Source of the DNA: an uncultured Pelagibacteraceae bacterium
Lineage (GTDB): Bacteria > Pseudomonadota > Alphaproteobacteria > Pelagibacterales > Pelagibacteraceae
Reading direction: 5' to 3'
Length of the DNA: 64,000 nucleotides
Assembly: GCA_902569055.1 (NCBI GenBank)
Contig: CACFSU010000001.1
Span: forward strand, 20,001 to 84,000
Shown here: positions 1-64,000 of the stretch, piece after piece
Layout: each line of letters opens with the position of its first letter
Position numbering within the stretch: position 1 is the stretch's first letter
Position numbers and translations under genes: made by a program
Notes under the pieces: generated by a model
Databases searched by the model: none
Seen by the model: only the letters and a program-made list of their open reading frames with translations
What the model was told of the DNA's origin: nothing

Positions 1-1170
<1,170 letters not shown>

Positions 1171-1375
1171 AAAAACGGCGCACACTAGCTTCAATATAAA
1201 TTCTAAGAATAAAATTTATATTATGTTGAAGTGTGTACGACAAATTTTGGTAACCTTAACCGTCCACACTTCTCTTCTTAAATTTTTACTTTTTAAATAG
1301 CTAATTGAGCAAAAAAAGCCCAATATTCCTCATTAATTTATTGTTTTAGCAATATTTTATAGAGAAAGTTCGATG
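1171..1375 (-). other. 16S rRNA leader with hairpin and boxA-like element
   Basis: This is the untranslated leader between the rRNA promoter and mature 16S. A hairpin lies just before the mature end: CACA (1181-1184) with TGTG (1232-1235), CTTCAA (1189-1194) with TTGAAG (1226-1231), and TATAAATT (1195-1202) with AATTTATA (1213-1220). It resembles a processing stem, but that is inference. Further upstream TGCTCAATTA (1311-1302, minus strand) resembles the boxA antitermination element. Together with the promoter and the M23 upstream region this accounts for the gene-free stretch 1171-1504. Confidence 0.55.
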
Positions 1376-1403
1376 CTTATAGGCTAAAATTAAAGGAAAT
1401 CAA
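1376..1403 (-). promoter_or_regulatory. Probable rRNA operon promoter
   Basis: On the minus strand a -35 box TTGATT (1403-1398) and a -10 box TATAAG (1381-1376) are separated by 16 nt. Transcription would start near 1369 and run into the boxA-like element and 16S. The boxes and spacing are seen directly; function is inferred from sigma-70 consensus. Confidence 0.6.
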
Positions 1404-1504
1404 GCATTTAAGAATAAAAAAACACTAAAAAAACTACTAAATTTAAGGGTTTTTTTGATTTTTTAACAATCATAATTTAATAATTACGACTTAAAAATTT
1501 TTTA

Positions 1505-2797
1505 ATGATCAGTAAATTTAAAGAAAAATTTAAAAATAAAAACGAAATAATAGCATTAGTTCTACTGCTCACTATCACGGTAATCTTAACTAGTTATCAC
1601 AATTATACTAAGAGAAAAATTGATAATTCTTATAAAGATGTAATTAATAACATTTATTTTCAAAAAACAGCCAATCACTTTTTAGATAATTTAGTATCAA
1701 AATTTAAAAAAATTAACCATAAAATTTCATCAGGTGAAACTTTTGACAATATTTTAAAAAATTATCCAATAGACAAAAAGGAAATTGAAGCTATCAAGCA
1801 AAAACTTTCTGAAAAAATTAATATAAACAAATTAAATACTAATCAAAAAATTTATTTAACAATTGATCTATCAAACAATTCAATAAAAAAATTTGTATTT
1901 CAAATCTCTAATAAAGAAAGAATTCTTTTGACTAAAAATATAGAGAATAATGAATTTGAAAAAGAGATTGTATTAACAAAATTAAAAAAAGAAATTATTT
2001 ATAAAGAAAATATAATTCTTCAAAGTTTATATAAATCAGCTTCTGATAAAAAAATACCTGCTAATTCAATTATAGAACTAGCAAGGATTTATGGTTTTCA
2101 AGTAGATTTTCAAAGAGATATTAGAAAAAAAGATAGATTTCAAATTATGTATGAAGTTTTTGTTAATGATAAAAAAAAAATAATTGAAACTGGTAATATT
2201 TTATTTGCAAATTTAATATTAAGTGGTCAAGACAACTCATTATATTATTTTGATGATGAAAAAAATGCTGGTCATTATGATAAAAATGGAAAAAGTGTAA
2301 AAAAAGCTTTAATGAAAACACCAATTAATGGAGCTAGATTATCTTCTCCATTTGGTATGAGAAAACATCCAATAGATGGTTTTAATAAAATGCATCGAGG
2401 CACTGATTTTGCAGCACCTATGGGTACACCAATTATGGCCTCAGGTAACGGAACTATTAAAAAAGCTGGTTGGTGTGGAGGAGGAGGAAATTGTGTTGTA
2501 ATTAGACATAACTCAACTTACCAAACTATATATGCGCATATGTCTAAATTTGCTTCAGGAATAAAAAGTGGGGTTAGAGTTAAACAGGGTCAAACTATAG
2601 GCTTTGTGGGATCTACTGGAAAATCTACTGGTCCACATTTACATTATGAGGTTTTAGTAAATGGAAAAAAAGTCAACTCTCAAACATTAAAACTACCTTC
2701 GGGAAAAATCTTAAAAGGAAAAGACAGAGAAATATTTGAAACAAAAAAAATTAAATTAGAAGTTTTAAAATCAGAAAAAATAATCGGGCTAAAATAA
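1505..2797 (+). CDS. M23 family metallopeptidase (peptidoglycan endopeptidase)
   Basis: Probably a periplasmic, membrane-anchored zinc endopeptidase acting on peptidoglycan cross-links. Residues about 14-30 form one N-terminal membrane helix. A LysM/OapA-like region (about 65-125) follows, and the LytM/M23 domain is C-terminal. Zinc-site residues are visible: H297 and D301 in the HRGTD motif, and HLH at 378-380. The length of 430 aa suits YebA/MepM-type proteins. A plausible promoter is TTGATT (1455-1460), 17-nt spacer, TAATAA (1478-1483). The gene abuts the DUF4167 gene tail to tail. Whether the enzyme is active itself or needs a partner cannot be read from sequence. Confidence 0.9.
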   Translation: MISKFKEKFKNKNEIIALVLLLTITVILTSYHNYTKRKIDNSYKDVINNIYFQKTANHFLDNLVSKFKKINHKISSGETFDNILKNYPIDKKEIEAIKQKLSEKININKLNTNQKIYLTIDLSNNSIKKFVFQISNKERILLTKNIENNEFEKEIVLTKLKKEIIYKENIILQSLYKSASDKKIPANSIIELARIYGFQVDFQRDIRKKDRFQIMYEVFVNDKKKIIETGNILFANLILSGQDNSLYYFDDEKNAGHYDKNGKSVKKALMKTPINGARLSSPFGMRKHPIDGFNKMHRGTDFAAPMGTPIMASGNGTIKKAGWCGGGGNCVVIRHNSTYQTIYAHMSKFASGIKSGVRVKQGQTIGFVGSTGKSTGPHLHYEVLVNGKKVNSQTLKLPSGKILKGKDREIFETKKIKLEVLKSEKIIGLK

Positions 2798-3211
2798 TTA
2801 TTTAGAAACTGTAATTTTAGTTTCTATTGAAGCTTCCTTAGCTTCAACTTTTTCATTATCTAAATTAACAACCTCAGTTTTACCTTCTTTTTTTTCTTCA
2901 GTTGGATTCCCTGAAAATCTTTGTTTTTTGTACAGCTCTTGTTCATTTAAAATTCTTGTAAAATGATCTGCATGTTGAAAATAATTTTCAGACAAAATTT
3001 TATCTCCACTTGATAAAGCCTCCCGAGCTAAATTATTATATTTTTCTATTAATTTTGAAGCGTTATGATTATTTCTTCCAGGAATTTTCCTCTGGAAATT
3101 TTCATTATTTGTAAAATTTGAACCAAATTTTGGCCTATCACCATTAGGTTTAAAATTTCTGTCATTTCTTCTAAAATTATTTCTTCTATTATTATTTCTA
3201 AATGTAACCAT
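2798..3211 (-). CDS. DUF4167 domain-containing protein
   Basis: A 137-aa protein of unknown function. Residues 1-45 are Arg/Asn-rich (repeated RNN/RRN), typical of a nucleic-acid-binding tail. Residues about 48-95 match the DUF4167 core as recalled for alphaproteobacteria (SKLIEKYNNLAREALSSGD, then a helix ending FTRIL). The C-terminal third is acidic and low-complexity. It is the last gene of the lysC-ispG-prfA-prmC run, 11 nt after prmC, and genes of this family usually sit behind prmC. An RNA- or ribosome-related role is a guess from the basic tail and the company of prfA/prmC. Confidence 0.8.
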   Translation of the reverse strand: MVTFRNNNRRNNFRRNDRNFKPNGDRPKFGSNFTNNENFQRKIPGRNNHNASKLIEKYNNLAREALSSGDKILSENYFQHADHFTRILNEQELYKKQRFSGNPTEEKKEGKTEVVNLDNEKVEAKEASIETKITVSK

Positions 3212-3222
3212 AAATTTATTGT

Positions 3223-4065
3223 TTAGATTTTTTTACTAATTATACATCTATCATTTTTTGAATAATCTTTTATTACAGCTTCAATAAAAAAACCTTTATC
3301 CATTAATATTTTTTTAACCTCTTTTTTTTGGTTAAAAGCAATTTCTAAAATTAACTTACCATTCTTTTTTGTCAGCTTAGTTGCTTTATTTATAACTTTT
3401 CTTATTTCCGATAATCCGTCTAACCCACCATTTAGAGCTAAATATGGCTCAAAATCTTTTATATCCTTATCTAATTTTTTTAAATCTAATTTTTTTACAT
3501 AAGGTGGATTAGATATAATTAAATCATATTTGCCCAAATTAAAATTGTCAATATCTGATTTAAATAATTTAACTCTTTCTTTTACCTTAAGTTTATAAGC
3601 ATTTTTTTTACATAAATTCAAACAATTCTTACTTATATCTATTCCCGTGCCTAAAAATTCTTTTTTTTCTTTTAAAATAGATAGTAAAATAGACCCAGAA
3701 CCAACTCCTACATCTAAAAAATTAATCTTTTTTTTATACTTATAAATTTTTAATACTTGCTCAATTATTAACTCTGTGTCTGGCCTTGGAATTAAAACAC
3801 CTTCACCTATTTCAAATTCATATTTCCAAAAATATTTTTTTCCTGTCAAATAAGCCATTGGTTTACCTTTAGATCGTTCAGTAACCAATTTTTGAAAATT
3901 TAAATAATCATATTTGTTAATTTCTTTTTGCAAATTTAGAATAATATATTCTCTACTTTTATTAATAACTTTTGAGATCAAAATTTCACTATCTAGCAAA
4001 GATGATTTAATATAATTTTTTTTTAAAATAATATTTGCTTGCTTAATAGCAGTGTCGATTTTCAT
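3223..4065 (-). CDS. prmC: Peptide chain release factor N5-glutamine methyltransferase PrmC
   Basis: SAM-dependent enzyme that methylates the Gln of the GGQ motif in release factors RF1/RF2. The N-terminal helical release-factor-binding domain is followed by RPDTE (94-98), the SAM-binding motif DVGVGSGS (about 118-125) and the family signature NPPY (186-189). At 280 aa it has normal length. It starts 1 nt after the prfA stop, so the enzyme is made with its substrate. The start is a strong ATG (MKIDTAIKQA). Confidence 0.95.
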   Translation of the reverse strand: MKIDTAIKQANIILKKNYIKSSLLDSEILISKVINKSREYIILNLQKEINKYDYLNFQKLVTERSKGKPMAYLTGKKYFWKYEFEIGEGVLIPRPDTELIIEQVLKIYKYKKKINFLDVGVGSGSILLSILKEKKEFLGTGIDISKNCLNLCKKNAYKLKVKERVKLFKSDIDNFNLGKYDLIISNPPYVKKLDLKKLDKDIKDFEPYLALNGGLDGLSEIRKVINKATKLTKKNGKLILEIAFNQKKEVKKILMDKGFFIEAVIKDYSKNDRCIISKKI

Positions 4066-4066
4066 T

Positions 4067-5140
4067 TCAATTTAAACTATTTAAACTTTCTTCTTGAGCC
4101 TGAAGTGTTAAGGATTCTATCATATCATCAAATGCTTCACCTTCTAAAAATTCTTCTAATTTATGAAGTGTTAAATTTATTCGATGATCAGTCACTCTTC
4201 CTTGGGGGAAATTATATGTTCTAATTCTTTCCGATCTATCACCTGTTCCAATTTTACTTTTTCTATCTTGAGATCTTTCTTGATCAATCCTTGATCTTTC
4301 TAATTCATAAAGTCGTGATCTTAAAATTTTCATACCTTTAGCTTTATTTTTGTGTTGAGATTTTTCATCTTGTTGAGATACAGATAGACCTGTAGGAATA
4401 TGAGTTATTCTAACAGCACTATCAGTAGTGTTAACAGATTGACCACCTGGACCACCAGCTCTAAAAACATCTATTCTAAGATCAGCGTCATTAATTTTCA
4501 AATCAACTTCTTCAGCTTCTGGCAATACTGCAACTGTTGCAGCTGAAGTGTGGACTCTCCCTTGAGTTTCAGTATCAGGTACCCTTTGAACTCTATGAAC
4601 TCCACTTTCATATTTTAAAGTCGAATAGATATTGTTCCCCTTTATAGATGCAATAACCTCTTTTAAGCCTCCAGCCTCACTTCTAGAAATTGAAATTAAT
4701 TCTACTGACCATTTTTTTTTATTGCTTACTTTTTCATACATCTTAAATAAGTCTGCAGCAAATAAACTCGCTTCTAAACCGCCAGTGCCAGCTCTTATTT
4801 CAATTATAGCATTTTTTTTGTCAGCTTCATCTTTTGGTAATAAAAATAACTTAAGCTTTTTTTCATTATTTTCATTTTCTAATTTCAAATCATTTAACTC
4901 TATCTCAGCCATTTTAATTAGTTCAGTATCAGAATTTTTATCATCTAAAATTTTTTGTATCTCCGATTTATCTTTTTCATAAGAAATATATTTTTTTGCA
5001 TCTTGAATGATTTCATTTAAATCAGCATACTCTTTAGATTTTTCAGCAAAAATTTTTTTATCAATTTTTCCTAATGATAAATCCTTTTCCAATACTGAAT
5101 GCTTGCTAATCAACTCTTCAACTGTTTTTAGTGGTATCAT
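4067..5140 (-). CDS. prfA: Peptide chain release factor 1
   Basis: Class I release factor that reads UAA and UAG and triggers peptide release. The PxT anticodon-like motif PDT (188-190) identifies RF1 rather than RF2, and GGQ lies at 232-234. The length of 357 aa is standard. It sits between ispG and prmC with 1-nt gaps. As the UAG-reading factor it is relevant to the in-frame amber codon in gcrA in this window: a normal-looking RF1 argues against general UAG reassignment. Confidence 0.97.
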
Positions 5141-5141
5141 T

Positions 5142-6239
5142 TTAATTATTTTCTAGCTCAGAAACTTTTTTTTCAACCTCACTTACAATCTTTTCAATCA
5201 TATTACTGGTTAAAACTTTTTCAGACTGTACTCCTGACAAATAAAGCATATTATTTCCTTTTTTACCCCCTGTTATTCCAACATCTGTCATCGCTGCTTC
5301 TCCAGGACCATTAACCACACATCCTATTACAGAAAGAGTAATGGGTGTTTTAATATGTGAAAGCTTTTGTTCTAAAACTTTAACAGTTTCTATCACTTGA
5401 AATCCTTGTCTTGCGCACGAGGGACAGGAAATTATTTTAACTCCTCTTTCCCTTAGATTAAGAGATTTTAATATCTCATTTCCGATTTTAACTTCTTCAA
5501 CTGGGTTATCTGATAAAGAAATTCTTATAGTATCTCCTATGCCATCTAAGAGCAAAGTTCCCAATCCAATTGAAGATTTTATACTCCCTGGTATAAAACC
5601 TCCTGCCTCTGTAATACCTAGGTGAAGAGGATAATCAGTAACCTTTGACAACTGACGATAGGCTTCTATTGATAAAAAAACATCTGAAGATTTAACACTT
5701 ATTTTTAAATTATTAAAATCCTCATCTTCTAGAATTTTAACATTTCTCAAAGCGCTTTCAACTAATGCTTCTGGACAAGGTTCTCTGTATTTCTCTAAAA
5801 TATCTTTCTCTAAAGATCCTGCATTAACACCTACTCTAATAGAACAATTATTATCACGTGCTGCTTTTATAACTTCTTTAATTTTATTTACATTACCAAT
5901 ATTTCCAGGATTTATTCTTAAACAACTAGCACCACTCTCTGCTGCCTCAATCGCTCTTTTATAATGAAAATGAATATCAGCAACTATAGGCACATCAACA
6001 TGTTTAATAATTTCTTTTAAAGCTTTAGATGATGACTCATCTGGACAAGAAACTCTAACTATGTCAGCACCTTCACTGTGAATTTCATTAATTTGTATAA
6101 TGGTGGCCTTTATATTTGTGGTGAGAGTATTAGTCATCGATTGCACTGATATAGGATTGTTTCCTCCTACTTTAACTTTACCTACATTAATTTCTTTTGT
6201 TTTTCTTCTTTTGATGTCTCTAAACGGTCTTATACTCAT
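5142..6239 (-). CDS. ispG: 4-hydroxy-3-methylbut-2-en-1-yl diphosphate synthase IspG
   Basis: Iron-sulfur enzyme of the MEP isoprenoid pathway that converts ME-cPP to HMBPP. At 365 aa it is the short bacterial form. The N-terminal TIM-barrel part carries the usual start ([17 protein letters not shown]). The C-terminal part has the cluster cysteines in [10 protein letters not shown] and [11 protein letters not shown]. Its ATG overlaps the lysC stop by 4 nt, suggesting translational coupling. The reductant (ferredoxin or flavodoxin) is not in the window. Confidence 0.96.
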
Positions 6240-7456
6240 TTTATATTATCTAATTTAAATTCTTTGTGTAATGCAATTAAAGCCTTTTTAGTATTTTTTT
6301 TGTCAATTAAAACTGAAATTTTAATCTCAGAAGTTGAGATTACTTTTATATTAATTTTTTTATTTGCAAGAGTTTGAAACATTCTAAAAGTAACTCCAGG
6401 TGTTGTAATCATCCCAACTCCAATTATAGAAATTTTTGAAACACCTTTTTCAAATAGTAATTTTCTATAATTAATAGTTTTGTTTTCTTGAATTATCTTT
6501 TTTGTTTTATTCAAATCTTCTTTCTTAATTGTAAATGTTAAATCTGTCTCTTTCCCATTGGAAGAAATATTTTGAACAACCATATCAACGTTTATTAAAT
6601 TTTTAGATAATGGTTTAAAAATAGATGCAGCGACTCCGGGTTTATCTTTCACACCAATAAGTGAAACCTTTGAATCATTTTGAGTAGAAGAGATTCCTGT
6701 AACAATTTTATTATTAATTATATTAGATCTTTTAGTAATTAAAGTTCCTGATTTTTTTATAAAAGATGATTTTACTTCAATATCAATTCTATTTAATCTT
6801 GCATCTTGAATTGAAACTGGTTGCATGACCTTAGCACCAAGTGATGCCATTTCCAACATTTCCTCATATGAAATTACTTTAATTTTTTTTGCTTTTTTTA
6901 ATTTGTTTGGATCTGTAGTAAACACTCCCTCAACATCAGTATAAATTATACATCTTTCAGCTTTAAAAAATTTCGCAACCATAATTGCACTTGCATCTGA
7001 TCCTCCTCGTCCAATAGTGGTAATTCTATTTTCACTGTTAACTCCTTGAAACCCAGCAATAATTGGTATGCCACCCTCTTTTAAATATTTTATAATTTTA
7101 CTTTTATTGATTTGATTAATCCTTGAATTCTTGTGTGTTCCTACGGTTATAATTGGAACTTGCCAGGATAACCAAGATCTAGATTTAAAACCTTTATGAA
7201 TTAATCTTCCTGCTATCAAAGAGCAGGCCATTTGTTCCCCTGAAGAAACTAAAACATCGTGCTCTGCCCCAGAAAAATTATCACTTAATTCAGAAGATTT
7301 TTTTATTAACTCATTTGTCACACCACTCATAGCTGATGAAATAACAATAACTTTATAATTTTTCTTTTTGTAATTTGCAATTATTTTAGTAACTTTTATA
7401 ATCTTTTTTATTGTACCAACTGAAGTCCCCCCAAATTTTAATACTACAATTTTCAT
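6236..7456 (-). CDS. lysC: Aspartate kinase
   Basis: Phosphorylates aspartate, the first step toward lysine/DAP, threonine and methionine. KFGGTSVG lies at residues 7-14, the kinase domain has GRGGSDASA, and two ACT regulatory domains fill the C-terminal part from about 265. At 406 aa it is a monofunctional enzyme with no homoserine dehydrogenase fusion. It is the first gene of its run, divergent from ubiG with 68 nt between, and supplies the pathway served by dapD and dapE elsewhere in the window. Feedback control through the ACT domains is expected from the family. Confidence 0.95.
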
Positions 7457-7524
7457 GATAAACTATTCTTTTAAATTTAAAAAATATTGAATAAATACAT
7501 GTTGAATATAAAGTCAACTCACTA

Positions 7525-8253
7525 ATGAAAAATAACACAATTAATAAAAAAGAAATAGAAAAATTTTCTAAAATTGCTGAAGAATGGTGGAATCCCCATG
7601 GGAAATTCAAACCATTACATAAATTTAATCCAATTCGAATTTCATATATAAAAGAAAATATAATTAAAACATTCAAATTAGTTCGCAAGGAAACTCCATT
7701 AAAAAATATTAAAATTTTAGATATTGGCTGTGGTGGAGGGTTACTGTCTGAGCCTATGTCTAGATTGGGTGCTACTGTTACTGCAATTGATGCATCTGAA
7801 AAAAATATAAATGTTGCAAAACTTCATGCTAAAAAAAATAATCTAAAAATAAATTATATTCATACTTCACCAGAGAAATTAAAAAATGAAAATAAGTTCG
7901 ATGTAATTTTAAATATGGAAATTGTAGAGCATGTTGAGGATATAAAATTTTTTTTAAAATCTTGCTCTAAACTTCTAAAAAAAAATGGAATAATGTTTGT
8001 GGCCACAATCAATAAAACTTTAAAATCTTATGCTTTTGCAATCATAGGAGCAGAATACATCCTTCGGTGGCTTCCTATAGGAACTCATGATTGGGAAAAA
8101 TTTGTTAAACCAGATAATTTAATTGAAATTTTAAAAAATAACAAAATTAAGCTAGATAAATTAGATGGAATGAAATTTAATATAATTACTGATGAATGGA
8201 AAATTAGCCAGGATAAATCAGTAAACTATATTGCCAAATTTATAAAAAATTAA
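7525..8253 (+). CDS. ubiG: Ubiquinone biosynthesis O-methyltransferase UbiG
   Basis: SAM-dependent methyltransferase that performs both O-methylations in ubiquinone synthesis. The family signature EEWWNPHGKFKPLH (about 19-32) and SAM motif DIGCGGGLLSEP (66-77) are present, with a C-terminal amphipathic region typical of this peripheral membrane enzyme. Length 242 aa is normal. The divergent pairing with lysC is common in alphaproteobacteria. Its stop codon overlaps that of the DUF1178 gene in a shared TTAA. Confidence 0.95.
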   Translation: MKNNTINKKEIEKFSKIAEEWWNPHGKFKPLHKFNPIRISYIKENIIKTFKLVRKETPLKNIKILDIGCGGGLLSEPMSRLGATVTAIDASEKNINVAKLHAKKNNLKINYIHTSPEKLKNENKFDVILNMEIVEHVEDIKFFLKSCSKLLKKNGIMFVATINKTLKSYAFAIIGAEYILRWLPIGTHDWEKFVKPDNLIEILKNNKIKLDKLDGMKFNIITDEWKISQDKSVNYIAKFIKN

Positions 8254-8678
8254 TTATTATTTTCTTCTACCCAGGGTATCATATGAGCATCAATACCTTC
8301 TTCTTTAAGTTCTTGAAGATCTTTTTTTGAAGCAGTTCCATAAATACCTTTGTCTCTTATTTTATTATTATAATGAATTGATCTAGCTTCATAAGCAAAG
8401 TTTTCCCCCACATAATCTAAATTATTTTTTATAAATTTTTGGTATTTAAAAATCATTTTTTTGATTTTTTTATATTTTTGTATTTCTTTTTCACTTTTTT
8501 GAATTAAACTTTTATTAATTAACTTAGGAGCCATTAAGTTTTTTTCGACCCTTAAAGATCCACAACTATAACAGTTTAGTAATTTTTTTTTTTTTAATTT
8601 GTCATATTCTTTTGAGTTTACAAACCAACTGTCAAAAGTTAAGTCACACTTTTTACAAACAAGATTATATTTAATCAT
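8250..8678 (-). CDS. DUF1178 family protein
   Basis: A 142-aa small protein with a zinc-ribbon-like N-terminus: C8-x2-C11 and C36-x2-C39. The rest is Lys-rich with a conserved C-terminal segment (YGTASKKDLQELKEEGI then MIPWVEE) that matches the alphaproteobacterial DUF1178 family as I recall it. Function is unknown. It follows argJ on the same strand after 40 nt and overlaps ubiG tail to tail. Confidence 0.85.
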   Translation of the reverse strand: MIKYNLVCKKCDLTFDSWFVNSKEYDKLKKKKLLNCYSCGSLRVEKNLMAPKLINKSLIQKSEKEIQKYKKIKKMIFKYQKFIKNNLDYVGENFAYEARSIHYNNKIRDKGIYGTASKKDLQELKEEGIDAHMIPWVEENNN

Positions 8679-8718
8679 ACAAATTATCTAAGTATTAATT
8701 TATAAAATTTCAATACAT

Positions 8719-10020
8719 TTAACTTCTATAATCAGCATTAATTTCAATGTATTTTTTAGTAAAATCCATAGTATAGACTGTAAAATTTTTTTTACCATTT
8801 CCAATACCAACACTGATTTCTATATTAGAATTTTTCATATAATTTGCTGCTTCAGTTTCGTTATAATTATTATAAATTTTTCCTTTATAAACAATATTTA
8901 AATCTCCAAATTTAATAAACAATTTATTTAAATTAATATCAACTTGAGATTTTCCTATTGCCATAATTATTCTTCCCCAATTTGGATCTTCTCCTGAAAT
9001 AGCAGTTTTTACTAAAGGAGAGTTTGCGATTGAAAAAGCAATTTTTTTTGCATCTTGTTCTGTCTTAGAATTTAGTACATTTATTGTTATAAACTTAGAT
9101 GCTCCTTCACCATCAGCTACTACTCTTTTTGCTAAATTTAACAAAACTTTATTTAATGACTCTTCAAATAATTTTATTTTTTTATCGTTAATACTTTTAA
9201 TCTTTTGGTTTTTTGCCTTTCCTGTTGAAAATATTGAAATCATATCATTGGTGCTAGTATCTCCATCACAACTAATTGCGTTGAATGTATTCTCAATATT
9301 TTTTTTTAATAACTTTTTTAATAATTCATTAGAAATTTCTGCATCAGTAAAGATATAGCCTAAAGTAGTAGCCATGTTGGGGTGTATCATTCCTGATCCT
9401 TTAGCAACCCCATAAATTTTTACATTTGTATTTCCAATTTTACACTCCTCCATTGCAATTTTTGGCTGCGTATCAGTAGTCATTATTCCGAGAGCTGCTT
9501 TAATCCAAATATATTTATTTTGTACATATCTTATATTTTTTATTAAATCTGGAATTTTTAATTTTATTTTTTCCTCTGGAAATTTTTCGCCAATTGTTCC
9601 AGTACATCCAAAAATTATATTTTTTGATTTAATTATTTTAGCTTCTTCTTCATCCTCTTTTTGTTTTTCAGTTAATTGTTTTGATACTAAATCCGCAATG
9701 TGTTGCATGCTTTTATAGCCTTGCTCATTTGTAAAAGTATTTGCATTTCTGGAGTTTACTATTAATGAAAAAATTTTTTCAGTCTTTTGATTTAAATTCC
9801 ATTTAATATTTTCTGACAAAATTTTTGATTGAGAATAAACTGAAGCAAAATTTGCTCCGTCTCTAAAATAAAACATTACTAAATCATCTCTCTTGGTATT
9901 ATATAAATTAGCACTTACAGACGATATTGATAAACCGTCTAAATGATCAAGATCTTGATATTGGTTCATTTTTCTATCTTGAGATTTAGATGCTAAAAAA
10001 TTTGATAAATTAATTCCCAT
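8719..10020 (-). CDS. argJ: Glutamate N-acetyltransferase/amino-acid acetyltransferase ArgJ
   Basis: Bifunctional arginine biosynthesis enzyme: it transfers acetyl from N-acetylornithine to glutamate and may also use acetyl-CoA. The self-cleavage site is visible in PNMATTLGY, with M216-A217-T218; Thr218 becomes the N-terminal nucleophile of the beta chain. Length 433 aa is slightly long because the N-terminus carries about 20 extra residues; a start at Met18 is possible. It complements argB, argD and argF in this window and is divergent from secA (65 nt). Confidence 0.94.
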   Translation of the reverse strand: MGINLSNFLASKSQDRKMNQYQDLDHLDGLSISSVSANLYNTKRDDLVMFYFRDGANFASVYSQSKILSENIKWNLNQKTEKIFSLIVNSRNANTFTNEQGYKSMQHIADLVSKQLTEKQKEDEEEAKIIKSKNIIFGCTGTIGEKFPEEKIKLKIPDLIKNIRYVQNKYIWIKAALGIMTTDTQPKIAMEECKIGNTNVKIYGVAKGSGMIHPNMATTLGYIFTDAEISNELLKKLLKKNIENTFNAISCDGDTSTNDMISIFSTGKAKNQKIKSINDKKIKLFEESLNKVLLNLAKRVVADGEGASKFITINVLNSKTEQDAKKIAFSIANSPLVKTAISGEDPNWGRIIMAIGKSQVDINLNKLFIKFGDLNIVYKGKIYNNYNETEAANYMKNSNIEISVGIGNGKKNFTVYTMDFTKKYIEINADYRS

Positions 10021-10085
10021 AATATTTAAAATTTACATTAAATAACTATATTAAAACTTGTAATTAAATTATATATCAAAAACAA

Positions 10086-12632
10086 ATGTTTAATCCTTTA
10101 AACTTTATTTCTAAATTTATTAAGTCTAGTAATCAAAAAGAGCTAGACAGGATTTGTAAAATTGTAAGACAAATCAATCTTTTAGAGAAAAATATAAAAG
10201 AATTAAAAGATGAAGATTTTCCAAAAAAGACAAATAAATTAAAAGACAAAATTCTAAGTGGTCAATCGCTAGACCAGATCCTTCCTGAGGCTTTTGCGCT
10301 TGTAAGAGAAGCGGCAAGTCGAACTAGAAACGAACGTCATTATGATGTTCAACTCATAGGTGGAATTGTCTTACATGAAAATAAAATTGCAGAGATGAGA
10401 ACAGGTGAAGGAAAAACTTTAACAATTGTATTATCAGCTTATTTGAACGCTCTAGAAGAAAAAGGGGTGCATGTTGTAACTGTAAATGATTATCTTGCAA
10501 AAAGAGACTCTCAAGATATGGGTCTAATTTATAACTTCCTAGGCTTAACCTCAGGTTTTATCAATAACGATCAAAATGATTTTGAAAGGAAGAAAAATTA
10601 TAATTGTGACATAACTTACGCAACCAATAGCGAATTAGGTTTTGATTATCTTAGAGATAATATGAAATATTCTAAAGATAAAATGGTTCAAAGAGAGCAT
10701 CATTACTCAATTGTCGATGAAATTGACTCATGTTTAATTGATGAAGCGAGAACTCCTCTTGTAATATCTGGTGCTGCAGAAGATAAGTCTAATCAATATT
10801 TAGCTATAGACAAATTAGTTAAACAATTAAAAGATAATGACTATGAAATTGATGAAAAAGATAAAAATGTTATTCTTACAAATAATGGAATAAATAATGT
10901 AGAAAAAATATTTTCAAATGCTGGAATATTAAAAAATAATAATTTTTATGATCCAGAAAATTTAACTTTAGTTCATCATGTAAACCAAGCATTAAGAGCG
11001 AACCATTTATTTGAAAAAGGTAAAGATTATATTGTTAAAGAAGGAAGTTTAAAAATTATTGATGAATTAACTGGTAGAATTTTAGAAGGAAGAAGATTTG
11101 GAGATGGCCTTCATCAAGCATTAGAGGCTAAGGAAAAAATTGAAATTCAAGCAGAAAATCAGACATTGGCATCTATAACTTACCAAAATTATTTTAAACT
11201 TTATAAAAAAATTTCAGGTTGTACTGGAACAGCAGAAACCGAATCACAAGAATTTTATGAAATTTATAATCTTCCAGTCGTGGTTATACCTACTAATAAA
11301 CCTTTAATCCGTGAAGATAACAATGATCAAATTTTTAGGACTGAAGCAGAAAAAAATATTGCAATAATAAAGAAAATAAAAAATTGTCATGATAAAGGTC
11401 AGCCACTTCTAGTATTTACTTCTAGCATTAATAAATCTGAAATTTATTCAAAGTTACTAAAAATAGAAAAAATTAAACATGTGGTTCTAAATGCAAAAAA
11501 TCACGAAAATGAAGCTGAAATAATTGCAAACGCAGGCAAGGAAGGTTCTATAATTATTACAACAAGCATATCTGGTCGAGGTGTAGACATACAATTGGGT
11601 GGAAAAAAAGGATCAATTCCAGAAGAAAAATTAAAAAAAGATAAAGAAAAAATAAAGTCTATTGGAGGACTTTACGTAATTGGAACTGAAAGAATGGAAT
11701 CTAGAAGAGTTGATAATCAGGCAAGAGGTAGATCTGGAAGACAAGGCGATGAAGGATCTTCTATATTTTATGTTAGTCTTGAAGATGATTTGATGAGAAT
11801 ATTTGGATCTGATTCAATGAATAACATGCTTCAAAAACTTGGTTTAAAAGATGGTGAAAGTATTGATCATCCTTGGATTAATAAAGCTTTAGAAAGAGCT
11901 CAACAAAAAGTTGAAGCAAGAAACTTTGACATAAGGAAAACACTTATCAAATTTGATAATGTTTTAAATGATCAAAGACATGTAATTTTTAATCAGAGAA
12001 ACGCTACTATGAATAGTGAAGAAATCTTTAACTATTCAGAAACTTTTTTAAATGAAATTATTGAAAATTTAATAAAATTAAAAATTCAAAAAATATCAAA
12101 TCCCAAAAGTAATGAGTTTGACAATAAGATTAAGATTTTAATGGGTAAAAAAATAAATGATAATCAATTAAAAGAATTTGCCGCTTTAACTGACAATAAT
12201 TTAAGACAAAAAATTTCTGATCATTTCAATATTAATAGAAATGAAAGAATTAAAATTTTAGGAGAAGCACAATCTAAAGAAATAGAAAAAAGTATTTTAT
12301 TACAGTCTATTGATTTAAACTGGAAATCACATATTCAATATCTAGAGCAATTAAGGCAAGCAGTTGGTCTGAGATCATATGGTCAAAGAGATCCTTTAAT
12401 TGAATACAAAAAAGAAGCTTTTGATTTGTTTTCAAACTTACTAAATAAATTAAAAATAGATTACATTACCATCTTAATGAATTTAAAAGTAGTAGAACAG
12501 CCAGAAGTATTGGAACAGCCTAGACAAGAAAAAAAAATTAATCCCAAAATACCTGAAAAAAAAATGAGAAGAAATGAACCTTGTTTTTGTGGTTCAGGAA
12601 AGAAATATAAACATTGCTGTGGTGCTTTATAA
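10086..12632 (+). CDS. secA: Preprotein translocase ATPase SecA
   Basis: Motor of Sec-dependent protein export that pushes unfolded preproteins through SecYEG. Walker A lies at about 107-111 (GEGKT), the DEAD-type motif region contains IVDEIDSCLIDEARTPL, and the second RecA domain has GRGVDIQLGG and ARGRSGRQGDEGSS. The C-terminal metal-binding tail has C833, C835, C844 and C845, a CxCx8CC version of the SecB-binding zinc site. At 848 aa it is compact. Its stop overlaps accA by 6 nt. Confidence 0.98.
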   Translation: MFNPLNFISKFIKSSNQKELDRICKIVRQINLLEKNIKELKDEDFPKKTNKLKDKILSGQSLDQILPEAFALVREAASRTRNERHYDVQLIGGIVLHENKIAEMRTGEGKTLTIVLSAYLNALEEKGVHVVTVNDYLAKRDSQDMGLIYNFLGLTSGFINNDQNDFERKKNYNCDITYATNSELGFDYLRDNMKYSKDKMVQREHHYSIVDEIDSCLIDEARTPLVISGAAEDKSNQYLAIDKLVKQLKDNDYEIDEKDKNVILTNNGINNVEKIFSNAGILKNNNFYDPENLTLVHHVNQALRANHLFEKGKDYIVKEGSLKIIDELTGRILEGRRFGDGLHQALEAKEKIEIQAENQTLASITYQNYFKLYKKISGCTGTAETESQEFYEIYNLPVVVIPTNKPLIREDNNDQIFRTEAEKNIAIIKKIKNCHDKGQPLLVFTSSINKSEIYSKLLKIEKIKHVVLNAKNHENEAEIIANAGKEGSIIITTSISGRGVDIQLGGKKGSIPEEKLKKDKEKIKSIGGLYVIGTERMESRRVDNQARGRSGRQGDEGSSIFYVSLEDDLMRIFGSDSMNNMLQKLGLKDGESIDHPWINKALERAQQKVEARNFDIRKTLIKFDNVLNDQRHVIFNQRNATMNSEEIFNYSETFLNEIIENLIKLKIQKISNPKSNEFDNKIKILMGKKINDNQLKEFAALTDNNLRQKISDHFNINRNERIKILGEAQSKEIEKSILLQSIDLNWKSHIQYLEQLRQAVGLRSYGQRDPLIEYKKEAFDLFSNLLNKLKIDYITILMNLKVVEQPEVLEQPRQEKKINPKIPEKKMRRNEPCFCGSGKKYKHCCGAL

Positions 12633-13724
12633 AAACAAAGATAATAATATAGCAGATAATATAAGAATTCCTGTTAAGAAATATATATTTTCTTTTTTCT
12701 TAATAAATTCATTAAAATAATTTTTCTTAACTTCTAATGTACTTAAATTTTCAGGATTACTGATTAAAGCTTCGCCTCTACCTATTTTTAAAAACTTATT
12801 TTTTCTTTGATTTAAAATTTCCTCTGAAGACATTTCTTTAAATAAATTTAAATTGTTTGAAATAGACTCTCTCACTTGATTTAATATAAAATTTTTATCT
12901 CTATGGGCTCCCCCTAAAGGTTCAGAAATTATTTCATCAATAACTTTTAGTTTTAAAAGATCTTTTGCAGATAATTTCATTGCTTTCGCGGCATCTAACA
13001 TTTTTTTTGGATCCCTCCATAAAATGGTAGCACATCCCTCTGGGGAAATTACAGAATAAATAGCATTTTCTAACATTATGACTTTACTGGAAGATGCTAG
13101 TGCAATTGCTCCACCTGATCCTCCTTCCCCTATAACAATTGCTAAAGTAGGAACTTTTAATTTCATGCAACACTCTATTGATTTTGCAATTGCTTCCGCT
13201 TGGCCTCTTTCTTCTGCACCAACTCCTGGATACGCCCCAGGCGTATCAATAAATGAGATTATTGGAATATTAAATTTGTCCGCTAATTCCATCAAACGAA
13301 TTGTTTTTCTATATCCCTCTGGCCTCATCATTCCAAAATTTCTTTCTATTCTTGTTTCAAGATTATCTCCTTTCTCTTGGCCTATAATCAAAACTGCCTC
13401 GCCATTAAATTTTGCAAAGCCAGTAATTACAGATTTGTCCTCTCCATAAAATCTATCACCTGCTAAAGAAATAAAATCCTCAAACAAATTATCGATAAAA
13501 AATTTTGACTTGGGTCTATCTTCATGTCTCGCAACCATTGTAATTTGCCAAGGATCTAAATTTGAATAAATATCTTTTAATTTTTTATCTAATTCTATCT
13601 GTGTTTTTGAAATTTTATCTGTATCAACTTGAGATAGGCCTTCTTCGTTATAAGGATCCTTTAATTTTTCCAATTCTTTTTCAATATTTTTAATATCAGA
13701 CTCAAAGTTAAGATAATTTTTCAT
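12627..13724 (-). CDS. accA: Acetyl-CoA carboxylase carboxyltransferase subunit alpha, with C-terminal membrane helix
   Basis: Alpha half of the carboxyltransferase that makes malonyl-CoA; the partner AccD is at 34.6 kb. The crotonase-fold core is intact, with a Gly-rich oxyanion motif (GEGGSGGAIALASS) and IDTPGAYPGVGAEERGQ. The protein has 365 aa against about 320 for typical AccA. The extra C-terminal part holds a hydrophobic stretch of about 19 residues (347-365) that ends the protein, as in a tail anchor. It is divergent from the glycine-riboswitch/glcB unit. Confidence 0.95.
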   Translation of the reverse strand: MKNYLNFESDIKNIEKELEKLKDPYNEEGLSQVDTDKISKTQIELDKKLKDIYSNLDPWQITMVARHEDRPKSKFFIDNLFEDFISLAGDRFYGEDKSVITGFAKFNGEAVLIIGQEKGDNLETRIERNFGMMRPEGYRKTIRLMELADKFNIPIISFIDTPGAYPGVGAEERGQAEAIAKSIECCMKLKVPTLAIVIGEGGSGGAIALASSSKVIMLENAIYSVISPEGCATILWRDPKKMLDAAKAMKLSAKDLLKLKVIDEIISEPLGGAHRDKNFILNQVRESISNNLNLFKEMSSEEILNQRKNKFLKIGRGEALISNPENLSTLEVKKNYFNEFIKKKENIYFLTGILILSAILLSLFL

Positions 13725-13785
13725 AATGTTTAGAATAATACCTAGAAGATAAAAAAGGCAATAAAATGTTTACAAATTTTATCAT

Positions 13786-13813
13786 TTGACTTAATAATTT
13801 TTAGAAGTAAATT
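13786..13813 (+). promoter_or_regulatory. Probable promoter of the riboswitch-glcB transcript
   Basis: TTGACT (13786-13791) and TAAATT (13808-13813) are 16 nt apart. This places the start near 13820, just before the first aptamer helix. Boxes are seen; activity is inferred. Confidence 0.45.
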
Positions 13814-13819
13814 TCTTTT

Positions 13820-13975
13820 ATTGAGGAGACTAAATATTAAACACCAAAAGAGCAACCACACCGGAAACTCTCAGGTATCAAGAACCGATAGGTCATAACA
13901 CTCAGTAAAGGGAATTATTTCCGCCAAAAGAGTAAAGCTCTTAGGCAAAAATACAGATTGGGGTAAATTAAGTAA
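13820..13975 (+). ncRNA. Tandem glycine riboswitch controlling glcB
   Basis: Two glycine-aptamer cores occur in series. The first has GAGGAGACT, CACC, GAGCAA and AAACTCTCAGGTAT (about 13823-13880). The second has ACTCAG, CCGCCAAAAGAG, GCTCTTAGGCAAA and ends near ATACAGATTGGGG (about 13899-13972). The element ends about 7 nt before the glcB ATG and no terminator hairpin is seen, so control is probably of translation. In SAR11, a glycine riboswitch before malate synthase has been described and tied to glycine/serine auxotrophy; this fits. Confidence 0.92.
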
Positions 13976-13981
13976 AGTGAT

Positions 13982-16141
13982 ATGAAAGAAGAATATGTTA
14001 ATATTAATAATCTAAAAGTTTCTAAGAAAATTTTAGAATTTGTTAATAATGAGTTATTAACCGGAACTGAGATATCTTCAGAAAATTTTTGGAATTATTT
14101 TGATAAAACTGTACATGAACTTGCTCCAAAAAATAAAGAATTATTAAAAATAAGAGAAGACCTACAAAAAAAAATTGACAAATGGCACATCGAAAATAAA
14201 GGCAACAAACTTAAACTAGAAAATTATAAAAAATTTTTAAAGGAAATAGGCTATCTAAAAAATATAGGTTCTGATTTTAAAATTGAAACATCTAATATAG
14301 ATGATGAAATATCAAATATTGCCGGTCCTCAATTAGTAGTTCCTATAATGAATGCTAGGTACGCCCTTAATGCTGCAAATGCTAGATGGGTAAGTTTGTA
14401 TGATAGTTTATATGGAACAGATATAATTGAGTCAGAAGAAGGTGGAAGTGAAAGATACGATCCTAATCGTGGACAAGAAGTGATTAAATATGTGAGAGAA
14501 TTTTTTGATAAATTTATTCCAATTAACGGAACTAGTTGGAAAAATATAGCAAGTTTAAAGGTAGTTAATAAAGACTTATTAATTTTAAAAGGAGATACAG
14601 AATATAAATTAAAAGATACAGGTAAATTCATAGGGCATAGAGGTGATGCAAATAAACCCGAGGCTATTGTATTAAAAAATAATAAACTTCACTTTGAAAT
14701 TATAATTAATCCTAGAGCTTTTAGTGCTGCTCATGATATCGCTGGAATTAGTGATGTGATTGCTGAATCTGCTATCTCAACTATTTGTGATAACGAAGAT
14801 AGTGTCGCGGCAGTTGATGCTGAAGATAAAGTTAATTGTTATAAAAATTGGCTTGGATTAATGAAAGGTGATCTTAAAGTCCAATTTGAAAAAAAAGGTA
14901 AAATATTAGAAAGAAAACTAAATCCTGACAGAAGTTATATTTCGAGAGAAGGAAAAGGACTAAAACTACGTGGTAGAAGCTTGCTCCTAATTAGAAATGT
15001 AGGTCATCTAATGACAAACTCATCTATCCTTTTAAAAGATGGAAGTGAAGTACCTGAAGGAATTATGGATGCATTTATAACTACAGCTGCTGCTCTACAC
15101 GATCTTAAAAGAAAAAAAAATTCCAAAAGTGGTTCAATTTATATAGTTAAACCAAAAATGCACGGACCAGATGAAACAGCTTTTACAGATTTAATTTTTA
15201 CAAAAGTTGAGGAAGCTTTAGGTTTAGAAAAGTATACTTGTAAAATTGGTATTATGGACGAAGAAAGAAGAACCTCTGCAAATTTAAAAGAATGTATTAG
15301 ATCGCTTAAAAATAGAGTTTTCTTTATCAATACTGGTTTTCTTGATCGTACTGGAGATGAAATGCATACATCAATGGAAGCTGGTCCTATGATTAAAAAA
15401 GGTGATATGAAGTCTTCAAAATGGATTTCAGCATATGAAAACAATAATGTAGATATAGGTTTAAATTGTGGTTTTTCTGGTAAAGCACAAATTGGTAAAG
15501 GTATGTGGGCCGCTCCAGATATGATGAAACAAATGATGATTGAAAAAGTTGGACATTTAAAAGCTGGTGCTAATTGTGCATGGGTACCTTCGCCTACGGC
15601 AGCATCTTTACATGCACTTCATTACCATCAAATAGATATATTCAATGAACAAAAAAAAATTTTAAATCGAGAAAAAGCTAAATTAGATGATCTTTTGACC
15701 ATGCCAATAGCTGATAGAACTAATTGGTCTGTAGATGAAATAAATTCCGAAATTTCGAATTCTGCTCAAACTATTTTGGGCTATGTTGTAAGATGGATTG
15801 ATCAAGGAATAGGTTGTTCAAAAGTTCCTGATATAAACAATATTGGATTAATGGAAGACAGGGCAACACTAAGAATTTCATCTCAACATATTGCAAATTG
15901 GATTTATCATGGAATAACTACAAAAATCCAAGTAACAGAAATTATGAAAGAAATGGCAAAAATAGTTGATGAACAAAATAAATCAGACAAAAATTATTCG
16001 AATATGAGTGATAATTTTGATAGCTCAATTGCTTTTCAAACTGCATGTGATTTAGTATTTACTGGAAAACAACAACCTTCAGGCTACACTGAACCTTTAT
16101 TACACTTAAATCGTTTAAAAAAAAAATATATTAAGAATTAG
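13982..16141 (+). CDS. glcB: Malate synthase G
   Basis: Condenses glyoxylate with acetyl-CoA to malate. At 719 aa with MSG-type blocks (LNAANARWVSLYDSLYGTD, GEDEDSVAAVDAED-like region, MHGPDETAFTD, GIMDEERRTS, NCGFSGKAQIGKGMW) it is the monomeric G isoform. The riboswitch ends just before the ATG at 13982, so glycine should set expression; glycine oxidation gives glyoxylate, the substrate. No isocitrate lyase is present in this window. The 3' end overlaps recR by 11 nt tail to tail. Confidence 0.96.
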   Translation: MKEEYVNINNLKVSKKILEFVNNELLTGTEISSENFWNYFDKTVHELAPKNKELLKIREDLQKKIDKWHIENKGNKLKLENYKKFLKEIGYLKNIGSDFKIETSNIDDEISNIAGPQLVVPIMNARYALNAANARWVSLYDSLYGTDIIESEEGGSERYDPNRGQEVIKYVREFFDKFIPINGTSWKNIASLKVVNKDLLILKGDTEYKLKDTGKFIGHRGDANKPEAIVLKNNKLHFEIIINPRAFSAAHDIAGISDVIAESAISTICDNEDSVAAVDAEDKVNCYKNWLGLMKGDLKVQFEKKGKILERKLNPDRSYISREGKGLKLRGRSLLLIRNVGHLMTNSSILLKDGSEVPEGIMDAFITTAAALHDLKRKKNSKSGSIYIVKPKMHGPDETAFTDLIFTKVEEALGLEKYTCKIGIMDEERRTSANLKECIRSLKNRVFFINTGFLDRTGDEMHTSMEAGPMIKKGDMKSSKWISAYENNNVDIGLNCGFSGKAQIGKGMWAAPDMMKQMMIEKVGHLKAGANCAWVPSPTAASLHALHYHQIDIFNEQKKILNREKAKLDDLLTMPIADRTNWSVDEINSEISNSAQTILGYVVRWIDQGIGCSKVPDINNIGLMEDRATLRISSQHIANWIYHGITTKIQVTEIMKEMAKIVDEQNKSDKNYSNMSDNFDSSIAFQTACDLVFTGKQQPSGYTEPLLHLNRLKKKYIKN

Positions 16142-16739
16142 ATTTTAAATTAGATCTATTTTTAAAAGCCGAAAATAATGTTCCATCATCTAAGCTTTCT
16201 ATTTCACCACCAATTGGTAATCCTTGAGCGAGTCTAGTAACTTTTATATTTAAATGCTTCAGACTATCCTGAATATAATATGCTGTAGTTTGTCCTTCAA
16301 CAGTTGCACTTGTTGCCAAAATAACTTCTTCTATTTGATTTTTACTAACTCTTTCAACCAAGGAACTGATGAGTAAATCCTCTTTTCTGTGACCTGCTGA
16401 AGCTATAGTCCCACCTAAAATATGATAGTAACCTTTGTAAATATTTGAATTTTCTATAGACCATTGATCTGCAATATCTTCTACGACACAAATCTTATTA
16501 TATTTTTCTTTAGTATTTTGACAATTCACACATCCTTCTGTATTAGATTTTAAAGTTCCACAAGAATTACATCGAATAACATTTTTATAAACTTGAGCCA
16601 AAATATTTATCATTGGCTTAATTAACTCGTCTCTATTATTAATTAATTTTAGAACTATTCTTTTTGCTGATTTTGGCCCTAATCCTGGCAGTTTAGAAAT
16701 TATCTTAATTAGTTCCTCAATTTCTGAAATATTTTGCAT
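16131..16739 (-). CDS. recR: Recombination mediator protein RecR
   Basis: RecFOR-pathway protein that helps load RecA at gaps. A helix-hairpin-helix region (LPGLGPKSAKRIVLK, about 16-30), a four-Cys zinc motif (CNSCGTLKSNTEGCVNCQ) and a C-terminal Toprim domain are present. Length 202 aa is standard. It forms the classic dnaX-ybaB-recR run, 3 nt after the YbaB gene. Confidence 0.96.
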   Translation of the reverse strand: MQNISEIEELIKIISKLPGLGPKSAKRIVLKLINNRDELIKPMINILAQVYKNVIRCNSCGTLKSNTEGCVNCQNTKEKYNKICVVEDIADQWSIENSNIYKGYYHILGGTIASAGHRKEDLLISSLVERVSKNQIEEVILATSATVEGQTTAYYIQDSLKHLNIKVTRLAQGLPIGGEIESLDDGTLFSAFKNRSNLKSNS

Positions 16740-16742
16740 TAA

Positions 16743-17060
16743 CTACAATGGCCACTTAAATCCGGGAATTCCAAATCCACCAGCTGTTTTAGAAATTTCT
16801 TCTGCTGTTTTTGATTTTAGTTGTATTTTCGCATTATTGTGAGCTGCAACTATTAAATCCTCTATTATTGATTTATCTTCTTTTAAAATTTCATCTGATA
16901 TTTCAATTCTTTGCATTTCTCCTTCTCCATCAAGAATAACTTTAACTGAATTTGACCCCGAAATTCCCTCAACTTTTAAATTTTTTATCTTTTTTTGACT
17001 CTCTTTCATTTTAGCCTCTAGCTCTTTGGCTTTATCTAAAATTTTAGAAAAATCTGTCAT
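16743..17060 (-). CDS. YbaB/EbfC family nucleoid-associated protein
   Basis: A 105-aa DNA-binding protein of the YbaB/EbfC family, expected to act as a dimer on the nucleoid. It has the N-terminal Lys/Glu-rich helix (LDKAKELEAKMKESQKKIK), a central beta segment (EGISGSNSVKVILDGEGEM) and a glycine-rich C-terminus (AGGFGIPGFKWP). Its ATG overlaps the dnaX stop by 4 nt, and recR follows; that position is diagnostic. Confidence 0.94.
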   Translation of the reverse strand: MTDFSKILDKAKELEAKMKESQKKIKNLKVEGISGSNSVKVILDGEGEMQRIEISDEILKEDKSIIEDLIVAAHNNAKIQLKSKTAEEISKTAGGFGIPGFKWPL

Positions 17061-18712
17061 CTCTGATCATCTTTTTTAATAGGTTTTACATCAATTAATT
17101 CTGCATCGGGAAAATGATCTAACATAATTTTATATAAATCAGATTTTTTTGCTTTTTCAATTAATTCTCTTTGATTATTTTTTTCTTTATCTTTAATGGA
17201 TATTTCACCTTTATTTTTACTAAAACTTATTATCCATCTTTCATTTGTCCATTCAAAAAGTTTTGTTGATAAATTTTTTACAAATTCCTTATCTAAATTA
17301 TCATTAAATGAAATTTCTATCCTTTGTTTTTCAAATCTAACGAGATTAAAATTATTTTCTAACTCATATTTTAATTTCATTTCTTTTTTTGAATTACAAA
17401 CTTTAATCAAATCTTTAAAAGAATTTATTAAAATTTTACTTTTTTCCTTAACTTCAATTTGTAATTCTGGTTTTGCTTTTATTTCCTGAGCAACGTTTTT
17501 AATTTGATCAATAGTTTCTGCTTGTTTTAATTTTGAGGCAGTTTCTATTTGATTGTTCATATTTTTTTTAGCTAGGCCATCAATATCTATTTCTTTTTTT
17601 GGTATAGAACCACTTAAATAAATTAGTCTCATTAAAAACATTTCAATTGATATATGTTGATTAGAAACAATATCTAATTCATTAAGTGTTTTAATTGTAA
17701 ATTGCCAAAATAAGATAAGAATATCATTTTCTATATTACTTGAAATTTCTTTAATTTGATTAAATTCCTGATCATTTAATAAAAAATTTGTACTTTCTAA
17801 AGTTAATGAATCTATGTTTTTAAAATAATAAAGAATTTCTAAAAAATCATTAATAAATATTTTAGGCTCGATACCTTGATTGTAAATCTTTCTATAAACT
17901 TCTATTACTTTATTTTCTTCTCCTTTCAAAATTAATTGAAAAAGATTTATTAGTTGCGACTTATCAAAATATCCAAAAATTTTTTGAGCAGAGTTTAAAT
18001 CAAGCTCTTGATTTTTGTCTATGCTTAATAAAGCTCTATCTAATAATGACAAAGCATCACGAACAGAGCCCTCAGAAATCTTTACTATTAATTTAAGTGC
18101 ATCATCAGAAACTTTACCATTTTCTTTATCCTTAATTTTTTTTATGAATTCAAACAGTTCTGAAGATTTAATTCTTGATAAATCAAATCTTTGACATCTT
18201 GAAACAACTGTAATTGGAATCTTTTTGATTTCCGTAGTAGCAAATATAAATTTTAGATATTCTGGAGGTTCCTCTAAGGTTTTTAATAAAGCATTAAAAG
18301 CTTGTTTACTAAGCATGTGAACTTCATCAATAATAAAAATTTTAAATTTGGAAGATGTTGGGCCGTATCTTGAAAATTCTATTAAATCTCTTACATCATC
18401 AACTCCTGTTTTACTGGCTGCGTCCATTTCTAGAACATCTATATGACTAGAATTTGTAATCGCTTCGCAATTTTCGCACGTATTTTCTTTACAAATGTTT
18501 CCTATTCCATTTAAACAATTTAAAGACTTTGCAACAATTCTAGCTATTGTAGTTTTGCCAACTCCTCTGATACCGGTAAATAAATAAGCATTTGGAACCT
18601 TATTCGCTTGAATTGAATTAATTATAGTCTCTGCAACAAACTCTTGACCTATAAGATCATCAAAAGTTTGCGGCCTATATTTCAAAGCAAGTACTTTAGA
18701 ATTTTTATTCAT
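17057..18712 (-). CDS. dnaX: DNA polymerase III subunit gamma/tau
   Basis: Clamp-loader ATPase of the replisome. Walker A is at about 47-55 (GIRGVGKTT), zinc cysteines are C66, C74, C79 and C82, followed by IIDEVHMLS and the SRC motif in VVSRCQRFD. At 551 aa it has the AAA+ and collar domains plus a shortened tau-like tail ending in LIDVKPIKK. Whether a shorter gamma form is made by frameshifting cannot be decided by eye. The SRP RNA gene lies directly upstream on the same strand. Confidence 0.96.
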   Translation of the reverse strand: MNKNSKVLALKYRPQTFDDLIGQEFVAETIINSIQANKVPNAYLFTGIRGVGKTTIARIVAKSLNCLNGIGNICKENTCENCEAITNSSHIDVLEMDAASKTGVDDVRDLIEFSRYGPTSSKFKIFIIDEVHMLSKQAFNALLKTLEEPPEYLKFIFATTEIKKIPITVVSRCQRFDLSRIKSSELFEFIKKIKDKENGKVSDDALKLIVKISEGSVRDALSLLDRALLSIDKNQELDLNSAQKIFGYFDKSQLINLFQLILKGEENKVIEVYRKIYNQGIEPKIFINDFLEILYYFKNIDSLTLESTNFLLNDQEFNQIKEISSNIENDILILFWQFTIKTLNELDIVSNQHISIEMFLMRLIYLSGSIPKKEIDIDGLAKKNMNNQIETASKLKQAETIDQIKNVAQEIKAKPELQIEVKEKSKILINSFKDLIKVCNSKKEMKLKYELENNFNLVRFEKQRIEISFNDNLDKEFVKNLSTKLFEWTNERWIISFSKNKGEISIKDKEKNNQRELIEKAKKSDLYKIMLDHFPDAELIDVKPIKKDDQR

Positions 18713-18722
18713 TATTTTTTTA

Positions 18723-18806
18723 GGAGACTAGAACCTGAAAAACTGTCTCTACGACTGCTTCCGTTAAGATCTGGTCGGGTTTAAGCAGCATCCACCTCTA
18801 GCCTCC
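18723..18806 (-). ncRNA. ffs: Signal recognition particle RNA (4.5S type)
   Basis: The reverse complement begins GGAGGCTAGAGG and ends with CTAGTCTCC, giving a pairing end helix. It contains the SRP RNA core: GACCAGATC, then AACGGAAGCAGTC, close to the conserved GGTCAGG...GGAAGCAGCC apical loop. Length of about 84 nt fits the bacterial small form that binds Ffh. Location just upstream of dnaX is common in alphaproteobacteria. Exact ends are estimated from the terminal helix. Confidence 0.88.
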
Positions 18807-18812
18807 AAAAGT

Positions 18813-18842
18813 ATTATAGCAGTAATGTTTTCTAATCTACAA
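18813..18842 (-). promoter_or_regulatory. SRP RNA promoter
   Basis: On the minus strand TTGTAG (18842-18837) and a perfect TATAAT (18818-18813) are 18 nt apart, and the RNA would start about 6 nt downstream at 18806. This is one of the clearest sigma-70 promoters in the window. Confidence 0.75.
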
Positions 18843-18849
18843 GAAAAGA

Positions 18850-19686
18850 TTAGGTTTTTTTTTCTCTTGCTGGATCGGCTTCAAATACACCTAGGACATG
18901 AAAATCTTCACAATGTAAACCCAGTTCTTCTAGTGACTTTTGTACTTTGAGATCCTCTATATGCCCATCCAAGTCACATAAAAAAAAGAAGGAATCAAAA
19001 GAATTTTTCTCTGGATAGCTTTGTAATTTTGTTAAATTTACTCCATTAATCGCAAATCCACCTAATGATTGATAAAGTGCGGCTGGTTTACTTTTAAGTT
19101 TAAATAAAAATGATGTGATATATTTTTTGTTACCAAGTTCAGGTTGATAAATTTTTTTACCCATTACCAAAAATCTAGTTAAATTACCTGACTCATTTTC
19201 AATATTTTTTATAATAGTTTCTAATCCATATGTTTTTGCACTTAATATTGATGCAATAGCTGCCTCATGTTTTTTTTTGTTTTTAGATATCATTTCAGCA
19301 GATCCCGCGGTATCCGTTCTAATATGTTCATTTAGATTATTTTCTTTTATAAATTTTGAACACTGGGACAACGCTTGAGCATGAGAATATACATCCTTTA
19401 TATCCTTCAATTCAGTTCCAGGTAGTCCTAACAAATTGTGTTCAATTTTTTGAAAATATTCTGCGTAAATATTTAACCTATATTTAAATATCAAATATTC
19501 TATTCCTATATTTCCTGTAATCCTATTAGACTCTGGTATAACTATTTTTGCATCTTCCTCTTTTAAAGCTTTCAAAAAACACTCATCGAATGTTTTACAA
19601 GGAATAATTTCTGACTTTGGATCTATTGATAATGATGCCAAATGAGAATACGCACCATAAGTTCCTTGAAAGTAAATTTTTTTCAT
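18850..19686 (-). CDS. pheA: Prephenate dehydratase
   Basis: Converts prephenate to phenylpyruvate in phenylalanine synthesis. The periplasmic-binding-like catalytic domain includes the TRF motif (170-172), and an ACT domain follows (about 190-275; LQSYPEK and FFFLCDLDGH) for phenylalanine feedback. At 278 aa it is a monofunctional PheA without chorismate mutase. It follows kdsB by 2 nt, a conserved alphaproteobacterial pair. Confidence 0.95.
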   Translation of the reverse strand: MKKIYFQGTYGAYSHLASLSIDPKSEIIPCKTFDECFLKALKEEDAKIVIPESNRITGNIGIEYLIFKYRLNIYAEYFQKIEHNLLGLPGTELKDIKDVYSHAQALSQCSKFIKENNLNEHIRTDTAGSAEMISKNKKKHEAAIASILSAKTYGLETIIKNIENESGNLTRFLVMGKKIYQPELGNKKYITSFLFKLKSKPAALYQSLGGFAINGVNLTKLQSYPEKNSFDSFFFLCDLDGHIEDLKVQKSLEELGLHCEDFHVLGVFEADPAREKKT

Positions 19687-19688
19687 AA

Positions 19689-20420
19689 TTATTTATATTC
19701 CATTATTTTTTTTATAGCCAGATAATCTTCTTTAGTGTCAACACCTATAGGAGAAGTGTTTGCCTTAGCAACATTAATATCAATGTTATTATCTAAAGCT
19801 CTTAACTGTTCAAGCCTATTGCTTAATTCATTTTTTGATTGATTAAATGAAACAAACTTTTTTAATATTTCAACTTCATAACAATAAATACCGATATGAT
19901 GAAATATATTTACATTTTTATCAATATTTCTAAAAAAACCTTCTGCTAAAGGAAATGGATTTTTATCAAAAGACTCTTTAGTTTTAACTTTTACAACATT
20001 TTCTTTTTTAAACGTTTGAATATTAGAAATTTTAGCTCCTAAAGTTCCAATTTTAGCTTTATTATTATTCTTCATATTATTATGTAATTTTTTGATATCT
20101 TCGATATCTATATCTGGCTCATCTCCCTGGACATTCATTATGAAATCAACATCATTTCTATTTAACATTTTAAATGCCTCATATATTCTGTCAGTACCTG
20201 TTTTATGATTTTTGCTTGTTAAAATAGCATTTCCACCATTTGATTTAACATCTTCAACAATTTCTTTATCTTCAGCAGCAACAATAACCTCTCCTATATT
20301 TGATTTCTCAGATCTTTTAAAAACATGTGAAATTATTGATAAACCATTAATTTTTAATAATGGCTTACCTGGTAATCTTATTGCTGATAATCTTGAAGGT
20401 ATTATTATTAATGTTTTCAT
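19689..20420 (-). CDS. kdsB: 3-deoxy-manno-octulosonate cytidylyltransferase (CMP-Kdo synthetase)
   Basis: Activates Kdo to CMP-Kdo for LPS inner-core synthesis. It carries the nucleotidyltransferase start (IIIPSRLSAIRLPGKPLL, 5-22), VQGDEPDI and the metal-binding region GIYCYEVEIL. Length 243 aa is standard. It works with KdsD at 25.5 kb and the Lpt proteins at 26.5-27.8 kb, so the organism makes Kdo-containing LPS. Divergent from cycM with 105 nt between. Confidence 0.95.
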   Translation of the reverse strand: MKTLIIIPSRLSAIRLPGKPLLKINGLSIISHVFKRSEKSNIGEVIVAAEDKEIVEDVKSNGGNAILTSKNHKTGTDRIYEAFKMLNRNDVDFIMNVQGDEPDIDIEDIKKLHNNMKNNNKAKIGTLGAKISNIQTFKKENVVKVKTKESFDKNPFPLAEGFFRNIDKNVNIFHHIGIYCYEVEILKKFVSFNQSKNELSNRLEQLRALDNNIDINVAKANTSPIGVDTKEDYLAIKKIMEYK

Positions 20421-20525
20421 TGAATTTTTAATTTATTTTAGATTATAAAGAGAGGCAAAATTGTACAGCAAATTTTATGTAATTTTCAATTTATAATGTT
20501 ATACGTTCAATAAAATTTAAGATAT

Positions 20526-21050
20526 ATGGATTCTTTTGAAATTAATAAAATAATTGCAGCGATTCTTTTAGTTGTTATTTTTGTAATAGGAATAAATAAA
20601 GTATCAGACATCATCTTTCATGTGGATAAACCAAAAACCCCTGGGTACTCAGTGGAAGTTGAACAAGTGGCATCAAATACTTCCGAAAAGGAAACAATTG
20701 ATATATCAAGTTTGCTAGCAATGGGTGATATTACCCATGGAGAAAAACAATTTAAAAAGTGTAAAGCTTGTCATAGTATTAAACAAGGTGGTGGTAATAA
20801 GATAGGTCCTAAGCTTTGGAATGTAATGTTTAGACCAGTTGGCGTCATAACTGATTATAAATATTCTAAAGCATTATCTTCATATGGCAAAGAATGGAAT
20901 TGGGAAGAAATGAATGGTTTTTTAATTAAACCTGCAAAATGGATACCAAACAATAAGATGGGCTTTGGTGGCTTAAAATCTGAAAAAGATAGAGCTTCAG
21001 TGATTTTATATTTAAATCAAATGAGTGATAATCCTAAGCCATTACCTTAA
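20526..21050 (+). CDS. cycM: Membrane-anchored class I cytochrome c (CycM type)
   Basis: Electron carrier of the respiratory chain, likely between the bc1 complex and cytochrome oxidase. Residues about 8-24 form an uncleaved N-terminal membrane anchor and a linker follows. The haem site is CKACH (C79, C82, H83) and the distal Met is M145 in NKMGFGG. Length 174 aa fits CycM/c552. The location beside kdsB-pheA is typical of alphaproteobacteria. A TATAAT at 20492-20497 may be its -10 box. Its stop overlaps argF by 9 nt. Confidence 0.92.
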   Translation: MDSFEINKIIAAILLVVIFVIGINKVSDIIFHVDKPKTPGYSVEVEQVASNTSEKETIDISSLLAMGDITHGEKQFKKCKACHSIKQGGGNKIGPKLWNVMFRPVGVITDYKYSKALSSYGKEWNWEEMNGFLIKPAKWIPNNKMGFGGLKSEKDRASVILYLNQMSDNPKPLP

Positions 21051-21971
21051 TTTATTAAAACAATACAATAAAATACTTTTTTGAACATGCACTCTGTTAA
21101 GTGCTTGTTGCCAAACTTTAGAATTTTTACTTTCAAAAACATCCTTTTTAACTTCTGAGCCTCTTGGTAAACAATGTAAAAAAATACAATCTTTTTTTGC
21201 AACACTCAATAATTTTTTATCAATTTTAAATTTCGCAAAATGTTTAGCCTTTTTTTTCTTATCTACTTTGTCATTTAAAGAAATAACTTTATCAGAAAAT
21301 ATTATATCTGCATTTTTAGCAGCTTTTTTAGAATCATTAAAAATATAAACTTTTTTATTATTTTTTTTTACCCAGTCTAAAATAAATTTTTTTGGTTTAT
21401 ATTTTTTTGGACAACCAATATTTAATCTAAATGAAAATTTTACCGAGGCAGCAATTAAGCTGTTTAAAACATTATTTGAATCTCCAATCCACGTTATATT
21501 TAATTTTGAGATTGGTTTTTTTTTAATTTCCTCTACAGTAAACACATCCGATAAAACTTGCGTTGGATGAGAGGATGGACTTAATCCATTAATCATAGGA
21601 ATTAGTAGGTATTTTTTAAAATTTTCTACTTTTTCATCACTATCTGTTCTTAACATAAATCCATCTCCATAAGTTGATAGTATTTTTGCAGTATCTTCTA
21701 ATGACTCGCCGCCTTCTCCAATATGTAATTCATTTGATCTTAAAGTTATTGTTCCTCCTCCAAGTTGTCTAATAGCTAAATAAAAACTTAATCTTGTTCT
21801 TAAGCTAGATTTTTCAAACATTTGAATCAGTATTTTGCCTTTTAATGGAGCATTCTTATCAATTTCTAATGTATTTAGTTTAGCTCTTTTTTGCTTTCTT
21901 TTTTTAGCATCAACTAATATTTTTCTGAGATCTTTGGCAGGAATATCTTTTAAATGAAGAAAATGTTTCAT
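21042..21971 (-). CDS. argF: Ornithine carbamoyltransferase
   Basis: Makes citrulline from ornithine and carbamoyl phosphate. The phosphate-binding loop is SSLRTR (usual S-T-R-T-R with Leu for Thr). HPTQVLSD and the ornithine-site HCLPRG are present. Length 309 aa is normal. It follows argD by 1 nt on the same strand, the common alphaproteobacterial argD-argF operon. The Leu in the first motif occurs in a position that is variable in the wider family, so activity is expected. Confidence 0.94.
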   Translation of the reverse strand: MKHFLHLKDIPAKDLRKILVDAKKRKQKRAKLNTLEIDKNAPLKGKILIQMFEKSSLRTRLSFYLAIRQLGGGTITLRSNELHIGEGGESLEDTAKILSTYGDGFMLRTDSDEKVENFKKYLLIPMINGLSPSSHPTQVLSDVFTVEEIKKKPISKLNITWIGDSNNVLNSLIAASVKFSFRLNIGCPKKYKPKKFILDWVKKNNKKVYIFNDSKKAAKNADIIFSDKVISLNDKVDKKKKAKHFAKFKIDKKLLSVAKKDCIFLHCLPRGSEVKKDVFESKNSKVWQQALNRVHVQKSILLYCFNKLR

Positions 21972-21972
21972 A

Positions 21973-23151
21973 TTAATTTAATTTTGAACAAACTCTTTTA
22001 ATAATATTTACAGCTTGGTCTATTTCTTTTTTTTTAACATTTAATGGTGGTAGAATTCTAATAACATTTTCAGCAGCTCTTATAGTCAGAAGCTTATTTT
22101 TCATAAGATGTTTAATAAAATTTGTTTGATCTCTATAAAGTTGTAAACCAATAAGCAATCCTCTTCCTCTCACTTCTTTTATGATTTTTGGAAACTCAGT
22201 TTTTATCTTTTTTAATTCACTATGAAAATATTCAGAATTTTTTTTTACATTTCTTAAGAAACTTTTATTTGCAATAATATCTAACACCGTACTTCCAATT
22301 TTCATAGCTAACGGATTTCCTCCAAAAGTAGAACCATGAGTACCAGGTATCATTCCAGAGGCAACTTTTTTATTCATTAAGACTGCTCCTATAGGAAAAC
22401 CGCCCCCTATTCCCTTAGCAATTGGAACTATATCTGGTTTTACTTTTGAACTTTCAAAAGCAAAAAAATCGCCTGTTCTTCCAATACCACATTGGACTTC
22501 GTCTAATATTAATAATATCTTTTTTTTGTTACAAATATTTCTTAAATACTTTAAACATTTGACAGGTATGGGTTTGATTCCTCCCTCTCCTAATATAGTT
22601 TCTACCATTATTGCAGCTGTATTTTTTTTAATTTTATTTTTAAGATTTGGAAATCTAGGTTTAAAATCTTTAAATTCTATATGATCAAATCCTAGAACTT
22701 TGGGCCCAAAACCTTGTGTCATTTTTTTTGAACCACTTGCATAAATTGTAGCCAATGTTCTGCCATGAAAAGAATTTTTAATGCATAAAATTCTATTTTT
22801 GTTAGGTTTTCCAACAGAATAAAAATATCTTTTTGCAACTTTTATTGCGGCCTCAGTTGCCTCCGCTCCACTATTTTGAAACATTACACAATCAGCAAAT
22901 GTTTTTTTACATAACTTTTTAGCTAATTTTTCACCCTCTGGAATTTGAAATGCATTAGAAACATGCCAAAGTTTTTTTGATTGATCTTTAATAGTTTTAA
23001 TTAATTTTGGATGAGCATGACCTAAAGAATTAACAGCAATACCTTGAACAAAATCTAAATATTTTTTACCATTAGTTGAAAACAAATAACTGCCTTTACC
23101 TTTTTTAAATGCAATTTTTTTTCTATTATAATTTTTTACTAAATAACTCAT
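21973..23151 (-). CDS. argD: Acetylornithine aminotransferase
   Basis: PLP-dependent aminotransferase of arginine synthesis, possibly also succinyl-DAP aminotransferase for lysine. Motifs include NSGAEATEAAIK, ILDEVQCGIGRTG and the PLP lysine in PIAKGIGGGFPIGA. The start chosen is the ATG at 23151 (MSYLVKNYNRKK). The frame can be extended to a TTG at 23199, but the added 16 residues are hydrophobic and not family-like. This gives 392 aa. Succinyl substrates are plausible because dapD and dapE (succinylase route) are present and no separate dapC is seen here. Confidence 0.93.
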   Translation of the reverse strand: MSYLVKNYNRKKIAFKKGKGSYLFSTNGKKYLDFVQGIAVNSLGHAHPKLIKTIKDQSKKLWHVSNAFQIPEGEKLAKKLCKKTFADCVMFQNSGAEATEAAIKVAKRYFYSVGKPNKNRILCIKNSFHGRTLATIYASGSKKMTQGFGPKVLGFDHIEFKDFKPRFPNLKNKIKKNTAAIMVETILGEGGIKPIPVKCLKYLRNICNKKKILLILDEVQCGIGRTGDFFAFESSKVKPDIVPIAKGIGGGFPIGAVLMNKKVASGMIPGTHGSTFGGNPLAMKIGSTVLDIIANKSFLRNVKKNSEYFHSELKKIKTEFPKIIKEVRGRGLLIGLQLYRDQTNFIKHLMKNKLLTIRAAENVIRILPPLNVKKKEIDQAVNIIKRVCSKLN

Positions 23152-23330
23152 AATTTTTTTTAAATAAAAACTTTGTATAAACAAAAATATTAAATACAAG
23201 TTGGGATTGAATATCTTTATTAAAGAATTTCATCTATTATTGTTGATAACTCTAAATTAATACTTGTTTATTAAAAAGTAATATCAGTATATTGTGTTTT
23301 TTAAATTAATTAACACATCATATAGTTTTT

Positions 23331-23870
23331 ATGAGTTGGACTGAAGAAAAAGTAGCAAAATTGAAAGAACTTTGGGGCAAAGGAAACACTGCCAGTCAAA
23401 TTGCAGAAATAATTGGCGGTATTAGTAGGAATGCTGTCATAGGGTGCCTGGCCCCTCTAATTTTTTAGAGGGGCACAGGACTTTCAGGAAAAGCACACAG
23501 ATTAAACCTTTCAGCAAAAATTAAAACAAGAGCTGCAACTTCAAACCAAAACTTTGAATCTTCTATAAAAGATAAAAATGTTAAATCAAGAAGAGGAAGA
23601 AGAAGTAGATTTAGATCACTAATAATAGAAAAGGATTTTGAGCCTGAAAACCCAAAACAATTAGAGGAATTAGATGACAATTCTTGTAAATGGCCAATAG
23701 GTCATCCTGATGAAAAAGATTTTTATTTTTGTGGAAGATCTTCATTAAAAGATTTTTCATACTGCAAGCTTCATTTGCTTTATGCTTATCAACCAAAGGG
23801 TAAAAAAGAAGAAGCAACAGAAAAAGAAGAAGTTTCTGAATTTATTGAAAAAAAAATTCAGTCAGCTTAA
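23331..23870 (+). CDS. gcrA: GcrA cell-cycle regulator, interrupted in frame by a 45-nt hairpin insert containing TAG
   Basis: GcrA is the alphaproteobacterial sigma-70 cofactor that reads CcrM-methylated GANTC promoters. The 5' part encodes the wHTH start (MSWTEEKVAKLKELW, then GGISRNAVIG) up to G38 at 23442-23444. From 23487 the same frame continues with GKAHRLNLSAK and runs to the TAA at 23868-23870. That part includes the C-terminal domain with CKWPIGHPDEKDFYFCG and YCKLH. Between them lie 45 extra nt with one in-frame stop, TAG at 23466-23468. Without the insert the product would be 164 aa, normal for GcrA. Nothing else is damaged. It may be a fresh pseudogene, a readthrough or bypass gene, or an assembly artefact. 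Confidence 0.85.
23444..23485 (+). repeat. Small palindromic element inserted in gcrA
   Basis: A 42-nt core is flanked by AGG on both sides (23441-23443 and 23486-23488), as if a 3-nt target were duplicated. It is much richer in G+C than its surroundings. GCCCCTCTAA (23451-23460) and TTAGAGGGGC (23465-23474) form a perfect 10-bp stem with a TTTT loop. The stem extends by CCTG (23447-23450) with CAGG (23476-23479) across one unpaired A, and by GT (23444-23445) with AC (23480-23481) across one unpaired G. No second copy was noticed in this window by eye. Confidence 0.8.
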
Positions 23871-23884
23871 AATATAATTAATTT

Positions 23885-24856
23885 TCAATATTTTTCTTTA
23901 AAATTATATTTTTCACTAGAAAATTGGCCACCCTCTCTCCACATATAAGCATATTTTTTTACTTCATTATTAAAGTATCTTTTACTTGGAGAACCAATAT
24001 CAAAGTTATTTTTGTATTTACCAGATAAGATATTATCATATTTGAGAAGTTTTAACTGATCCTCTGTCAAAGGTGGATTTGGAAACAGCTGAAAAGTTTT
24101 TGCTGAAACTTTTGCTAATAGAAATGGAAAAGGAACCAAAAATCTTTTTTTATCTATTAAGATTAATAATCTCTGTAATATTTCTTTAAATGTGATCACC
24201 TCAGGTCCTACACACTCAATTATTTTTGAATTAATATTATTAGAAATGATATGATAAATAGTATCGGTTAAATCAGTACAATGAATTGGAGTAAACTTGG
24301 TTTTTCCAAAATAATATAATGGAAAAAAAGGCAATCTATTTAACAAGGTCATGAAGTTAGTCGTAAAATTATCATCAACTGAATAAACTACTGAGGGCCT
24401 AAGTATTGTGGCTAAAGGAAAATTTTTTATAATATTTTTTTCTCCTTCAAGTTTACTTTTTGCATAGTTGCTGTCTATAGCTTCATTAATGCCTAAGGCT
24501 GATAAATGAATAAAATTTTTTAATTTATATTCCTTTGAAAGTTTCGACAAAATAGAAGGAAATAAAGTGTGAATATTATAAAAAGTATTTCCTCTACGTT
24601 TTTCATATAAAATACCAACTAAATTTATACATAAATCCGCTTTTTCAAAAAGTGTTCTAATTTTCTCCTCTTCATAAATATTAGTTTCTACTATATCTAT
24701 ATATCCAGCATTTCCTTGAGTTTTAATTATGTAGCTTTTTTGATGAATACTTCTTGTTACTATAGTAACCTTGATATTATTTTGTGTTAATTTTCTAATT
24801 AAGTGTCTTCCTATTTGGCCGCTGCCACCAAAAATTAGACAATTTTTAGGTTTCAT
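23885..24856 (-). CDS. NDUFA9-like NAD(P)-binding protein (complex I accessory / atypical SDR)
   Basis: Extended short-chain dehydrogenase-like protein. The N-terminal Rossmann motif is FGGSGQIGRHLIRKL (about 8-22), with a later YAKSKLEGEK active-site-like motif (YxxxK) and a C-terminal substrate-binding part. It resembles the NDUFA9 family found beside respiratory genes in alphaproteobacteria. Length 323 aa fits. The role in complex I stability is known for the mitochondrial relative and only inferred here. Divergent from rnd with a 16-nt gap. Confidence 0.8.
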   Translation of the reverse strand: MKPKNCLIFGGSGQIGRHLIRKLTQNNIKVTIVTRSIHQKSYIIKTQGNAGYIDIVETNIYEEEKIRTLFEKADLCINLVGILYEKRRGNTFYNIHTLFPSILSKLSKEYKLKNFIHLSALGINEAIDSNYAKSKLEGEKNIIKNFPLATILRPSVVYSVDDNFTTNFMTLLNRLPFFPLYYFGKTKFTPIHCTDLTDTIYHIISNNINSKIIECVGPEVITFKEILQRLLILIDKKRFLVPFPFLLAKVSAKTFQLFPNPPLTEDQLKLLKYDNILSGKYKNNFDIGSPSKRYFNNEVKKYAYMWREGGQFSSEKYNFKEKY

Positions 24857-24872
24857 ATATATATATTTAAAA

Positions 24873-25484
24873 ATGAATATTGATATTAAACTTTACAAAA
24901 GTGATTTACCAGATGCTTTGGATTTAGGCAATTTAATAGCTGTAGATGGAGAATTCATGGGTTTAAATGTAAAAAGAGATCCTCTTTGTTTAGTACAAAT
25001 ATCTAGCGGGAACTCTGACGCTCACATAATTCAACTAGATAGATCTACTTATAAAGCACCTAATTTAGTGAAAATTTTATCTGATGAGAAAATTACAAAA
25101 ATTTTTCATTTTGGAAGAGCAGATATGGCACATATTAAATACTATTTAAAAACTGACACAAATAATATACTCGATACAAAAATAGCATCAAAGTTAGCAA
25201 GATCTTATTCGGATAGTCATTCTTTAAAAACTTTGATTAAAGAATTTATTAACATTGATATTAGCAAACAATTTCAAAATTCAGACTTTGGGGGAGAATT
25301 AACTACAGCTCAGTTAAAATATTGTGCGAATGATGTAATATATCTTCATAAAATTCATGATGAATTAATTAAAATTCTTGATAGAGAAAATAGAACTGAA
25401 CTTTATAAAAAATGTCTAAAATTTTTAAAAACAAGAATAGATCTTGATCTTGCATTATTTAAAGATGATATCTGGGCACATTAA
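24873..25484 (+). CDS. rnd: Ribonuclease D-like 3'-5' exonuclease
   Basis: DEDD-family 3'-5' exonuclease, probably for tRNA/RNA 3' ends. Motif I is DGEFMGL (Asp/Glu), followed by FHFGRADM, DTKIASKLAR and the terminal YCANDVIYLHKI motif. At 203 aa it has only the catalytic domain and lacks the HRDC domains of E. coli RNase D, as is usual in alphaproteobacterial short forms. The start at 24873 (MNIDIKLYKSD) is preferred over an upstream Met that would extend into the divergent gene. kdsD follows after 2 nt. Confidence 0.85.
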   Translation: MNIDIKLYKSDLPDALDLGNLIAVDGEFMGLNVKRDPLCLVQISSGNSDAHIIQLDRSTYKAPNLVKILSDEKITKIFHFGRADMAHIKYYLKTDTNNILDTKIASKLARSYSDSHSLKTLIKEFINIDISKQFQNSDFGGELTTAQLKYCANDVIYLHKIHDELIKILDRENRTELYKKCLKFLKTRIDLDLALFKDDIWAH

Positions 25485-25486
25485 AA

Positions 25487-26452
25487 ATGATAAATGAAAT
25501 TAATGAAATAGGAAAAAATGTAATTGATTTACAAATCAAGGCTTTAAAAAAATTAAAAAACTCTCTAGATAAACCTTTTAACGATGCCGTTAGAGCAATT
25601 ATAAAATGTAAGTCTAAAATCATAATTTGTGGTGTTGGAAAAAGTGGGATAATAGCATCTAAAATATCAGCAACTTTATCATCAATTGGCACTCCATCTT
25701 TTTCTCTCTCGGCAAATGATTGTTCTCATGGAGATCTCGGAAGAATTTCAAGTCAAGATATATTAATATTAATAAGTTATTCAGGTAAAACTGATGAATT
25801 AAAGAATATAATTAAATATGCAAAGTCTAACAAAATTTTTTTAATCGGTATTGTTTCAAACAAAAATTCGAATCTATATAAATCTTCAAATATTAAACTT
25901 TTAATACCTGAGGTTAAAGAATCGGGATATGGAATAGTTCCTACATCTAGCACAACCTCTCAGTTAGCTTTAGGTGATGCTTTATCAATAGCATTAATGA
26001 AAAAGAAAAAATTTGGAAAACTAGATTTTAAAAAATTTCATCCAGCGGGCAATTTAGGTAATAAATTAAAAACAGCAGGTGATATAATGCTAATAAAAAA
26101 AAAAATTCCTTTTGTAAATGAAAATGAATTAATGAAAAAAGCTCTAAAAATTCTAAATTTAAAAAAATTAGGCTTTTTAGTAGTAATAAACAATCAAGGT
26201 TTAAATGTAGGAATTTTCACTGACGGTGACTTGAAAAGATTAATGCAAAAAAAACAAAAAATTGAAAATTTGAAAATTAAATCTTTTATGACTAAAAAAC
26301 CTTATACTGTAGAAGAAAATACCTTGGCTACAGAAATCCTTTCTCAAATGAATAAAAGAAAAATTACAAATGTGTGTGTTTATAAAAATAATAATAAAAA
26401 GAAAACTATTGGAGTAATACACATTCATAATCTTTTAAGTGTTTTGAAATGA
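25487..26452 (+). CDS. kdsD: Arabinose-5-phosphate isomerase KdsD (KpsF/GutQ family)
   Basis: Converts ribulose-5-P to arabinose-5-P, the precursor of Kdo. The SIS domain comes first (KIIICGVGKSGIIASKISATL at about 44-64; SYSGKTDELKN; the PTSSTTSQLALGDA sugar-phosphate site), then two CBS repeats (about 195-320; FTDGDLKRLM). Length 321 aa is standard. It begins the LPS segment kdsD-lptC-lptB. Confidence 0.94.
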   Translation: MINEINEIGKNVIDLQIKALKKLKNSLDKPFNDAVRAIIKCKSKIIICGVGKSGIIASKISATLSSIGTPSFSLSANDCSHGDLGRISSQDILILISYSGKTDELKNIIKYAKSNKIFLIGIVSNKNSNLYKSSNIKLLIPEVKESGYGIVPTSSTTSQLALGDALSIALMKKKKFGKLDFKKFHPAGNLGNKLKTAGDIMLIKKKIPFVNENELMKKALKILNLKKLGFLVVINNQGLNVGIFTDGDLKRLMQKKQKIENLKIKSFMTKKPYTVEENTLATEILSQMNKRKITNVCVYKNNNKKKTIGVIHIHNLLSVLK

Positions 26453-26464
26453 TTTAATAAAAAA

Positions 26465-27040
26465 ATGAAAAAAGTTATACAGTCAATTCTTTTTTTATTT
26501 TTGATAATAATTTCAATAATTTTTTATAAAACTTATTTTGGAGAAGAAAAAAAACAAATAGTAAAAATCGATGAGTCTGAGGATCAATCAAAAGTTAATT
26601 TCGAAAACAATTTAATTAAAAATCTAAAATATGATGTAATCATAGATCAGAACAATCAATATATAATTACTGCAGATTTAAGTGAAATAACTTATCAAAA
26701 TGGCATTGAAGTAGTGAATATGAGAAAAGTTGTTGCAATGTTTATTGATAAAACAAACATTCCATTAACAATTACCTCTGATCAAGCAATTTATAATAAT
26801 TCAAATCATAATACTAAATTTAGTCAAAAAGTTCGTATAGAGTATTTAGATAACATCATATTGTCAGATAAAATGGATCTTAATTTCAATAATAAAATAA
26901 TAATGATTTATGAAAATGTAGAATATGATGGAATACAAGGTGCTATTACCGCAGATAATGTAAAAATAGATTTAATCACAAAAAAAATTGAAATATATAT
27001 GGATAACGCTAACTCTAATGTGGAAGTTACTACTAAATAA
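26465..27040 (+). CDS. lptC: LPS export protein LptC-like
   Basis: A 191-aa protein with one N-terminal membrane helix (about 5-22) and a predicted beta-rich periplasmic part of the OstA/LptC type (repeated short strands such as IITADLSEITYQNG, LTITSDQAIYNN, AITADNVKIDL). It would bridge LptB2FG to LptA. Context supports the call: kdsD before and lptB after, with no separate lptA between. Sequence identity in this family is low, so the domain call rests on pattern and position. Confidence 0.75.
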   Translation: MKKVIQSILFLFLIIISIIFYKTYFGEEKKQIVKIDESEDQSKVNFENNLIKNLKYDVIIDQNNQYIITADLSEITYQNGIEVVNMRKVVAMFIDKTNIPLTITSDQAIYNNSNHNTKFSQKVRIEYLDNIILSDKMDLNFNNKIIMIYENVEYDGIQGAITADNVKIDLITKKIEIYMDNANSNVEVTTK

Positions 27041-27042
27041 TA

Positions 27043-27819
27043 ATGTCTAATATAAAAAAATTTAGAATAAAATCTTTTAAAAATAAAAGCTCAATTTTAA
27101 AACTTGATAAGATTTCATTGAAATATGGTCGAAAAATTATTTTAGATAATATAAATCTACAATTAAATAATGGACAAATATTAGGATTACTTGGACCCAA
27201 CGGTGTTGGGAAATCAACAATATTTAATTTGATCACTGGCTTGGTTTATCCTGATTTTGGTTCAATTATAATAAACTCTGAAAAAGTAAATAAGTACCCG
27301 ATCTATCAAAGAACTCTAAAATTTAAAATTGGCTTTGTTCCTCAAAATGGAGGATACTTTCATGACTTAACAGTTTATCAAAACCTTAAAGCTATAGCTG
27401 AGATAACAATTAAAAATTTAAGTTATAGAGAAGAAAAAATAAATTCTTTAATTTCAAAATTTGAATTAGACCCTATTAGAGATATTAAAGCTGATTTATT
27501 ATCTGGAGGTCAAAAAAAAAAATTAGTAATTGCTCTTGCATTGGTTTCTGATCCAAAAATACTTCTGCTAGATGAACCTTTTGCTGCTTTAGACTTAATG
27601 ACAATTAAAACACTTCAAGAAATAATTGTTGATTTACAAAGTAGTAATAACATATCTGTAATTTTGTGTGATCATCAAGCAAGAGACCTGTTGGCATGTG
27701 TAGATACAGCAGCCATAATCCATAATGGTAAAGTAGTTGCGCAAGGCACGCCGACTAATTTAATTCAAAATATTGATGCTAAAAAAGCTTATTTTGGTGA
27801 GTCTTTTAAAATTAGTTAA
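27043..27819 (+). CDS. lptB: LPS export ABC transporter ATP-binding protein LptB
   Basis: Cytoplasmic ATPase that powers LPS extraction from the inner membrane. Walker A is GPNGVGKST (about 50-58), the Q-loop region FVPQNGGYFHDLTVYQNL has the family pattern, the signature is LLSGGQKKK, Walker B is ILLLDEPFAALD, and the H-loop is LCDHQARD. The 258-aa length includes a roughly 15-aa N-terminal extension. rpoN, which usually follows lptB, is absent here and aroA comes next. Confidence 0.94.
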   Translation: MSNIKKFRIKSFKNKSSILKLDKISLKYGRKIILDNINLQLNNGQILGLLGPNGVGKSTIFNLITGLVYPDFGSIIINSEKVNKYPIYQRTLKFKIGFVPQNGGYFHDLTVYQNLKAIAEITIKNLSYREEKINSLISKFELDPIRDIKADLLSGGQKKKLVIALALVSDPKILLLDEPFAALDLMTIKTLQEIIVDLQSSNNISVILCDHQARDLLACVDTAAIIHNGKVVAQGTPTNLIQNIDAKKAYFGESFKIS

Positions 27820-27829
27820 TTAAAATTTA

Positions 27830-29155
27830 ATGTTAAACACAATTAAAATAAATAGTATTATTAAACCTTACAATAAAGTTTTAAAAATTGAGGGTGATAA
27901 AAGTTTATCTATTAGATGGGCTTTGCTAGCTTCTCAAGCTAAAGGAAAATCAAAATCCTTAAATCTTTTAAAATCAGAAGATGTATTAAACACTCTCGAT
28001 TGTCTAAAAAAACTTGGTACAAAAATAAAATTAAAAAAAAATATTTGTGAAATAAATGGATTAGGTCTTAACGGATACAAATATAAAAAAAATATCACGC
28101 TTAATGCTGGTAATTCTGGAACTTTAGCTAGATTAATCATGGGATTACTAATTCATACAAAAAATAAAATTAAAATAGTAGGTGATAAAAGTTTATCAAA
28201 AAGAGATTTTTACAGAATAACTATACCTTTAGAAAAATTTGGAGCAAAATTTAAAACCAATTCTGGAAAGTTACCAATTATAATTAAAGGCACTAACTCA
28301 CCCAGATCAATAAATTACAAAGAAACAAAGGGTTCGGCTCAATGCAAAAGTGCAGTTATGTTGGCAGCATTAAATACTAACGGAGAAACTATCATTAGAG
28401 CTAAAAAATCAAGAGATCATAGTGAACTATTGTTCAAACACTTAAAATTAAGAATAATTGTTAATAAAAAAGAAAATATTGACTTTATAAGAGTTAAAGG
28501 AAAGAAAGAAATTAAACCACTTAACTATAAAATTCCATCTGATATTAGCTCTGGCGCTTTTTTTATAGTTTTAACAGCTCTATCTAAAAATTCAAAATTA
28601 AAAATTAAAAACATAAATATTAACCCTTCTCGTATTGGTATTATTAAAATCTTAAGGTTAATGGGAGCTAAAATAAATTTTAAAAACATTAAAAATTATA
28701 AAGGAGAAAAAATTGCAGATCTTATAATTGAAAGTACAAAATCACTTAAACCAATTAATTGCCCTTCAAAATTAAATTCTAAGGCAATTGATGAACTTTT
28801 ACTAATTTTTTTAGTTGCGGCTAAAGCAAATGGAATATCTACCTTTAGAAATTTATCAGAACTTAATCAAAAAGAAAGTCCAAGGCTATTATGGGGATCA
28901 AAGATTTTATCAATGATGGGAGTTAAAAATATTATTACTAAAGATAGTTTAAAGATATACGGTAATCCAAATTTAAGAATAAAAAAAAAAATTACTATTA
29001 AAAAATTTTTAAAAGATCACAGAGTATTTATGACAAGCACAATTGCAGCTCTTATTTTTGGAGGAAAATGGCAAATACATAATAAAGAAGCAATTAAAAC
29101 TTCTTTTCCATCATTTTTAAAAAAAATAAGATTTTTAGGTGCCAAAATCCAATAA
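27830..29155 (+). CDS. aroA: 3-phosphoshikimate 1-carboxyvinyltransferase (EPSP synthase)
   Basis: Sixth shikimate-pathway enzyme. The PEP/S3P motifs GDKSLSIRWALLA (about 22-34) and LNAGNSGTLARLI (about 89-101) are intact, as is KGSAQCKSAVMLAAL. Length 441 aa is normal. It works with aroK and aroB at 61-62.6 kb. In many alphaproteobacteria cmk lies between aroA and rpsA; here a 122-nt gap without a gene separates them. Confidence 0.95.
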   Translation: MLNTIKINSIIKPYNKVLKIEGDKSLSIRWALLASQAKGKSKSLNLLKSEDVLNTLDCLKKLGTKIKLKKNICEINGLGLNGYKYKKNITLNAGNSGTLARLIMGLLIHTKNKIKIVGDKSLSKRDFYRITIPLEKFGAKFKTNSGKLPIIIKGTNSPRSINYKETKGSAQCKSAVMLAALNTNGETIIRAKKSRDHSELLFKHLKLRIIVNKKENIDFIRVKGKKEIKPLNYKIPSDISSGAFFIVLTALSKNSKLKIKNININPSRIGIIKILRLMGAKINFKNIKNYKGEKIADLIIESTKSLKPINCPSKLNSKAIDELLLIFLVAAKANGISTFRNLSELNQKESPRLLWGSKILSMMGVKNIITKDSLKIYGNPNLRIKKKITIKKFLKDHRVFMTSTIAALIFGGKWQIHNKEAIKTSFPSFLKKIRFLGAKIQ

Positions 29156-29277
29156 ATCCAAATAATAGCAGCAAATTTAGACAATATTTAAGATTCGGTA
29201 TTGATAAAAAGATTAATTTTAACTAAAAAAGCTCAGTTTTTTATAAAAATAAAAACAAAAATAGAAAAATATTATTA

Positions 29278-31002
29278 ATGGAAATATATAAAGATCTTTC
29301 AACTCCAGCTTCACAAGAATTTGAAAAATTACTAAATAGCCAACTTTCAAAAGCAAGCATAGAAGAAGGAAAGATAATTGAGGGTAAAATTAATAAGATT
29401 ACTGAAAAATTTGTATTTCTGTTTGTAGAAGGGCTTAAAAGTGAACCAGTTTTAGATATAAATGAATTAAAAAGCTTGGGCTTAACCGACAAAATAAAAG
29501 TTGGCGAAACAATCTCTGTATTGCTAGAAAAAATTGAAGATAAAAATGGTGAAATTCTTGTATCAGCAATCAAAGCACAAAAAATTAAGGGTTGGAATAA
29601 ATTAGTTGAAGCCTATGAAAAAAATGAACCCGTTATAGGTAAAATTACATCAAAATGTAAAGGTGGTTGCATTGTCGAACATGTTGATACAGGTTCATTA
29701 ATGTTCTTACCAGGATCTCAAATAAGTGACAAACCTCTTAAAGATATTAGTCACTTAATGAATGAGCCTCAAAAATTTGCTTTAATAAAATTAGATAAAA
29801 TTAGAGGCAACGCTTGTGTTTCAAGAAAAGAAATTATTTCCTCATTTAAAAAAGAAGATAAAGCAAAAATAATAGAGAAATATAAAATTGGAGATATAAT
29901 TAAAGGTGCAGAAGTGAAAGGTTATAGTTCTTTTGGATGCTTTTTTAATGTAAATAACGAGCTTGATGTATTAGTTCACTTACAGGAAATTTCATATTCT
30001 AGAGTAAATCACCCAGATGAAGTATTCAATATCGGAGAAAAACATAATTTAAAAGTTATATCTGTTGATAAAGAAAAACTACAAGTTGGTTGTTCTGTAA
30101 AACAATTATCTCCAGATCCTTTTGAGCATATTGAAAACTATAAGCTTAATAAAATTTATAAAGCTAAAGTAGTTAAAATTATGGATTTTGGTGCTTTTTG
30201 TGAATTAGAACCTGGTTTAACAACTTTACTTCATTCAAGTGAACTAAGCTGGACTAAAAAAAATATTACAGCTAAAAAAATGTTTAAAATAGGAGATGAA
30301 ATAGATTGTATAATTACTGAAATAGATAAAGATAAGAGAAGAGTTGCTATTTCCCACAGACTAACACAAGAAAATCCATATGAAACCTTTGAAAAAAAAT
30401 ATCCAGTTGAAACAATAGTTGAAGGTGAAGTAGTTAATAAAAATGAATATTCATTATTTGTTAAAGTAAAAGATTTAGATATAGATGCTTTCTTACATTG
30501 TAATGACTTAACCTATCTAGATAATGGCGAGGAAGAGTTAGCAAAATATAAAAAAGGTGACAAAATAAAAGTCAAAGTTTTAGAGATTAAAGTTTCTGAT
30601 CAAAAAATAAGAGTAGGTTTAAGACAAACACAGCTAGATCCATTGGATTGGTTTAAAGATAAAAAGGTTAATCAAATAATTACTGTTAAAATTATCTCAA
30701 CTGATAACAAAGGTTTAACTGTAAGACCTGAAGGTTGCGAAATGGACTTCCAAATTAAAAAGTCTCAAATAGCAATTAATGCTGCAGATGCAAGACCTTC
30801 AAGGTTTACAGGTGGTGAAAGAATAGATTGTGCTATAGCAGAATTAAATTTAGATAAAAGAAAAGTAACTTTAAGTATAAGACTCCTTGAAGAACTGGCT
30901 AAAAAAGAAGCTTTAGAAAAATATGGAGCAGAAGACTCTGGTAAAAACTTACCTTTCTCCTCTTTATCTGAAGATTTGAAAAAAAAAGAGGACAAAGACT
31001 AA
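29278..31002 (+). CDS. rpsA: 30S ribosomal protein S1
   Basis: RNA-binding ribosomal protein that helps recruit mRNA, important in genomes with weak Shine-Dalgarno signals such as this one. Six S1/OB repeats are visible in series; typical repeat cores are VKGYSSFGCFFNV, VVKIMDFGAFCEL and VVNKNEYSLFVKV. Length 574 aa is standard. An upstream gap of 122 nt probably holds its promoter. ihfB follows after 22 nt. Confidence 0.97.
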   Translation: MEIYKDLSTPASQEFEKLLNSQLSKASIEEGKIIEGKINKITEKFVFLFVEGLKSEPVLDINELKSLGLTDKIKVGETISVLLEKIEDKNGEILVSAIKAQKIKGWNKLVEAYEKNEPVIGKITSKCKGGCIVEHVDTGSLMFLPGSQISDKPLKDISHLMNEPQKFALIKLDKIRGNACVSRKEIISSFKKEDKAKIIEKYKIGDIIKGAEVKGYSSFGCFFNVNNELDVLVHLQEISYSRVNHPDEVFNIGEKHNLKVISVDKEKLQVGCSVKQLSPDPFEHIENYKLNKIYKAKVVKIMDFGAFCELEPGLTTLLHSSELSWTKKNITAKKMFKIGDEIDCIITEIDKDKRRVAISHRLTQENPYETFEKKYPVETIVEGEVVNKNEYSLFVKVKDLDIDAFLHCNDLTYLDNGEEELAKYKKGDKIKVKVLEIKVSDQKIRVGLRQTQLDPLDWFKDKKVNQIITVKIISTDNKGLTVRPEGCEMDFQIKKSQIAINAADARPSRFTGGERIDCAIAELNLDKRKVTLSIRLLEELAKKEALEKYGAEDSGKNLPFSSLSEDLKKKEDKD

Positions 31003-31024
31003 TTACTAATTAAAGAAGAATAAA

Positions 31025-31315
31025 TTGGCTATTGTAAAATCAAAGCTTTTAAGACAACTCTCTCAAAATTATCCTAATTTTTTAAAAAAAGATCTCGAAA
31101 AACTTACTGACATCATTTTAAAAGAAATCAAAAAAACACTTAAAAGAAAAGAAAGGGTTGAGCTTAGAGGTTTTGGAATATTTTCAACAAAAACTCAAAA
31201 GGCAAGAATATCTAGAAACCCCAAAACTGGAGAAAAAGTTAATACCCCAGAAAAGAAAATAATTCACTTCAAAATGGCTAAAGACTTGTTTAAAAAATTA
31301 AATAATAATGAATAA
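31025..31315 (+). CDS. ihfB: Integration host factor subunit beta
   Basis: DNA-bending HU/IHF family protein. The 96-aa chain has the dimerisation helices, the family motif (KRKERVELRGFGIFSTK) and the beta-arm region (ARISRNPKTGEKVNTPEKK). The start is a TTG at 31025; no in-frame ATG precedes the conserved N-terminus (MAIVKSKLLRQL). Position after rpsA is the usual ihfB location. It overlaps pyrF by 8 nt. Confidence 0.93.
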   Translation: MAIVKSKLLRQLSQNYPNFLKKDLEKLTDIILKEIKKTLKRKERVELRGFGIFSTKTQKARISRNPKTGEKVNTPEKKIIHFKMAKDLFKKLNNNE

Positions 31316-31982
31316 AAATATTTTTGTTGCTTGTGATGTTTCAAGTCAAAAAGAAATTTTAGATTTGCTATCTAAAATACATGAAGATATTTCTGGAATT
31401 AAAATAGGTCTTCAATATATAACAAAACATTCACCTGAAGAAATTAGAGAATTAAGTAAATTCAATAAGCCTATTTTTTACGATGGTAAATTTTTTGATA
31501 TCAAAAATACACTGATTAAATCTATTAAATCTCTTAAAGAATTAAATATAAACTATGCTTCAGTTCATATATTGAATGGTTTAGACGCCCTAAAAGCTGC
31601 TAATAAAGTATCTAATGAAATAAATATTAAACTTCTTGGTGTATCTGTTTTAACAAGTTTTGATAATACAGAATTAGCTCAAATGGGATTTAAAGATCAT
31701 GTGGAAAAACAAGTTTCAAGACTAATAAAGATTGCTTATCAAGCGGGTTTATATGGTGTTATTTGTAGTCCTCTTGAAATTAAAATGATTAAAAAAATTG
31801 CTCCAAATATTAAATGTTTTACTCCAGGAATTAGACAGGATGAAAATAAAAATGATCAGAAAAGAACTATGAATGCAAAACAAGCTCTAAAAGAAGGAAG
31901 TGATTGCTTAATAATAGGTAGACCAATTACAATTGGTAATCCAAAAATGAATATTAAGAAAATTTTATCATCTTTAAATTAG
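31308..31982 (+). CDS. pyrF: Orotidine 5'-phosphate decarboxylase
   Basis: Last step of UMP synthesis. The TIM-barrel enzyme shows the catalytic region FYDGKFFDIKNT (the usual D-x-K-x-x-D-I-x-x-T pattern, about residues 56-67), TSFDNTEL, and a C-terminal phosphate site SDCLIIGRPIT. Length 224 aa is normal. It is placed between ihfB and trpF with no gap to trpF, as in other alphaproteobacteria. Confidence 0.93.
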   Translation: MNKNIFVACDVSSQKEILDLLSKIHEDISGIKIGLQYITKHSPEEIRELSKFNKPIFYDGKFFDIKNTLIKSIKSLKELNINYASVHILNGLDALKAANKVSNEINIKLLGVSVLTSFDNTELAQMGFKDHVEKQVSRLIKIAYQAGLYGVICSPLEIKMIKKIAPNIKCFTPGIRQDENKNDQKRTMNAKQALKEGSDCLIIGRPITIGNPKMNIKKILSSLN

Positions 31983-32606
31983 ATGAAATCTAAAATTTGT
32001 GGAATTTCTGATACAAAAACTTTAAAGTTTTTGACTAACCATCCTTATCCGCCAGAATTTATAGGTTTTATAGTTAATTATCCTAAATCAAGAAGATATG
32101 TGGATTTCCAAAAGTTAAAAAAATTATTATCTATTAATAAAAAAAAATCATTATACGTTGCAGTTTTAGTTAAACCTAATTTAGATATTTTAGAAAAAAT
32201 TAAAAATTTACCTTTTGATTATTATCAAATTTATGATTGCAAACCAAATCAAATAAAAACATTAAAAAAAAAATATAATAAAAAAATTATAGTTGCATTT
32301 ACAATTAAAAATTTTGAAGATATTAAAAAATACTCATCATACAAAAACATCTCAGATATTTATCTTTTTGATAGCAAGGGATACGAAAAAAGCCTATCTT
32401 TTGATCATTCTCTAATTAAAAATATCAAATTAGATAAAGAAGTTATGTTGGCAGGTAATATTAAGATCTATGATAATCTTGAAAATTTTAAAAAAATAGC
32501 AGATATTATTGATATATCTGGTGGAGTGGAAACTTCTGGATTAAAAGATATATCCAAAATAGAAATTTTTTTAAAAAAAATTAAAAAATTAAATGATAAA
32601 ACTTAA
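31983..32606 (+). CDS. trpF: Phosphoribosylanthranilate isomerase
   Basis: Third-from-last step of tryptophan synthesis. It has the KICGI start with the catalytic Cys (C5), GFIVNYPKSRRYV, the catalytic-Asp region LFDSKG (with a shorter Gly-rich loop than usual) and the phosphate-binding end SGGVETSGLKD. Length 207 aa is normal. It overlaps trpB by 14 nt. Confidence 0.9.
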   Translation: MKSKICGISDTKTLKFLTNHPYPPEFIGFIVNYPKSRRYVDFQKLKKLLSINKKKSLYVAVLVKPNLDILEKIKNLPFDYYQIYDCKPNQIKTLKKKYNKKIIVAFTIKNFEDIKKYSSYKNISDIYLFDSKGYEKSLSFDHSLIKNIKLDKEVMLAGNIKIYDNLENFKKIADIIDISGGVETSGLKDISKIEIFLKKIKKLNDKT

Positions 32607-33831
32607 AAAAAATATCCCATTAATAGATCAGCATAATAAACTAGGTTTTTGGGGCGGAAAATTTGGTGGAAGTTTTATCCCTGAAACTTTAAAAAAACCT
32701 ATTGAAGATCTAACAAAAGAATTCCAAAAACTTAGAAAAGATAAAAAATTTGTTAAAAAAAGAGACTTCTATTTCAAAAACTATGTTGGTTCTCCCACTT
32801 CTTTAGTAAAATTAAAAAATTTATCTAAACATCTAAAAGGAGCTCAGATATGGGCAAAAGTTGTATCTGAAGCTAACGGTGGCGCCCATAAAATCTACAA
32901 CGCCACTGTCCATGCTTTAATTTGTAAAGCTATGGGTAAAAAATATATAGTTGGAGATACTGGAGCTGGTTATGCGGGAAAAATGTTGAGTATGGCTGCA
33001 AAAAAGTTTGATCTAAAGTGTAAAATTTTTATGGGCGCAAAGGATATTAAAAGGCAAAAGCCAAATTGTGATGCTATGAGGAAAAATGGAGCAGAGATTG
33101 TACCAGTTTATTCTGGAAGTCAAACTTTAGTTGATGCAGTAAGTGAATGTATGAGATACTGGGTTTCTAATTGTGATAATACTCATATGTGTGTTGGTTC
33201 AACGGTTGGGCCAAATATCTTTGTTAAAATTTGTGGATGGAGCACTGCTCAAATCTCAAGAGAACTTAAATCTCAAATTAGAAAAGAATTCAAAAAAATA
33301 CCTAAAAGGATTAAATTAATAAATTGTGTAGGAGGTGGTAGTTCAGCGTATGGTTTTTGGAGTGAATTTATTGATTACGATAAAAAACAAATTGAACTTA
33401 TTGGTGTAGAGGCAGATGGTCCTAAAAAATCAAAACTTCATGCAGCTCCTTTAAGTAGAAATTCAAAAATTGGAATATTACATGGTGCAGCTTCATATGT
33501 TTGTCAAAATAATGAAGGTCAAATTAAAGAAACTGAGTCGATAAGTGCCGGGTTAGATTATCCTGGAGTAAGTCCTATCCATTGTTTTTTAAAAGATACT
33601 AAAAGAGCAAGATATACCAATGCTACTGATGAAGAGGCATTAAATGCATATAAAATAGTTACAAAATTTGAAAAACTAAACCCAAGTTTAGAACCTTGTC
33701 ATGCATTTGCAGAAGCAATCAAAATTGCTCCTAAACTTAGTAGAGACACTATTATCATAGTTAATTCATGTGGAGATGCCAAGAAAGATAGAGATATTTT
33801 AAAACAAAGGTTGGAAAAAGATAATGACTAA
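32593..33831 (+). CDS. trpB: Tryptophan synthase beta chain, divergent at active-site motifs
   Basis: Overall fold and order match TrpB: GFWGGKFGGSFIPETL near the start, the PLP lysine in GGAHKIYN (K100), KIFMGAKD, the phosphate loop GGGSSAYG, and SISAGLDYPGVSP. Length 412 aa is close to normal. Several nearly invariant residues differ. The usual REDLNHTGAHK is VVSEANGGAHK. The catalytic Glu of ETGAGQHG is Asp122 in DTGAGYAG. The C-terminal NLSGRGDKD is NSCGDAKKD. Position between trpF and trpA supports tryptophan synthesis, but a changed reaction or substrate cannot be excluded from sequence. Confidence 0.85.
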   Translation: MIKLKKNIPLIDQHNKLGFWGGKFGGSFIPETLKKPIEDLTKEFQKLRKDKKFVKKRDFYFKNYVGSPTSLVKLKNLSKHLKGAQIWAKVVSEANGGAHKIYNATVHALICKAMGKKYIVGDTGAGYAGKMLSMAAKKFDLKCKIFMGAKDIKRQKPNCDAMRKNGAEIVPVYSGSQTLVDAVSECMRYWVSNCDNTHMCVGSTVGPNIFVKICGWSTAQISRELKSQIRKEFKKIPKRIKLINCVGGGSSAYGFWSEFIDYDKKQIELIGVEADGPKKSKLHAAPLSRNSKIGILHGAASYVCQNNEGQIKETESISAGLDYPGVSPIHCFLKDTKRARYTNATDEEALNAYKIVTKFEKLNPSLEPCHAFAEAIKIAPKLSRDTIIIVNSCGDAKKDRDILKQRLEKDND

Positions 33832-34627
33832 CTCATTAATTTGGCAATCATTTAAAAAAACAAGAAATGAAAATAGACCTGCCCTTTTGACCTATACAGT
33901 TGCAGGGGACAATACCAAAAAGAAATCATTAGAAATTTTAAAATCAATTTCAAATCATGCAGATATCTGTGAGCTAGGTTTTCCTCACAATACACCAATT
34001 GCTGATGGAGGTCAGATACAAACAAGTGCTTACAGAGCAATAAAAAATGGTATTAAAATTAAAAATGTATTTTCAATAGTAAGTCAATTTAAAAAAACTA
34101 AAAAAAATAAACCAATTATTTTGATGGGTTATTATAATATAGTTTATCAATATGGTGAAAATAAATTTATTCAAAAATGTAAAAAAACAAAGGTGGATGG
34201 GTTAATTATTGTTGACCTGCCCCATCCAGAAAATAAACTTTTTGCTTCTAAATGTAAAAAAAAAGGAATTAATTTTATACAATTAGTATCTCCAACAACT
34301 TCTAACAATAGACTAAAGCAAATTATTAAAGACTCACATGATATGATTTATTATATCTCTATGCTTTCAATAACTGGTCAAAAGTTAAAAGTGTCTCCAA
34401 AAAATATAATTAGAAGATACAATAAAATTAAAGCTTTAGATAAATCAAAAAATATTGTCATTGGATTTGGAATAACTGAAAAAACTATAAAATCTTTAAA
34501 AAAAGCAGATGGATTAGTAGTAGGAAGTGCTATTTGCAAGGAAATTACTAAGTCTATTATTAAGAGACAAAATATTGTCACAAATGTTACTAATATAGTT
34601 AGAAGATTAAAAAATAAAATTAAATGA
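33824..34627 (+). CDS. trpA: Tryptophan synthase alpha chain, divergent
   Basis: TIM-barrel subunit that cleaves indole-glycerol phosphate to indole for TrpB. The two catalytic acids are kept: E50 in ICELGFP and D61 in PIADGG. Surrounding motifs differ from the usual: PFSDP is PHNTP, and SVTGVTG is SMLSITGQ. The phosphate end GFGI...ADGLVVGSAI is normal. Length 267 aa is typical. It overlaps trpB by 8 nt and accD by 4 nt (ATGA). Confidence 0.88.
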   Translation: MTNSLIWQSFKKTRNENRPALLTYTVAGDNTKKKSLEILKSISNHADICELGFPHNTPIADGGQIQTSAYRAIKNGIKIKNVFSIVSQFKKTKKNKPIILMGYYNIVYQYGENKFIQKCKKTKVDGLIIVDLPHPENKLFASKCKKKGINFIQLVSPTTSNNRLKQIIKDSHDMIYYISMLSITGQKLKVSPKNIIRRYNKIKALDKSKNIVIGFGITEKTIKSLKKADGLVVGSAICKEITKSIIKRQNIVTNVTNIVRRLKNKIK

Positions 34628-35553
34628 ATTGGATAACAAAAATTATTAAAGCTGGAGAAAAAATAAAAACTGCTTTTCACAAAAGAGCAACTAAAGAAGA
34701 AATAGAAAAAAGTGATTGGACATCATGTTGTAAAGGTCCAATATTAAAAAAAGATTTAGAAAAAAATTTGTGGGTTTGTCCTGATTGCAACAAACACCAT
34801 AGAATTAAACCTAACCAAAGATTTGATATTTTATTTGGTCAAAACAATTATAGAACATTAAAAACCCCAATTCCTAAAGATGATCCTTTAAACTGGACTG
34901 ACTCAAAATCTTATAAAGATAGATTAAAAAATGCTCGTAAAAAAACTGGTTTAGATTGCGGAATGATGGTCGTCTGCGGAAACATCAACAAGATTGAAGT
35001 TACTGCAGTTGCTTCAGATTTTGATTTTTTGGGAGCCTCTATGGCATCTGCAGAAGGAGAAGCTTTTCTATATGGAGTTCAGCATGCAATCGAACATCAA
35101 ACTCCATTTATTTGTATAAGTGCTGGTGGAGGAATGAGAATGATGGAAAGTTTGATTTCTTTATCTCAAATGACAAGAACCACTCTCGCAATTAATGAGT
35201 TAAAAAGTAATAAGTTGCCATATATAGTTCTAATTACTGATCCCACAGCTGGTGGAATTACAGCTTCATATGCTATGTTAGGAGATATCCATTTGGCTGA
35301 GCCTGGCTCATTAATAGCATTTGCTGGAAAACGAGTAATTCAAGGAACTGTTAAAGAAGAATTACCAGAAAATTTTCAAACCAGTGAGTACGTCCAGAAA
35401 ACTGGATTTGTTGATTTAATTGTAGAAAGAAAAGATTTAGTCAAAAAAATTGGAACTTTATTATCAATATTGTTAAAGAAAAATTCTGCTATAAACACTG
35501 AAGAAAATGAAACTTCAGAAGATAATCAATCGCTTACAAAAACTGCATCCTAA
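34624..35553 (+). CDS. accD: Acetyl-CoA carboxylase carboxyltransferase subunit beta
   Basis: Beta half of the carboxyltransferase for malonyl-CoA. The crotonase-fold core has ISAGGGMRMMESL, TDPTAGGITASYAMLGD and FAGKRVIQGT. The N-terminal zinc ribbon is unusual: C35-C36 adjacent, then C52-x2-C55, instead of two CxxC pairs. The tail is acidic and Ser/Asn-rich. Its last 47 nt overlap folC in another frame. It partners the tail-anchored AccA at 12.6 kb. Confidence 0.95.
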   Translation: MNWITKIIKAGEKIKTAFHKRATKEEIEKSDWTSCCKGPILKKDLEKNLWVCPDCNKHHRIKPNQRFDILFGQNNYRTLKTPIPKDDPLNWTDSKSYKDRLKNARKKTGLDCGMMVVCGNINKIEVTAVASDFDFLGASMASAEGEAFLYGVQHAIEHQTPFICISAGGGMRMMESLISLSQMTRTTLAINELKSNKLPYIVLITDPTAGGITASYAMLGDIHLAEPGSLIAFAGKRVIQGTVKEELPENFQTSEYVQKTGFVDLIVERKDLVKKIGTLLSILLKKNSAINTEENETSEDNQSLTKTAS

Positions 35554-36775
35554 AGAAATAGATCTTTCTCTAGATCGAATAAAAAATCTTTGTAATAAAT
35601 TAGATAATCCACAAGACAAAATTAATTCAATTTCAGTTGTTGGAACAAATGGAAAATATTCAACAATTCAAGCTATGTACGCAATTTTAAAGGAAGCAAA
35701 TTATAAATGTAATATTTATACCAGTCCACATATTAAAAAAATTAACGAAAGATTTGTATTTAATAATCAAGAATTAAATGATGATGAGCTAGCTAATCTT
35801 CTAGAAAAAATCGAAAGAGTAAATGAAAATCTACCAATTACCTTTTTTGAAATACTAACTTCTGCTTATTTCTATAAAGCTGCCGAATTTCCCCAAAATA
35901 TCAACCTTATAGAAACTGGTTTATTTCATCGTTTTGATGCAACAAATATATTAAAAAAAAACCTTGCTAGTGTTGTAACCTCAATTGGCTTAGACCACTT
36001 AGATTGGCTGCCTAAGAATGAAAAAACAATTACAAGAATAATATTTGAAAAAACTTCGACCCTTTTAAATTCTAATATCATTATTGCAAGTCAAAGCACT
36101 AATGAAATTTCTAATCAAATTAAGGAAGTGATTTTAAACAACTCTTCTAAAAAATTCTTTTTTAATGAAGACTATAATTGTTCACTAAGTGAAAATAATT
36201 TTCATTATTACGAAGATAAACGTGGTGGAATTAAACTTCCCACACCAAATGTTTATGGTCAATTTCAACTTGAAAATATTTCAACTGCAATTGCAACATT
36301 AAGATCTATAGAGCTGTTAAATATAAATGAAGACTGCATTAAAAAAGGAATAACTAAAATAAACAATATTGCACGATTACAAGAAATAACTAAAGGTAAT
36401 CTTAAAGATTTAGTTAAAAATAATAGGTTATTCGTAGATGGAGCTCATAATCAACTTGGTGCAAAAGTTTTAAATAAATTTTTAGAAAGTTTCAATTGTG
36501 ATAAACATATAATTCTTGGAATGATGGCTAACAAAGATCACCAAAAATTTATGAGTTACTTTAAAAATATCTCTACCTTAACCACTATAGATATTCCAAA
36601 TCAGCCTAACTCAATTAATGGAAAAGAATTAAAAGATAAGCTGAATATTTTCAAAAATATTCAATATAAAGAAAACATTTTTAATGCTATCAAGTCAATT
36701 CCGGTCAAAGAAAATGATATGATATTAATTACAGGATCTTTATATCTAGCTGGAGAAATTTTAAATTTAAATTAA
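35507..36775 (+). CDS. folC: Dihydrofolate synthase/folylpolyglutamate synthase
   Basis: Mur-ligase-family ATPase that adds glutamate to (di)hydropteroate/folates. The ATP site is SVVGTNGKYSTIQ (about 43-55; usual GTNGKGS has Tyr for Gly), then TSPHIKKINERF, GLDHLDWL and VDGAHNQLGA. Length 422 aa is normal. The ATG at 35507 lies inside the accD end. That start is kept because the following residues (LQKLHPKEIDLSLDRI) match the family N-terminus. It shares a TTAA stop with trxA. Confidence 0.93.
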   Translation: MKLQKIINRLQKLHPKEIDLSLDRIKNLCNKLDNPQDKINSISVVGTNGKYSTIQAMYAILKEANYKCNIYTSPHIKKINERFVFNNQELNDDELANLLEKIERVNENLPITFFEILTSAYFYKAAEFPQNINLIETGLFHRFDATNILKKNLASVVTSIGLDHLDWLPKNEKTITRIIFEKTSTLLNSNIIIASQSTNEISNQIKEVILNNSSKKFFFNEDYNCSLSENNFHYYEDKRGGIKLPTPNVYGQFQLENISTAIATLRSIELLNINEDCIKKGITKINNIARLQEITKGNLKDLVKNNRLFVDGAHNQLGAKVLNKFLESFNCDKHIILGMMANKDHQKFMSYFKNISTLTTIDIPNQPNSINGKELKDKLNIFKNIQYKENIFNAIKSIPVKENDMILITGSLYLAGEILNLN

Positions 36776-37089
36776 ATGTTTTTATCTAAAAATTCTTTCA
36801 TATGTCCTTCGGGAACTCCTCCAACTTTTCTATCAACTTCAACACCTTTTTTATAAACAATTACAGTAGGTACGCCTCTAATTCCTGCTGCACTTCCAGT
36901 GTTAATTCCTCCATCCTCTATATCAGCATAATAAAAACCAGCTTTTTCTTTATACTCGTCAGATAGTTTATCCATCACAGGTTTTAATGCCTTGCATGGG
37001 CCACACCATTCTGCTGAAAATTGAATTACAGATACATTTTCATTCTTGATTTTATTTTCGAAATCTTCATCTTTAAAGTCTATAAGCAT
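36772..37089 (-). CDS. trxA: Thioredoxin
   Basis: Small cytoplasmic disulfide reductase. The 105-aa chain has the active site WCGPCK (about 28-33) and the cis-Pro loop RGVPTVIVYK. In many alphaproteobacteria trxA lies between folC and addA/addB; here the next genes upstream on its strand are an exonuclease I-like protein and a PD-(D/E)XK nuclease instead. Confidence 0.96.
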   Translation of the reverse strand: MLIDFKDEDFENKIKNENVSVIQFSAEWCGPCKALKPVMDKLSDEYKEKAGFYYADIEDGGINTGSAAGIRGVPTVIVYKKGVEVDRKVGGVPEGHMKEFLDKNI

Positions 37090-37123
37090 GAATACTTTCT
37101 ATAAATTAAAACTTTAAAGTCAA

Positions 37124-38560
37124 CTATGCAATTTCATATTTTTTTTCGATAGACATGATAAATTCATTAATGTCATCTAATTTTTTTAGTTCTTCCTTAT
37201 CATCCCTATTGTCTGCTTGGTCTCTAAGTGTATCAATTTCATTATAGGCCATCCCAACTGTTTGCCATTTTTCTTTATTTTTGCTTAAAATTCTTCTAGC
37301 AATTTCGCTCTTTATATTTTTATATAAATCTGAGGGTAAAATGTCAGGTGCTTCCTGATAAATAATTTTTTGACCAAACCAACTACATCTTTTATCATGA
37401 AATTTATCTAATAATTTCAACTTATCCTCCCATGAAGAACTATGCCATATTTTAAATAAAGCAGTATCTTTATTGGGAATAAATTTTTCATAAAGAGTTT
37501 CCTCAGGTAATAAATCTTCTTGCGTTTGAGTTTGTGCTTTCTCTTCTGCAGCCTCTCTATTAATAATTTGAATATTCTTACAAAAATTTTTACTACTCCT
37601 TATTAATTCTGCTCTTTTTTGAATTGTTTCCAAATCAAGATTTAAATATGCTTTTTCTTTTAATGCAAATTTTTTATCTAACACTACAGGAGCTTTATTA
37701 GTTTTAATTACACGAAGCGCTTTAGGACTTAACTTTTTTAAATTTGCCTTAAGGTCCTTAACTGACATCTCTAACAGAGGCTCAGGATCTCGTCTTAAAT
37801 CAAATAAATATCCCCAAGATGAATAAGATGGATGAAAACAATGTTCTGGATGTAGAGTGCAAACAAGGTACATCATATTTTTTCCTTTTACATTTTCAAA
37901 AATTGTATATATACCCTCATTTTTTAAAATAGTTTCAACACTATTCTTTGTTGAAGTTCTTAAAAAATTTTCCCAATTTTCTTTATGTTTATCTTTGATT
38001 ATCCTTAGAACTTTTAAACTAGTATATGCATCATGAAATGCTGTATGCTGTTGAGAAGTATCAAATCCTTGCATTCTAGCAATGCTTTCTAAGGCTAAAC
38101 TTGTATTACCAGCTTCAGTAAGTTCAGTTTTTAAAGTTTCAGAATTCAAAGTATGAGCAGCTCGCGCAATATGCAAACCATCATGCTCTGTATTTGGTGA
38201 AGAATGTGTAATATAAGGATATCTATTTCCCTTAAAAAAATTAAAATGGAACATGCGTCTATCAAAATTAAGATTACTCCAACCTATAAACATCGCAGGT
38301 GCAGCTTTAGAAAAGAAATGCTCTACTGCACCTAAAAAATCATAATGTGAATAATTACCTTTAGTAAGTAAATCAATATTAGTCGAATTTACTAACAATG
38401 CCTTAGCACTTGGCACTTCTCCTTCTGGCATTCTACCTCTTATATTTAATTTTGAAATTTCGTTTAAATTTTTATCAACAACTACTGCACCAACTTCAAT
38501 TATTGAGCCCCAAATAGTACTATTTGTTGTTTCTGTATCGTAGATTACTATTTTATCCAT
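37124..38560 (-). CDS. sbcB: Exonuclease I-like 3'-5' DNA exonuclease (SbcB family)
   Basis: DnaQ/DEDD-fold exonuclease expected to degrade single-stranded DNA 3' to 5'. Motif I is YDTETT (D8, E10). Family blocks include IGWSNLNFDRRMFHFNFF (motif II) and HTAFHDAYTSLKVLR (motif III). The C-terminal half is helical and matches ExoI in length (478 aa against about 475 in E. coli). It lies 18 nt after the PD-(D/E)XK gene on the same strand, suggesting joint DNA-end or recombination work. Confidence 0.85.
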   Translation of the reverse strand: MDKIVIYDTETTNSTIWGSIIEVGAVVVDKNLNEISKLNIRGRMPEGEVPSAKALLVNSTNIDLLTKGNYSHYDFLGAVEHFFSKAAPAMFIGWSNLNFDRRMFHFNFFKGNRYPYITHSSPNTEHDGLHIARAAHTLNSETLKTELTEAGNTSLALESIARMQGFDTSQQHTAFHDAYTSLKVLRIIKDKHKENWENFLRTSTKNSVETILKNEGIYTIFENVKGKNMMYLVCTLHPEHCFHPSYSSWGYLFDLRRDPEPLLEMSVKDLKANLKKLSPKALRVIKTNKAPVVLDKKFALKEKAYLNLDLETIQKRAELIRSSKNFCKNIQIINREAAEEKAQTQTQEDLLPEETLYEKFIPNKDTALFKIWHSSSWEDKLKLLDKFHDKRCSWFGQKIIYQEAPDILPSDLYKNIKSEIARRILSKNKEKWQTVGMAYNEIDTLRDQADNRDDKEELKKLDDINEFIMSIEKKYEIA

Positions 38561-38578
38561 TATTTTTTATATAATTAC

Positions 38579-39265
38579 TTATGTTAAATTTGAAAGTTCA
38601 TTAAATTTTTTTAATCTTCCAAGAAACAAATTTTGATAAATAATTAAATCGTGCCCTTGAATTTTAAATTCTTGGAATAAGTTATTTACTGTGCAAACAA
38701 GTATTACGCAAGACGAGATATTTGAGTTATACACAATATTATGAGCTAAAGAATACGCACTTGTTTGCAACAACCAAGTGTCAATATATTGAATTTTTTT
38801 TGGTTTATTGCTTTGTTTAAAATCAATTATTGTCTCTTTTCCCTCATAAACTCCAACACAATCAGCGGTGCCTGCATATTTTTCTGGATAGTAAAGAGTA
38901 CATTCTGTTCCCCATATTTCTTCTAATCTATTTGTTAATCCTTTATCAATTATCTCTTTAGCCATTAATTTATATTGCTCACTATCATCAAAAAAACTTA
39001 AATTTTCTCTGCCTAAAAGATAAGATTCCAAATAATTGTGCATTTGTGAACCTCTGCTACTTGCCGCTTTTGTTATTGCCTCTGCTTCTTTTTCACCAGT
39101 TCTCTCACGCCAATTTGCTAATGCTGCTTTATCTTCCTCAGATTTAGTTGCATCAAGAATTGAAGTGACACTAGGTAATTTTTTTTCTCCCAATAAATAT
39201 CTTCTAATTCCATCTACAGTTGCTCTTGAAGATGTTGGATAATCATATTTTTTATTCCACTTCAT
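38579..39265 (-). CDS. PD-(D/E)XK superfamily exonuclease (MGME1/phage-type)
   Basis: A 228-aa nuclease of the lambda-exonuclease/RecB-like fold. The core is YAGTADCVGVYEGKETIIDFK, giving D135 and the D148-x-K150 pair, preceded by the helix RGSQMHNYLESYLLG and followed by QTSAYSLAHN. The N-terminus (LPSVTSILDATKSEEDKAALANWRERTG) is like mitochondrial MGME1 and phage exonucleases. No helicase part is fused. Next to ExoI and divergent (72 nt) from rmuC, so three DNA-processing genes are grouped. Confidence 0.82.
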   Translation of the reverse strand: MKWNKKYDYPTSSRATVDGIRRYLLGEKKLPSVTSILDATKSEEDKAALANWRERTGEKEAEAITKAASSRGSQMHNYLESYLLGRENLSFFDDSEQYKLMAKEIIDKGLTNRLEEIWGTECTLYYPEKYAGTADCVGVYEGKETIIDFKQSNKPKKIQYIDTWLLQTSAYSLAHNIVYNSNISSCVILVCTVNNLFQEFKIQGHDLIIYQNLFLGRLKKFNELSNLT

Positions 39266-39337
39266 TCTTTTCTTTTATATTATCATTTCTTGAACTTTAA
39301 AGTTTAATCATTACCTGTTAGTAAGATAAAATAAATT

Positions 39338-40507
39338 ATGGAAGCAATTTTAGGAGTAATAATAGGTTTTATTATATTTAGTGTTATTTGGTTTTTTCTA
39401 TTAAGACCAAAAAATAATCAAGCACCTGCTGATGAATTAAAAATTAAGGAAGAAGAATTAAAAAAATTTCAAATAGATTTGGCAACAAGAGATGCTGAGG
39501 TAAAAGCTGCTGAAGAAGCAAAACAAGACCTTTCAAATCAAATAAAAGAAAAAAAAGATGAAGTAAAAGATCTTTATGACAAAGTTGACGAAATTACCAA
39601 AGGTGTGACTGAATATAAATCAATATCTGAAAAAGCAATTAATAAACATGATCAAGCAGTAGCGCGACATACAAATTGGTGGGAAAAACTAACAACTAAC
39701 ATCACATACCAAGGAAAGTTTAATCAAGAAATTTTGGAAAATCTTTTAACTAGTGCAAATCTTGTAAAAGATAGAGATTTTTTTCCTCAAAAAAAACAAA
39801 CTACTTATGATGTAGATGAAAATAAAGATAGAGATGTAATTCCTGATATGCTGCTAAAATTTCCTGAGAGAAATTATATTATTGATGCCAAAGTATCTTT
39901 AACTCATTGGACTAAATATATTAACGAAAAAGATGATAATCAAAAAAAACAGTATCTTAAAGATCATATTGCATCTGTAAGAAACCACTTGTTTGGACCA
40001 AAAGGTCTGAATAAGAAAAATTATAATAAACTGTATGGAATAAAATCTTTACAATCTGTTATTGTCTTTTTTCCAGCACCTAGCTTGTATTCTATAACAC
40101 TTGATGCTGATAAAACTCTTCAAACAGAAGCTCTAAAAGCAAACTTTATTTTATCATCCCCCACTGAACTATTAAATATGATTAAGATTTTTGAACAAAT
40201 AAAAAGTGAAAGGAAACAAATTGAAAATATTAGCAAAATCATAACCTCAGCTAGTAAGATATTTGACAAATATTCTGATGTTAAAACCGCTATTAAAGGA
40301 GCACTGCAGTCATATAAAACTCATGCTAACCAATTACAAAGTCTAATTACAAAATCTTGGGGTTCACAAGGATTAGAAAAACAAATTAAAAAGCTTGAGG
40401 ATGAACATGGTGTAATACCTGGTAAACAAATTCCTGAAATACCACCTGAGCAAGCAACTATTACGGATGTTTCCGATCCCGAAGAAGATAAGGATAAATT
40501 GAATTAG
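39338..40507 (+). CDS. rmuC: DNA recombination protein RmuC
   Basis: RmuC-family protein with a restriction-endonuclease-like fold, thought to limit inversions at short repeats. An N-terminal membrane helix (about 4-22) is followed by a coiled coil (about 35-115, Lys/Glu heptads). The nuclease-like core comes next (VIPDMLLKFPERNYIIDAKVSLTHWTKY) and FFPAPSLYSITL later. Length 389 aa is normal. It converges with hisG at a 34-nt gap. Confidence 0.93.
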   Translation: MEAILGVIIGFIIFSVIWFFLLRPKNNQAPADELKIKEEELKKFQIDLATRDAEVKAAEEAKQDLSNQIKEKKDEVKDLYDKVDEITKGVTEYKSISEKAINKHDQAVARHTNWWEKLTTNITYQGKFNQEILENLLTSANLVKDRDFFPQKKQTTYDVDENKDRDVIPDMLLKFPERNYIIDAKVSLTHWTKYINEKDDNQKKQYLKDHIASVRNHLFGPKGLNKKNYNKLYGIKSLQSVIVFFPAPSLYSITLDADKTLQTEALKANFILSSPTELLNMIKIFEQIKSERKQIENISKIITSASKIFDKYSDVKTAIKGALQSYKTHANQLQSLITKSWGSQGLEKQIKKLEDEHGVIPGKQIPEIPPEQATITDVSDPEEDKDKLN

Positions 40508-40541
40508 ACAAAAAATGTAATCTGATATGACTATTTATAAG

Positions 40542-41228
40542 TTATTTAGAAAGTAATCTAATTAAATTTTTTAATCCTTTTTTTTTTAAATTTTTTTTAG
40601 AAGTAAAAATACATGCTTGAGATTTTAAAATATGACCGTCTTTAAGCACACGTAAGTTATTTACTTTAAGAGTTTCACCTGTAGAAGTTATATCTGTGAT
40701 TAATTCTGCAGACCCTGTAAAAGGATAAGCTTCCGTGGCTCCTAAGCTACTAACTAATCTAAATTGAGTTACACCTTTTGAAAATAAAAATTCTCTAGTC
40801 AAATTTGGGTATTTAGTTGCAACTCTCAATCTCTTTTTCTTTTTATCTCTAAATTCAAATGCAATTTCTTCTAAATCAGCTATTGTCTGAACATCAATCC
40901 AAGGATCAGGAATAGCAACAACTAAATTTGCTTTACCAAATTCATATTTTTTTAGTACATTAATTTTTTTTTGAGTATTAATTTCACTCTCTTTAAATAG
41001 GTCAAATCCAGAAAAACCAAGATCTAAAGAACCATCTCCTAACCTTTCAATAATTTCCCTTGCATGTAAATATAGAATTTTTATATTTGATTTATTTTTT
41101 ACTGAACCAATTAATTCTCTTCTTTCTGAAATAAGTTTTAATTTTTTCTTACTAAAGATATTTAAAACGTCTTTTCTTAATCTACCTTTGCTTGGAATTC
41201 CTATATTAATTATATTTTTCATAATCAA
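40542..41228 (-). CDS. hisG: ATP phosphoribosyltransferase, short form
   Basis: First enzyme of histidine synthesis. The 228-aa short form lacks the C-terminal regulatory domain and needs HisZ. Motifs: IGIPSKGRL at the start, LDLGFSGFDLFKE, RVATKYPNL and the PRPP-like loop DITSTGETLKVNNL. Its ATG overlaps the hisZ stop by 4 nt, matching an obligate complex. It ends the tRNA-His-hisS-hisZ-hisG run. Confidence 0.93.
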   Translation of the reverse strand: MIMKNIINIGIPSKGRLRKDVLNIFSKKKLKLISERRELIGSVKNKSNIKILYLHAREIIERLGDGSLDLGFSGFDLFKESEINTQKKINVLKKYEFGKANLVVAIPDPWIDVQTIADLEEIAFEFRDKKKKRLRVATKYPNLTREFLFSKGVTQFRLVSSLGATEAYPFTGSAELITDITSTGETLKVNNLRVLKDGHILKSQACIFTSKKNLKKKGLKNLIRLLSK

Positions 41229-42277
41229 TAATTTAAATTTAATGCAGCTCCTACTGCTGATACTTGTTTTTTTGAACCTAGGTCAGAAATTAATTGGTCA
41301 TATCTTCCACCGTTAACAACATTTTTTATTTTATTATTTGATTTAATTTCAATTTTAAAAACCATTCCTGTATAATATTCGAGCTGTCTTCCAAAAGAAG
41401 TTGAAAAAAAAACATTAAGTTTTAAAATTCTATTTGATGATGTTGGAAAATATCTTTGATCAACTGCTAAATTTATTTGATATTTTTTAAAAAATTTATT
41501 TAATACTTTTGCAGCTTTGTTAATAGGACATTTAATCTTCAAAAATTCTTTTATAATTTTTGATACATTTCTTCCTTTGCTTAATCGTCTTGGATCTTTT
41601 ATCTTTTTATCAAATCGCTTTAAAATTTCTTCAACTGTTCTTCCTACAACAATAGATGCTTTATCTTCTTTTAACATTTTTAAATAACGCCTTTTATCTA
41701 TTTCTACAATAGTTGGATCAACATCTGAGTTTGTCTCCAATCTTTTTAATAAATCAGTGAAATATTCTTCTCTCCAAAAATGTCTAGAGAGTCTTAATTT
41801 CCATCTTTTCGGAATATCTAATTTAGATATTAAGATATTAAATATTTCAACATTACCAAGCGTTAAAGTTCCTGATGAATATTTTAAATCTTTTAACGAT
41901 TTTAAAGATGTATTTATTATTTCTTTATCATCATTTTTTTCATCTTTAGAACCAATAATTTCAAATCCAATTTGATCTCTGATAATTGAATCTTTTTTAT
42001 TTTGAGATTTTCTATAAGCCTGTCCACTGTAAGATATTTTTTCTTTACCCTTCAAATTGTTTTCTAAATATCTGAGACATGAGACAATTGTTAAATCAGG
42101 ACGTAAGCACAACTCACTTCCATTTTGATCAACAAATGAAAAAATAAACTTTCTAAAATTCTCTCCTGATCTTTGAACAATGTGATTTGCCTCAATTACT
42201 GAAGGTAATTCAATATACTTAAATCCTTTAGCTTTTACAGACTTAAGAATTTTTTCAGATAAATTTTTTGATTTCAT
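41225..42277 (-). CDS. hisZ: ATP phosphoribosyltransferase regulatory subunit HisZ
   Basis: Histidyl-tRNA-synthetase-like protein without aminoacylation activity that binds short HisG and confers histidine feedback. HisRS-like blocks remain: motif 2 region LCLRPDLTIVSCLRYL, the GRQLEYYTGMVFKIE block and GGRYDQLISDLG. The anticodon-binding domain is absent, so the 350-aa length is right. It overlaps hisS by 23 nt and hisG by 4 nt. Confidence 0.9.
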   Translation of the reverse strand: MKSKNLSEKILKSVKAKGFKYIELPSVIEANHIVQRSGENFRKFIFSFVDQNGSELCLRPDLTIVSCLRYLENNLKGKEKISYSGQAYRKSQNKKDSIIRDQIGFEIIGSKDEKNDDKEIINTSLKSLKDLKYSSGTLTLGNVEIFNILISKLDIPKRWKLRLSRHFWREEYFTDLLKRLETNSDVDPTIVEIDKRRYLKMLKEDKASIVVGRTVEEILKRFDKKIKDPRRLSKGRNVSKIIKEFLKIKCPINKAAKVLNKFFKKYQINLAVDQRYFPTSSNRILKLNVFFSTSFGRQLEYYTGMVFKIEIKSNNKIKNVVNGGRYDQLISDLGSKKQVSAVGAALNLNY

Positions 42278-43652
42278 TAATTAAATTTTCTTTTGGAATA
42301 GTAATTTGATTATTTTCACCTTTAACTCCTAATAAATTTTTTAAAGTGATTGTATTTTCTTTAAATTCATTATCCCCACAAATTACTGCTACGGGACATT
42401 CCCTTTTATTAGCGTAAGTTAATTGTTTTCCTAGATTTTTTTTACTATCTAAAAAAATTTCAGAATTAATATTATTGTCTCTTAAAATTTTTAAAATTTC
42501 ATAATAATTTTTTAAGTATTTTTCAGCCATGACACATACAATAACTGGTTTTTGTTCATCAATTTTAACTTGATCCAACTGCAACATAGCAAACAATAAT
42601 CGATCAACTCCAATGCTTACTCCTGTACCTGGAATATCCACTCCTTTAAATCTTGAGATTAATTTATTATATTGGCCTCCAGAACAAATACTGCCAATAT
42701 CAACTTCTTTGCCTTTACTGTTTTTTGCTTTAAAGTTAAGATTAGTTTCAACACAAAATCCATCATAATAGTCAAGACCTCTCACAATAGTAAAATTTGT
42801 TTTAACTTGTTCAGTAAAATCTCCGTAACTTAAAATTCCATATAATTCCTCAATCTCTTTAATGCCCTCTTGGGTAAGTGAATTTTTAAAATTTTGTTTT
42901 AGTTCTTTAATATCCTTAATTTTTAAAAAATTAATAATTTGAGATGCTTGATCGTCATTTAAATTAGCGCCTTTTGTAATTGCACCACTTTTATCTTTTC
43001 TTTCTTTTTTTAATAAATCCTCAACACCTTTTAATCCAAAACCTGATTTATCAAGTTTATCAATAGCTCTCATAACTTTAATCTGTTTATCGTTTGATAT
43101 TTTTAATTCCTCAATTAAACCTTGAACAATTTTACGATTACTAACATTAATAACAAATTGATCTTTTTGAAGGCCACATTCAATTAATGTATTTGCAATT
43201 AAATTGCACAACTCTGCATTTGCTTGAGCAGGATTGACATTTCCAATTATATCACAATCTGCTTGAGTAAATTCTCTATAACGAGCATTACCAGCCTTTT
43301 CATTTCTAAATACATTTTGAATAGCATATCTTTTATATACTGAAGGAAGTTCTTGATTATTCTGGGCAACAAATCTTGCCAAAGGACTAGATAAATCATA
43401 TCTAAGAGTAATGTTTTTATCACCATCTTCAAATGAGAAGATATCAGACATAGAATTACTATCGTCCTCTGCAATAAAGGATCCTATATTTTCGCTAATC
43501 TCAAATGATGGAGTTTCTAAGGGATCAAACCCAAATCTAACAAAATTATCTTCAATAGCTTTTAAAAGCTTTTTTTTAAGAAGTAATTTTTTATTCCATC
43601 TATCTTCAAATCCTGAAGGTAATCCAGGAATTAATTTGTTTTCTTTATTCAT
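42255..43652 (-). CDS. hisS: Histidyl-tRNA synthetase
   Basis: Class II synthetase charging tRNA-His. Motif 2 region (LRYDLSSPLARFVA, RYREFTQADCDIIG), the HisA signature GLDYYDGFCVE and motif 3 (GTGVSIGVDRLLFAM) are present, with a C-terminal anticodon-binding domain. The start is the ATG at 43652 (MNKENKLIPGLPSGFED). The frame stays open to 43700, but that part lies inside tRNA-His. Only AAAA separates the tRNA CCA end from this ATG, and no Shine-Dalgarno is possible outside the tRNA body. Confidence 0.96.
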   Translation of the reverse strand: MNKENKLIPGLPSGFEDRWNKKLLLKKKLLKAIEDNFVRFGFDPLETPSFEISENIGSFIAEDDSNSMSDIFSFEDGDKNITLRYDLSSPLARFVAQNNQELPSVYKRYAIQNVFRNEKAGNARYREFTQADCDIIGNVNPAQANAELCNLIANTLIECGLQKDQFVINVSNRKIVQGLIEELKISNDKQIKVMRAIDKLDKSGFGLKGVEDLLKKERKDKSGAITKGANLNDDQASQIINFLKIKDIKELKQNFKNSLTQEGIKEIEELYGILSYGDFTEQVKTNFTIVRGLDYYDGFCVETNLNFKAKNSKGKEVDIGSICSGGQYNKLISRFKGVDIPGTGVSIGVDRLLFAMLQLDQVKIDEQKPVIVCVMAEKYLKNYYEILKILRDNNINSEIFLDSKKNLGKQLTYANKRECPVAVICGDNEFKENTITLKNLLGVKGENNQITIPKENLINEIKKFI

Positions 43653-43656
43653 TTTT

Positions 43657-43731
43657 TGGTACCCGGGCTGAGAGTCGAACTCAAACTTAAAGTTCCACAA
43701 ACTTCCGTGCTAACCATTACACCACCCGGGC
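43657..43731 (-). tRNA. tRNA-His (GTG), CCA encoded
   Basis: The reverse complement folds as GCCCGGG / TG / D-arm GTGT..GCAC / anticodon arm GAAGT-TTGTGGA-ACTTT / T-arm TTGAG-TTCGACT-CTCAG / CCCGGGT / A / CCA. The loop puts GTG at 34-36. There is no G at -1, the first pair is G1-U72 and the discriminator is A73. This is the derived alphaproteobacterial tRNA-His type instead of the general G-1:C73 type. It lies 4 nt before hisS, its own synthetase gene. Confidence 0.95.
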
Positions 43732-43776
43732 TTATCCTTTTTGTTTTTATCTTATTTTGTGTGGATTTAAAATTAT

Positions 43777-43782
43777 ATTATA
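43777..43782 (-). promoter_or_regulatory. Possible -10 box for tRNA-His-hisS-hisZ-hisG
   Basis: A perfect TATAAT on the minus strand lies about 45 nt upstream of the tRNA 5' end. No good -35 box is found; the palindrome at 43792-43811 covers where it would be. Confidence 0.35.
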
Positions 43783-43791
43783 AATGATTAA

Positions 43792-43811
43792 ATGCTAGCT
43801 TTAGCTAGCAT
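43792..43811. repeat. Perfect palindrome upstream of tRNA-His
   Basis: ATGCTAGCT, two T residues, AGCTAGCAT: a 9-bp perfect inverted repeat. No T-run follows on either strand, so it is a poor intrinsic terminator. It overlaps the expected -35 zone of the tRNA-His promoter and could be an operator. Of the 270 nt between tRNA-His and cspA, this, the possible -10 box and the cspA terminator are the only structures recognised. Confidence 0.5.
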
Positions 43812-43942
43812 GGAAATGACTGTGCACACCTCTATTATTTCCTCTTGGAATAATTTTCAGAGTACTTGTAATTATATTTCTGTTGGTCGCTTTAATAATC
43901 ATGAACAACCTTTTAGACAAATAATAAAATTATTCAAGCCTT

Positions 43943-43984
43943 AAAAAGGACGTTTACCAAATTTTCTTAGATAAAACGCCCTTT
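43943..43984 (-). terminator. Probable intrinsic terminator of cspA
   Basis: On the minus strand AAAGGGCGTTT (43984-43974) pairs with AAACGTCCTTT (43955-43945) apart from one G-U pair. The loop is 18 nt, and a short T-run (to about 43943) follows. It lies about 17 nt after the cspA stop. It is one of very few terminator-like hairpins in the window. Confidence 0.6.
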
Positions 43985-44001
43985 ACAATTTTCTCAAATA
44001 A

Positions 44002-44214
44002 TTAGTCTAATTTTTTTAGATTTATAGCAGAGGGACCTTTGGGACCGTCTTCTAATGTAAACTCTAGTTTGTCTCCTTCGTTTAAATACCTCATCCCAGC
44101 TGCTTTTACTGCTGATGCGTGAACGAATGCATCTTTTTCTTTATCATCTCTTTCGATAAATCCGTAACCCTTTTTACCGTTAAACCATTTTACTTTACCA
44201 TGTAGTGTACTCAT
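44002..44214 (-). CDS. cspA: Cold-shock family RNA chaperone
   Basis: A 70-aa single cold-shock domain that binds single-stranded RNA/DNA. RNP1 is KGYGFIER (about 15-22) and RNP2 is DAFVHASAV (about 28-36). Such proteins melt mRNA structure; whether this copy is cold-induced or constitutive is not visible. It lies between tRNA-Phe and its own terminator as a short, probably separate unit. Confidence 0.95.
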
Positions 44215-44293
44215 CTTATTTCTTAGTCCTTTTTGTTATTTATTATGACTGGAAGTTAAATTTTTTTTAAATTTTTTTCAAGATTAAAAGTGG

Positions 44294-44368
44294 TGGTGGC
44301 TGAGGAAGGATTCGCACCTCCGACACAAGCCTTTTCAGGGCTCTGCTCTACTCCTGAGCTACTCAGCC
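44294..44368 (-). tRNA. tRNA-Phe (GAA), CCA encoded
   Basis: The reverse complement folds as GGCTGAG / TA / D-arm GCTC-AGGAGTA-GAGC / A / anticodon arm GAGCC-CTGAAAA-GGCTT / variable GTGTC / T-arm GGAGG-TGCGAAT-CCTTC / CTCAGCC / A / CCA. Anticodon GAA reads UUU/UUC. The T-loop has G at position 55 where T (pseudouridine) is nearly universal. The gene sits 6 nt after infA on the same strand. Confidence 0.93.
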
Positions 44369-44374
44369 TTAAGA

Positions 44375-44590
44375 TTAACCTCTAAAGATTATTCTACCTT
44401 TAGTAAGATCGTAAGGGGTCATTTCTACTGTAACATTATCGCCTTGCAGGACTCTAATTCTATTTTTTCTGAGCTTTCCTGCAGTATGAGCCGTAACTGT
44501 ATGACCATTTTCTAATTGAACTCTAAACATAGCATTAGGTAACAAATCTGTTACTGTGCCCTTAAATTCAAGTAGATCTTGTTTTGACAA
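44375..44590 (-). CDS. infA: Translation initiation factor IF-1
   Basis: A 71-aa single S1/OB-fold protein that binds the ribosomal A site during initiation. Matches are strong along the whole length ([43 protein letters not shown]). It follows hisD by 2 nt, the usual alphaproteobacterial murA-DUF2948-hisD-infA order. Confidence 0.97.
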
Positions 44591-44592
44591 AT

Positions 44593-45879
44593 TTATTTTC
44601 TCCTAATTCTTTTTTTTACTGAGTAAGCATGTCCTGCTAAACCCTCATAATTTGCAAGAGTTATAACTGATGGCCCAAGACTTTCAATACCCTTTTTCGA
44701 TAAGTTAATATAAGAAATTCTTTTATAAAATTCGTTAACGCTTAATCCACTGGAATATTTTGCCGAACCATTTGTTGGTAATACATGGTTTGAACCTACA
44801 TTATAATCTGTCATTGCCATTACTGCATATTTTCCTAAACAAATTGACCCAGCATTATTAATTTTTTTTACTAAGGATTTATAGTTTTTAACATTTAACT
44901 CCAAGTGTTCTGGTGCAATTTTATTTATTAAATCTATAATTTTTTTATCTGAACTAATATGAATTAAAATCCCATTATTAATTAAACTTTTTTTAGCTAT
45001 AAAATTTCTTGGAATTTTTTTTAATTGTTTAAAAATTTCTATTTTTACTTTTTCAATAAATCTTATATCTTTCGAAATTAGAATACATTGAGCTAATGAA
45101 TCATGTTCTGCTTGTCCAACTAAATCACTTGCAACCCATTCTGGATTAGAAAACTTATCACATACAATTGTTATTTCAGATGGTCCAGCAGTCATCCCTT
45201 CTATACCTACATCTCCGAATACCTCTTTTTTTGCTGCAGCAACATAAGCGTTACCCGGTCCTACAATTTTATTTACTTTTTTTATTTTTTTAGTTCCATA
45301 CGCAACAGCTGCAATTGCAGATGGTCCACCTATTGAATAAATTTCTTTGATTTTACATTTTCTTGCAGCGTATAAAACTGCAGAATTTTGTTTTCCTTTT
45401 GGCCCAGGATTAATCATCACTATTCTTTTAACACCTGCTACTAAAGCAGGTATCGCATTCATTAAAACACTTGAAGGATATGACGCAGTTGAACCAGGAA
45501 CATAAATTGCGACTGATTCTACGGGTAAATACTTATATTCAAGTTTGTTACCTAATATATCTTTATAGGAAATATTTTTAAATTTCTGGAGAGAGTGAAA
45601 TTTATAAATTCTATTATAAGCAATATCAATTGCTCTTTTTACTTCTTTTTCTAAGCTTGCAATTGAATTTGATATTTGTTTTGTAGAGGGAAATATTCTT
45701 GAATTTTTGTTAAATCTTTTCTCATATTTAATTAAAGCTTTATCACCATTTTTCTTAACATCCCTAATTATATCTGAAACAGAAATTTGGCCAGATTGAA
45801 TCTTATTTTTTCTTTTTAATAATAATTTATCTAAAATTCGATCAAAATTTTTACTATTACTATTTAATATATTCATCAA
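44593..45879 (-). CDS. hisD: Histidinol dehydrogenase
   Basis: Zinc enzyme for the last two oxidations of histidine synthesis. Motifs: [60 protein letters not shown] with zinc-site His, and the conserved end [21 protein letters not shown]. Length 428 aa is normal. It is away from hisZ/hisG but on the same strand. Confidence 0.95.
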
Positions 45880-46278
45880 TTATTTAATTTCATTTTGGTC
45901 TTCTAATCTTACTTCAATTGTTTCCGTTTTTAGTGAAATATGAGCATTGTCATTAAACATTAAATTAATCTCATAATCATCATTATTTTTTAAATAATCA
46001 ATACCAATCAATTCTAAAACTAATTCTTTATTATTTTGATCAATATTTTTTGATTTTACCCGATCTACAAAATCGAATTTACATATACTATTAATTTTTT
46101 TATCTTCTTGATTAGTCTCTACCTTTATTCTTTCAATTGAAATCAAAAATATTTTATTTGTTTTTAGAAATTTAATATCAGATATTTTAACTCTTGCCCC
46201 AGCACAACAAGCAGAAATCATTTGTAAACCCTCATTTTCAGTTGCAATAATTTTTGCTAAATACTTTTTATCCATCAA
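45880..46278 (-). CDS. DUF2948 family protein
   Basis: A 132-aa protein of unknown function. It matches DUF2948 by position between murA and hisD and by pattern: an early CCAGARVKISDIKFL, strands ending in FDFVDRVKSKNID, and a C-terminal acidic strand SLKTETIEVRLEDQNEI. The ATG overlaps the murA stop by 4 nt; Met2 is an equally possible start. It abuts hisD. No catalytic motif is recognised. Confidence 0.78.
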   Translation of the reverse strand: MMDKKYLAKIIATENEGLQMISACCAGARVKISDIKFLKTNKIFLISIERIKVETNQEDKKINSICKFDFVDRVKSKNIDQNNKELVLELIGIDYLKNNDDYEINLMFNDNAHISLKTETIEVRLEDQNEIK

Positions 46279-47528
46279 TTGACTCTTCTAATTTTAGCAC
46301 CTACTTTTTTCAATTTTTTTTCTATATTCTCATATCCTCTATCTAAATGATAAATTCTATTAATAACTGATTTTCCTTTAGCTGTTAATGCTGCTAAAAT
46401 TAAAGAAACCGATGCTCTAAGGTCAGTAGCCATCAATTCAGCAGGTGCAAAGCTAATTTTTCCTTTAACAATAGCCTTGTTTCCTTTAGTTAAAATTTTT
46501 GCTCCCATTCTATTTAATTCTGAGACATGCATAAATCTATTTTCAAAAATGTTTTCTTGTATAACCGAACTTTTGTTAGCTTTACACAATAATACCATTA
46601 TCTGAGCCTGCAAATCAGTTGGGAAACCAGGGTAAGGAGCTGTTTTAATTTTCATGCTTTTTATTTTCTTATTTCCAATAATTTGAATTCCATTTTTTTT
46701 TAAAATTATTTTTGAACCAATCTTTTTTAAAATATCTATTTCAGTTTTAATTACTTTAGGAATTATATTATTAATTTTTAAATTACCTTCAGTTAAAGCC
46801 CCTGCAACCAAGTAAGTTCCAGCTTCAATTCTATCAAACATTACTGAATAACTTGTTTCGTTAACTTCACTAATTCCAATAATTTTAATTGTTCTTTTTG
46901 ATGTCCACTCTATTTGACATCCCATTTTATTTAAAAAATTTATTAAATCTTTTATTTCTGGTTCGATCGCACAATTAGATAAAATAGTAGTGCCTCTCGC
47001 AAAACTAGAGGCAATAATTAAATTTTCAGTTGCTCCGACTGATATTTTTGAAAATCTAATATTGTTTCCCTTTAAGCCTTTTGGTGCATTCGCAATCACA
47101 TAGCCCTGATCAATTTTGTATTTAACTCCTAGTTTTGATAATGCTTTTAAATGAACATCAATTGGTCTTGTCCCTATTGCACATCCGCCTGGTAAAGATA
47201 CTTTTGCTGACCTAAATTTTGCAAGTAGAGGGCCTAAAACAAGTATTCCTGCTCGCATAGTTTTAACTAGACTATAAGACACAAATTTTTTTCTTTGTTT
47301 TGTATTATCAATTATAGTTTTATTTTTTTTAATTTTTACTTTAGATCCCAACGACACTAACAAAGAAAGCATTGTTTCAATATCTCTTACTTTAGGTAAG
47401 TTTTTTAGATAAATTTTTTTATTAGATAAAATAGTTGCTGCTAAAATTGGCAAAGAAGCATTCTTTGAGCCAGATATTTTAATTTGTCCTTTGAGCTTAT
47501 TTGCTCCAAAGACTTCTAATTTTTGCAT
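46275..47528 (-). CDS. murA: UDP-N-acetylglucosamine 1-carboxyvinyltransferase
   Basis: First committed step of peptidoglycan synthesis, transferring enolpyruvate from PEP. The EPSP-synthase fold starts with ISGSKNASLPILAATIL. The catalytic loop Cys lies in LPGGCAIGTRPIDVHL, and the end has ATDLRASVSLILAALTAKG. Length 417 aa is normal. It follows dcd by 2 nt. Confidence 0.96.
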   Translation of the reverse strand: MQKLEVFGANKLKGQIKISGSKNASLPILAATILSNKKIYLKNLPKVRDIETMLSLLVSLGSKVKIKKNKTIIDNTKQRKKFVSYSLVKTMRAGILVLGPLLAKFRSAKVSLPGGCAIGTRPIDVHLKALSKLGVKYKIDQGYVIANAPKGLKGNNIRFSKISVGATENLIIASSFARGTTILSNCAIEPEIKDLINFLNKMGCQIEWTSKRTIKIIGISEVNETSYSVMFDRIEAGTYLVAGALTEGNLKINNIIPKVIKTEIDILKKIGSKIILKKNGIQIIGNKKIKSMKIKTAPYPGFPTDLQAQIMVLLCKANKSSVIQENIFENRFMHVSELNRMGAKILTKGNKAIVKGKISFAPAELMATDLRASVSLILAALTAKGKSVINRIYHLDRGYENIEKKLKKVGAKIRRVN

Positions 47529-47530
47529 GA

Positions 47531-48085
47531 TTAAACTTTAGGTAATGTGACGCCAGTTTGACCCATATATTTACCATTTCGATCAGCATAAGTAACATCT
47601 GGTTTTTCATTTCCTTTAAGGAAAATAAATTGAGCAACCCCTTCATTTGCATAAATTTTTGCTGGTAAGGGAGTTGTGTTAGAAAATTCTAAAGTAACAT
47701 AGCCTTCCCAACCTGGTTCCAAAGGGGTAACATTCACAATAATTCCACATCTTGCATATGTTGATTTTCCTAGACAAATAACAAGCACATCGTTTGGTAT
47801 TTTAAACTTCTCAACTGTTCTGGCCAATACAAAAGAATTTGGAGGAATAATGCACTCAGAATTATTTTTTGTTACAAAATTAGTAGGTTTAAAGTTTTTA
47901 GGATCTACTATTTCAGAATTTACATTTGTAAAAATTTTAAACTCATCTGAAACTCTTGCATCATAACCAAATGAGGATAAACCGTAAGAAATACTATCAC
48001 CTCGAATTTGTTTTTCTTCAAATGGACTAATCATCCCTTTTTCCTTAGACATTTTTCTAATCCACTTATCTGAAAGAACTGACAT
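47531..48085 (-). CDS. dcd: dCTP deaminase
   Basis: Deaminates dCTP to dUTP for thymidylate synthesis. The trimeric dUTPase-like fold shows [32 protein letters not shown] and the catalytic-Glu region [19 protein letters not shown], with the C-terminal arm [11 protein letters not shown]. Length 184 aa is normal. A 31-aa reading frame precedes it by 3 nt. Confidence 0.96.
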
Positions 48086-48088
48086 TAA

Positions 48089-48184
48089 TTACTTTTTTTT
48101 ATTTTTTTTTTTAAAAAACTTTCTTTTTTTTAAATTTCTCCTTAAGGCTAATTCTAGTCTCTCATCTTTTTTTTTATTACTCAT
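48089..48184 (-). CDS. Tiny Lys/Arg-rich protein (31 aa)
   Basis: The frame ATG..TAA encodes 31 residues: an amphipathic helix (DERLELALRRNLKKRK) and a poly-Lys tail. Its ATG overlaps the stop of the upstream 65-aa gene (ATGA, 48184-48181) and its stop is 3 nt before dcd, so it sits snugly in an operon. Similar short RNLKRRK-type proteins are recalled near murA in other alphaproteobacteria. The charge suggests nucleic-acid or ribosome binding; function is unknown. Confidence 0.65.
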   Translation of the reverse strand: MSNKKKDERLELALRRNLKKRKFFKKKNKKK

Positions 48185-48378
48185 TCTTTGTCAGGATTAG
48201 TTAAAAAATCTAAAGTAATTGGCTTAGAAGAATCTAGGGCTGAAGCTTTCTCTTCTTTTTTGGGACCTTCTTTGGCTAGTCGCTTCGCTTTTTTTTCAGC
48301 AAGCTTTCTTTCCCTCTTAGCTTGCTTCTCCATTAGCTTAGCACTTTTAGTTGATTTATAATCATAATGAATGCCCAT
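48181..48378 (-). CDS. Hypothetical basic small protein (65 aa)
   Basis: Unrecognised. The first 45 residues form a highly charged helix (KLMEKQAKRERKLAEKKAKRLAKE), then a short acidic linker and a conserved-looking end (KPITLDFLTNPDKE). It heads the run that continues into the 31-aa gene, dcd and murA, and is divergent from tRNA-Thr. Real coding is supported by the 4-nt overlap with the next start. No function is proposed. Confidence 0.7.
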   Translation of the reverse strand: MGIHYDYKSTKSAKLMEKQAKRERKLAEKKAKRLAKEGPKKEEKASALDSSKPITLDFLTNPDKE

Positions 48379-48461
48379 AAAAAATCCTCACGTTTGTATA
48401 AAGCATATTAATAAAAAAATTAAGGCAATAATTTGAAAAAAATGCTTTATTATCAATCAAA

Positions 48462-48467
48462 TATAAT
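48462..48467 (+). promoter_or_regulatory. Possible -10 box for tRNA-Thr
   Basis: A perfect TATAAT lies 11 nt upstream of the tRNA 5' end. No well-spaced -35 box is seen (TTGAAA at 48433-48438 is 23 nt away). Confidence 0.4.
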
Positions 48468-48478
48468 TGAAAATAACT

Positions 48479-48552
48479 GCTCTTGTAGTTAAATGGCATA
48501 ACAAGTCATTGGTAATGACTAGTTCCCTGGTCAGTACAGGGTGGGAGCACCA
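48479..48552 (+). tRNA. tRNA-Thr (GGT), unusual T-loop, CCA encoded
   Basis: Fold: GCTCTTG / TA / D-arm GTTA-AATGGCA-TAAC / A / anticodon arm AGTCA-TTGGTAA-TGACT / variable AGTT / T-arm CCCTG-GTCAGTA-CAGGG / TGGGAGC / A / CCA. GGT at 34-36 reads ACU/ACC. G1-C72, C2-G71 and A73 agree with threonine tRNAs. The T-loop lacks the TTC start: position 54 is G and 58 is G, though T55 and C56 remain. The stems all pair, so it is not simply decayed. Confidence 0.85.
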
Positions 48553-48554
48553 TC

Positions 48555-49277
48555 TTATTTTTTGTAAAATAACTTTCTTAAAAAAATTGTAATAATAATT
48601 AATATTAAAAATATTCCTAAGGGAAAATAAATATTCGGTGAAGATACTATATCCATTATTCCTGGAGGTTCTAAGTTTTGATTTATTACTGTTTCTAATC
48701 CACTTCCAATAGAAACAACTAAAAAAATTTGTGGTATAATTCCTATAAGAGATGCAAAGAAAAAGTTTACCACTTTTACATTAAATAAAGTTGGCAAAAT
48801 ACATGAAAGTTGCCAAGGAATCCCCCCAGCTATCCTATAGATCAATAAATAAAAAAATTCTGATTTTTTAAATTTCTGCTCTAAATTTTGAAATTTGCTT
48901 AAAAATTTTTCTCTTATGAGATCTTTTAAAAAAAAATTACTAAAAATATATAAAAATGTTGCACCTATACTTAATCCTAAAACTACTATAAACGTACCTA
49001 ACCATTTACCTAAAATAAAACCACCCAATAAAGCAACTGGTAATCCAAAACCTAAAAAAGGAAATACCCAAAAAATTGTAAATAATAAAAAAAAAATAGA
49101 TAAAAAAAATAAATTAGATTTTTTTATATTAGAAAAGTAATCAACATTATCTTTAATAAATTCATACGAAGTTAATTGCTGTAAACTAAATTTTGAGAAC
49201 AAATAATATAAAAACAGTCCTAAAATAGTTATATAAAATAAACCAATAAATAATTTAATTTTTTTAGTTTTTTCCAT
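48555..49277 (-). CDS. VTT-domain (TVP38/TMEM64, DedA-like) membrane protein
   Basis: A 240-aa inner-membrane protein with about five or six hydrophobic segments (around 9-28, 55-75, 78-108, 145-175, 215-235). The VTT core pattern is visible: FPFLGFGLPVALLGGFILGKWLGT, then LIYRIAGGIPWQLSCILPTLFNVKVVNFFFASLIGIIPQ. Relatives are linked to lipid scrambling and membrane homeostasis; the substrate here is unknown. Its stop lies 2 nt from the tRNA-Thr 3' end, tail to tail. Confidence 0.85.
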   Translation of the reverse strand: MEKTKKIKLFIGLFYITILGLFLYYLFSKFSLQQLTSYEFIKDNVDYFSNIKKSNLFFLSIFFLLFTIFWVFPFLGFGLPVALLGGFILGKWLGTFIVVLGLSIGATFLYIFSNFFLKDLIREKFLSKFQNLEQKFKKSEFFYLLIYRIAGGIPWQLSCILPTLFNVKVVNFFFASLIGIIPQIFLVVSIGSGLETVINQNLEPPGIMDIVSSPNIYFPLGIFLILIIITIFLRKLFYKK

Positions 49278-49370
49278 TAATATGAATGTTAATAATAAAA
49301 TCTTATATTTGCTATTTATATATTTAGTTAATATAAAGAGCGAAATTTAATAAAAATTTAACCAAAATTT

Positions 49371-49532
49371 ATGAAAAGAACTTACCAACCAAAAAAAGGC
49401 AAAAGATTAAAAAAACATGGATTTCGATCAAAAATGAAAACTAAAGGTGGTCGAAAACTTTTGAAAAGAAGAAGAGCTAGAGGAAGAAAAAATCTTACTG
49501 TATCTTCTACTGTTAAAAGAAAAAGAAAATAA
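49371..49532 (+). CDS. rpmH: 50S ribosomal protein L34
   Basis: A 53-aa very basic protein starting [20 protein letters not shown] and containing the L34 core ([18 protein letters not shown]). A short C-terminal tail ([11 protein letters not shown]) makes it some residues longer than most L34. It begins the classic rpmH-rnpA-yidD-yidC run, 11 nt before rnpA. Confidence 0.96.
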
Positions 49533-49543
49533 TTCTTTTTTAG

Positions 49544-49885
49544 ATGAAAAGCAAACTTCTTGCTCTTTCAAAAAATGAGGACTTTAAAAGTCTCATTAAA
49601 CAAAAAAAAATATCAAATAAATACGTTACTATTTTTTTTGGTCATTTGAACAATAAAAATAAAAAAATATTCAATATCAGTTTTGTAACTAAGAAAAAAA
49701 TTGGAAATGCGGTCAAAAGAAATAAAATTAAGAGACGATTAAGAAATATAGCTAATGATGCCGTAAAAAAAATATCAATAAATTTAAATTATTCATATCT
49801 TGTTATTGCCAAGCCAACTATGTTAAACAACGATTATACAATAATAAAAGAAACATTATTTCAAGATTTTGAAAGAATACGATAA
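49544..49885 (+). CDS. rnpA: Ribonuclease P protein component
   Basis: Protein cofactor of RNase P for tRNA 5' maturation. The 113-aa basic chain has the RNR-type signature [19 protein letters not shown] (about 46-64). It lies between rpmH and yidD, overlapping yidD by 1 nt. RNase P should also cut the tRNA-His-hisS transcript in this window. Confidence 0.94.
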
Positions 49886-50136
49886 TGAAAATTTTCACAT
49901 TAATTTTAATAAATTTTATTAAAGGATATCGCTATCTGATAAGTCCTTTACTAGGTCATAGTTGTAGATATTTACCAACATGTTCTGAATATAGTATTGA
50001 AGCTTTAAAAAAATTTGGATTTTTAAAAGGAGTATTTGTAAGTATAAAAAGAATTCTTTCCTGTCATCCGGTTAAATTCTTAGGTGGTGGAGAGGGATTT
50101 GATCCTGTAAATAAAAATATAAAAATCAAAAAATAA
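49885..50136 (+). CDS. yidD: Membrane protein insertion efficiency factor YidD
   Basis: An 83-aa inner-membrane-associated protein with the family pattern [26 protein letters not shown] (three Cys) and [16 protein letters not shown] near the end. It aids insertion through YidC/Sec. It overlaps rnpA and yidC by 1 nt each, the normal context. Confidence 0.95.
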
Positions 50137-51815
50137 TGGATACAAGAAACGTAATTGCAGCAATCTCATTATCAGCAGCAGTGATAATTTTATACTCATT
50201 GTTTTTTATGCCTGAACCTCAAATCACTAAACAAGATTTGGTTGACAATAAAAAAGTTGAGCAAAATACAGACACTCCAAGTTTAGAACAAAAAGAAAAT
50301 GAGTTTCAAATTTCAAGAGATGAAGCATTAAATCAAAATGATAGAGTACAATTTGAAAACCAAAATGTAATTGGTTCAATTTCATTAAAAGGTGCAACAA
50401 TAGATGATCTAACTTTTAAAAAATACAATATAAGCTTAGATAGTAATGAAAGAGTTACACTATTAGGTCCAAGAAATATTAAAGAAGGCTATTTAGTAGA
50501 AAGTGGCTTTGTTACTACGGATAAAAATATTGATATTCCAAACTCTGAAACTTTCTGGTCAATTAATGGAAATAATAAATTAACTAATCAATCTCCCATA
50601 AAATTATCCTGGACAAATGATCAAGGAATAACATTTAAAAAAGAAATATCATTAGATGATAAATTTTTATTCACTATTAAACAAAAAATAATTAATACTA
50701 CTGATAAAAAATATGATTTTTATTCTTATGGGCAGATCATAAGAAATAAAATCCCTGAAATATCAAATTTTTATATTCTTCATGAAGGTTTGATTGCTAC
50801 GTTAGATGATGAACTAATTGAAGAGGATTACGATGATATACAAGATAAAAAATTTAGTAAGACTGCCCAAAAAGGATGGTTGGGGATAGGAGATAAATAC
50901 TGGATAACATCATTAATACCTCCTAGAGATAAAGAATTTAAAACGACATTCGATTATAAAAACAAATTTAGAGCAAATTTTATTACCACCGAACCTCTTG
51001 AATTAAAAGAAAATGGTAACATTGAGGAGGAACTGCAAATTATTATAGCTGCAAAAAGAGTAGATGTAATTGATGGTTATTCTAAATCTCTAAACATAGA
51101 TAAATTTGATTTAGTAATTGACTGGGGTTTCTTATACTTCATTACAAAACCATTATTTTTTGGAATTGATTACTTCTTTAAACTCTTAGGTAATTATGGA
51201 TTAGCTATTATTGCTATTACAATTTGTATTCGTTTAGCCTTTTTTCCACTAGCTAATTTTTCTTTTAGAAGTATGGCTAAAATGAAAGCACTCCAGCCTG
51301 AAATGGTAAGACTTAAAGAGCTTCACAAAAATGACAAAATGAAATTACAGCAAGAAATGATGGCACTTTATAAAAAAGAAAAAGTAAATCCAATGTCAGG
51401 GTGTTTACCAATTTTAGTACAAATTCCGGTATTTTTTGCTTTATACAAAGTATTATTTGTAACAATTGAAATGAGACAAATGCCATTCTATGGTTGGATA
51501 CAAGATTTGTCAGAAAGAGACCCTACATCAATCTTTAATTTATTTGGATTATTGCCTTACGATGTTCCATCCTTCTTGATCATTGGTGCTTGGCCTGTAG
51601 CTATGGGTGTTTCTATGTGGATACAACAAAAATTAAATCCAGCACCTACTGACCCTATGCAAGCAAAAATATTTATGTTCTTTCCGCTTTTCTTGACAGT
51701 AATATTGGCACCATTTCCGGCAGGATTAGTAATTTATTGGACTGTTAATAATATTTTAACTATGGCTCAGCAAATATTTATAATGAAGAGAACAACAGTT
51801 AAAACTACAACATAG
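50136..51815 (+). CDS. yidC: Membrane protein insertase YidC
   Basis: Inserts and folds inner-membrane proteins, alone or with SecYEG. One N-terminal membrane helix (about 6-24), a periplasmic beta domain (about 60-330), then the conserved insertase core: FPLANFSFRSMAKMKALQPEM, MMALYKKEKVNPMSGCLPILVQIPVFFALYKVL and the last helices. Length 559 aa fits the Gram-negative form. engB, often next in alphaproteobacteria, is missing; argB follows after 28 nt. Confidence 0.96.
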   Translation: MDTRNVIAAISLSAAVIILYSLFFMPEPQITKQDLVDNKKVEQNTDTPSLEQKENEFQISRDEALNQNDRVQFENQNVIGSISLKGATIDDLTFKKYNISLDSNERVTLLGPRNIKEGYLVESGFVTTDKNIDIPNSETFWSINGNNKLTNQSPIKLSWTNDQGITFKKEISLDDKFLFTIKQKIINTTDKKYDFYSYGQIIRNKIPEISNFYILHEGLIATLDDELIEEDYDDIQDKKFSKTAQKGWLGIGDKYWITSLIPPRDKEFKTTFDYKNKFRANFITTEPLELKENGNIEEELQIIIAAKRVDVIDGYSKSLNIDKFDLVIDWGFLYFITKPLFFGIDYFFKLLGNYGLAIIAITICIRLAFFPLANFSFRSMAKMKALQPEMVRLKELHKNDKMKLQQEMMALYKKEKVNPMSGCLPILVQIPVFFALYKVLFVTIEMRQMPFYGWIQDLSERDPTSIFNLFGLLPYDVPSFLIIGAWPVAMGVSMWIQQKLNPAPTDPMQAKIFMFFPLFLTVILAPFPAGLVIYWTVNNILTMAQQIFIMKRTTVKTTT

Positions 51816-51843
51816 ACCTAAAAAATTATTCAAAAAGAAATTA

Positions 51844-52695
51844 ATGGATTTAAAAAAAGTACTACCTAAAAATGGGCCACCGATAGAAGAAGTTTCCAAA
51901 TATATTGAAAAATATAAAAATGATTTAATTGTTATAAAATATGGTGGAAACGTTTTTATTGATAGAAATATTTTTAACAATTTTATAGCAGATATTAAAA
52001 TATTAAATAAATTAGGACTTTCAATTGTAGTAGTACATGGAGGTGGTCCAAGAATTAAAAGAGAACTGGATAAATCAAATATCAAATCAAAATTTATTAA
52101 AGGTTTAAGAGTAACAGATAAAAGAATAGTAAATATAGTTAAAAATGTATTAATTGATTTTAACAATGATATTGTTAATTCTTTGAACAAAGAAAAAGTC
52201 CTGGCAGTTTCAATAAATACAAAAAATAATAATGTTATTGAAATAATTCCCGAGGATGAGGAGCTCGGTTATGTAGGAATACCTAATAAAATAAACACTA
52301 GTATCATAGAAAATATAATTAAAAAAAATTTAATTCCTATAATTTCACCTTTGGGCTTAGGAAAAAATAACCAAACTTATAACATAAATGGAGATACAGC
52401 TGCTGGAGCAATCGCAAAATCTTTAAAATCTAGAAGATTGTTTTTGATGACGAATGTAGAAGGAGTTTTAGACAAAGAAAAAAAACTAATTGAAGAAATT
52501 TCCTCGAAAGAAATTTTAGAAATGATCAAAAATGGAACTATCACGGAAGGTATGATTCCTAAAATTAATACTTGCTTAGATGCTGTAAATAATGGAGTTG
52601 CAGCAGTTGGTATTATAGATGGAAGAAAACAACATTCTATATTATTTGAAATATTCTCAGATAAAGGCAGTGGAACACTTATCAGAAGAAAATGA
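51844..52695 (+). CDS. argB: Acetylglutamate kinase
   Basis: Phosphorylates N-acetylglutamate in arginine synthesis. Motifs: VIKYGGNVFID (about 31-41, phosphate-binding Lys), VVHGGGPRIKRELDK, YNINGDTAAGAIAKSL, MTNVEGVLD and GMIPKINTCLDAVNNGV. Length 283 aa is normal. Overlaps the HAD gene by 4 nt. Confidence 0.95.
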   Translation: MDLKKVLPKNGPPIEEVSKYIEKYKNDLIVIKYGGNVFIDRNIFNNFIADIKILNKLGLSIVVVHGGGPRIKRELDKSNIKSKFIKGLRVTDKRIVNIVKNVLIDFNNDIVNSLNKEKVLAVSINTKNNNVIEIIPEDEELGYVGIPNKINTSIIENIIKKNLIPIISPLGLGKNNQTYNINGDTAAGAIAKSLKSRRLFLMTNVEGVLDKEKKLIEEISSKEILEMIKNGTITEGMIPKINTCLDAVNNGVAAVGIIDGRKQHSILFEIFSDKGSGTLIRRK

Positions 52696-53384
52696 AAAAC
52701 ATAAAAGAAATGAAATATCTTCTATTAGATCTAGATGGTGTTTGTTATGGCAAACATAATAATTACTCTTTGGAAAAAGTATTTGGTCAAGTATCAAAAA
52801 GAATGACAAAATTTATTTCAGAAAAACTTAATATAGATTTAGAAAAAGCTAAAGAATTACAAACTAATTATTTTTATAAATATAATACAAGTTTAAATGG
52901 TCTTATGATACACCATGATATTCAAGCAGAAGAGTTTTTAAAATATGTTCACACCATAGATCTTTCATTTATGAAAGAGGACAAAGTAATGAGAAATGAG
53001 CTTGAAAAATTAGATATGGAAAAATTTATTTATACCAATGGTAGTGCAGAACATGCTAAAAATATATTAACTCACCTTGGTGTATATGATCTCTTTGGAA
53101 GAGATAAGATTTTTGATATTAAAGATGGAGGATATGTACCTAAACCTGAGGCACAAACTTTTGATTTGATGGTTAAAAAATTTGGTATAAATCCTAAAAA
53201 AACTATTTACATAGAAGATATAGCTAAAAATCTCAGTATTGGATATGAAAGAGGCTGTACAACTGTTTGGCTAATTAATAATGAACATTTTGGAAAGATA
53301 GACTCTGATAAAGATTATATTTCTCACAAAATTGAAAATCTATCTTTATTTCTAAAAGAAATGAGGCTATTAAAAAGTAAGTAA
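52692..53384 (+). CDS. HAD hydrolase, pyrimidine 5'-nucleotidase-like
   Basis: A 230-aa HAD phosphatase. Motif I is LLLDLDGVCYG (first Asp about residue 12), motif II is IYTNGSAEHAKNIL, motif III Lys lies in GGYVPKPEAQTF, and motif IV is IYIEDIAKNL. The helical cap fits the Sdt1/PPase-like pyrimidine nucleotidase group, seen between argB and dapD in other alphaproteobacteria. The substrate is not known. Confidence 0.85.
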   Translation: MKNIKEMKYLLLDLDGVCYGKHNNYSLEKVFGQVSKRMTKFISEKLNIDLEKAKELQTNYFYKYNTSLNGLMIHHDIQAEEFLKYVHTIDLSFMKEDKVMRNELEKLDMEKFIYTNGSAEHAKNILTHLGVYDLFGRDKIFDIKDGGYVPKPEAQTFDLMVKKFGINPKKTIYIEDIAKNLSIGYERGCTTVWLINNEHFGKIDSDKDYISHKIENLSLFLKEMRLLKSK

Positions 53385-53387
53385 ATT

Positions 53388-54215
53388 ATGTCTTTAGAAA
53401 AAATTATAAATGATGCTTGGAAAAATAAAGACCAAGTCAACTCTAGCTCTAACCAGTATTTAAAAGATGCTATTAATCAAGTAATTGAAGATTTAGATAG
53501 TGGCAAATCAAGAGTTGCAGAAAAAATTAATGGTGAATGGGTTACTCATCAACACCTTAAAAAAGCAATCATGCTAAGCTTTAAAATCTACCCAATGGAA
53601 AATTTAAATGGACCATACTCTAGTTGGTTTGACAAAGCACATTTACTTAAAGGCAAAACAGCAGGATGGACTAAAGAACAGCATGAAGCCGCGGGTTTTA
53701 GAATGGTTCCTAATAGTCCAGTTAGAAAAGGATCCTTTGTGGGAAAAAATGCAGTTCTAATGCCATGCTATGTAAACATTGGTGCCTACATAGATGAGGG
53801 TACAATGATTGATACATTTGCAAGAGCTGGTAGTTGTTGTCAAATTGGAAAGAATTGTCATATATCAGCAGGTAGTGGTGTTGGTGGAGTTCTTGAGCCA
53901 GCTCAAGCATTACCTACAATTATAGAGGATAATGTATTTTTAGGAGCAATGTCTGAGGTGGTAGAAGGAGTTATAGTTGGAGAAGGTTCAGTGTTAAGCA
54001 TGGGAATGTTAATTACTCAATCTACAAAAATAGTAAATAGGTCAACTGGTGAGATTTCGTATGGAAAAATCCCCCCATATTCTGTAGTTGTACCAGGTTC
54101 TCTTCCTGATAAAAAAAATCCATCCGCGCCATCACTAAGTTGTGCAGTAATTATTAAACAAGTTGACGAGAAAACTAGATCAAAGACCTCAATTAACGAT
54201 CTTTTAAGAGAATAG
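53388..54215 (+). CDS. dapD: Tetrahydrodipicolinate N-succinyltransferase
   Basis: Succinylates tetrahydrodipicolinate in the DAP/lysine pathway. After a helical N-terminal domain, a left-handed beta-helix of hexapeptide repeats runs from about 105 to 230 (VLMPCYVNIGAYIDEGTMID, CQIGKNCHISAGSGVGGVLE). Length 275 aa is normal. dapE follows after 4 nt. Together with lysC this fixes the succinylase route. Confidence 0.96.
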   Translation: MSLEKIINDAWKNKDQVNSSSNQYLKDAINQVIEDLDSGKSRVAEKINGEWVTHQHLKKAIMLSFKIYPMENLNGPYSSWFDKAHLLKGKTAGWTKEQHEAAGFRMVPNSPVRKGSFVGKNAVLMPCYVNIGAYIDEGTMIDTFARAGSCCQIGKNCHISAGSGVGGVLEPAQALPTIIEDNVFLGAMSEVVEGVIVGEGSVLSMGMLITQSTKIVNRSTGEISYGKIPPYSVVVPGSLPDKKNPSAPSLSCAVIIKQVDEKTRSKTSINDLLRE

Positions 54216-54219
54216 ATTA

Positions 54220-55359
54220 ATGAAAACTTATAATGAAGTAAAGTTAGCTCAAGAGCTAATAAGATTTCCAACAATTAAAACTGAGGATAAAGGTATAATG
54301 AAATTCTTATCAAAAAAACTTTCCTCAATTGGTTTTAAATGTAAAGTTATTAAATCAAAAGGAACTGGAACAAAATCAGCATTAAATTTATATGCAAGAT
54401 TTGGTAAATCAAAACCTCACATAAATTTTTTAGGACATACTGATGTGGTTGCTAACCTTAATAACTGGAAAATTCCTCCATTTAGAGGAGTTGTAAAAAA
54501 AGGATATTTAAACGGCAGAGGATCTCAAGATATGAAGGGTGGAGTAGCTTGCTGGATAAGTGCAGCTAGTAATTTTATTAAAAAAAAAAAATTTAAAGGA
54601 TCTATTTCAATTATCATTTCAGCTGATGAAGAAACGACAGGTTATGGATGTCCAGCAGTTATAAAATACCTTAAAAGAAAAGGTGAAAAAATTGATTTTT
54701 CTATAGTAGGAGAACCATCTTCAAATAAATCAGTTGGGGATGAAATAAGAATTGGAAGACGCGGTTCTATGAATGGAATTATAAACATATACGGAAAAAG
54801 TGGTCACTCAGCATTTGCTGGGTCATATATCAATCCATGTACAGCCTTGGCTAAAATAATAACAAAATTAAAAAGTTCATCTTTAGATAATGGTACTAAA
54901 TTTATGCCTCCATCTAATCTAGAATTTACAAAAATGAACGTAAATAATTTATCTGAAAATGTAGTACCTCAGTCAGCTAGTGCAAAATTCAATGTTAGAT
55001 TTAATTCTAAACATAAATCATCCTCTCTAAAAAAAAAGTTAAGTAAAATAATTAATGCAATAGCTAAAAAGGAAAAATGTAAAGCTAAAATTGAATATAA
55101 AGTTAGTGGTGAGGCTTTTTATACTAAACCAAATAAACAAATTTATATGGTTAAAAAAATTGTTAAAAAAGTTACTGGCAACTCAGCGAAATTAAATTGC
55201 AGAGGTGGTACAAGTGATAGTAGATTTTTAGGCTCAATCCCAAGATTAGAATTAGGATTAAGAAATAGTACTATTCACATGGTTGATGAAAGATCTCCAA
55301 TTTCGGATTTGAAAATATTAACTAGAATATATAATAGTATTTTAGAAAATTATTTTTAA
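54220..55359 (+). CDS. dapE: Succinyl-diaminopimelate desuccinylase
   Basis: M20-family zinc peptidase that removes succinate from succinyl-DAP. Metal-site motifs are NFLGHTDVV, GRGSQDMKGGVACW and SADEETTGYGCPAV, then VGEPSSNKSVGDEIRIGRRGS and the final CRGGTSDSRFLG. Length 379 aa is normal. The stop shares a base with the next ATG (TAATG). Confidence 0.95.
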   Translation: MKTYNEVKLAQELIRFPTIKTEDKGIMKFLSKKLSSIGFKCKVIKSKGTGTKSALNLYARFGKSKPHINFLGHTDVVANLNNWKIPPFRGVVKKGYLNGRGSQDMKGGVACWISAASNFIKKKKFKGSISIIISADEETTGYGCPAVIKYLKRKGEKIDFSIVGEPSSNKSVGDEIRIGRRGSMNGIINIYGKSGHSAFAGSYINPCTALAKIITKLKSSSLDNGTKFMPPSNLEFTKMNVNNLSENVVPQSASAKFNVRFNSKHKSSSLKKKLSKIINAIAKKEKCKAKIEYKVSGEAFYTKPNKQIYMVKKIVKKVTGNSAKLNCRGGTSDSRFLGSIPRLELGLRNSTIHMVDERSPISDLKILTRIYNSILENYF

Positions 55360-56282
55360 TGAAAACAGCAATAATTACATCAAAATCTTCTTTAGATCAC
55401 AATACTGGTTCTGGACATCCTGAGAACATCTCAAGGGTTACTTCTATACTCGAAACATTAAAAAAAAATAAAAAGTTAATTTGGAAAAAACCAGTTAGTT
55501 TCGATAAAGAGATTATAAAACAAGCACATTCCTCTAATTATTTAGATACAGTTGAAAATGCTTTTCCTGAAAAAGGTTTTGTATTTCTAGATGGTGATAC
55601 AGTTGTTTCGCCAGGTAGTAAAGATGCAACTTTTGATGCAGTTGGTTCGATAATCACTGCGATTGATGGAGTTGAAAATAAAGAATTTGGAGCCGCTCAT
55701 TGTGTTACAAGACCTCCGGGCCATCACGCTGAAAAAAGTAAAGCTATGGGTTTTTGTGTAATAAATAATATTAGTGTTGCAGCAAATTATTTAATTTCAA
55801 AATATAAATATAAAAGAGTAGCGGTTTTAGATTGGGATTGTCACTTTGGAAATGGAACTTATGATATTCTTAAATCAAATAAAAATGTTTTTTTTTCGAG
55901 CTTACACCAATATCCATACTATCCAGGTGGTGGAACAGAACATGAAAAGGGTAATCATAATAATGCTTTGAATATTCCATTATCTGCAGGCACAAATTCT
56001 AGAGAATATTTTGATGCATATGAACATATGCTTAAAAGACTAAAAGAATTTAGACCAGAGTTTGTATTGATGTCAGCAGGTTTTGACGCTCATAAGGATG
56101 ATCCTTTATGTCAGTTAAACTTAGAGTCTAAAGATTATTACGAAATAACTAAAAGAGCCTTAGAGACAACTAAAGAATTTAGTAATGGAAAAGTAGTATC
56201 TATACTTGAAGGTGGATATGATTTGAATGCTTTAGCTGAAAGTGCCAATGAACATGTTAACGCACTATTAGAATTTAATTGA
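55359..56282 (+). CDS. Histone-deacetylase-family amidohydrolase (acetyl-amine/protein deacetylase)
   Basis: A 307-aa class II HDAC-like zinc enzyme. Motifs: TRPPGHHAEKSKAMGFCVIN (tandem catalytic His), VLDWDCHFGNGTYDIL (zinc Asp and His; the usual second His of DVHHGNG is Phe), MSAGFDAHKDDPL (zinc Asp) and LEGGYDLNALAES. Bacterial relatives act on acetylated polyamines, lysine side chains or acetoin-pathway proteins. The substrate cannot be read here. Cotranscribed with dapE and followed 30 nt later by a SET-domain gene. Confidence 0.9.
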   Translation: MKTAIITSKSSLDHNTGSGHPENISRVTSILETLKKNKKLIWKKPVSFDKEIIKQAHSSNYLDTVENAFPEKGFVFLDGDTVVSPGSKDATFDAVGSIITAIDGVENKEFGAAHCVTRPPGHHAEKSKAMGFCVINNISVAANYLISKYKYKRVAVLDWDCHFGNGTYDILKSNKNVFFSSLHQYPYYPGGGTEHEKGNHNNALNIPLSAGTNSREYFDAYEHMLKRLKEFRPEFVLMSAGFDAHKDDPLCQLNLESKDYYEITKRALETTKEFSNGKVVSILEGGYDLNALAESANEHVNALLEFN

Positions 56283-56312
56283 TAAAAATCTAATTCATTA
56301 TAAATAGCCTAC

Positions 56313-56807
56313 ATGAAATTATACAGAATTAAAAAATCCAATATTGATAATAAAGGTCGAGGACTTTACGCTACTAAAAATATTAAAGAAGGAACAAAAA
56401 TTATTGATTATGTAGGAAAAATTATAACAAACAGGCAAGTAGATGAATCTGATAAATATGACAATAAAAAACCAATATACTTATTTACTCTAAATAAAAA
56501 ATACACGCTAGATGGTGATTTTTCCTGGAATACGGCTGGATTAATTAATCACAGTTGTGATCCCAACTCTCAATATGATGGTAAAGGTCTAAAAATATGG
56601 GTAACAGCTATAAAAGATATTAATCAAGGAGAAGAGTTTACCTGCGATTACGGGTTCAGCTTTGAAAAAGATGATTACAAACAATTTCCCTGTAAATGTG
56701 GTGCTAAAAACTGTTGTGGATATATAGTTCGGGAAGAGTCAAGATGGAGACTAAATAAAAAATTTGCAATGAGTAACAAAAAAAAATTAATAAATAATTC
56801 TAGATAA
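56313..56807 (+). CDS. SET domain-containing protein methyltransferase
   Basis: A 164-aa compact SET protein with all core motifs: GRGLYATKNIKEGTKI (4-20 region), the pseudoknot LINHSCDPNSQY (about 78-89), GEEFTCDYGF and a post-SET Cys cluster CKCGAKNCCGY. It should methylate a protein lysine using SAM. The target is unknown. The gene overlaps truA by 21 nt tail to tail. Short bacterial SET proteins of this type occur in several proteobacteria. Confidence 0.9.
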   Translation: MKLYRIKKSNIDNKGRGLYATKNIKEGTKIIDYVGKIITNRQVDESDKYDNKKPIYLFTLNKKYTLDGDFSWNTAGLINHSCDPNSQYDGKGLKIWVTAIKDINQGEEFTCDYGFSFEKDDYKQFPCKCGAKNCCGYIVREESRWRLNKKFAMSNKKKLINNSR

Positions 56808-57527
56808 ATAAAGTCCTTCTGGTGGTGCAGGAGGAGCGCATAAAATTCTTTTTTTTGACTTCATAATGCCCTCAAACTTTTTTAATGACCATTTTTTTTC
56901 TCCAACATATTTTAAACAACCAACCATTGAACGCACTTGTTGTTGCAAAAATGATTGAGATCTAAATTCAATTTCAATTTTATCTTTAAAGGATTTAATT
57001 TTAGCCATTTTCATAGTTTTAAATGGACTTTTTGCCCTACAACTAGAGGATCTAAAAATGGAAAAATCTTTTCTTCCAATTAATTTTTTTGCAGCTTTTT
57101 TCATAGATATTAGATCAAGCTTTTTCATAATGTGCCAACCTCTATTCTTCTCTAGAACTGGTACACTTAATCGGTTAATAATTATATATTTATATATCCT
57201 CATTTTAGCTGAAAACCTTGCATGAAAATTTTTATTTCTTTTTCTTATTTTAAGAATCACAACTGCATCTTTATTTAAAAAATGATTGATTGATTTTAAA
57301 AATCTATCAATTTGAGTTATTTTAGTTTTAGTATCAAAGTGAGCAGATTGTTCAATTGCATGTACACCTGTGTCTGTTCTTCCTGATCCAAATAATATTA
57401 TTTTTTCTTTTAAAAGTTTCGAAATTTTCTCTTGAATAATTCCCTGAATAGTTTTTCCTTTTTTTTGAATTTGCCAACCTCTAAAATTAGTACCAACGTA
57501 CTCAATCAATATTTGATATCTAAACAT
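56787..57527 (-). CDS. truA: tRNA pseudouridine(38-40) synthase TruA
   Basis: Modifies U38-40 in tRNA anticodon arms. The catalytic Asp lies in GSGRTDTGVHA, with GTNFRGWQIQ near the start and RSQSFLQQQVRSMVG near the end. The start is the ATG at 57527 (MFRYQILIEYVG); the frame extends upstream, but that extra 12-aa part lies inside fmt and is not conserved. This gives 246 aa. It overlaps the fmt end by 8 nt. Confidence 0.94.
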   Translation of the reverse strand: MFRYQILIEYVGTNFRGWQIQKKGKTIQGIIQEKISKLLKEKIILFGSGRTDTGVHAIEQSAHFDTKTKITQIDRFLKSINHFLNKDAVVILKIRKRNKNFHARFSAKMRIYKYIIINRLSVPVLEKNRGWHIMKKLDLISMKKAAKKLIGRKDFSIFRSSSCRAKSPFKTMKMAKIKSFKDKIEIEFRSQSFLQQQVRSMVGCLKYVGEKKWSLKKFEGIMKSKKRILCAPPAPPEGLYLSRIIY

Positions 57528-58452
57528 TAGATAATATTGAACCCTTTTTAATTTGCGATCCAAGCATAAATTCTCCTATTTTTTGGGGTTTTTTTCCTTG
57601 TCTTTGAATTTCAAGAATCTTGATAGATTGATTATTACTACAAGCAATTTCTAGCTTTTCAGATAAAACTTCACCAACTTTACCTATGCTGTTTCCAATT
57701 TCAGCTTTCAAAATTTTATATCTTTCTCCTTTAAAACTAAAAAAAGCACCAGGTCTAGGATTTAAGCCATTTATCTTTCCAATGATTCTTGGTGCTTCAG
57801 TGTTCCAATCAATCTGTCCTTCTTTTTTATCTATTTTTTTTGCGTAAGTTGCTTTTGAGTGATCTTGTTGAACAAATTTTACCTTATCTTCCAATATATT
57901 ATCTATATTTTCTAAAATTTTTTCTGCCGCAAGAATAGATAATTTTTCTGAGATTTCTTGAGTATTATTATTTCGCTCTATTTTTATCTTATAGATATTG
58001 CTAACAGGTCCACTATCTAATTCTTCTACAATTTTCATGATACTTATTCCAGTTTCATCATCTAAATTCATAATCGATCTTTGAATGGGTGCAGCTCCTC
58101 TCAATTTAGGAAGTATAGATCCATGAATGTTTATAAAACCTTTTTTAGTTAGTTTTAAAAAATTTTTAGGAATCAAATTTCCGTACGCAACAACTAATGC
58201 TAAATCAGCATCTAATTTTTTTATAAATTCATATTCCTCATTATTATCTTTTAAAGTTTGAGGTACTCTAAAATCTAAATTTAACGTTTCTGAAATGCCC
58301 TGAATTGGTGACTTATTTATCTTTTGGCCTCTTTGGGATTTTTTTGGAGGTTGAGTATAAACAACTGAAATTGGATATCCATTTTGATATAAGGATTTTA
58401 ATATTGGAACAGCAAACATTGGTGTGCCCATAAAAATAATTTTTTTAGGCAT
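57520..58452 (-). CDS. fmt: Methionyl-tRNA formyltransferase
   Basis: Formylates initiator Met-tRNA. The N-terminal hydrolase domain shows FMGTPMFAVPIL, the catalytic INIHGSILPKLRGAAPIQRSI (Asn/His) and a DSGPVSNIY region (catalytic Asp). An OB-like C-terminal domain follows (NGLNPRPGAFFSF). Length 310 aa is normal. Def, which removes the formyl group, is 6 nt upstream. Confidence 0.96.
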   Translation of the reverse strand: MPKKIIFMGTPMFAVPILKSLYQNGYPISVVYTQPPKKSQRGQKINKSPIQGISETLNLDFRVPQTLKDNNEEYEFIKKLDADLALVVAYGNLIPKNFLKLTKKGFINIHGSILPKLRGAAPIQRSIMNLDDETGISIMKIVEELDSGPVSNIYKIKIERNNNTQEISEKLSILAAEKILENIDNILEDKVKFVQQDHSKATYAKKIDKKEGQIDWNTEAPRIIGKINGLNPRPGAFFSFKGERYKILKAEIGNSIGKVGEVLSEKLEIACSNNQSIKILEIQRQGKKPQKIGEFMLGSQIKKGSILSNV

Positions 58453-58458
58453 TTTAAA

Positions 58459-58977
58459 TTAAATAACTATCTGGTTTGATTTAAGTTTTGATAGTTTTTT
58501 AATAATCATGGATTTTTTTAATTTTGACAAATGATCAATAAAAAGTATGCCTTCAAGGTGATCCATTTCATGTTGTATACAAGTAGCTAGCAATCCCTCA
58601 GCATGCAAAGTTTGTTTTTTTCCATAATAATCTAAATATTGAACATCGCATGAACTTGGTCTATCAATCTCAGCAAATTGATTTGGGACAGATAAACACC
58701 CTTCTTCATAAGTAGCTTTTTCAGAATTTTTATTTTGAATTACTGGATTAACAAAATATCTTGGTTCCTTTTTTTCTTTATCTCGACTTAAATCCATAAC
58801 AATGATTCTTTTTGGAACTCCTATTTGAATTGCAGCAAGACCTATTCCATTAGCTGCATACATGGTTTCCAACATATCATCCATTAGACTCTGCTCTTCT
58901 TTATCTACTTTCTCTACTGATTTAGATACTCTTCGCAAAAGTTTATTTGGTTCAGTTAAAATTGATTTTACTGTCAT
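58459..58977 (-). CDS. def: Peptide deformylase
   Basis: Metalloenzyme removing N-formyl groups from new proteins. All three motifs are seen: GIGLAAIQIG (about 44-53), EEGCLSVP (metal Cys) and QHEMDHLEGILF (metal His pair and catalytic Glu). Length 172 aa is normal. Forms the def-fmt-truA run. Confidence 0.97.
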   Translation of the reverse strand: MTVKSILTEPNKLLRRVSKSVEKVDKEEQSLMDDMLETMYAANGIGLAAIQIGVPKRIIVMDLSRDKEKKEPRYFVNPVIQNKNSEKATYEEGCLSVPNQFAEIDRPSSCDVQYLDYYGKKQTLHAEGLLATCIQHEMDHLEGILFIDHLSKLKKSMIIKKLSKLKSNQIVI

Positions 58978-59001
58978 AATAAGTTTATTTTAGTTTATTT
59001 T

Positions 59002-60768
59002 TTAAACTTTTAAAGGCAGAACTTTTAATAAAATTTTATTTCTAATATAATCAATATCTAATTGATTAAGAGCACTAACAATAAAATACAAGGTATCCTC
59101 GTCAAGTGCTTCGAGTTTATCTTGTCCAATTACTTGAATTATTCTTAAAACTGCTGTTCCAATTTCATTATTATTTATCATTACTTGAATATCAGCTGGA
59201 ATTTCTGACTCATTTATTTCATAAAGATCTTCATATTTTTTGGAAATTTTAATTCCATCAGATCGAATTGACTCAATTAAAATTATATCTTTTTTTGTAA
59301 CTTTGTACTTTTTATCTTTTTTAATTTTTTTTAAAAAACCATTTAAATCCTTTTCAATTTTAGATTTTGCATAATCTCCATTAAAATAATTGACCAATCT
59401 CGATTGATGAAGGATATCTTTATTAAATCTTATATCTTTTTTTTGTTCTTCTTTATTTTTTAAATTATTAAAATAAAATGTTGTAAAATTTGAAGGTACT
59501 TCTTCAGGATTTATATTTTCTAGTAATACGACTAATTGTTCATCAAATGCTTTGCTGTGATTATCTTTAATGAATAATTCTTTTAGTATTTTTATTAATT
59601 CAAGTTTATTATTTGTATCAGACTCTAAAAGTATTTTTTGATAAATCAATGCTTTTGCTTCTACATTAGATAAAGTTTTATAAGCTTCAAAAGCATTCAA
59701 AAGTTGATTAATATTAAATTGGAACCTTTTATATATTTCAAATAAATCATTTTCTGAATAATTTTTGTCATGAGTAGCTTTTTCAATTAAAGAAATCTTA
59801 TCGAAATCATCTATTTCTATTTCATCTATATTATATAGTAAATTAGCTGAAGCCAAATATTTCCAAATTATTTTTTTAGTGTTTTCATTGGGCTCAAAAA
59901 TAAAATCTGGATTAGTTCTATGGGCTAAATGAAAATCTAAAATATTTTTTTCTGAAATCAAAAGTTCAGATTTATTAGTATATCCAAATAAAAAGTTTAA
60001 TTTCTTTTCAAAATATTCATCCTTAAATCCTAGTTCTTTTTTTAAATCAAAAATTAATTGCGCTTCTTCATTCCTTCCATCATTAATTAAGCAATATAAG
60101 TTAAATTTAGAAAGGTATTCATCATTTATAACTTCAGTATTTTTAGAAAATATTTCACAAGCCTTAGTGACATTTGACTCTGACAAATACTGATCAACTA
60201 AATATCTACTAAGTTTAGGGTGCAAGTTAATTATTTGATTTTTAATTAAATACTCTTCAATCAAATCTCTATCTTTACTTTTAATTAACCAATCTGATTT
60301 AAATTTTAAAAACTCTTCTTCTTTTATATTAATATTTGGATAATAAGCATTAGTTAATAAAGCAATATTCATTATATCTGATGCGTCATCAGATAAATTT
60401 ATTTTTGATAAATTTGAAAAAAGGTATTTAAGCTGATCACCATTTGAATTTGACCACATATCAATTTTTAAATCATAGTCTTCAGGATCATAAAGTCCTA
60501 TAATTTTCAGTTCTTTAGAATTTAAAGTTGAGTCTACTTCTACTTTTTCAATTTTTTTATTTGACTGCATATCATAAATGCTTGGTTCCAAAACTTTATC
60601 GTCCTCAATTTCAACCAAAGAGTTGTTTGATGTTTCTTGTTCTATATTTTGCTTATCAATATTCCAAATATCAATTGGTTCTTCTTCTGCATTAACAGGT
60701 AAACCAAGAAAGGAAATAACAAATATAATTGATAAATATTTTTTATTTAACAATTTTAAAGTTTTCAT
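59002..60768 (-). CDS. Hypothetical secreted/periplasmic helical protein (588 aa)
   Basis: Not recognised. Residues 1-27 look like a signal peptide (basic start, hydrophobic core, VNA cleavage-like end). The next 80 residues are acidic and low-complexity. From about 110 to the end it is predicted alpha-helical with Leu/Ile-rich helices of about 35-40 residues, reminiscent of TPR/HEAT-like solenoids, but no clear repeat signature. It comes before def-fmt-truA by 24 nt, and its start lies inside the 59-aa membrane gene. Possibly an envelope scaffold; that is inference only. Confidence 0.75.
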   Translation of the reverse strand: MKTLKLLNKKYLSIIFVISFLGLPVNAEEEPIDIWNIDKQNIEQETSNNSLVEIEDDKVLEPSIYDMQSNKKIEKVEVDSTLNSKELKIIGLYDPEDYDLKIDMWSNSNGDQLKYLFSNLSKINLSDDASDIMNIALLTNAYYPNINIKEEEFLKFKSDWLIKSKDRDLIEEYLIKNQIINLHPKLSRYLVDQYLSESNVTKACEIFSKNTEVINDEYLSKFNLYCLINDGRNEEAQLIFDLKKELGFKDEYFEKKLNFLFGYTNKSELLISEKNILDFHLAHRTNPDFIFEPNENTKKIIWKYLASANLLYNIDEIEIDDFDKISLIEKATHDKNYSENDLFEIYKRFQFNINQLLNAFEAYKTLSNVEAKALIYQKILLESDTNNKLELIKILKELFIKDNHSKAFDEQLVVLLENINPEEVPSNFTTFYFNNLKNKEEQKKDIRFNKDILHQSRLVNYFNGDYAKSKIEKDLNGFLKKIKKDKKYKVTKKDIILIESIRSDGIKISKKYEDLYEINESEIPADIQVMINNNEIGTAVLRIIQVIGQDKLEALDEDTLYFIVSALNQLDIDYIRNKILLKVLPLKV

Positions 60769-60922
60769 TAGGGATAATTTTTTCTATTTCTTTTTTAGGA
60801 GCGGGAAAATCTATTTTATTTAGAAGAAAAATTACTCCTATAACAATAACTAAAATTAAACCTAACTTAATGGTCAAACCTAGAATGCTACTGCTTAAAC
60901 TTGTTTTTTTAGTAAATTGCAT
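60743..60922 (-). CDS. Hypothetical single-span membrane protein (59 aa)
   Basis: The frame from ATG 60922 to TAA 60743 encodes a short basic start (MQFTKKTSLSSS), one hydrophobic helix (about 14-35) and a Lys/Glu-rich tail (APKKEIEKIIPNENFKIVK). It overlaps the start of the 588-aa gene by 26 nt in another frame, suggesting a coupled pair. It lies divergent from aroK. Topology would put the tail outside the cytoplasm or inside with equal likelihood. Confidence 0.6.
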   Translation of the reverse strand: MQFTKKTSLSSSILGLTIKLGLILVIVIGVIFLLNKIDFPAPKKEIEKIIPNENFKIVK

Positions 60923-60979
60923 ATAACTTTGATTAAATTCAAATTAAGACATATTTGTGTTTTTTCAACACAGAAACTT

Positions 60980-61492
60980 ATGAAATCAAAAAAAAATTTA
61001 GTTTTTTTAGGTATGATGGGATCAGGAAAGTCCTCTATAGGCTTAATTGTATCAAAAAAACTTAATATTGAATTTATAGATATTGATTACGAAATTGAAA
61101 AAAAACTAGGAATGAAAATTTCAAAAATTTTTGAAAATAAAGGAGAAAAATATTTTAGAGAAATTGAGGAAGAAATAACATTAAAAATTTTAAAAAACAA
61201 AAAAAAAATAATTTCTTTAGGAGGTGGAGCCTTTTTAAATAAAAAAATTAGTAAGGAGATTTTAGACAACCATATATCTTTTTGGCTAAATTGGGATAAT
61301 AAAACTCTAATAAATAGAATTAAAAATAGTCAAAAAAGACCTAAAGCATTTAAATTATCTAAAAATGAGTTAATACAATTAATAAATGAACGATCTATTT
61401 TATATTCTAAAGCCCTCTATAAAATTAATTGTGAAAACCTTTCAAAAACTGAAATAGCTAATAATATATTGAGAATATATGAAACCTATTAA
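60980..61492 (+). CDS. aroK: Shikimate kinase
   Basis: Phosphorylates shikimate. Walker A is GMMGSGKSSIG (about 11-21), the shikimate site has DIDYEIEKKLG and FREIEEE, then SLGGGAFLN and the lid Arg region KRPKAF. The start is ATG 60980 (MKSKKNLVFLG); the frame opens earlier, but the added 21 residues are not family-like. This gives 170 aa. Overlaps aroB by 14 nt. Confidence 0.94.
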   Translation: MKSKKNLVFLGMMGSGKSSIGLIVSKKLNIEFIDIDYEIEKKLGMKISKIFENKGEKYFREIEEEITLKILKNKKKIISLGGGAFLNKKISKEILDNHISFWLNWDNKTLINRIKNSQKRPKAFKLSKNELIQLINERSILYSKALYKINCENLSKTEIANNILRIYETY

Positions 61493-62585
61493 ACTTACTG
61501 TTAAAACTAAATCTGAAACTTATCCAATTATTATTGGTTACAATCTAGTTCAAGATCTCTCAAAGATATTAAAAAAAAACTCAATAAATTTTAGTCAATG
61601 TTTGCTTGTAATTGATAAAAAAATACCAAAAAAAATAATTTCTAAAGTTACAAAATCTTTAAAAAAAAAAAAGATTTTTAAATATTATTTTGAAGCTAGT
61701 GAAAAAAATAAAAATCTAAACAAAATTAATGAAATATTAAAAATTTTACTAAACAAAAATTTTTTAAGACAAGATTGTTTAATAACTATTGGTGGTGGAA
61801 TTACAGGAGATGTTGGGGGTTTTGCTGCAAGCTTATATAAAAGAGGTTTGCAATTCATAAATTTACCTACAACCTTACTATCTCAAGTAGATTCATCTGT
61901 TGGGGGTAAAACAGGAATAAATACAAAACAAGGTAAAAATCTTATTGGAAGTTTTTATCAGCCAAAATTAGTGATAAGTGATAGTTCATTTTTAAAATCA
62001 CTTCCTTATAGAGAGATTGTATGTGGTTATGCTGAAATTTTAAAACATTCTATAATAAAAAATAAAAATTTTTATAATTATCTTAATAAAAATGCCTCAC
62101 AAATTTTAAAACTTAAATCAACTTTTATAGAAAAGGCTATTTATAAAAGCTGTAAAATCAAAAAAGATGTGGTTGAAAAAGATGAAAAAGAAAAAGGAGT
62201 TAGAAAAATTCTAAACTTTGGCCACACTTTCGCCCATGCTTATGAGGCTGCTTTAGGATATTCAAAAAAATTAAATCATGGAGAAGCGGTTTTTTTAGGA
62301 ATGAATAGCGCTCTTAAATTTTCATTAGATAATAAATTGATGAAAAAAAATGATTATCTGTCTATTATTTCACATATTAATAAACTGAAACTACCTTTAG
62401 ATATTAGAGAGTATTTTTCAATTTACAATTTAAATAAGATTCTCTCCTTTATGATCAAAGATAAAAAAAATAAAACAAAAAAAATAAATCTTATTTTATT
62501 AAAAAAAATAGGTTCAACAATTATCAACAATCATTATGAAACAAAAAAAATAAAAAAATTTTTAAGAAGAGAACTAATTAATTAA
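61479..62585 (+). CDS. aroB: 3-dehydroquinate synthase
   Basis: Second shikimate-pathway enzyme. NAD-binding GGGITGDVGGFAASLYKRG, LPTTLLSQVDSSVGGKTGIN (zinc/phosphate site), YAEILKHSII, FGHTFAHAYEA and LNHGEAVFLGM are present. Length 368 aa is normal. Follows aroK in overlap, a standard pair; the stop overlaps bolA by 12 nt tail to tail. Confidence 0.96.
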   Translation: MKPIKLTVKTKSETYPIIIGYNLVQDLSKILKKNSINFSQCLLVIDKKIPKKIISKVTKSLKKKKIFKYYFEASEKNKNLNKINEILKILLNKNFLRQDCLITIGGGITGDVGGFAASLYKRGLQFINLPTTLLSQVDSSVGGKTGINTKQGKNLIGSFYQPKLVISDSSFLKSLPYREIVCGYAEILKHSIIKNKNFYNYLNKNASQILKLKSTFIEKAIYKSCKIKKDVVEKDEKEKGVRKILNFGHTFAHAYEAALGYSKKLNHGEAVFLGMNSALKFSLDNKLMKKNDYLSIISHINKLKLPLDIREYFSIYNLNKILSFMIKDKKNKTKKINLILLKKIGSTIINNHYETKKIKKFLRRELIN

Positions 62586-62834
62586 AATTTGAATAGAATG
62601 AATATATTCTTTTAATTCTTTATTCAAAACCTTATAAATCTTTTTATTACTTTCTATGCGACTATATTTTCTTAATTCCTCTGAATTGATATTTAATTTT
62701 AAATGAAACTTTCCGGGTTCATTGCTGGCATGACTTTTATGAAGAAAAGATTTATCTTCAATTATAACCTTTTCTATTTTAAAATTATCCTCTAACTTTT
62801 TTTTTACAATTGAAATTAAGTAATTTATATTCAT
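62574..62834 (-). CDS. bolA: BolA family protein
   Basis: An 86-aa BolA-type protein. The family fold and motif KSHASNEPGKFHLKLNINS (with the conserved His pair region) are present. BolA proteins pair with monothiol glutaredoxins in Fe-S handling and can regulate envelope genes. The start chosen is ATG 62834 (MNINYLISIVKKKLE). The open frame reaches 62957, but that part crosses the divergent J-protein gene. The gap to that gene is 18 nt. Confidence 0.88.
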   Translation of the reverse strand: MNINYLISIVKKKLEDNFKIEKVIIEDKSFLHKSHASNEPGKFHLKLNINSEELRKYSRIESNKKIYKVLNKELKEYIHSIQILIN

Positions 62835-62852
62835 AAATAATATTACTATATC

Positions 62853-63380
62853 ATGAAAAATATTTGTGACTGGAATAATTGTAAAGAAGTTGCTGAATAT
62901 AAAGCTCCTGTTGAAAAAGATAATAGCAGAAAATATAGAATGCTTTGCTTGGAACATGTAAAAGAATTTAATAAAAACTGGAATTATTTTTCAGGAATGA
63001 ACGATGAACAAATAATTGATTTTTTAAAATCAGACATGACATGGCATAAACCAACACAAAGCTTCACTTCATCAGATAATTTCTTTAAAGTTTTGTGGAA
63101 TGACACTCTTAAAGATGAATTTGATAAAGATAGATTTAAAAGCGAATATAATCACATGCGACAATTCAAATTTGACCATAAAGATATTAAAGCTTTTGGA
63201 ATTTTAGGAATTTCTGTGGGTTTAAAATGGAAAAAAATTCAAGAAAAATTTAAAACCCTTGTCAAAAAATTCCACCCGGATATAAATGCAGGAAATAAAA
63301 AATATGAAGAAAAGCTGAAACAAATTACTTTAGCATATACTCAATTAAAAAATACATACAGGGAAAAAATTGACACCTAA
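62853..63380 (+). CDS. J-domain (DnaJ-like) protein
   Basis: A 175-aa co-chaperone-like protein. The N-terminal part has a Cys pair (C5, C10) and C32, then an aromatic-rich linker. The C-terminal 65 residues form a J domain with the HPD tripeptide (KKFHPDINAG) and the usual helix III (YEEKLKQITLAYTQLK). Such proteins stimulate Hsp70 ATPase. Alphaproteobacteria often have this gene between bolA and cobS. It overlaps the cobS start by 11 nt. Confidence 0.9.
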   Translation: MKNICDWNNCKEVAEYKAPVEKDNSRKYRMLCLEHVKEFNKNWNYFSGMNDEQIIDFLKSDMTWHKPTQSFTSSDNFFKVLWNDTLKDEFDKDRFKSEYNHMRQFKFDHKDIKAFGILGISVGLKWKKIQEKFKTLVKKFHPDINAGNKKYEEKLKQITLAYTQLKNTYREKIDT

Positions 63381-64000
63381 TATTAACTTAAAACCAGACA
63401 TAAAAGTTTCTGTTAAACAAACTTTTGGATTAGACACCAACATGGAAGTTGATGCATTCTCACAAAAAAGTGAATATGTTCCAGAAATTGATAAAAATTA
63501 TAAATTCGATAGAGATACTTCTCTTGCTATTATTTCAGGATTTGCATTCAATAAAAGAGTTTTAGTCCAGGGCTATCATGGTACAGGTAAATCTACTCAT
63601 ATTGAACAAATTGCTGCAAGATTAAACTGGCCTTGTATCAGAGTAAATCTAGATAGCCACATTAGTCGTATAGATCTAATTGGTAAAGATGCAATAGTTT
63701 TAAAAGATGGAAAACAAGTAACTCAATTCAATGAAGGAATTTTACCTTGGTCAATTCAAAACCCTGTTGCACTTGTTTTTGATGAATACGATGCAGGAAG
63801 ACCAGATGTAATGTTTGTTATTCAAAGAATATTAGAAGCTGAAGGAAATTTTACTCTTCTTGATAAAAACAAAGTAATTAAACAGAATAAATATTTTAGA
63901 TTATTTGCAACCTCAAATACTGTCGGTTTAGGAGATACAACTGGTCTTTACCATGGTACTCAGCAAATCAACCAAGGACAAATGGATAGATGGAACATTT
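63370..64000 (+). CDS. cobS: CobS-like cobaltochelatase AAA+ subunit (3' end outside window)
   Basis: AAA+ ATPase related to the cobalt-chelatase CobS. The start is a TTG at 63370, 11 nt inside the J-protein gene. The text reads PNINLKPDIKVSVKQTFGLD, then FDRDTSLAIISGFAF. Walker A follows as GYHGTGKSTHIEQIAARL, then VNLDSHISRIDLIGKDA, and a Walker B-like VFDEYDAGRPD. It matches CobS closely over the 210 residues visible. Since SAR11 bacteria are not known to make cobalamin de novo, the true client may be another protein; that is inference. Confidence 0.9.
   Translation, partial: MTPNINLKPDIKVSVKQTFGLDTNMEVDAFSQKSEYVPEIDKNYKFDRDTSLAIISGFAFNKRVLVQGYHGTGKSTHIEQIAARLNWPCIRVNLDSHISRIDLIGKDAIVLKDGKQVTQFNEGILPWSIQNPVALVFDEYDAGRPDVMFVIQRILEAEGNFTLLDKNKVIKQNKYFRLFATSNTVGLGDTTGLYHGTQQINQGQMDRWNI

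Follow-up and report, generated by a model that had tools for sequence, protein, structure and literature searches.

Does a gcrA gene whose reading frame is cut by a hairpin still yield a whole protein, and what would bring its two halves together? This question is raised by the gcrA copy in the window, which is the whole stretch of 64,000 nucleotides analysed here. The gene is open from its start through Gly38, where it is split by a G+C-rich hairpin of 45 nt that carries TAG in frame, and its downstream part runs on to a stop. This structure had been described in an initial annotation; re-reading the sequence and its open reading frames confirmed the split and gave the same positions for the GGG, TAG and GGA codons (Table 1).

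Table 1 Features of the split gcrA gene and of the empty rpsA site in the window
Feature	Position	Strand	Basis or remark
gcrA 5' part, codons 1-38	23331..23444	+	Pfam GcrA 1-40 of 155; ORF 23331-23468; last codon is the predicted take-off codon GGG
5' stem-loop within the coding sequence, TGGCGGTATT/AATGCTGTCA, 10 bp	23414..23439	+	Predicted fold; 2 nt ahead of the take-off codon
Predicted take-off codon GGG (Gly38)	23442..23444	+	Sequence; GGG here in 11 of 12 inserts
Gap of 45 nt that ribosomes are predicted to bypass; begins after GGG and includes GGA	23445..23489	+	In insertless relatives Gly38 leads directly into KAHR
Gap hairpin: lower stem CCTG/CAGG; upper stem GCCCCTCTAA/TTAGAGGGGC (23451-23474, 10 bp); TTTT loop	23447..23479	+	Predicted fold
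In-frame TAG within the 3' arm of the hairpin	23466..23468	+	Sequence
Predicted landing codon GGA	23487..23489	+	GGA in 11 of 11 Gly-type inserts
gcrA 3' part, GKAHRLNLSAK to the stop	23487..23870	+	Pfam GcrA 38-153 of 155
rpsA (ribosomal protein S1), matched part, uninterrupted; empty site	29662..30966	+	N piece up to 29808, C piece from 29809

The split gcrA gene in the window

The region 23430-23500 was predicted to fold at -33.4 kcal/mol (z -6.25), and none of 200 shuffled sequences was equally stable. A search of the window for the hairpin core returned this single occurrence and none in 100 shuffles, and the insert was found once in the draft genome to which the window belongs (G000; 39 contigs totalling 957,075 bases, completeness about 75%). 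The assignment of this genome to SAR11 (Pelagibacterales) is based on its named relatives. Against Rfam, positions 23300-23900 gave seven matches up to an E value of 10, none over the gathering score. The codon next after GGG is TGC. The initial annotation had missed the 10-bp stem-loop that lies within the coding sequence just ahead of the insert, and also the presence of similar inserts in relatives and in other genes.

Hairpin inserts in gcrA of related genomes

When gcrA was compared across SAR11 genomes, the insert proved to be no one-off: six genomes carry a hairpin in gcrA, and in five of them (G000, G098, G570, G202 and G357) it lies at the identical base. The gaps measure 45 nt in G000, 42 nt in G098, 48 nt in G570, 44 nt in both G202 and G357, and 49 nt in G059. 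In G202 and G357 the insert shifts the frame, yet the 3' half is open to its normal end. The hairpin of G059 is unrelated and sits one codon upstream of the others' site, between two ATC codons (ATC-49 nt-ATC); it was seen in no other genome among the 79 searched. Four other genomes carry the core of the window hairpin in gcrA as well, and two carry it in an exonuclease gene.

The inserts were retrieved in several ways. A DNA pattern excluding Lys39 recovered those of G000, G098 and G570 from a set of 399 genomes and those of G000, G202 and G357 from a set of 297. The other hits of this pattern (five of eight and three of six, respectively) lay in other genes, which we take from their motifs to be nucleotidyltransferase-like and LpxA-like. 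A search for the exact hairpin with three mismatches allowed matched only the window genome among 397 genomes; it missed the hairpins of G202 and G357 because their loop and arm lengths differ. Genes without insert are the common state, since a simple search found gcrA passing through GKAHR uninterrupted in 104 of 112 fetched loci, the eight loci it missed including three copies of the window's own locus.

When the 45-residue product was used as protein query, many short GcrA fragments diverging at the same residue were obtained. Tails of the element type (RLAPLIY, RILPL, RIKPL and others) were present in 26 of the 64 distinct fragments examined, a hand-picked and non-random set in which the ambiguous P0026 was left out of the 26; one of the 26, P0121, is probably G202 itself. 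In the database, insert-type GcrA falls into clusters with as many as 69 members (P0003). Four further fragments (P0013, P0028, P0055 and P0130) end in SLIHI, SEPTRR or SYTHLTLPT, tails which resemble translated sequencing-adapter sequence and would be a source of false truncated proteins.

Inserts in other genes

Altogether, 12 inserts were found in eight genomes and four genes, namely gcrA, rpsA, an exonuclease gene and a deacetylase-family gene. The names rpsA (ribosomal protein S1) and deacetylase-family are presumed from sequence motifs. A covariance model built from five gcrA inserts was run on 399 genomes and matched 23 of them: four with GGG-type gcrA inserts, G059, the exonuclease case in G603, and 17 with uninserted gcrA. 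A hairpin in G787 was set aside as no insert, since it lies 3' of a gene's end.

In G603 the same hairpin interrupts a phage-type exonuclease gene (PHROG 298), and G627 carries an exonuclease insert at the same place, both in the form GGG-43 nt-GGA. On three phage homologues the two pieces of the split exonuclease align directly next to each other, and all 30 uninserted copies examined continue without insert, 19 of them as QLGAY. The gene is present in 58 of the 61 genomes of the genus and matches 887 phage records; an insert-type tail ends three of the nine database homologues examined. The window's own exonuclease (about 38765-39253, minus strand) is uninterrupted. Of three phage records inspected, two had a putative HNH homing endonuclease annotated near the exonuclease.

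Of the genome G202, given as 97% complete, 1,172,317 bases (18 contigs) were scanned de novo for strong hairpins flanked by long open frames, with at least 45 open codons on each side. Three elements were obtained, in gcrA, in rpsA (GGG-46 nt-GGA) and in the deacetylase-family gene (GGG-44 nt-GGA). They account for four of the 11 lines of the scan, the C8 element appearing on both strands; three lines were inspected and rejected, and the remaining four were judged on the printed junction alone. The same scan of G000, with at least 36 open codons on each side, left gcrA alone, which made up two of its ten lines (both strands), the other eight again being judged by the printed junction only. The 1,172,317 bases of G202 contain one gcrA and one full-length rpsA match, and both are split out of frame. 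The rpsA inserts of G202 and G357 are identical 46-nt sequences, and G570 carries a different, 50-nt insert at the same place; rpsA has no insert in G098, G059 and the window genome. In the window genome the pieces of the deacetylase-like gene are contiguous too.

Common architecture of the inserts

The pairing of matched glycine codons with a stem, pointed out for the window copy in the initial annotation, holds in 11 of the 12 inserts, which are flanked by GGG and GGA; the twelfth has ATC on both sides. All 11 Gly-type inserts have GGA as predicted landing codon; of 106 uninserted gcrA, 34 have GGA at codon 38 (the others being GGT in 59, GGG in eight and GGC in five). Gap lengths range from 42 to 50 nt and are 0, 1 and 2 modulo three in three, five and four inserts, respectively, and every one of the 12 carries an in-frame stop or changes the frame. 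The stops of the three in-frame gcrA inserts (window, G098 and G570) differ in identity and place, with TAG in the window copy and TAA or TAA plus TAG in the other two.

Directly 3' of the take-off codon, no stop is found in any of the 12 inserts. The codon at this position, which would stand in the A site, is CGC in nine (four gcrA inserts, that of G059, two in rpsA and two in the exonuclease gene), TGC in the window, GCG in rpsA of G570 and GGC in the deacetylase-like gene. With 74 of 341,427 codons, CGC is the least used sense codon of G202; in the window (4 of 17,146) just one is rarer. The 8-bp core of the 5' stem-loop is fully paired in all five GGG-type insert-bearing gcrA, compared with seven of 102 uninserted ones (those of the 106 that have a 113-nt exon); it was not evident in the folds of the exonuclease genes or of G059 gcrA. 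Covariation among five gcrA insert sequences did not go beyond that of shuffles (94 of 500).

One tRNA-Gly with anticodon UCC can read both GGG and GGA. The sequence of G202 has tRNA-Gly GCC and UCC and no CCC, and therefore one tRNA would read both codons; in the window's draft genome (75% complete, 17 tRNAs) tRNA-Gly GCC was found and UCC was not. Different hairpins share the rpsA site (G570 versus G357 and G202) and occupy neighbouring gcrA codons (G059 versus the others). Certain sites seem to attract inserts.

Selection on the downstream halves

The 3' parts of gcrA from 111 of 114 loci (three gave no 3' part) were used to calculate dN/dS, each insert-bearing gene being paired with its nearest insertless relative in a tree of flanking genes. 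The values were 0.075 for G202 (with L071), 0.012 for G357 (L041), 0.072 for G000 (L034) and 0.087 for G570 (L073), and 0.32 for G098. Control medians by dS class were 0.066-0.092 over 569 of 655 insertless pairs, the other 86 pairs lying outside the four dS classes, and the highest control pair had 0.239. So four of the GGG-type gcrA look normal and G098 looks relaxed. Decay of downstream codons in insert-bearing relatives, which the initial annotation had named as a contrary sign, was thus not seen in four of five GGG-type genes (dN/dS 0.01-0.09) and may apply to the fifth. The C-terminal half of G098 gcrA (locus L118), with 136 codons, is longer and more divergent than in the other insert-bearing genomes; decay or recombination is possible there.

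In gcrA the downstream frames reach the usual end of the gene. Those of the other genes are open as well: in each of the two exonuclease genes 60 codons lead up to the stop, rpsA has about 400 open codons and the deacetylase-like gene 188. Between the two split exonucleases of G603 and G627, the C part gave a dN/dS of 0.11 (dS 1.01, dN 0.115), and the N part was similar (dS 0.86, dN 0.107). In the first 60 codons of the rpsA 3' part, pN/pS was 0.08-0.19 for G202 and G357 against insertless G098 and G000; insertless pairs gave 0.11-0.29. The start of the G570 3' part is less constrained, with 0.32 (vs G000), 0.30 (vs G098) and 0.48 (vs G059). The rpsA N part was compared without gaps, and this comparison was left out of account. 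If the inserts are recent in each lineage, selection measured between relatives may partly predate them. Since some inserts may be recent, these results are strong evidence, though not final, that the two parts are joined at expression.

Distribution and probable transfer of the inserts

In a tree of the two flanking genes (100 loci), the five genomes with GGG-type gcrA inserts lie scattered, each with an insertless nearest relative, although G098 and G357 fall in one six-member clade. Between G202 and its close insertless relative L071, the gcrA tract around the insert is sharply different while both sides are similar. G357 compared with L041 has only a clear 3' edge of such a divergent tract; its 5' edge is unclear since the region ahead of the gene also differs. 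For the window gcrA, no relative close enough for this comparison was found.

Over the final 47 nt of the 5' exon, G098, G570, G202 and G357 show 96.5% identity to one another, compared with 82% for insertless pairs, and none of 20,000 random sets of four reached this value. The window gcrA does not have the shared exon (72% identity to the other four). In rpsA, G202 and G357 share codon choices just upstream of the insert. Their inserts are identical although 64% of synonymous sites are different in the 60 codons that follow, a sign of recent transfer. The shared gcrA exon type occurs without insert in L090, G081 and G258, where the insert was either lost or has yet to be gained; the alleles L090, L140 and L141, which have an insert-type 5' exon and no insert, may represent exact loss or the pre-insertion state. 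This pattern of tracts looks like co-conversion.

No source of the element emerged from the searches, which gave two phage matches (E values of 1 and 5), no plasmid match and, in one search, none among viral contigs. Five matches from a second viral-contig search were unrelated, judging by their 60-base flanks. Among the 26 insert-type GcrA fragments, 11 (P0002, P0058, P0061, P0085, P0106, P0122, P0123, P0125, P0127, P0129 and P0131) differ in length at GKGN-TASQ, close to the distal end of the shared exon tract; these places are possibly junctions of transferred DNA.

How the two halves may be joined

Hairpins split the only rpsA found in G202 and other genes besides, so ribosomes likely hop over them. 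We consider it quite probable that the SAR11 hairpin elements, which are short, mostly G+C-rich and placed between two codons that a single tRNA should read, are skipped by ribosomal bypassing and that whole proteins are thereby made. The grounds are recurrent fixed sites, frame independence, open and mostly selected downstream halves, single split copies, the scatter among genomes and, in several cases, shared 5' exon tracts that are foreign to their hosts. Bypassing agrees with the frame independence, with the codon pairs, with a hairpin where the gap begins, with gaps of 42-50 nt and with a rare codon in the A site. In such a process the ribosome would stall with peptidyl-tRNA-Gly on GGG, aided by the hairpin and by the rare A-site codon (CGC in 9 of 12), would slide over 42-50 nt and would pair again at GGA.

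The main rival to bypassing is removal at the RNA level, in which the hairpin would be cut from the mRNA and the ends joined, as for a very small intron. It, too, would lead one to expect lengths that ignore the frame, downstream halves that stay open and needed genes present as a single split copy. Such joining needs no same-tRNA codons, yet these are present in 12 of 12 inserts, and no Rfam family came above its cut-off in the gcrA region. No bacterial machinery is known to remove a hairpin of 42-50 nt from mRNA, and we judge this route unlikely. Somewhat less likely still is a broken gene that gives only the 45-residue N-terminal product, with the C-terminal half as a relic that has not decayed or with truncation acting as a regulatory switch. 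The in-frame stop of the window copy, the relaxed 3' part in G098 and the possibility that inserts are recent agree with it. Against it, three genomes have a split gene for ribosomal protein S1, a protein that E. coli cannot live without, no other full-length copy was found in the 1.17 Mb of G202, the C parts of the two split exonucleases keep their low dN/dS at a dS of 1.0, and insert-type GcrA forms database clusters of considerable size.

UAG readthrough, one of the outcomes considered in the initial annotation, would give GcrA with 15 extra residues and suits the window copy taken by itself, with its 45 nt, single in-frame TAG and lack of any other lesion. It fails as a general mechanism because nine of the 12 related inserts are not multiples of three; only gcrA of the window, G098 and G570 keeps the same frame behind a stop, and the identity and place of the stop differ among these three. 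The extra residues would also interrupt RNAVIGKAHRL, a helix of the DNA-binding domain, at the end of the part matched by the GcrA structures 5yiu and 7ye1. We regard readthrough as very improbable, and the same holds for internal re-initiation, by which two separate GcrA chains would form a split protein. For the latter speak the separate Pfam GcrA matches of each half and near in-frame starts in G202 gcrA (TTG, codon 5), the G627 exonuclease (TTG, codon 4) and the deacetylase-like gene (ATG, codon 9). Elsewhere such starts are distant: the gcrA 3' frame has no ATG, GTG or TTG before codon 96 of 127 (counted from 0) in the window, 61 in G357 and 109 in G059, and rpsA of G202 and G357 has none within 60 codons after landing although this stretch is conserved. 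A sequencing or assembly artefact, conceivable for a draft assembly of 39 contigs, can be practically dismissed given inserts in eight genomes, in 26 of 64 database GcrA fragments and in three of nine exonuclease proteins.

Bypassing and a mobile micro-element, offered as alternatives in the initial annotation, are thus both supported and belong together. There is a reasonable likelihood that mobile DNA hairpins of several sequence families invade essential chromosomal genes of SAR11 at glycine codons, with translation as the removal step; such hairpins would survive because the ribosome hops over them. Spread within a gene may proceed by recombination of short tracts (co-conversion), and new genes may be reached by rare jumps.

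Comparison with known systems

Precedents described for programmed bypassing are one phage gene, T4 gene 60, and yeast mitochondria (PMC5009743, PMC11194080, PMC8811140). In the accounts of gene 60, the take-off and landing codons are read by one tRNA-Gly, about 50 nt are skipped, a hairpin stands at the start of the gap and a stem-loop lies 5' of it (PMC5009743, PMC11194080); sliding keeps high processivity for gaps of up to 56 nt (PMC11194080). The SAR11 inserts are similar in their same-tRNA glycine codons, their gaps of about 50 nt and the hairpin at the gap start, and the GGG-type gcrA also have a 5' stem-loop just upstream. Unlike gene 60, in which a stop follows the take-off codon, they have CGC, TGC, GCG or GGC there; take-off is at GGG and landing at GGA, the sites are in several chromosomal genes, and bypassing is what we infer.

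In the mitochondria of Magnusiomyces capitatus many inserts (byp elements) have been described as bypassed, with an unused codon in the A site (PMC5009743, PMC8811140). Like them, the SAR11 inserts are palindromic, G+C-cluster sequences in protein genes (PMC5009743, PMC8811140, PMC6649704), they have a rare codon in the A site where that of the byp elements is unused, and their hairpins are diverse in sequence, as in the three genes of G202 (gcrA, rpsA and the deacetylase-like gene). The byp elements number 81 in an organelle, whereas the SAR11 inserts are on a bacterial chromosome with few per genome (three found in G202, one in G000). Codons are matched in 12 of 12 SAR11 inserts, and in the accounts of byp elements the match is absent in several. 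Bypassing has been reported for byp elements, whereas for the SAR11 inserts we infer it. The mobile GC clusters of yeast mitochondria are likewise short and G+C-rich, and are described as transposable and linked to gene conversion (PMC8811140); those clusters are mostly intergenic, whereas the SAR11 elements lie inside genes and mostly at Gly codons.

In the open-licence articles of PubMed Central, preprints excluded, no report was found of bypassing in SAR11 or as a family of bacterial chromosomal elements. SAR11 cells are among the most abundant in the ocean. If bypassing holds true, gene callers misread the insert-bearing genes as truncated, and long ribosome slides are efficient enough to make ribosomal protein S1. 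The inserts would then define mobile elements that are tolerated via translation and not splicing, and would offer a natural set of diverse bypass signals (12, with more in database proteins) for dissecting take-off and landing.

The Rickettsia palindromic elements are also palindromic inserts in alphaproteobacterial genes; they are longer and are read through in frame as protein. Unlike them, all 12 SAR11 inserts have a stop in frame or change the frame.
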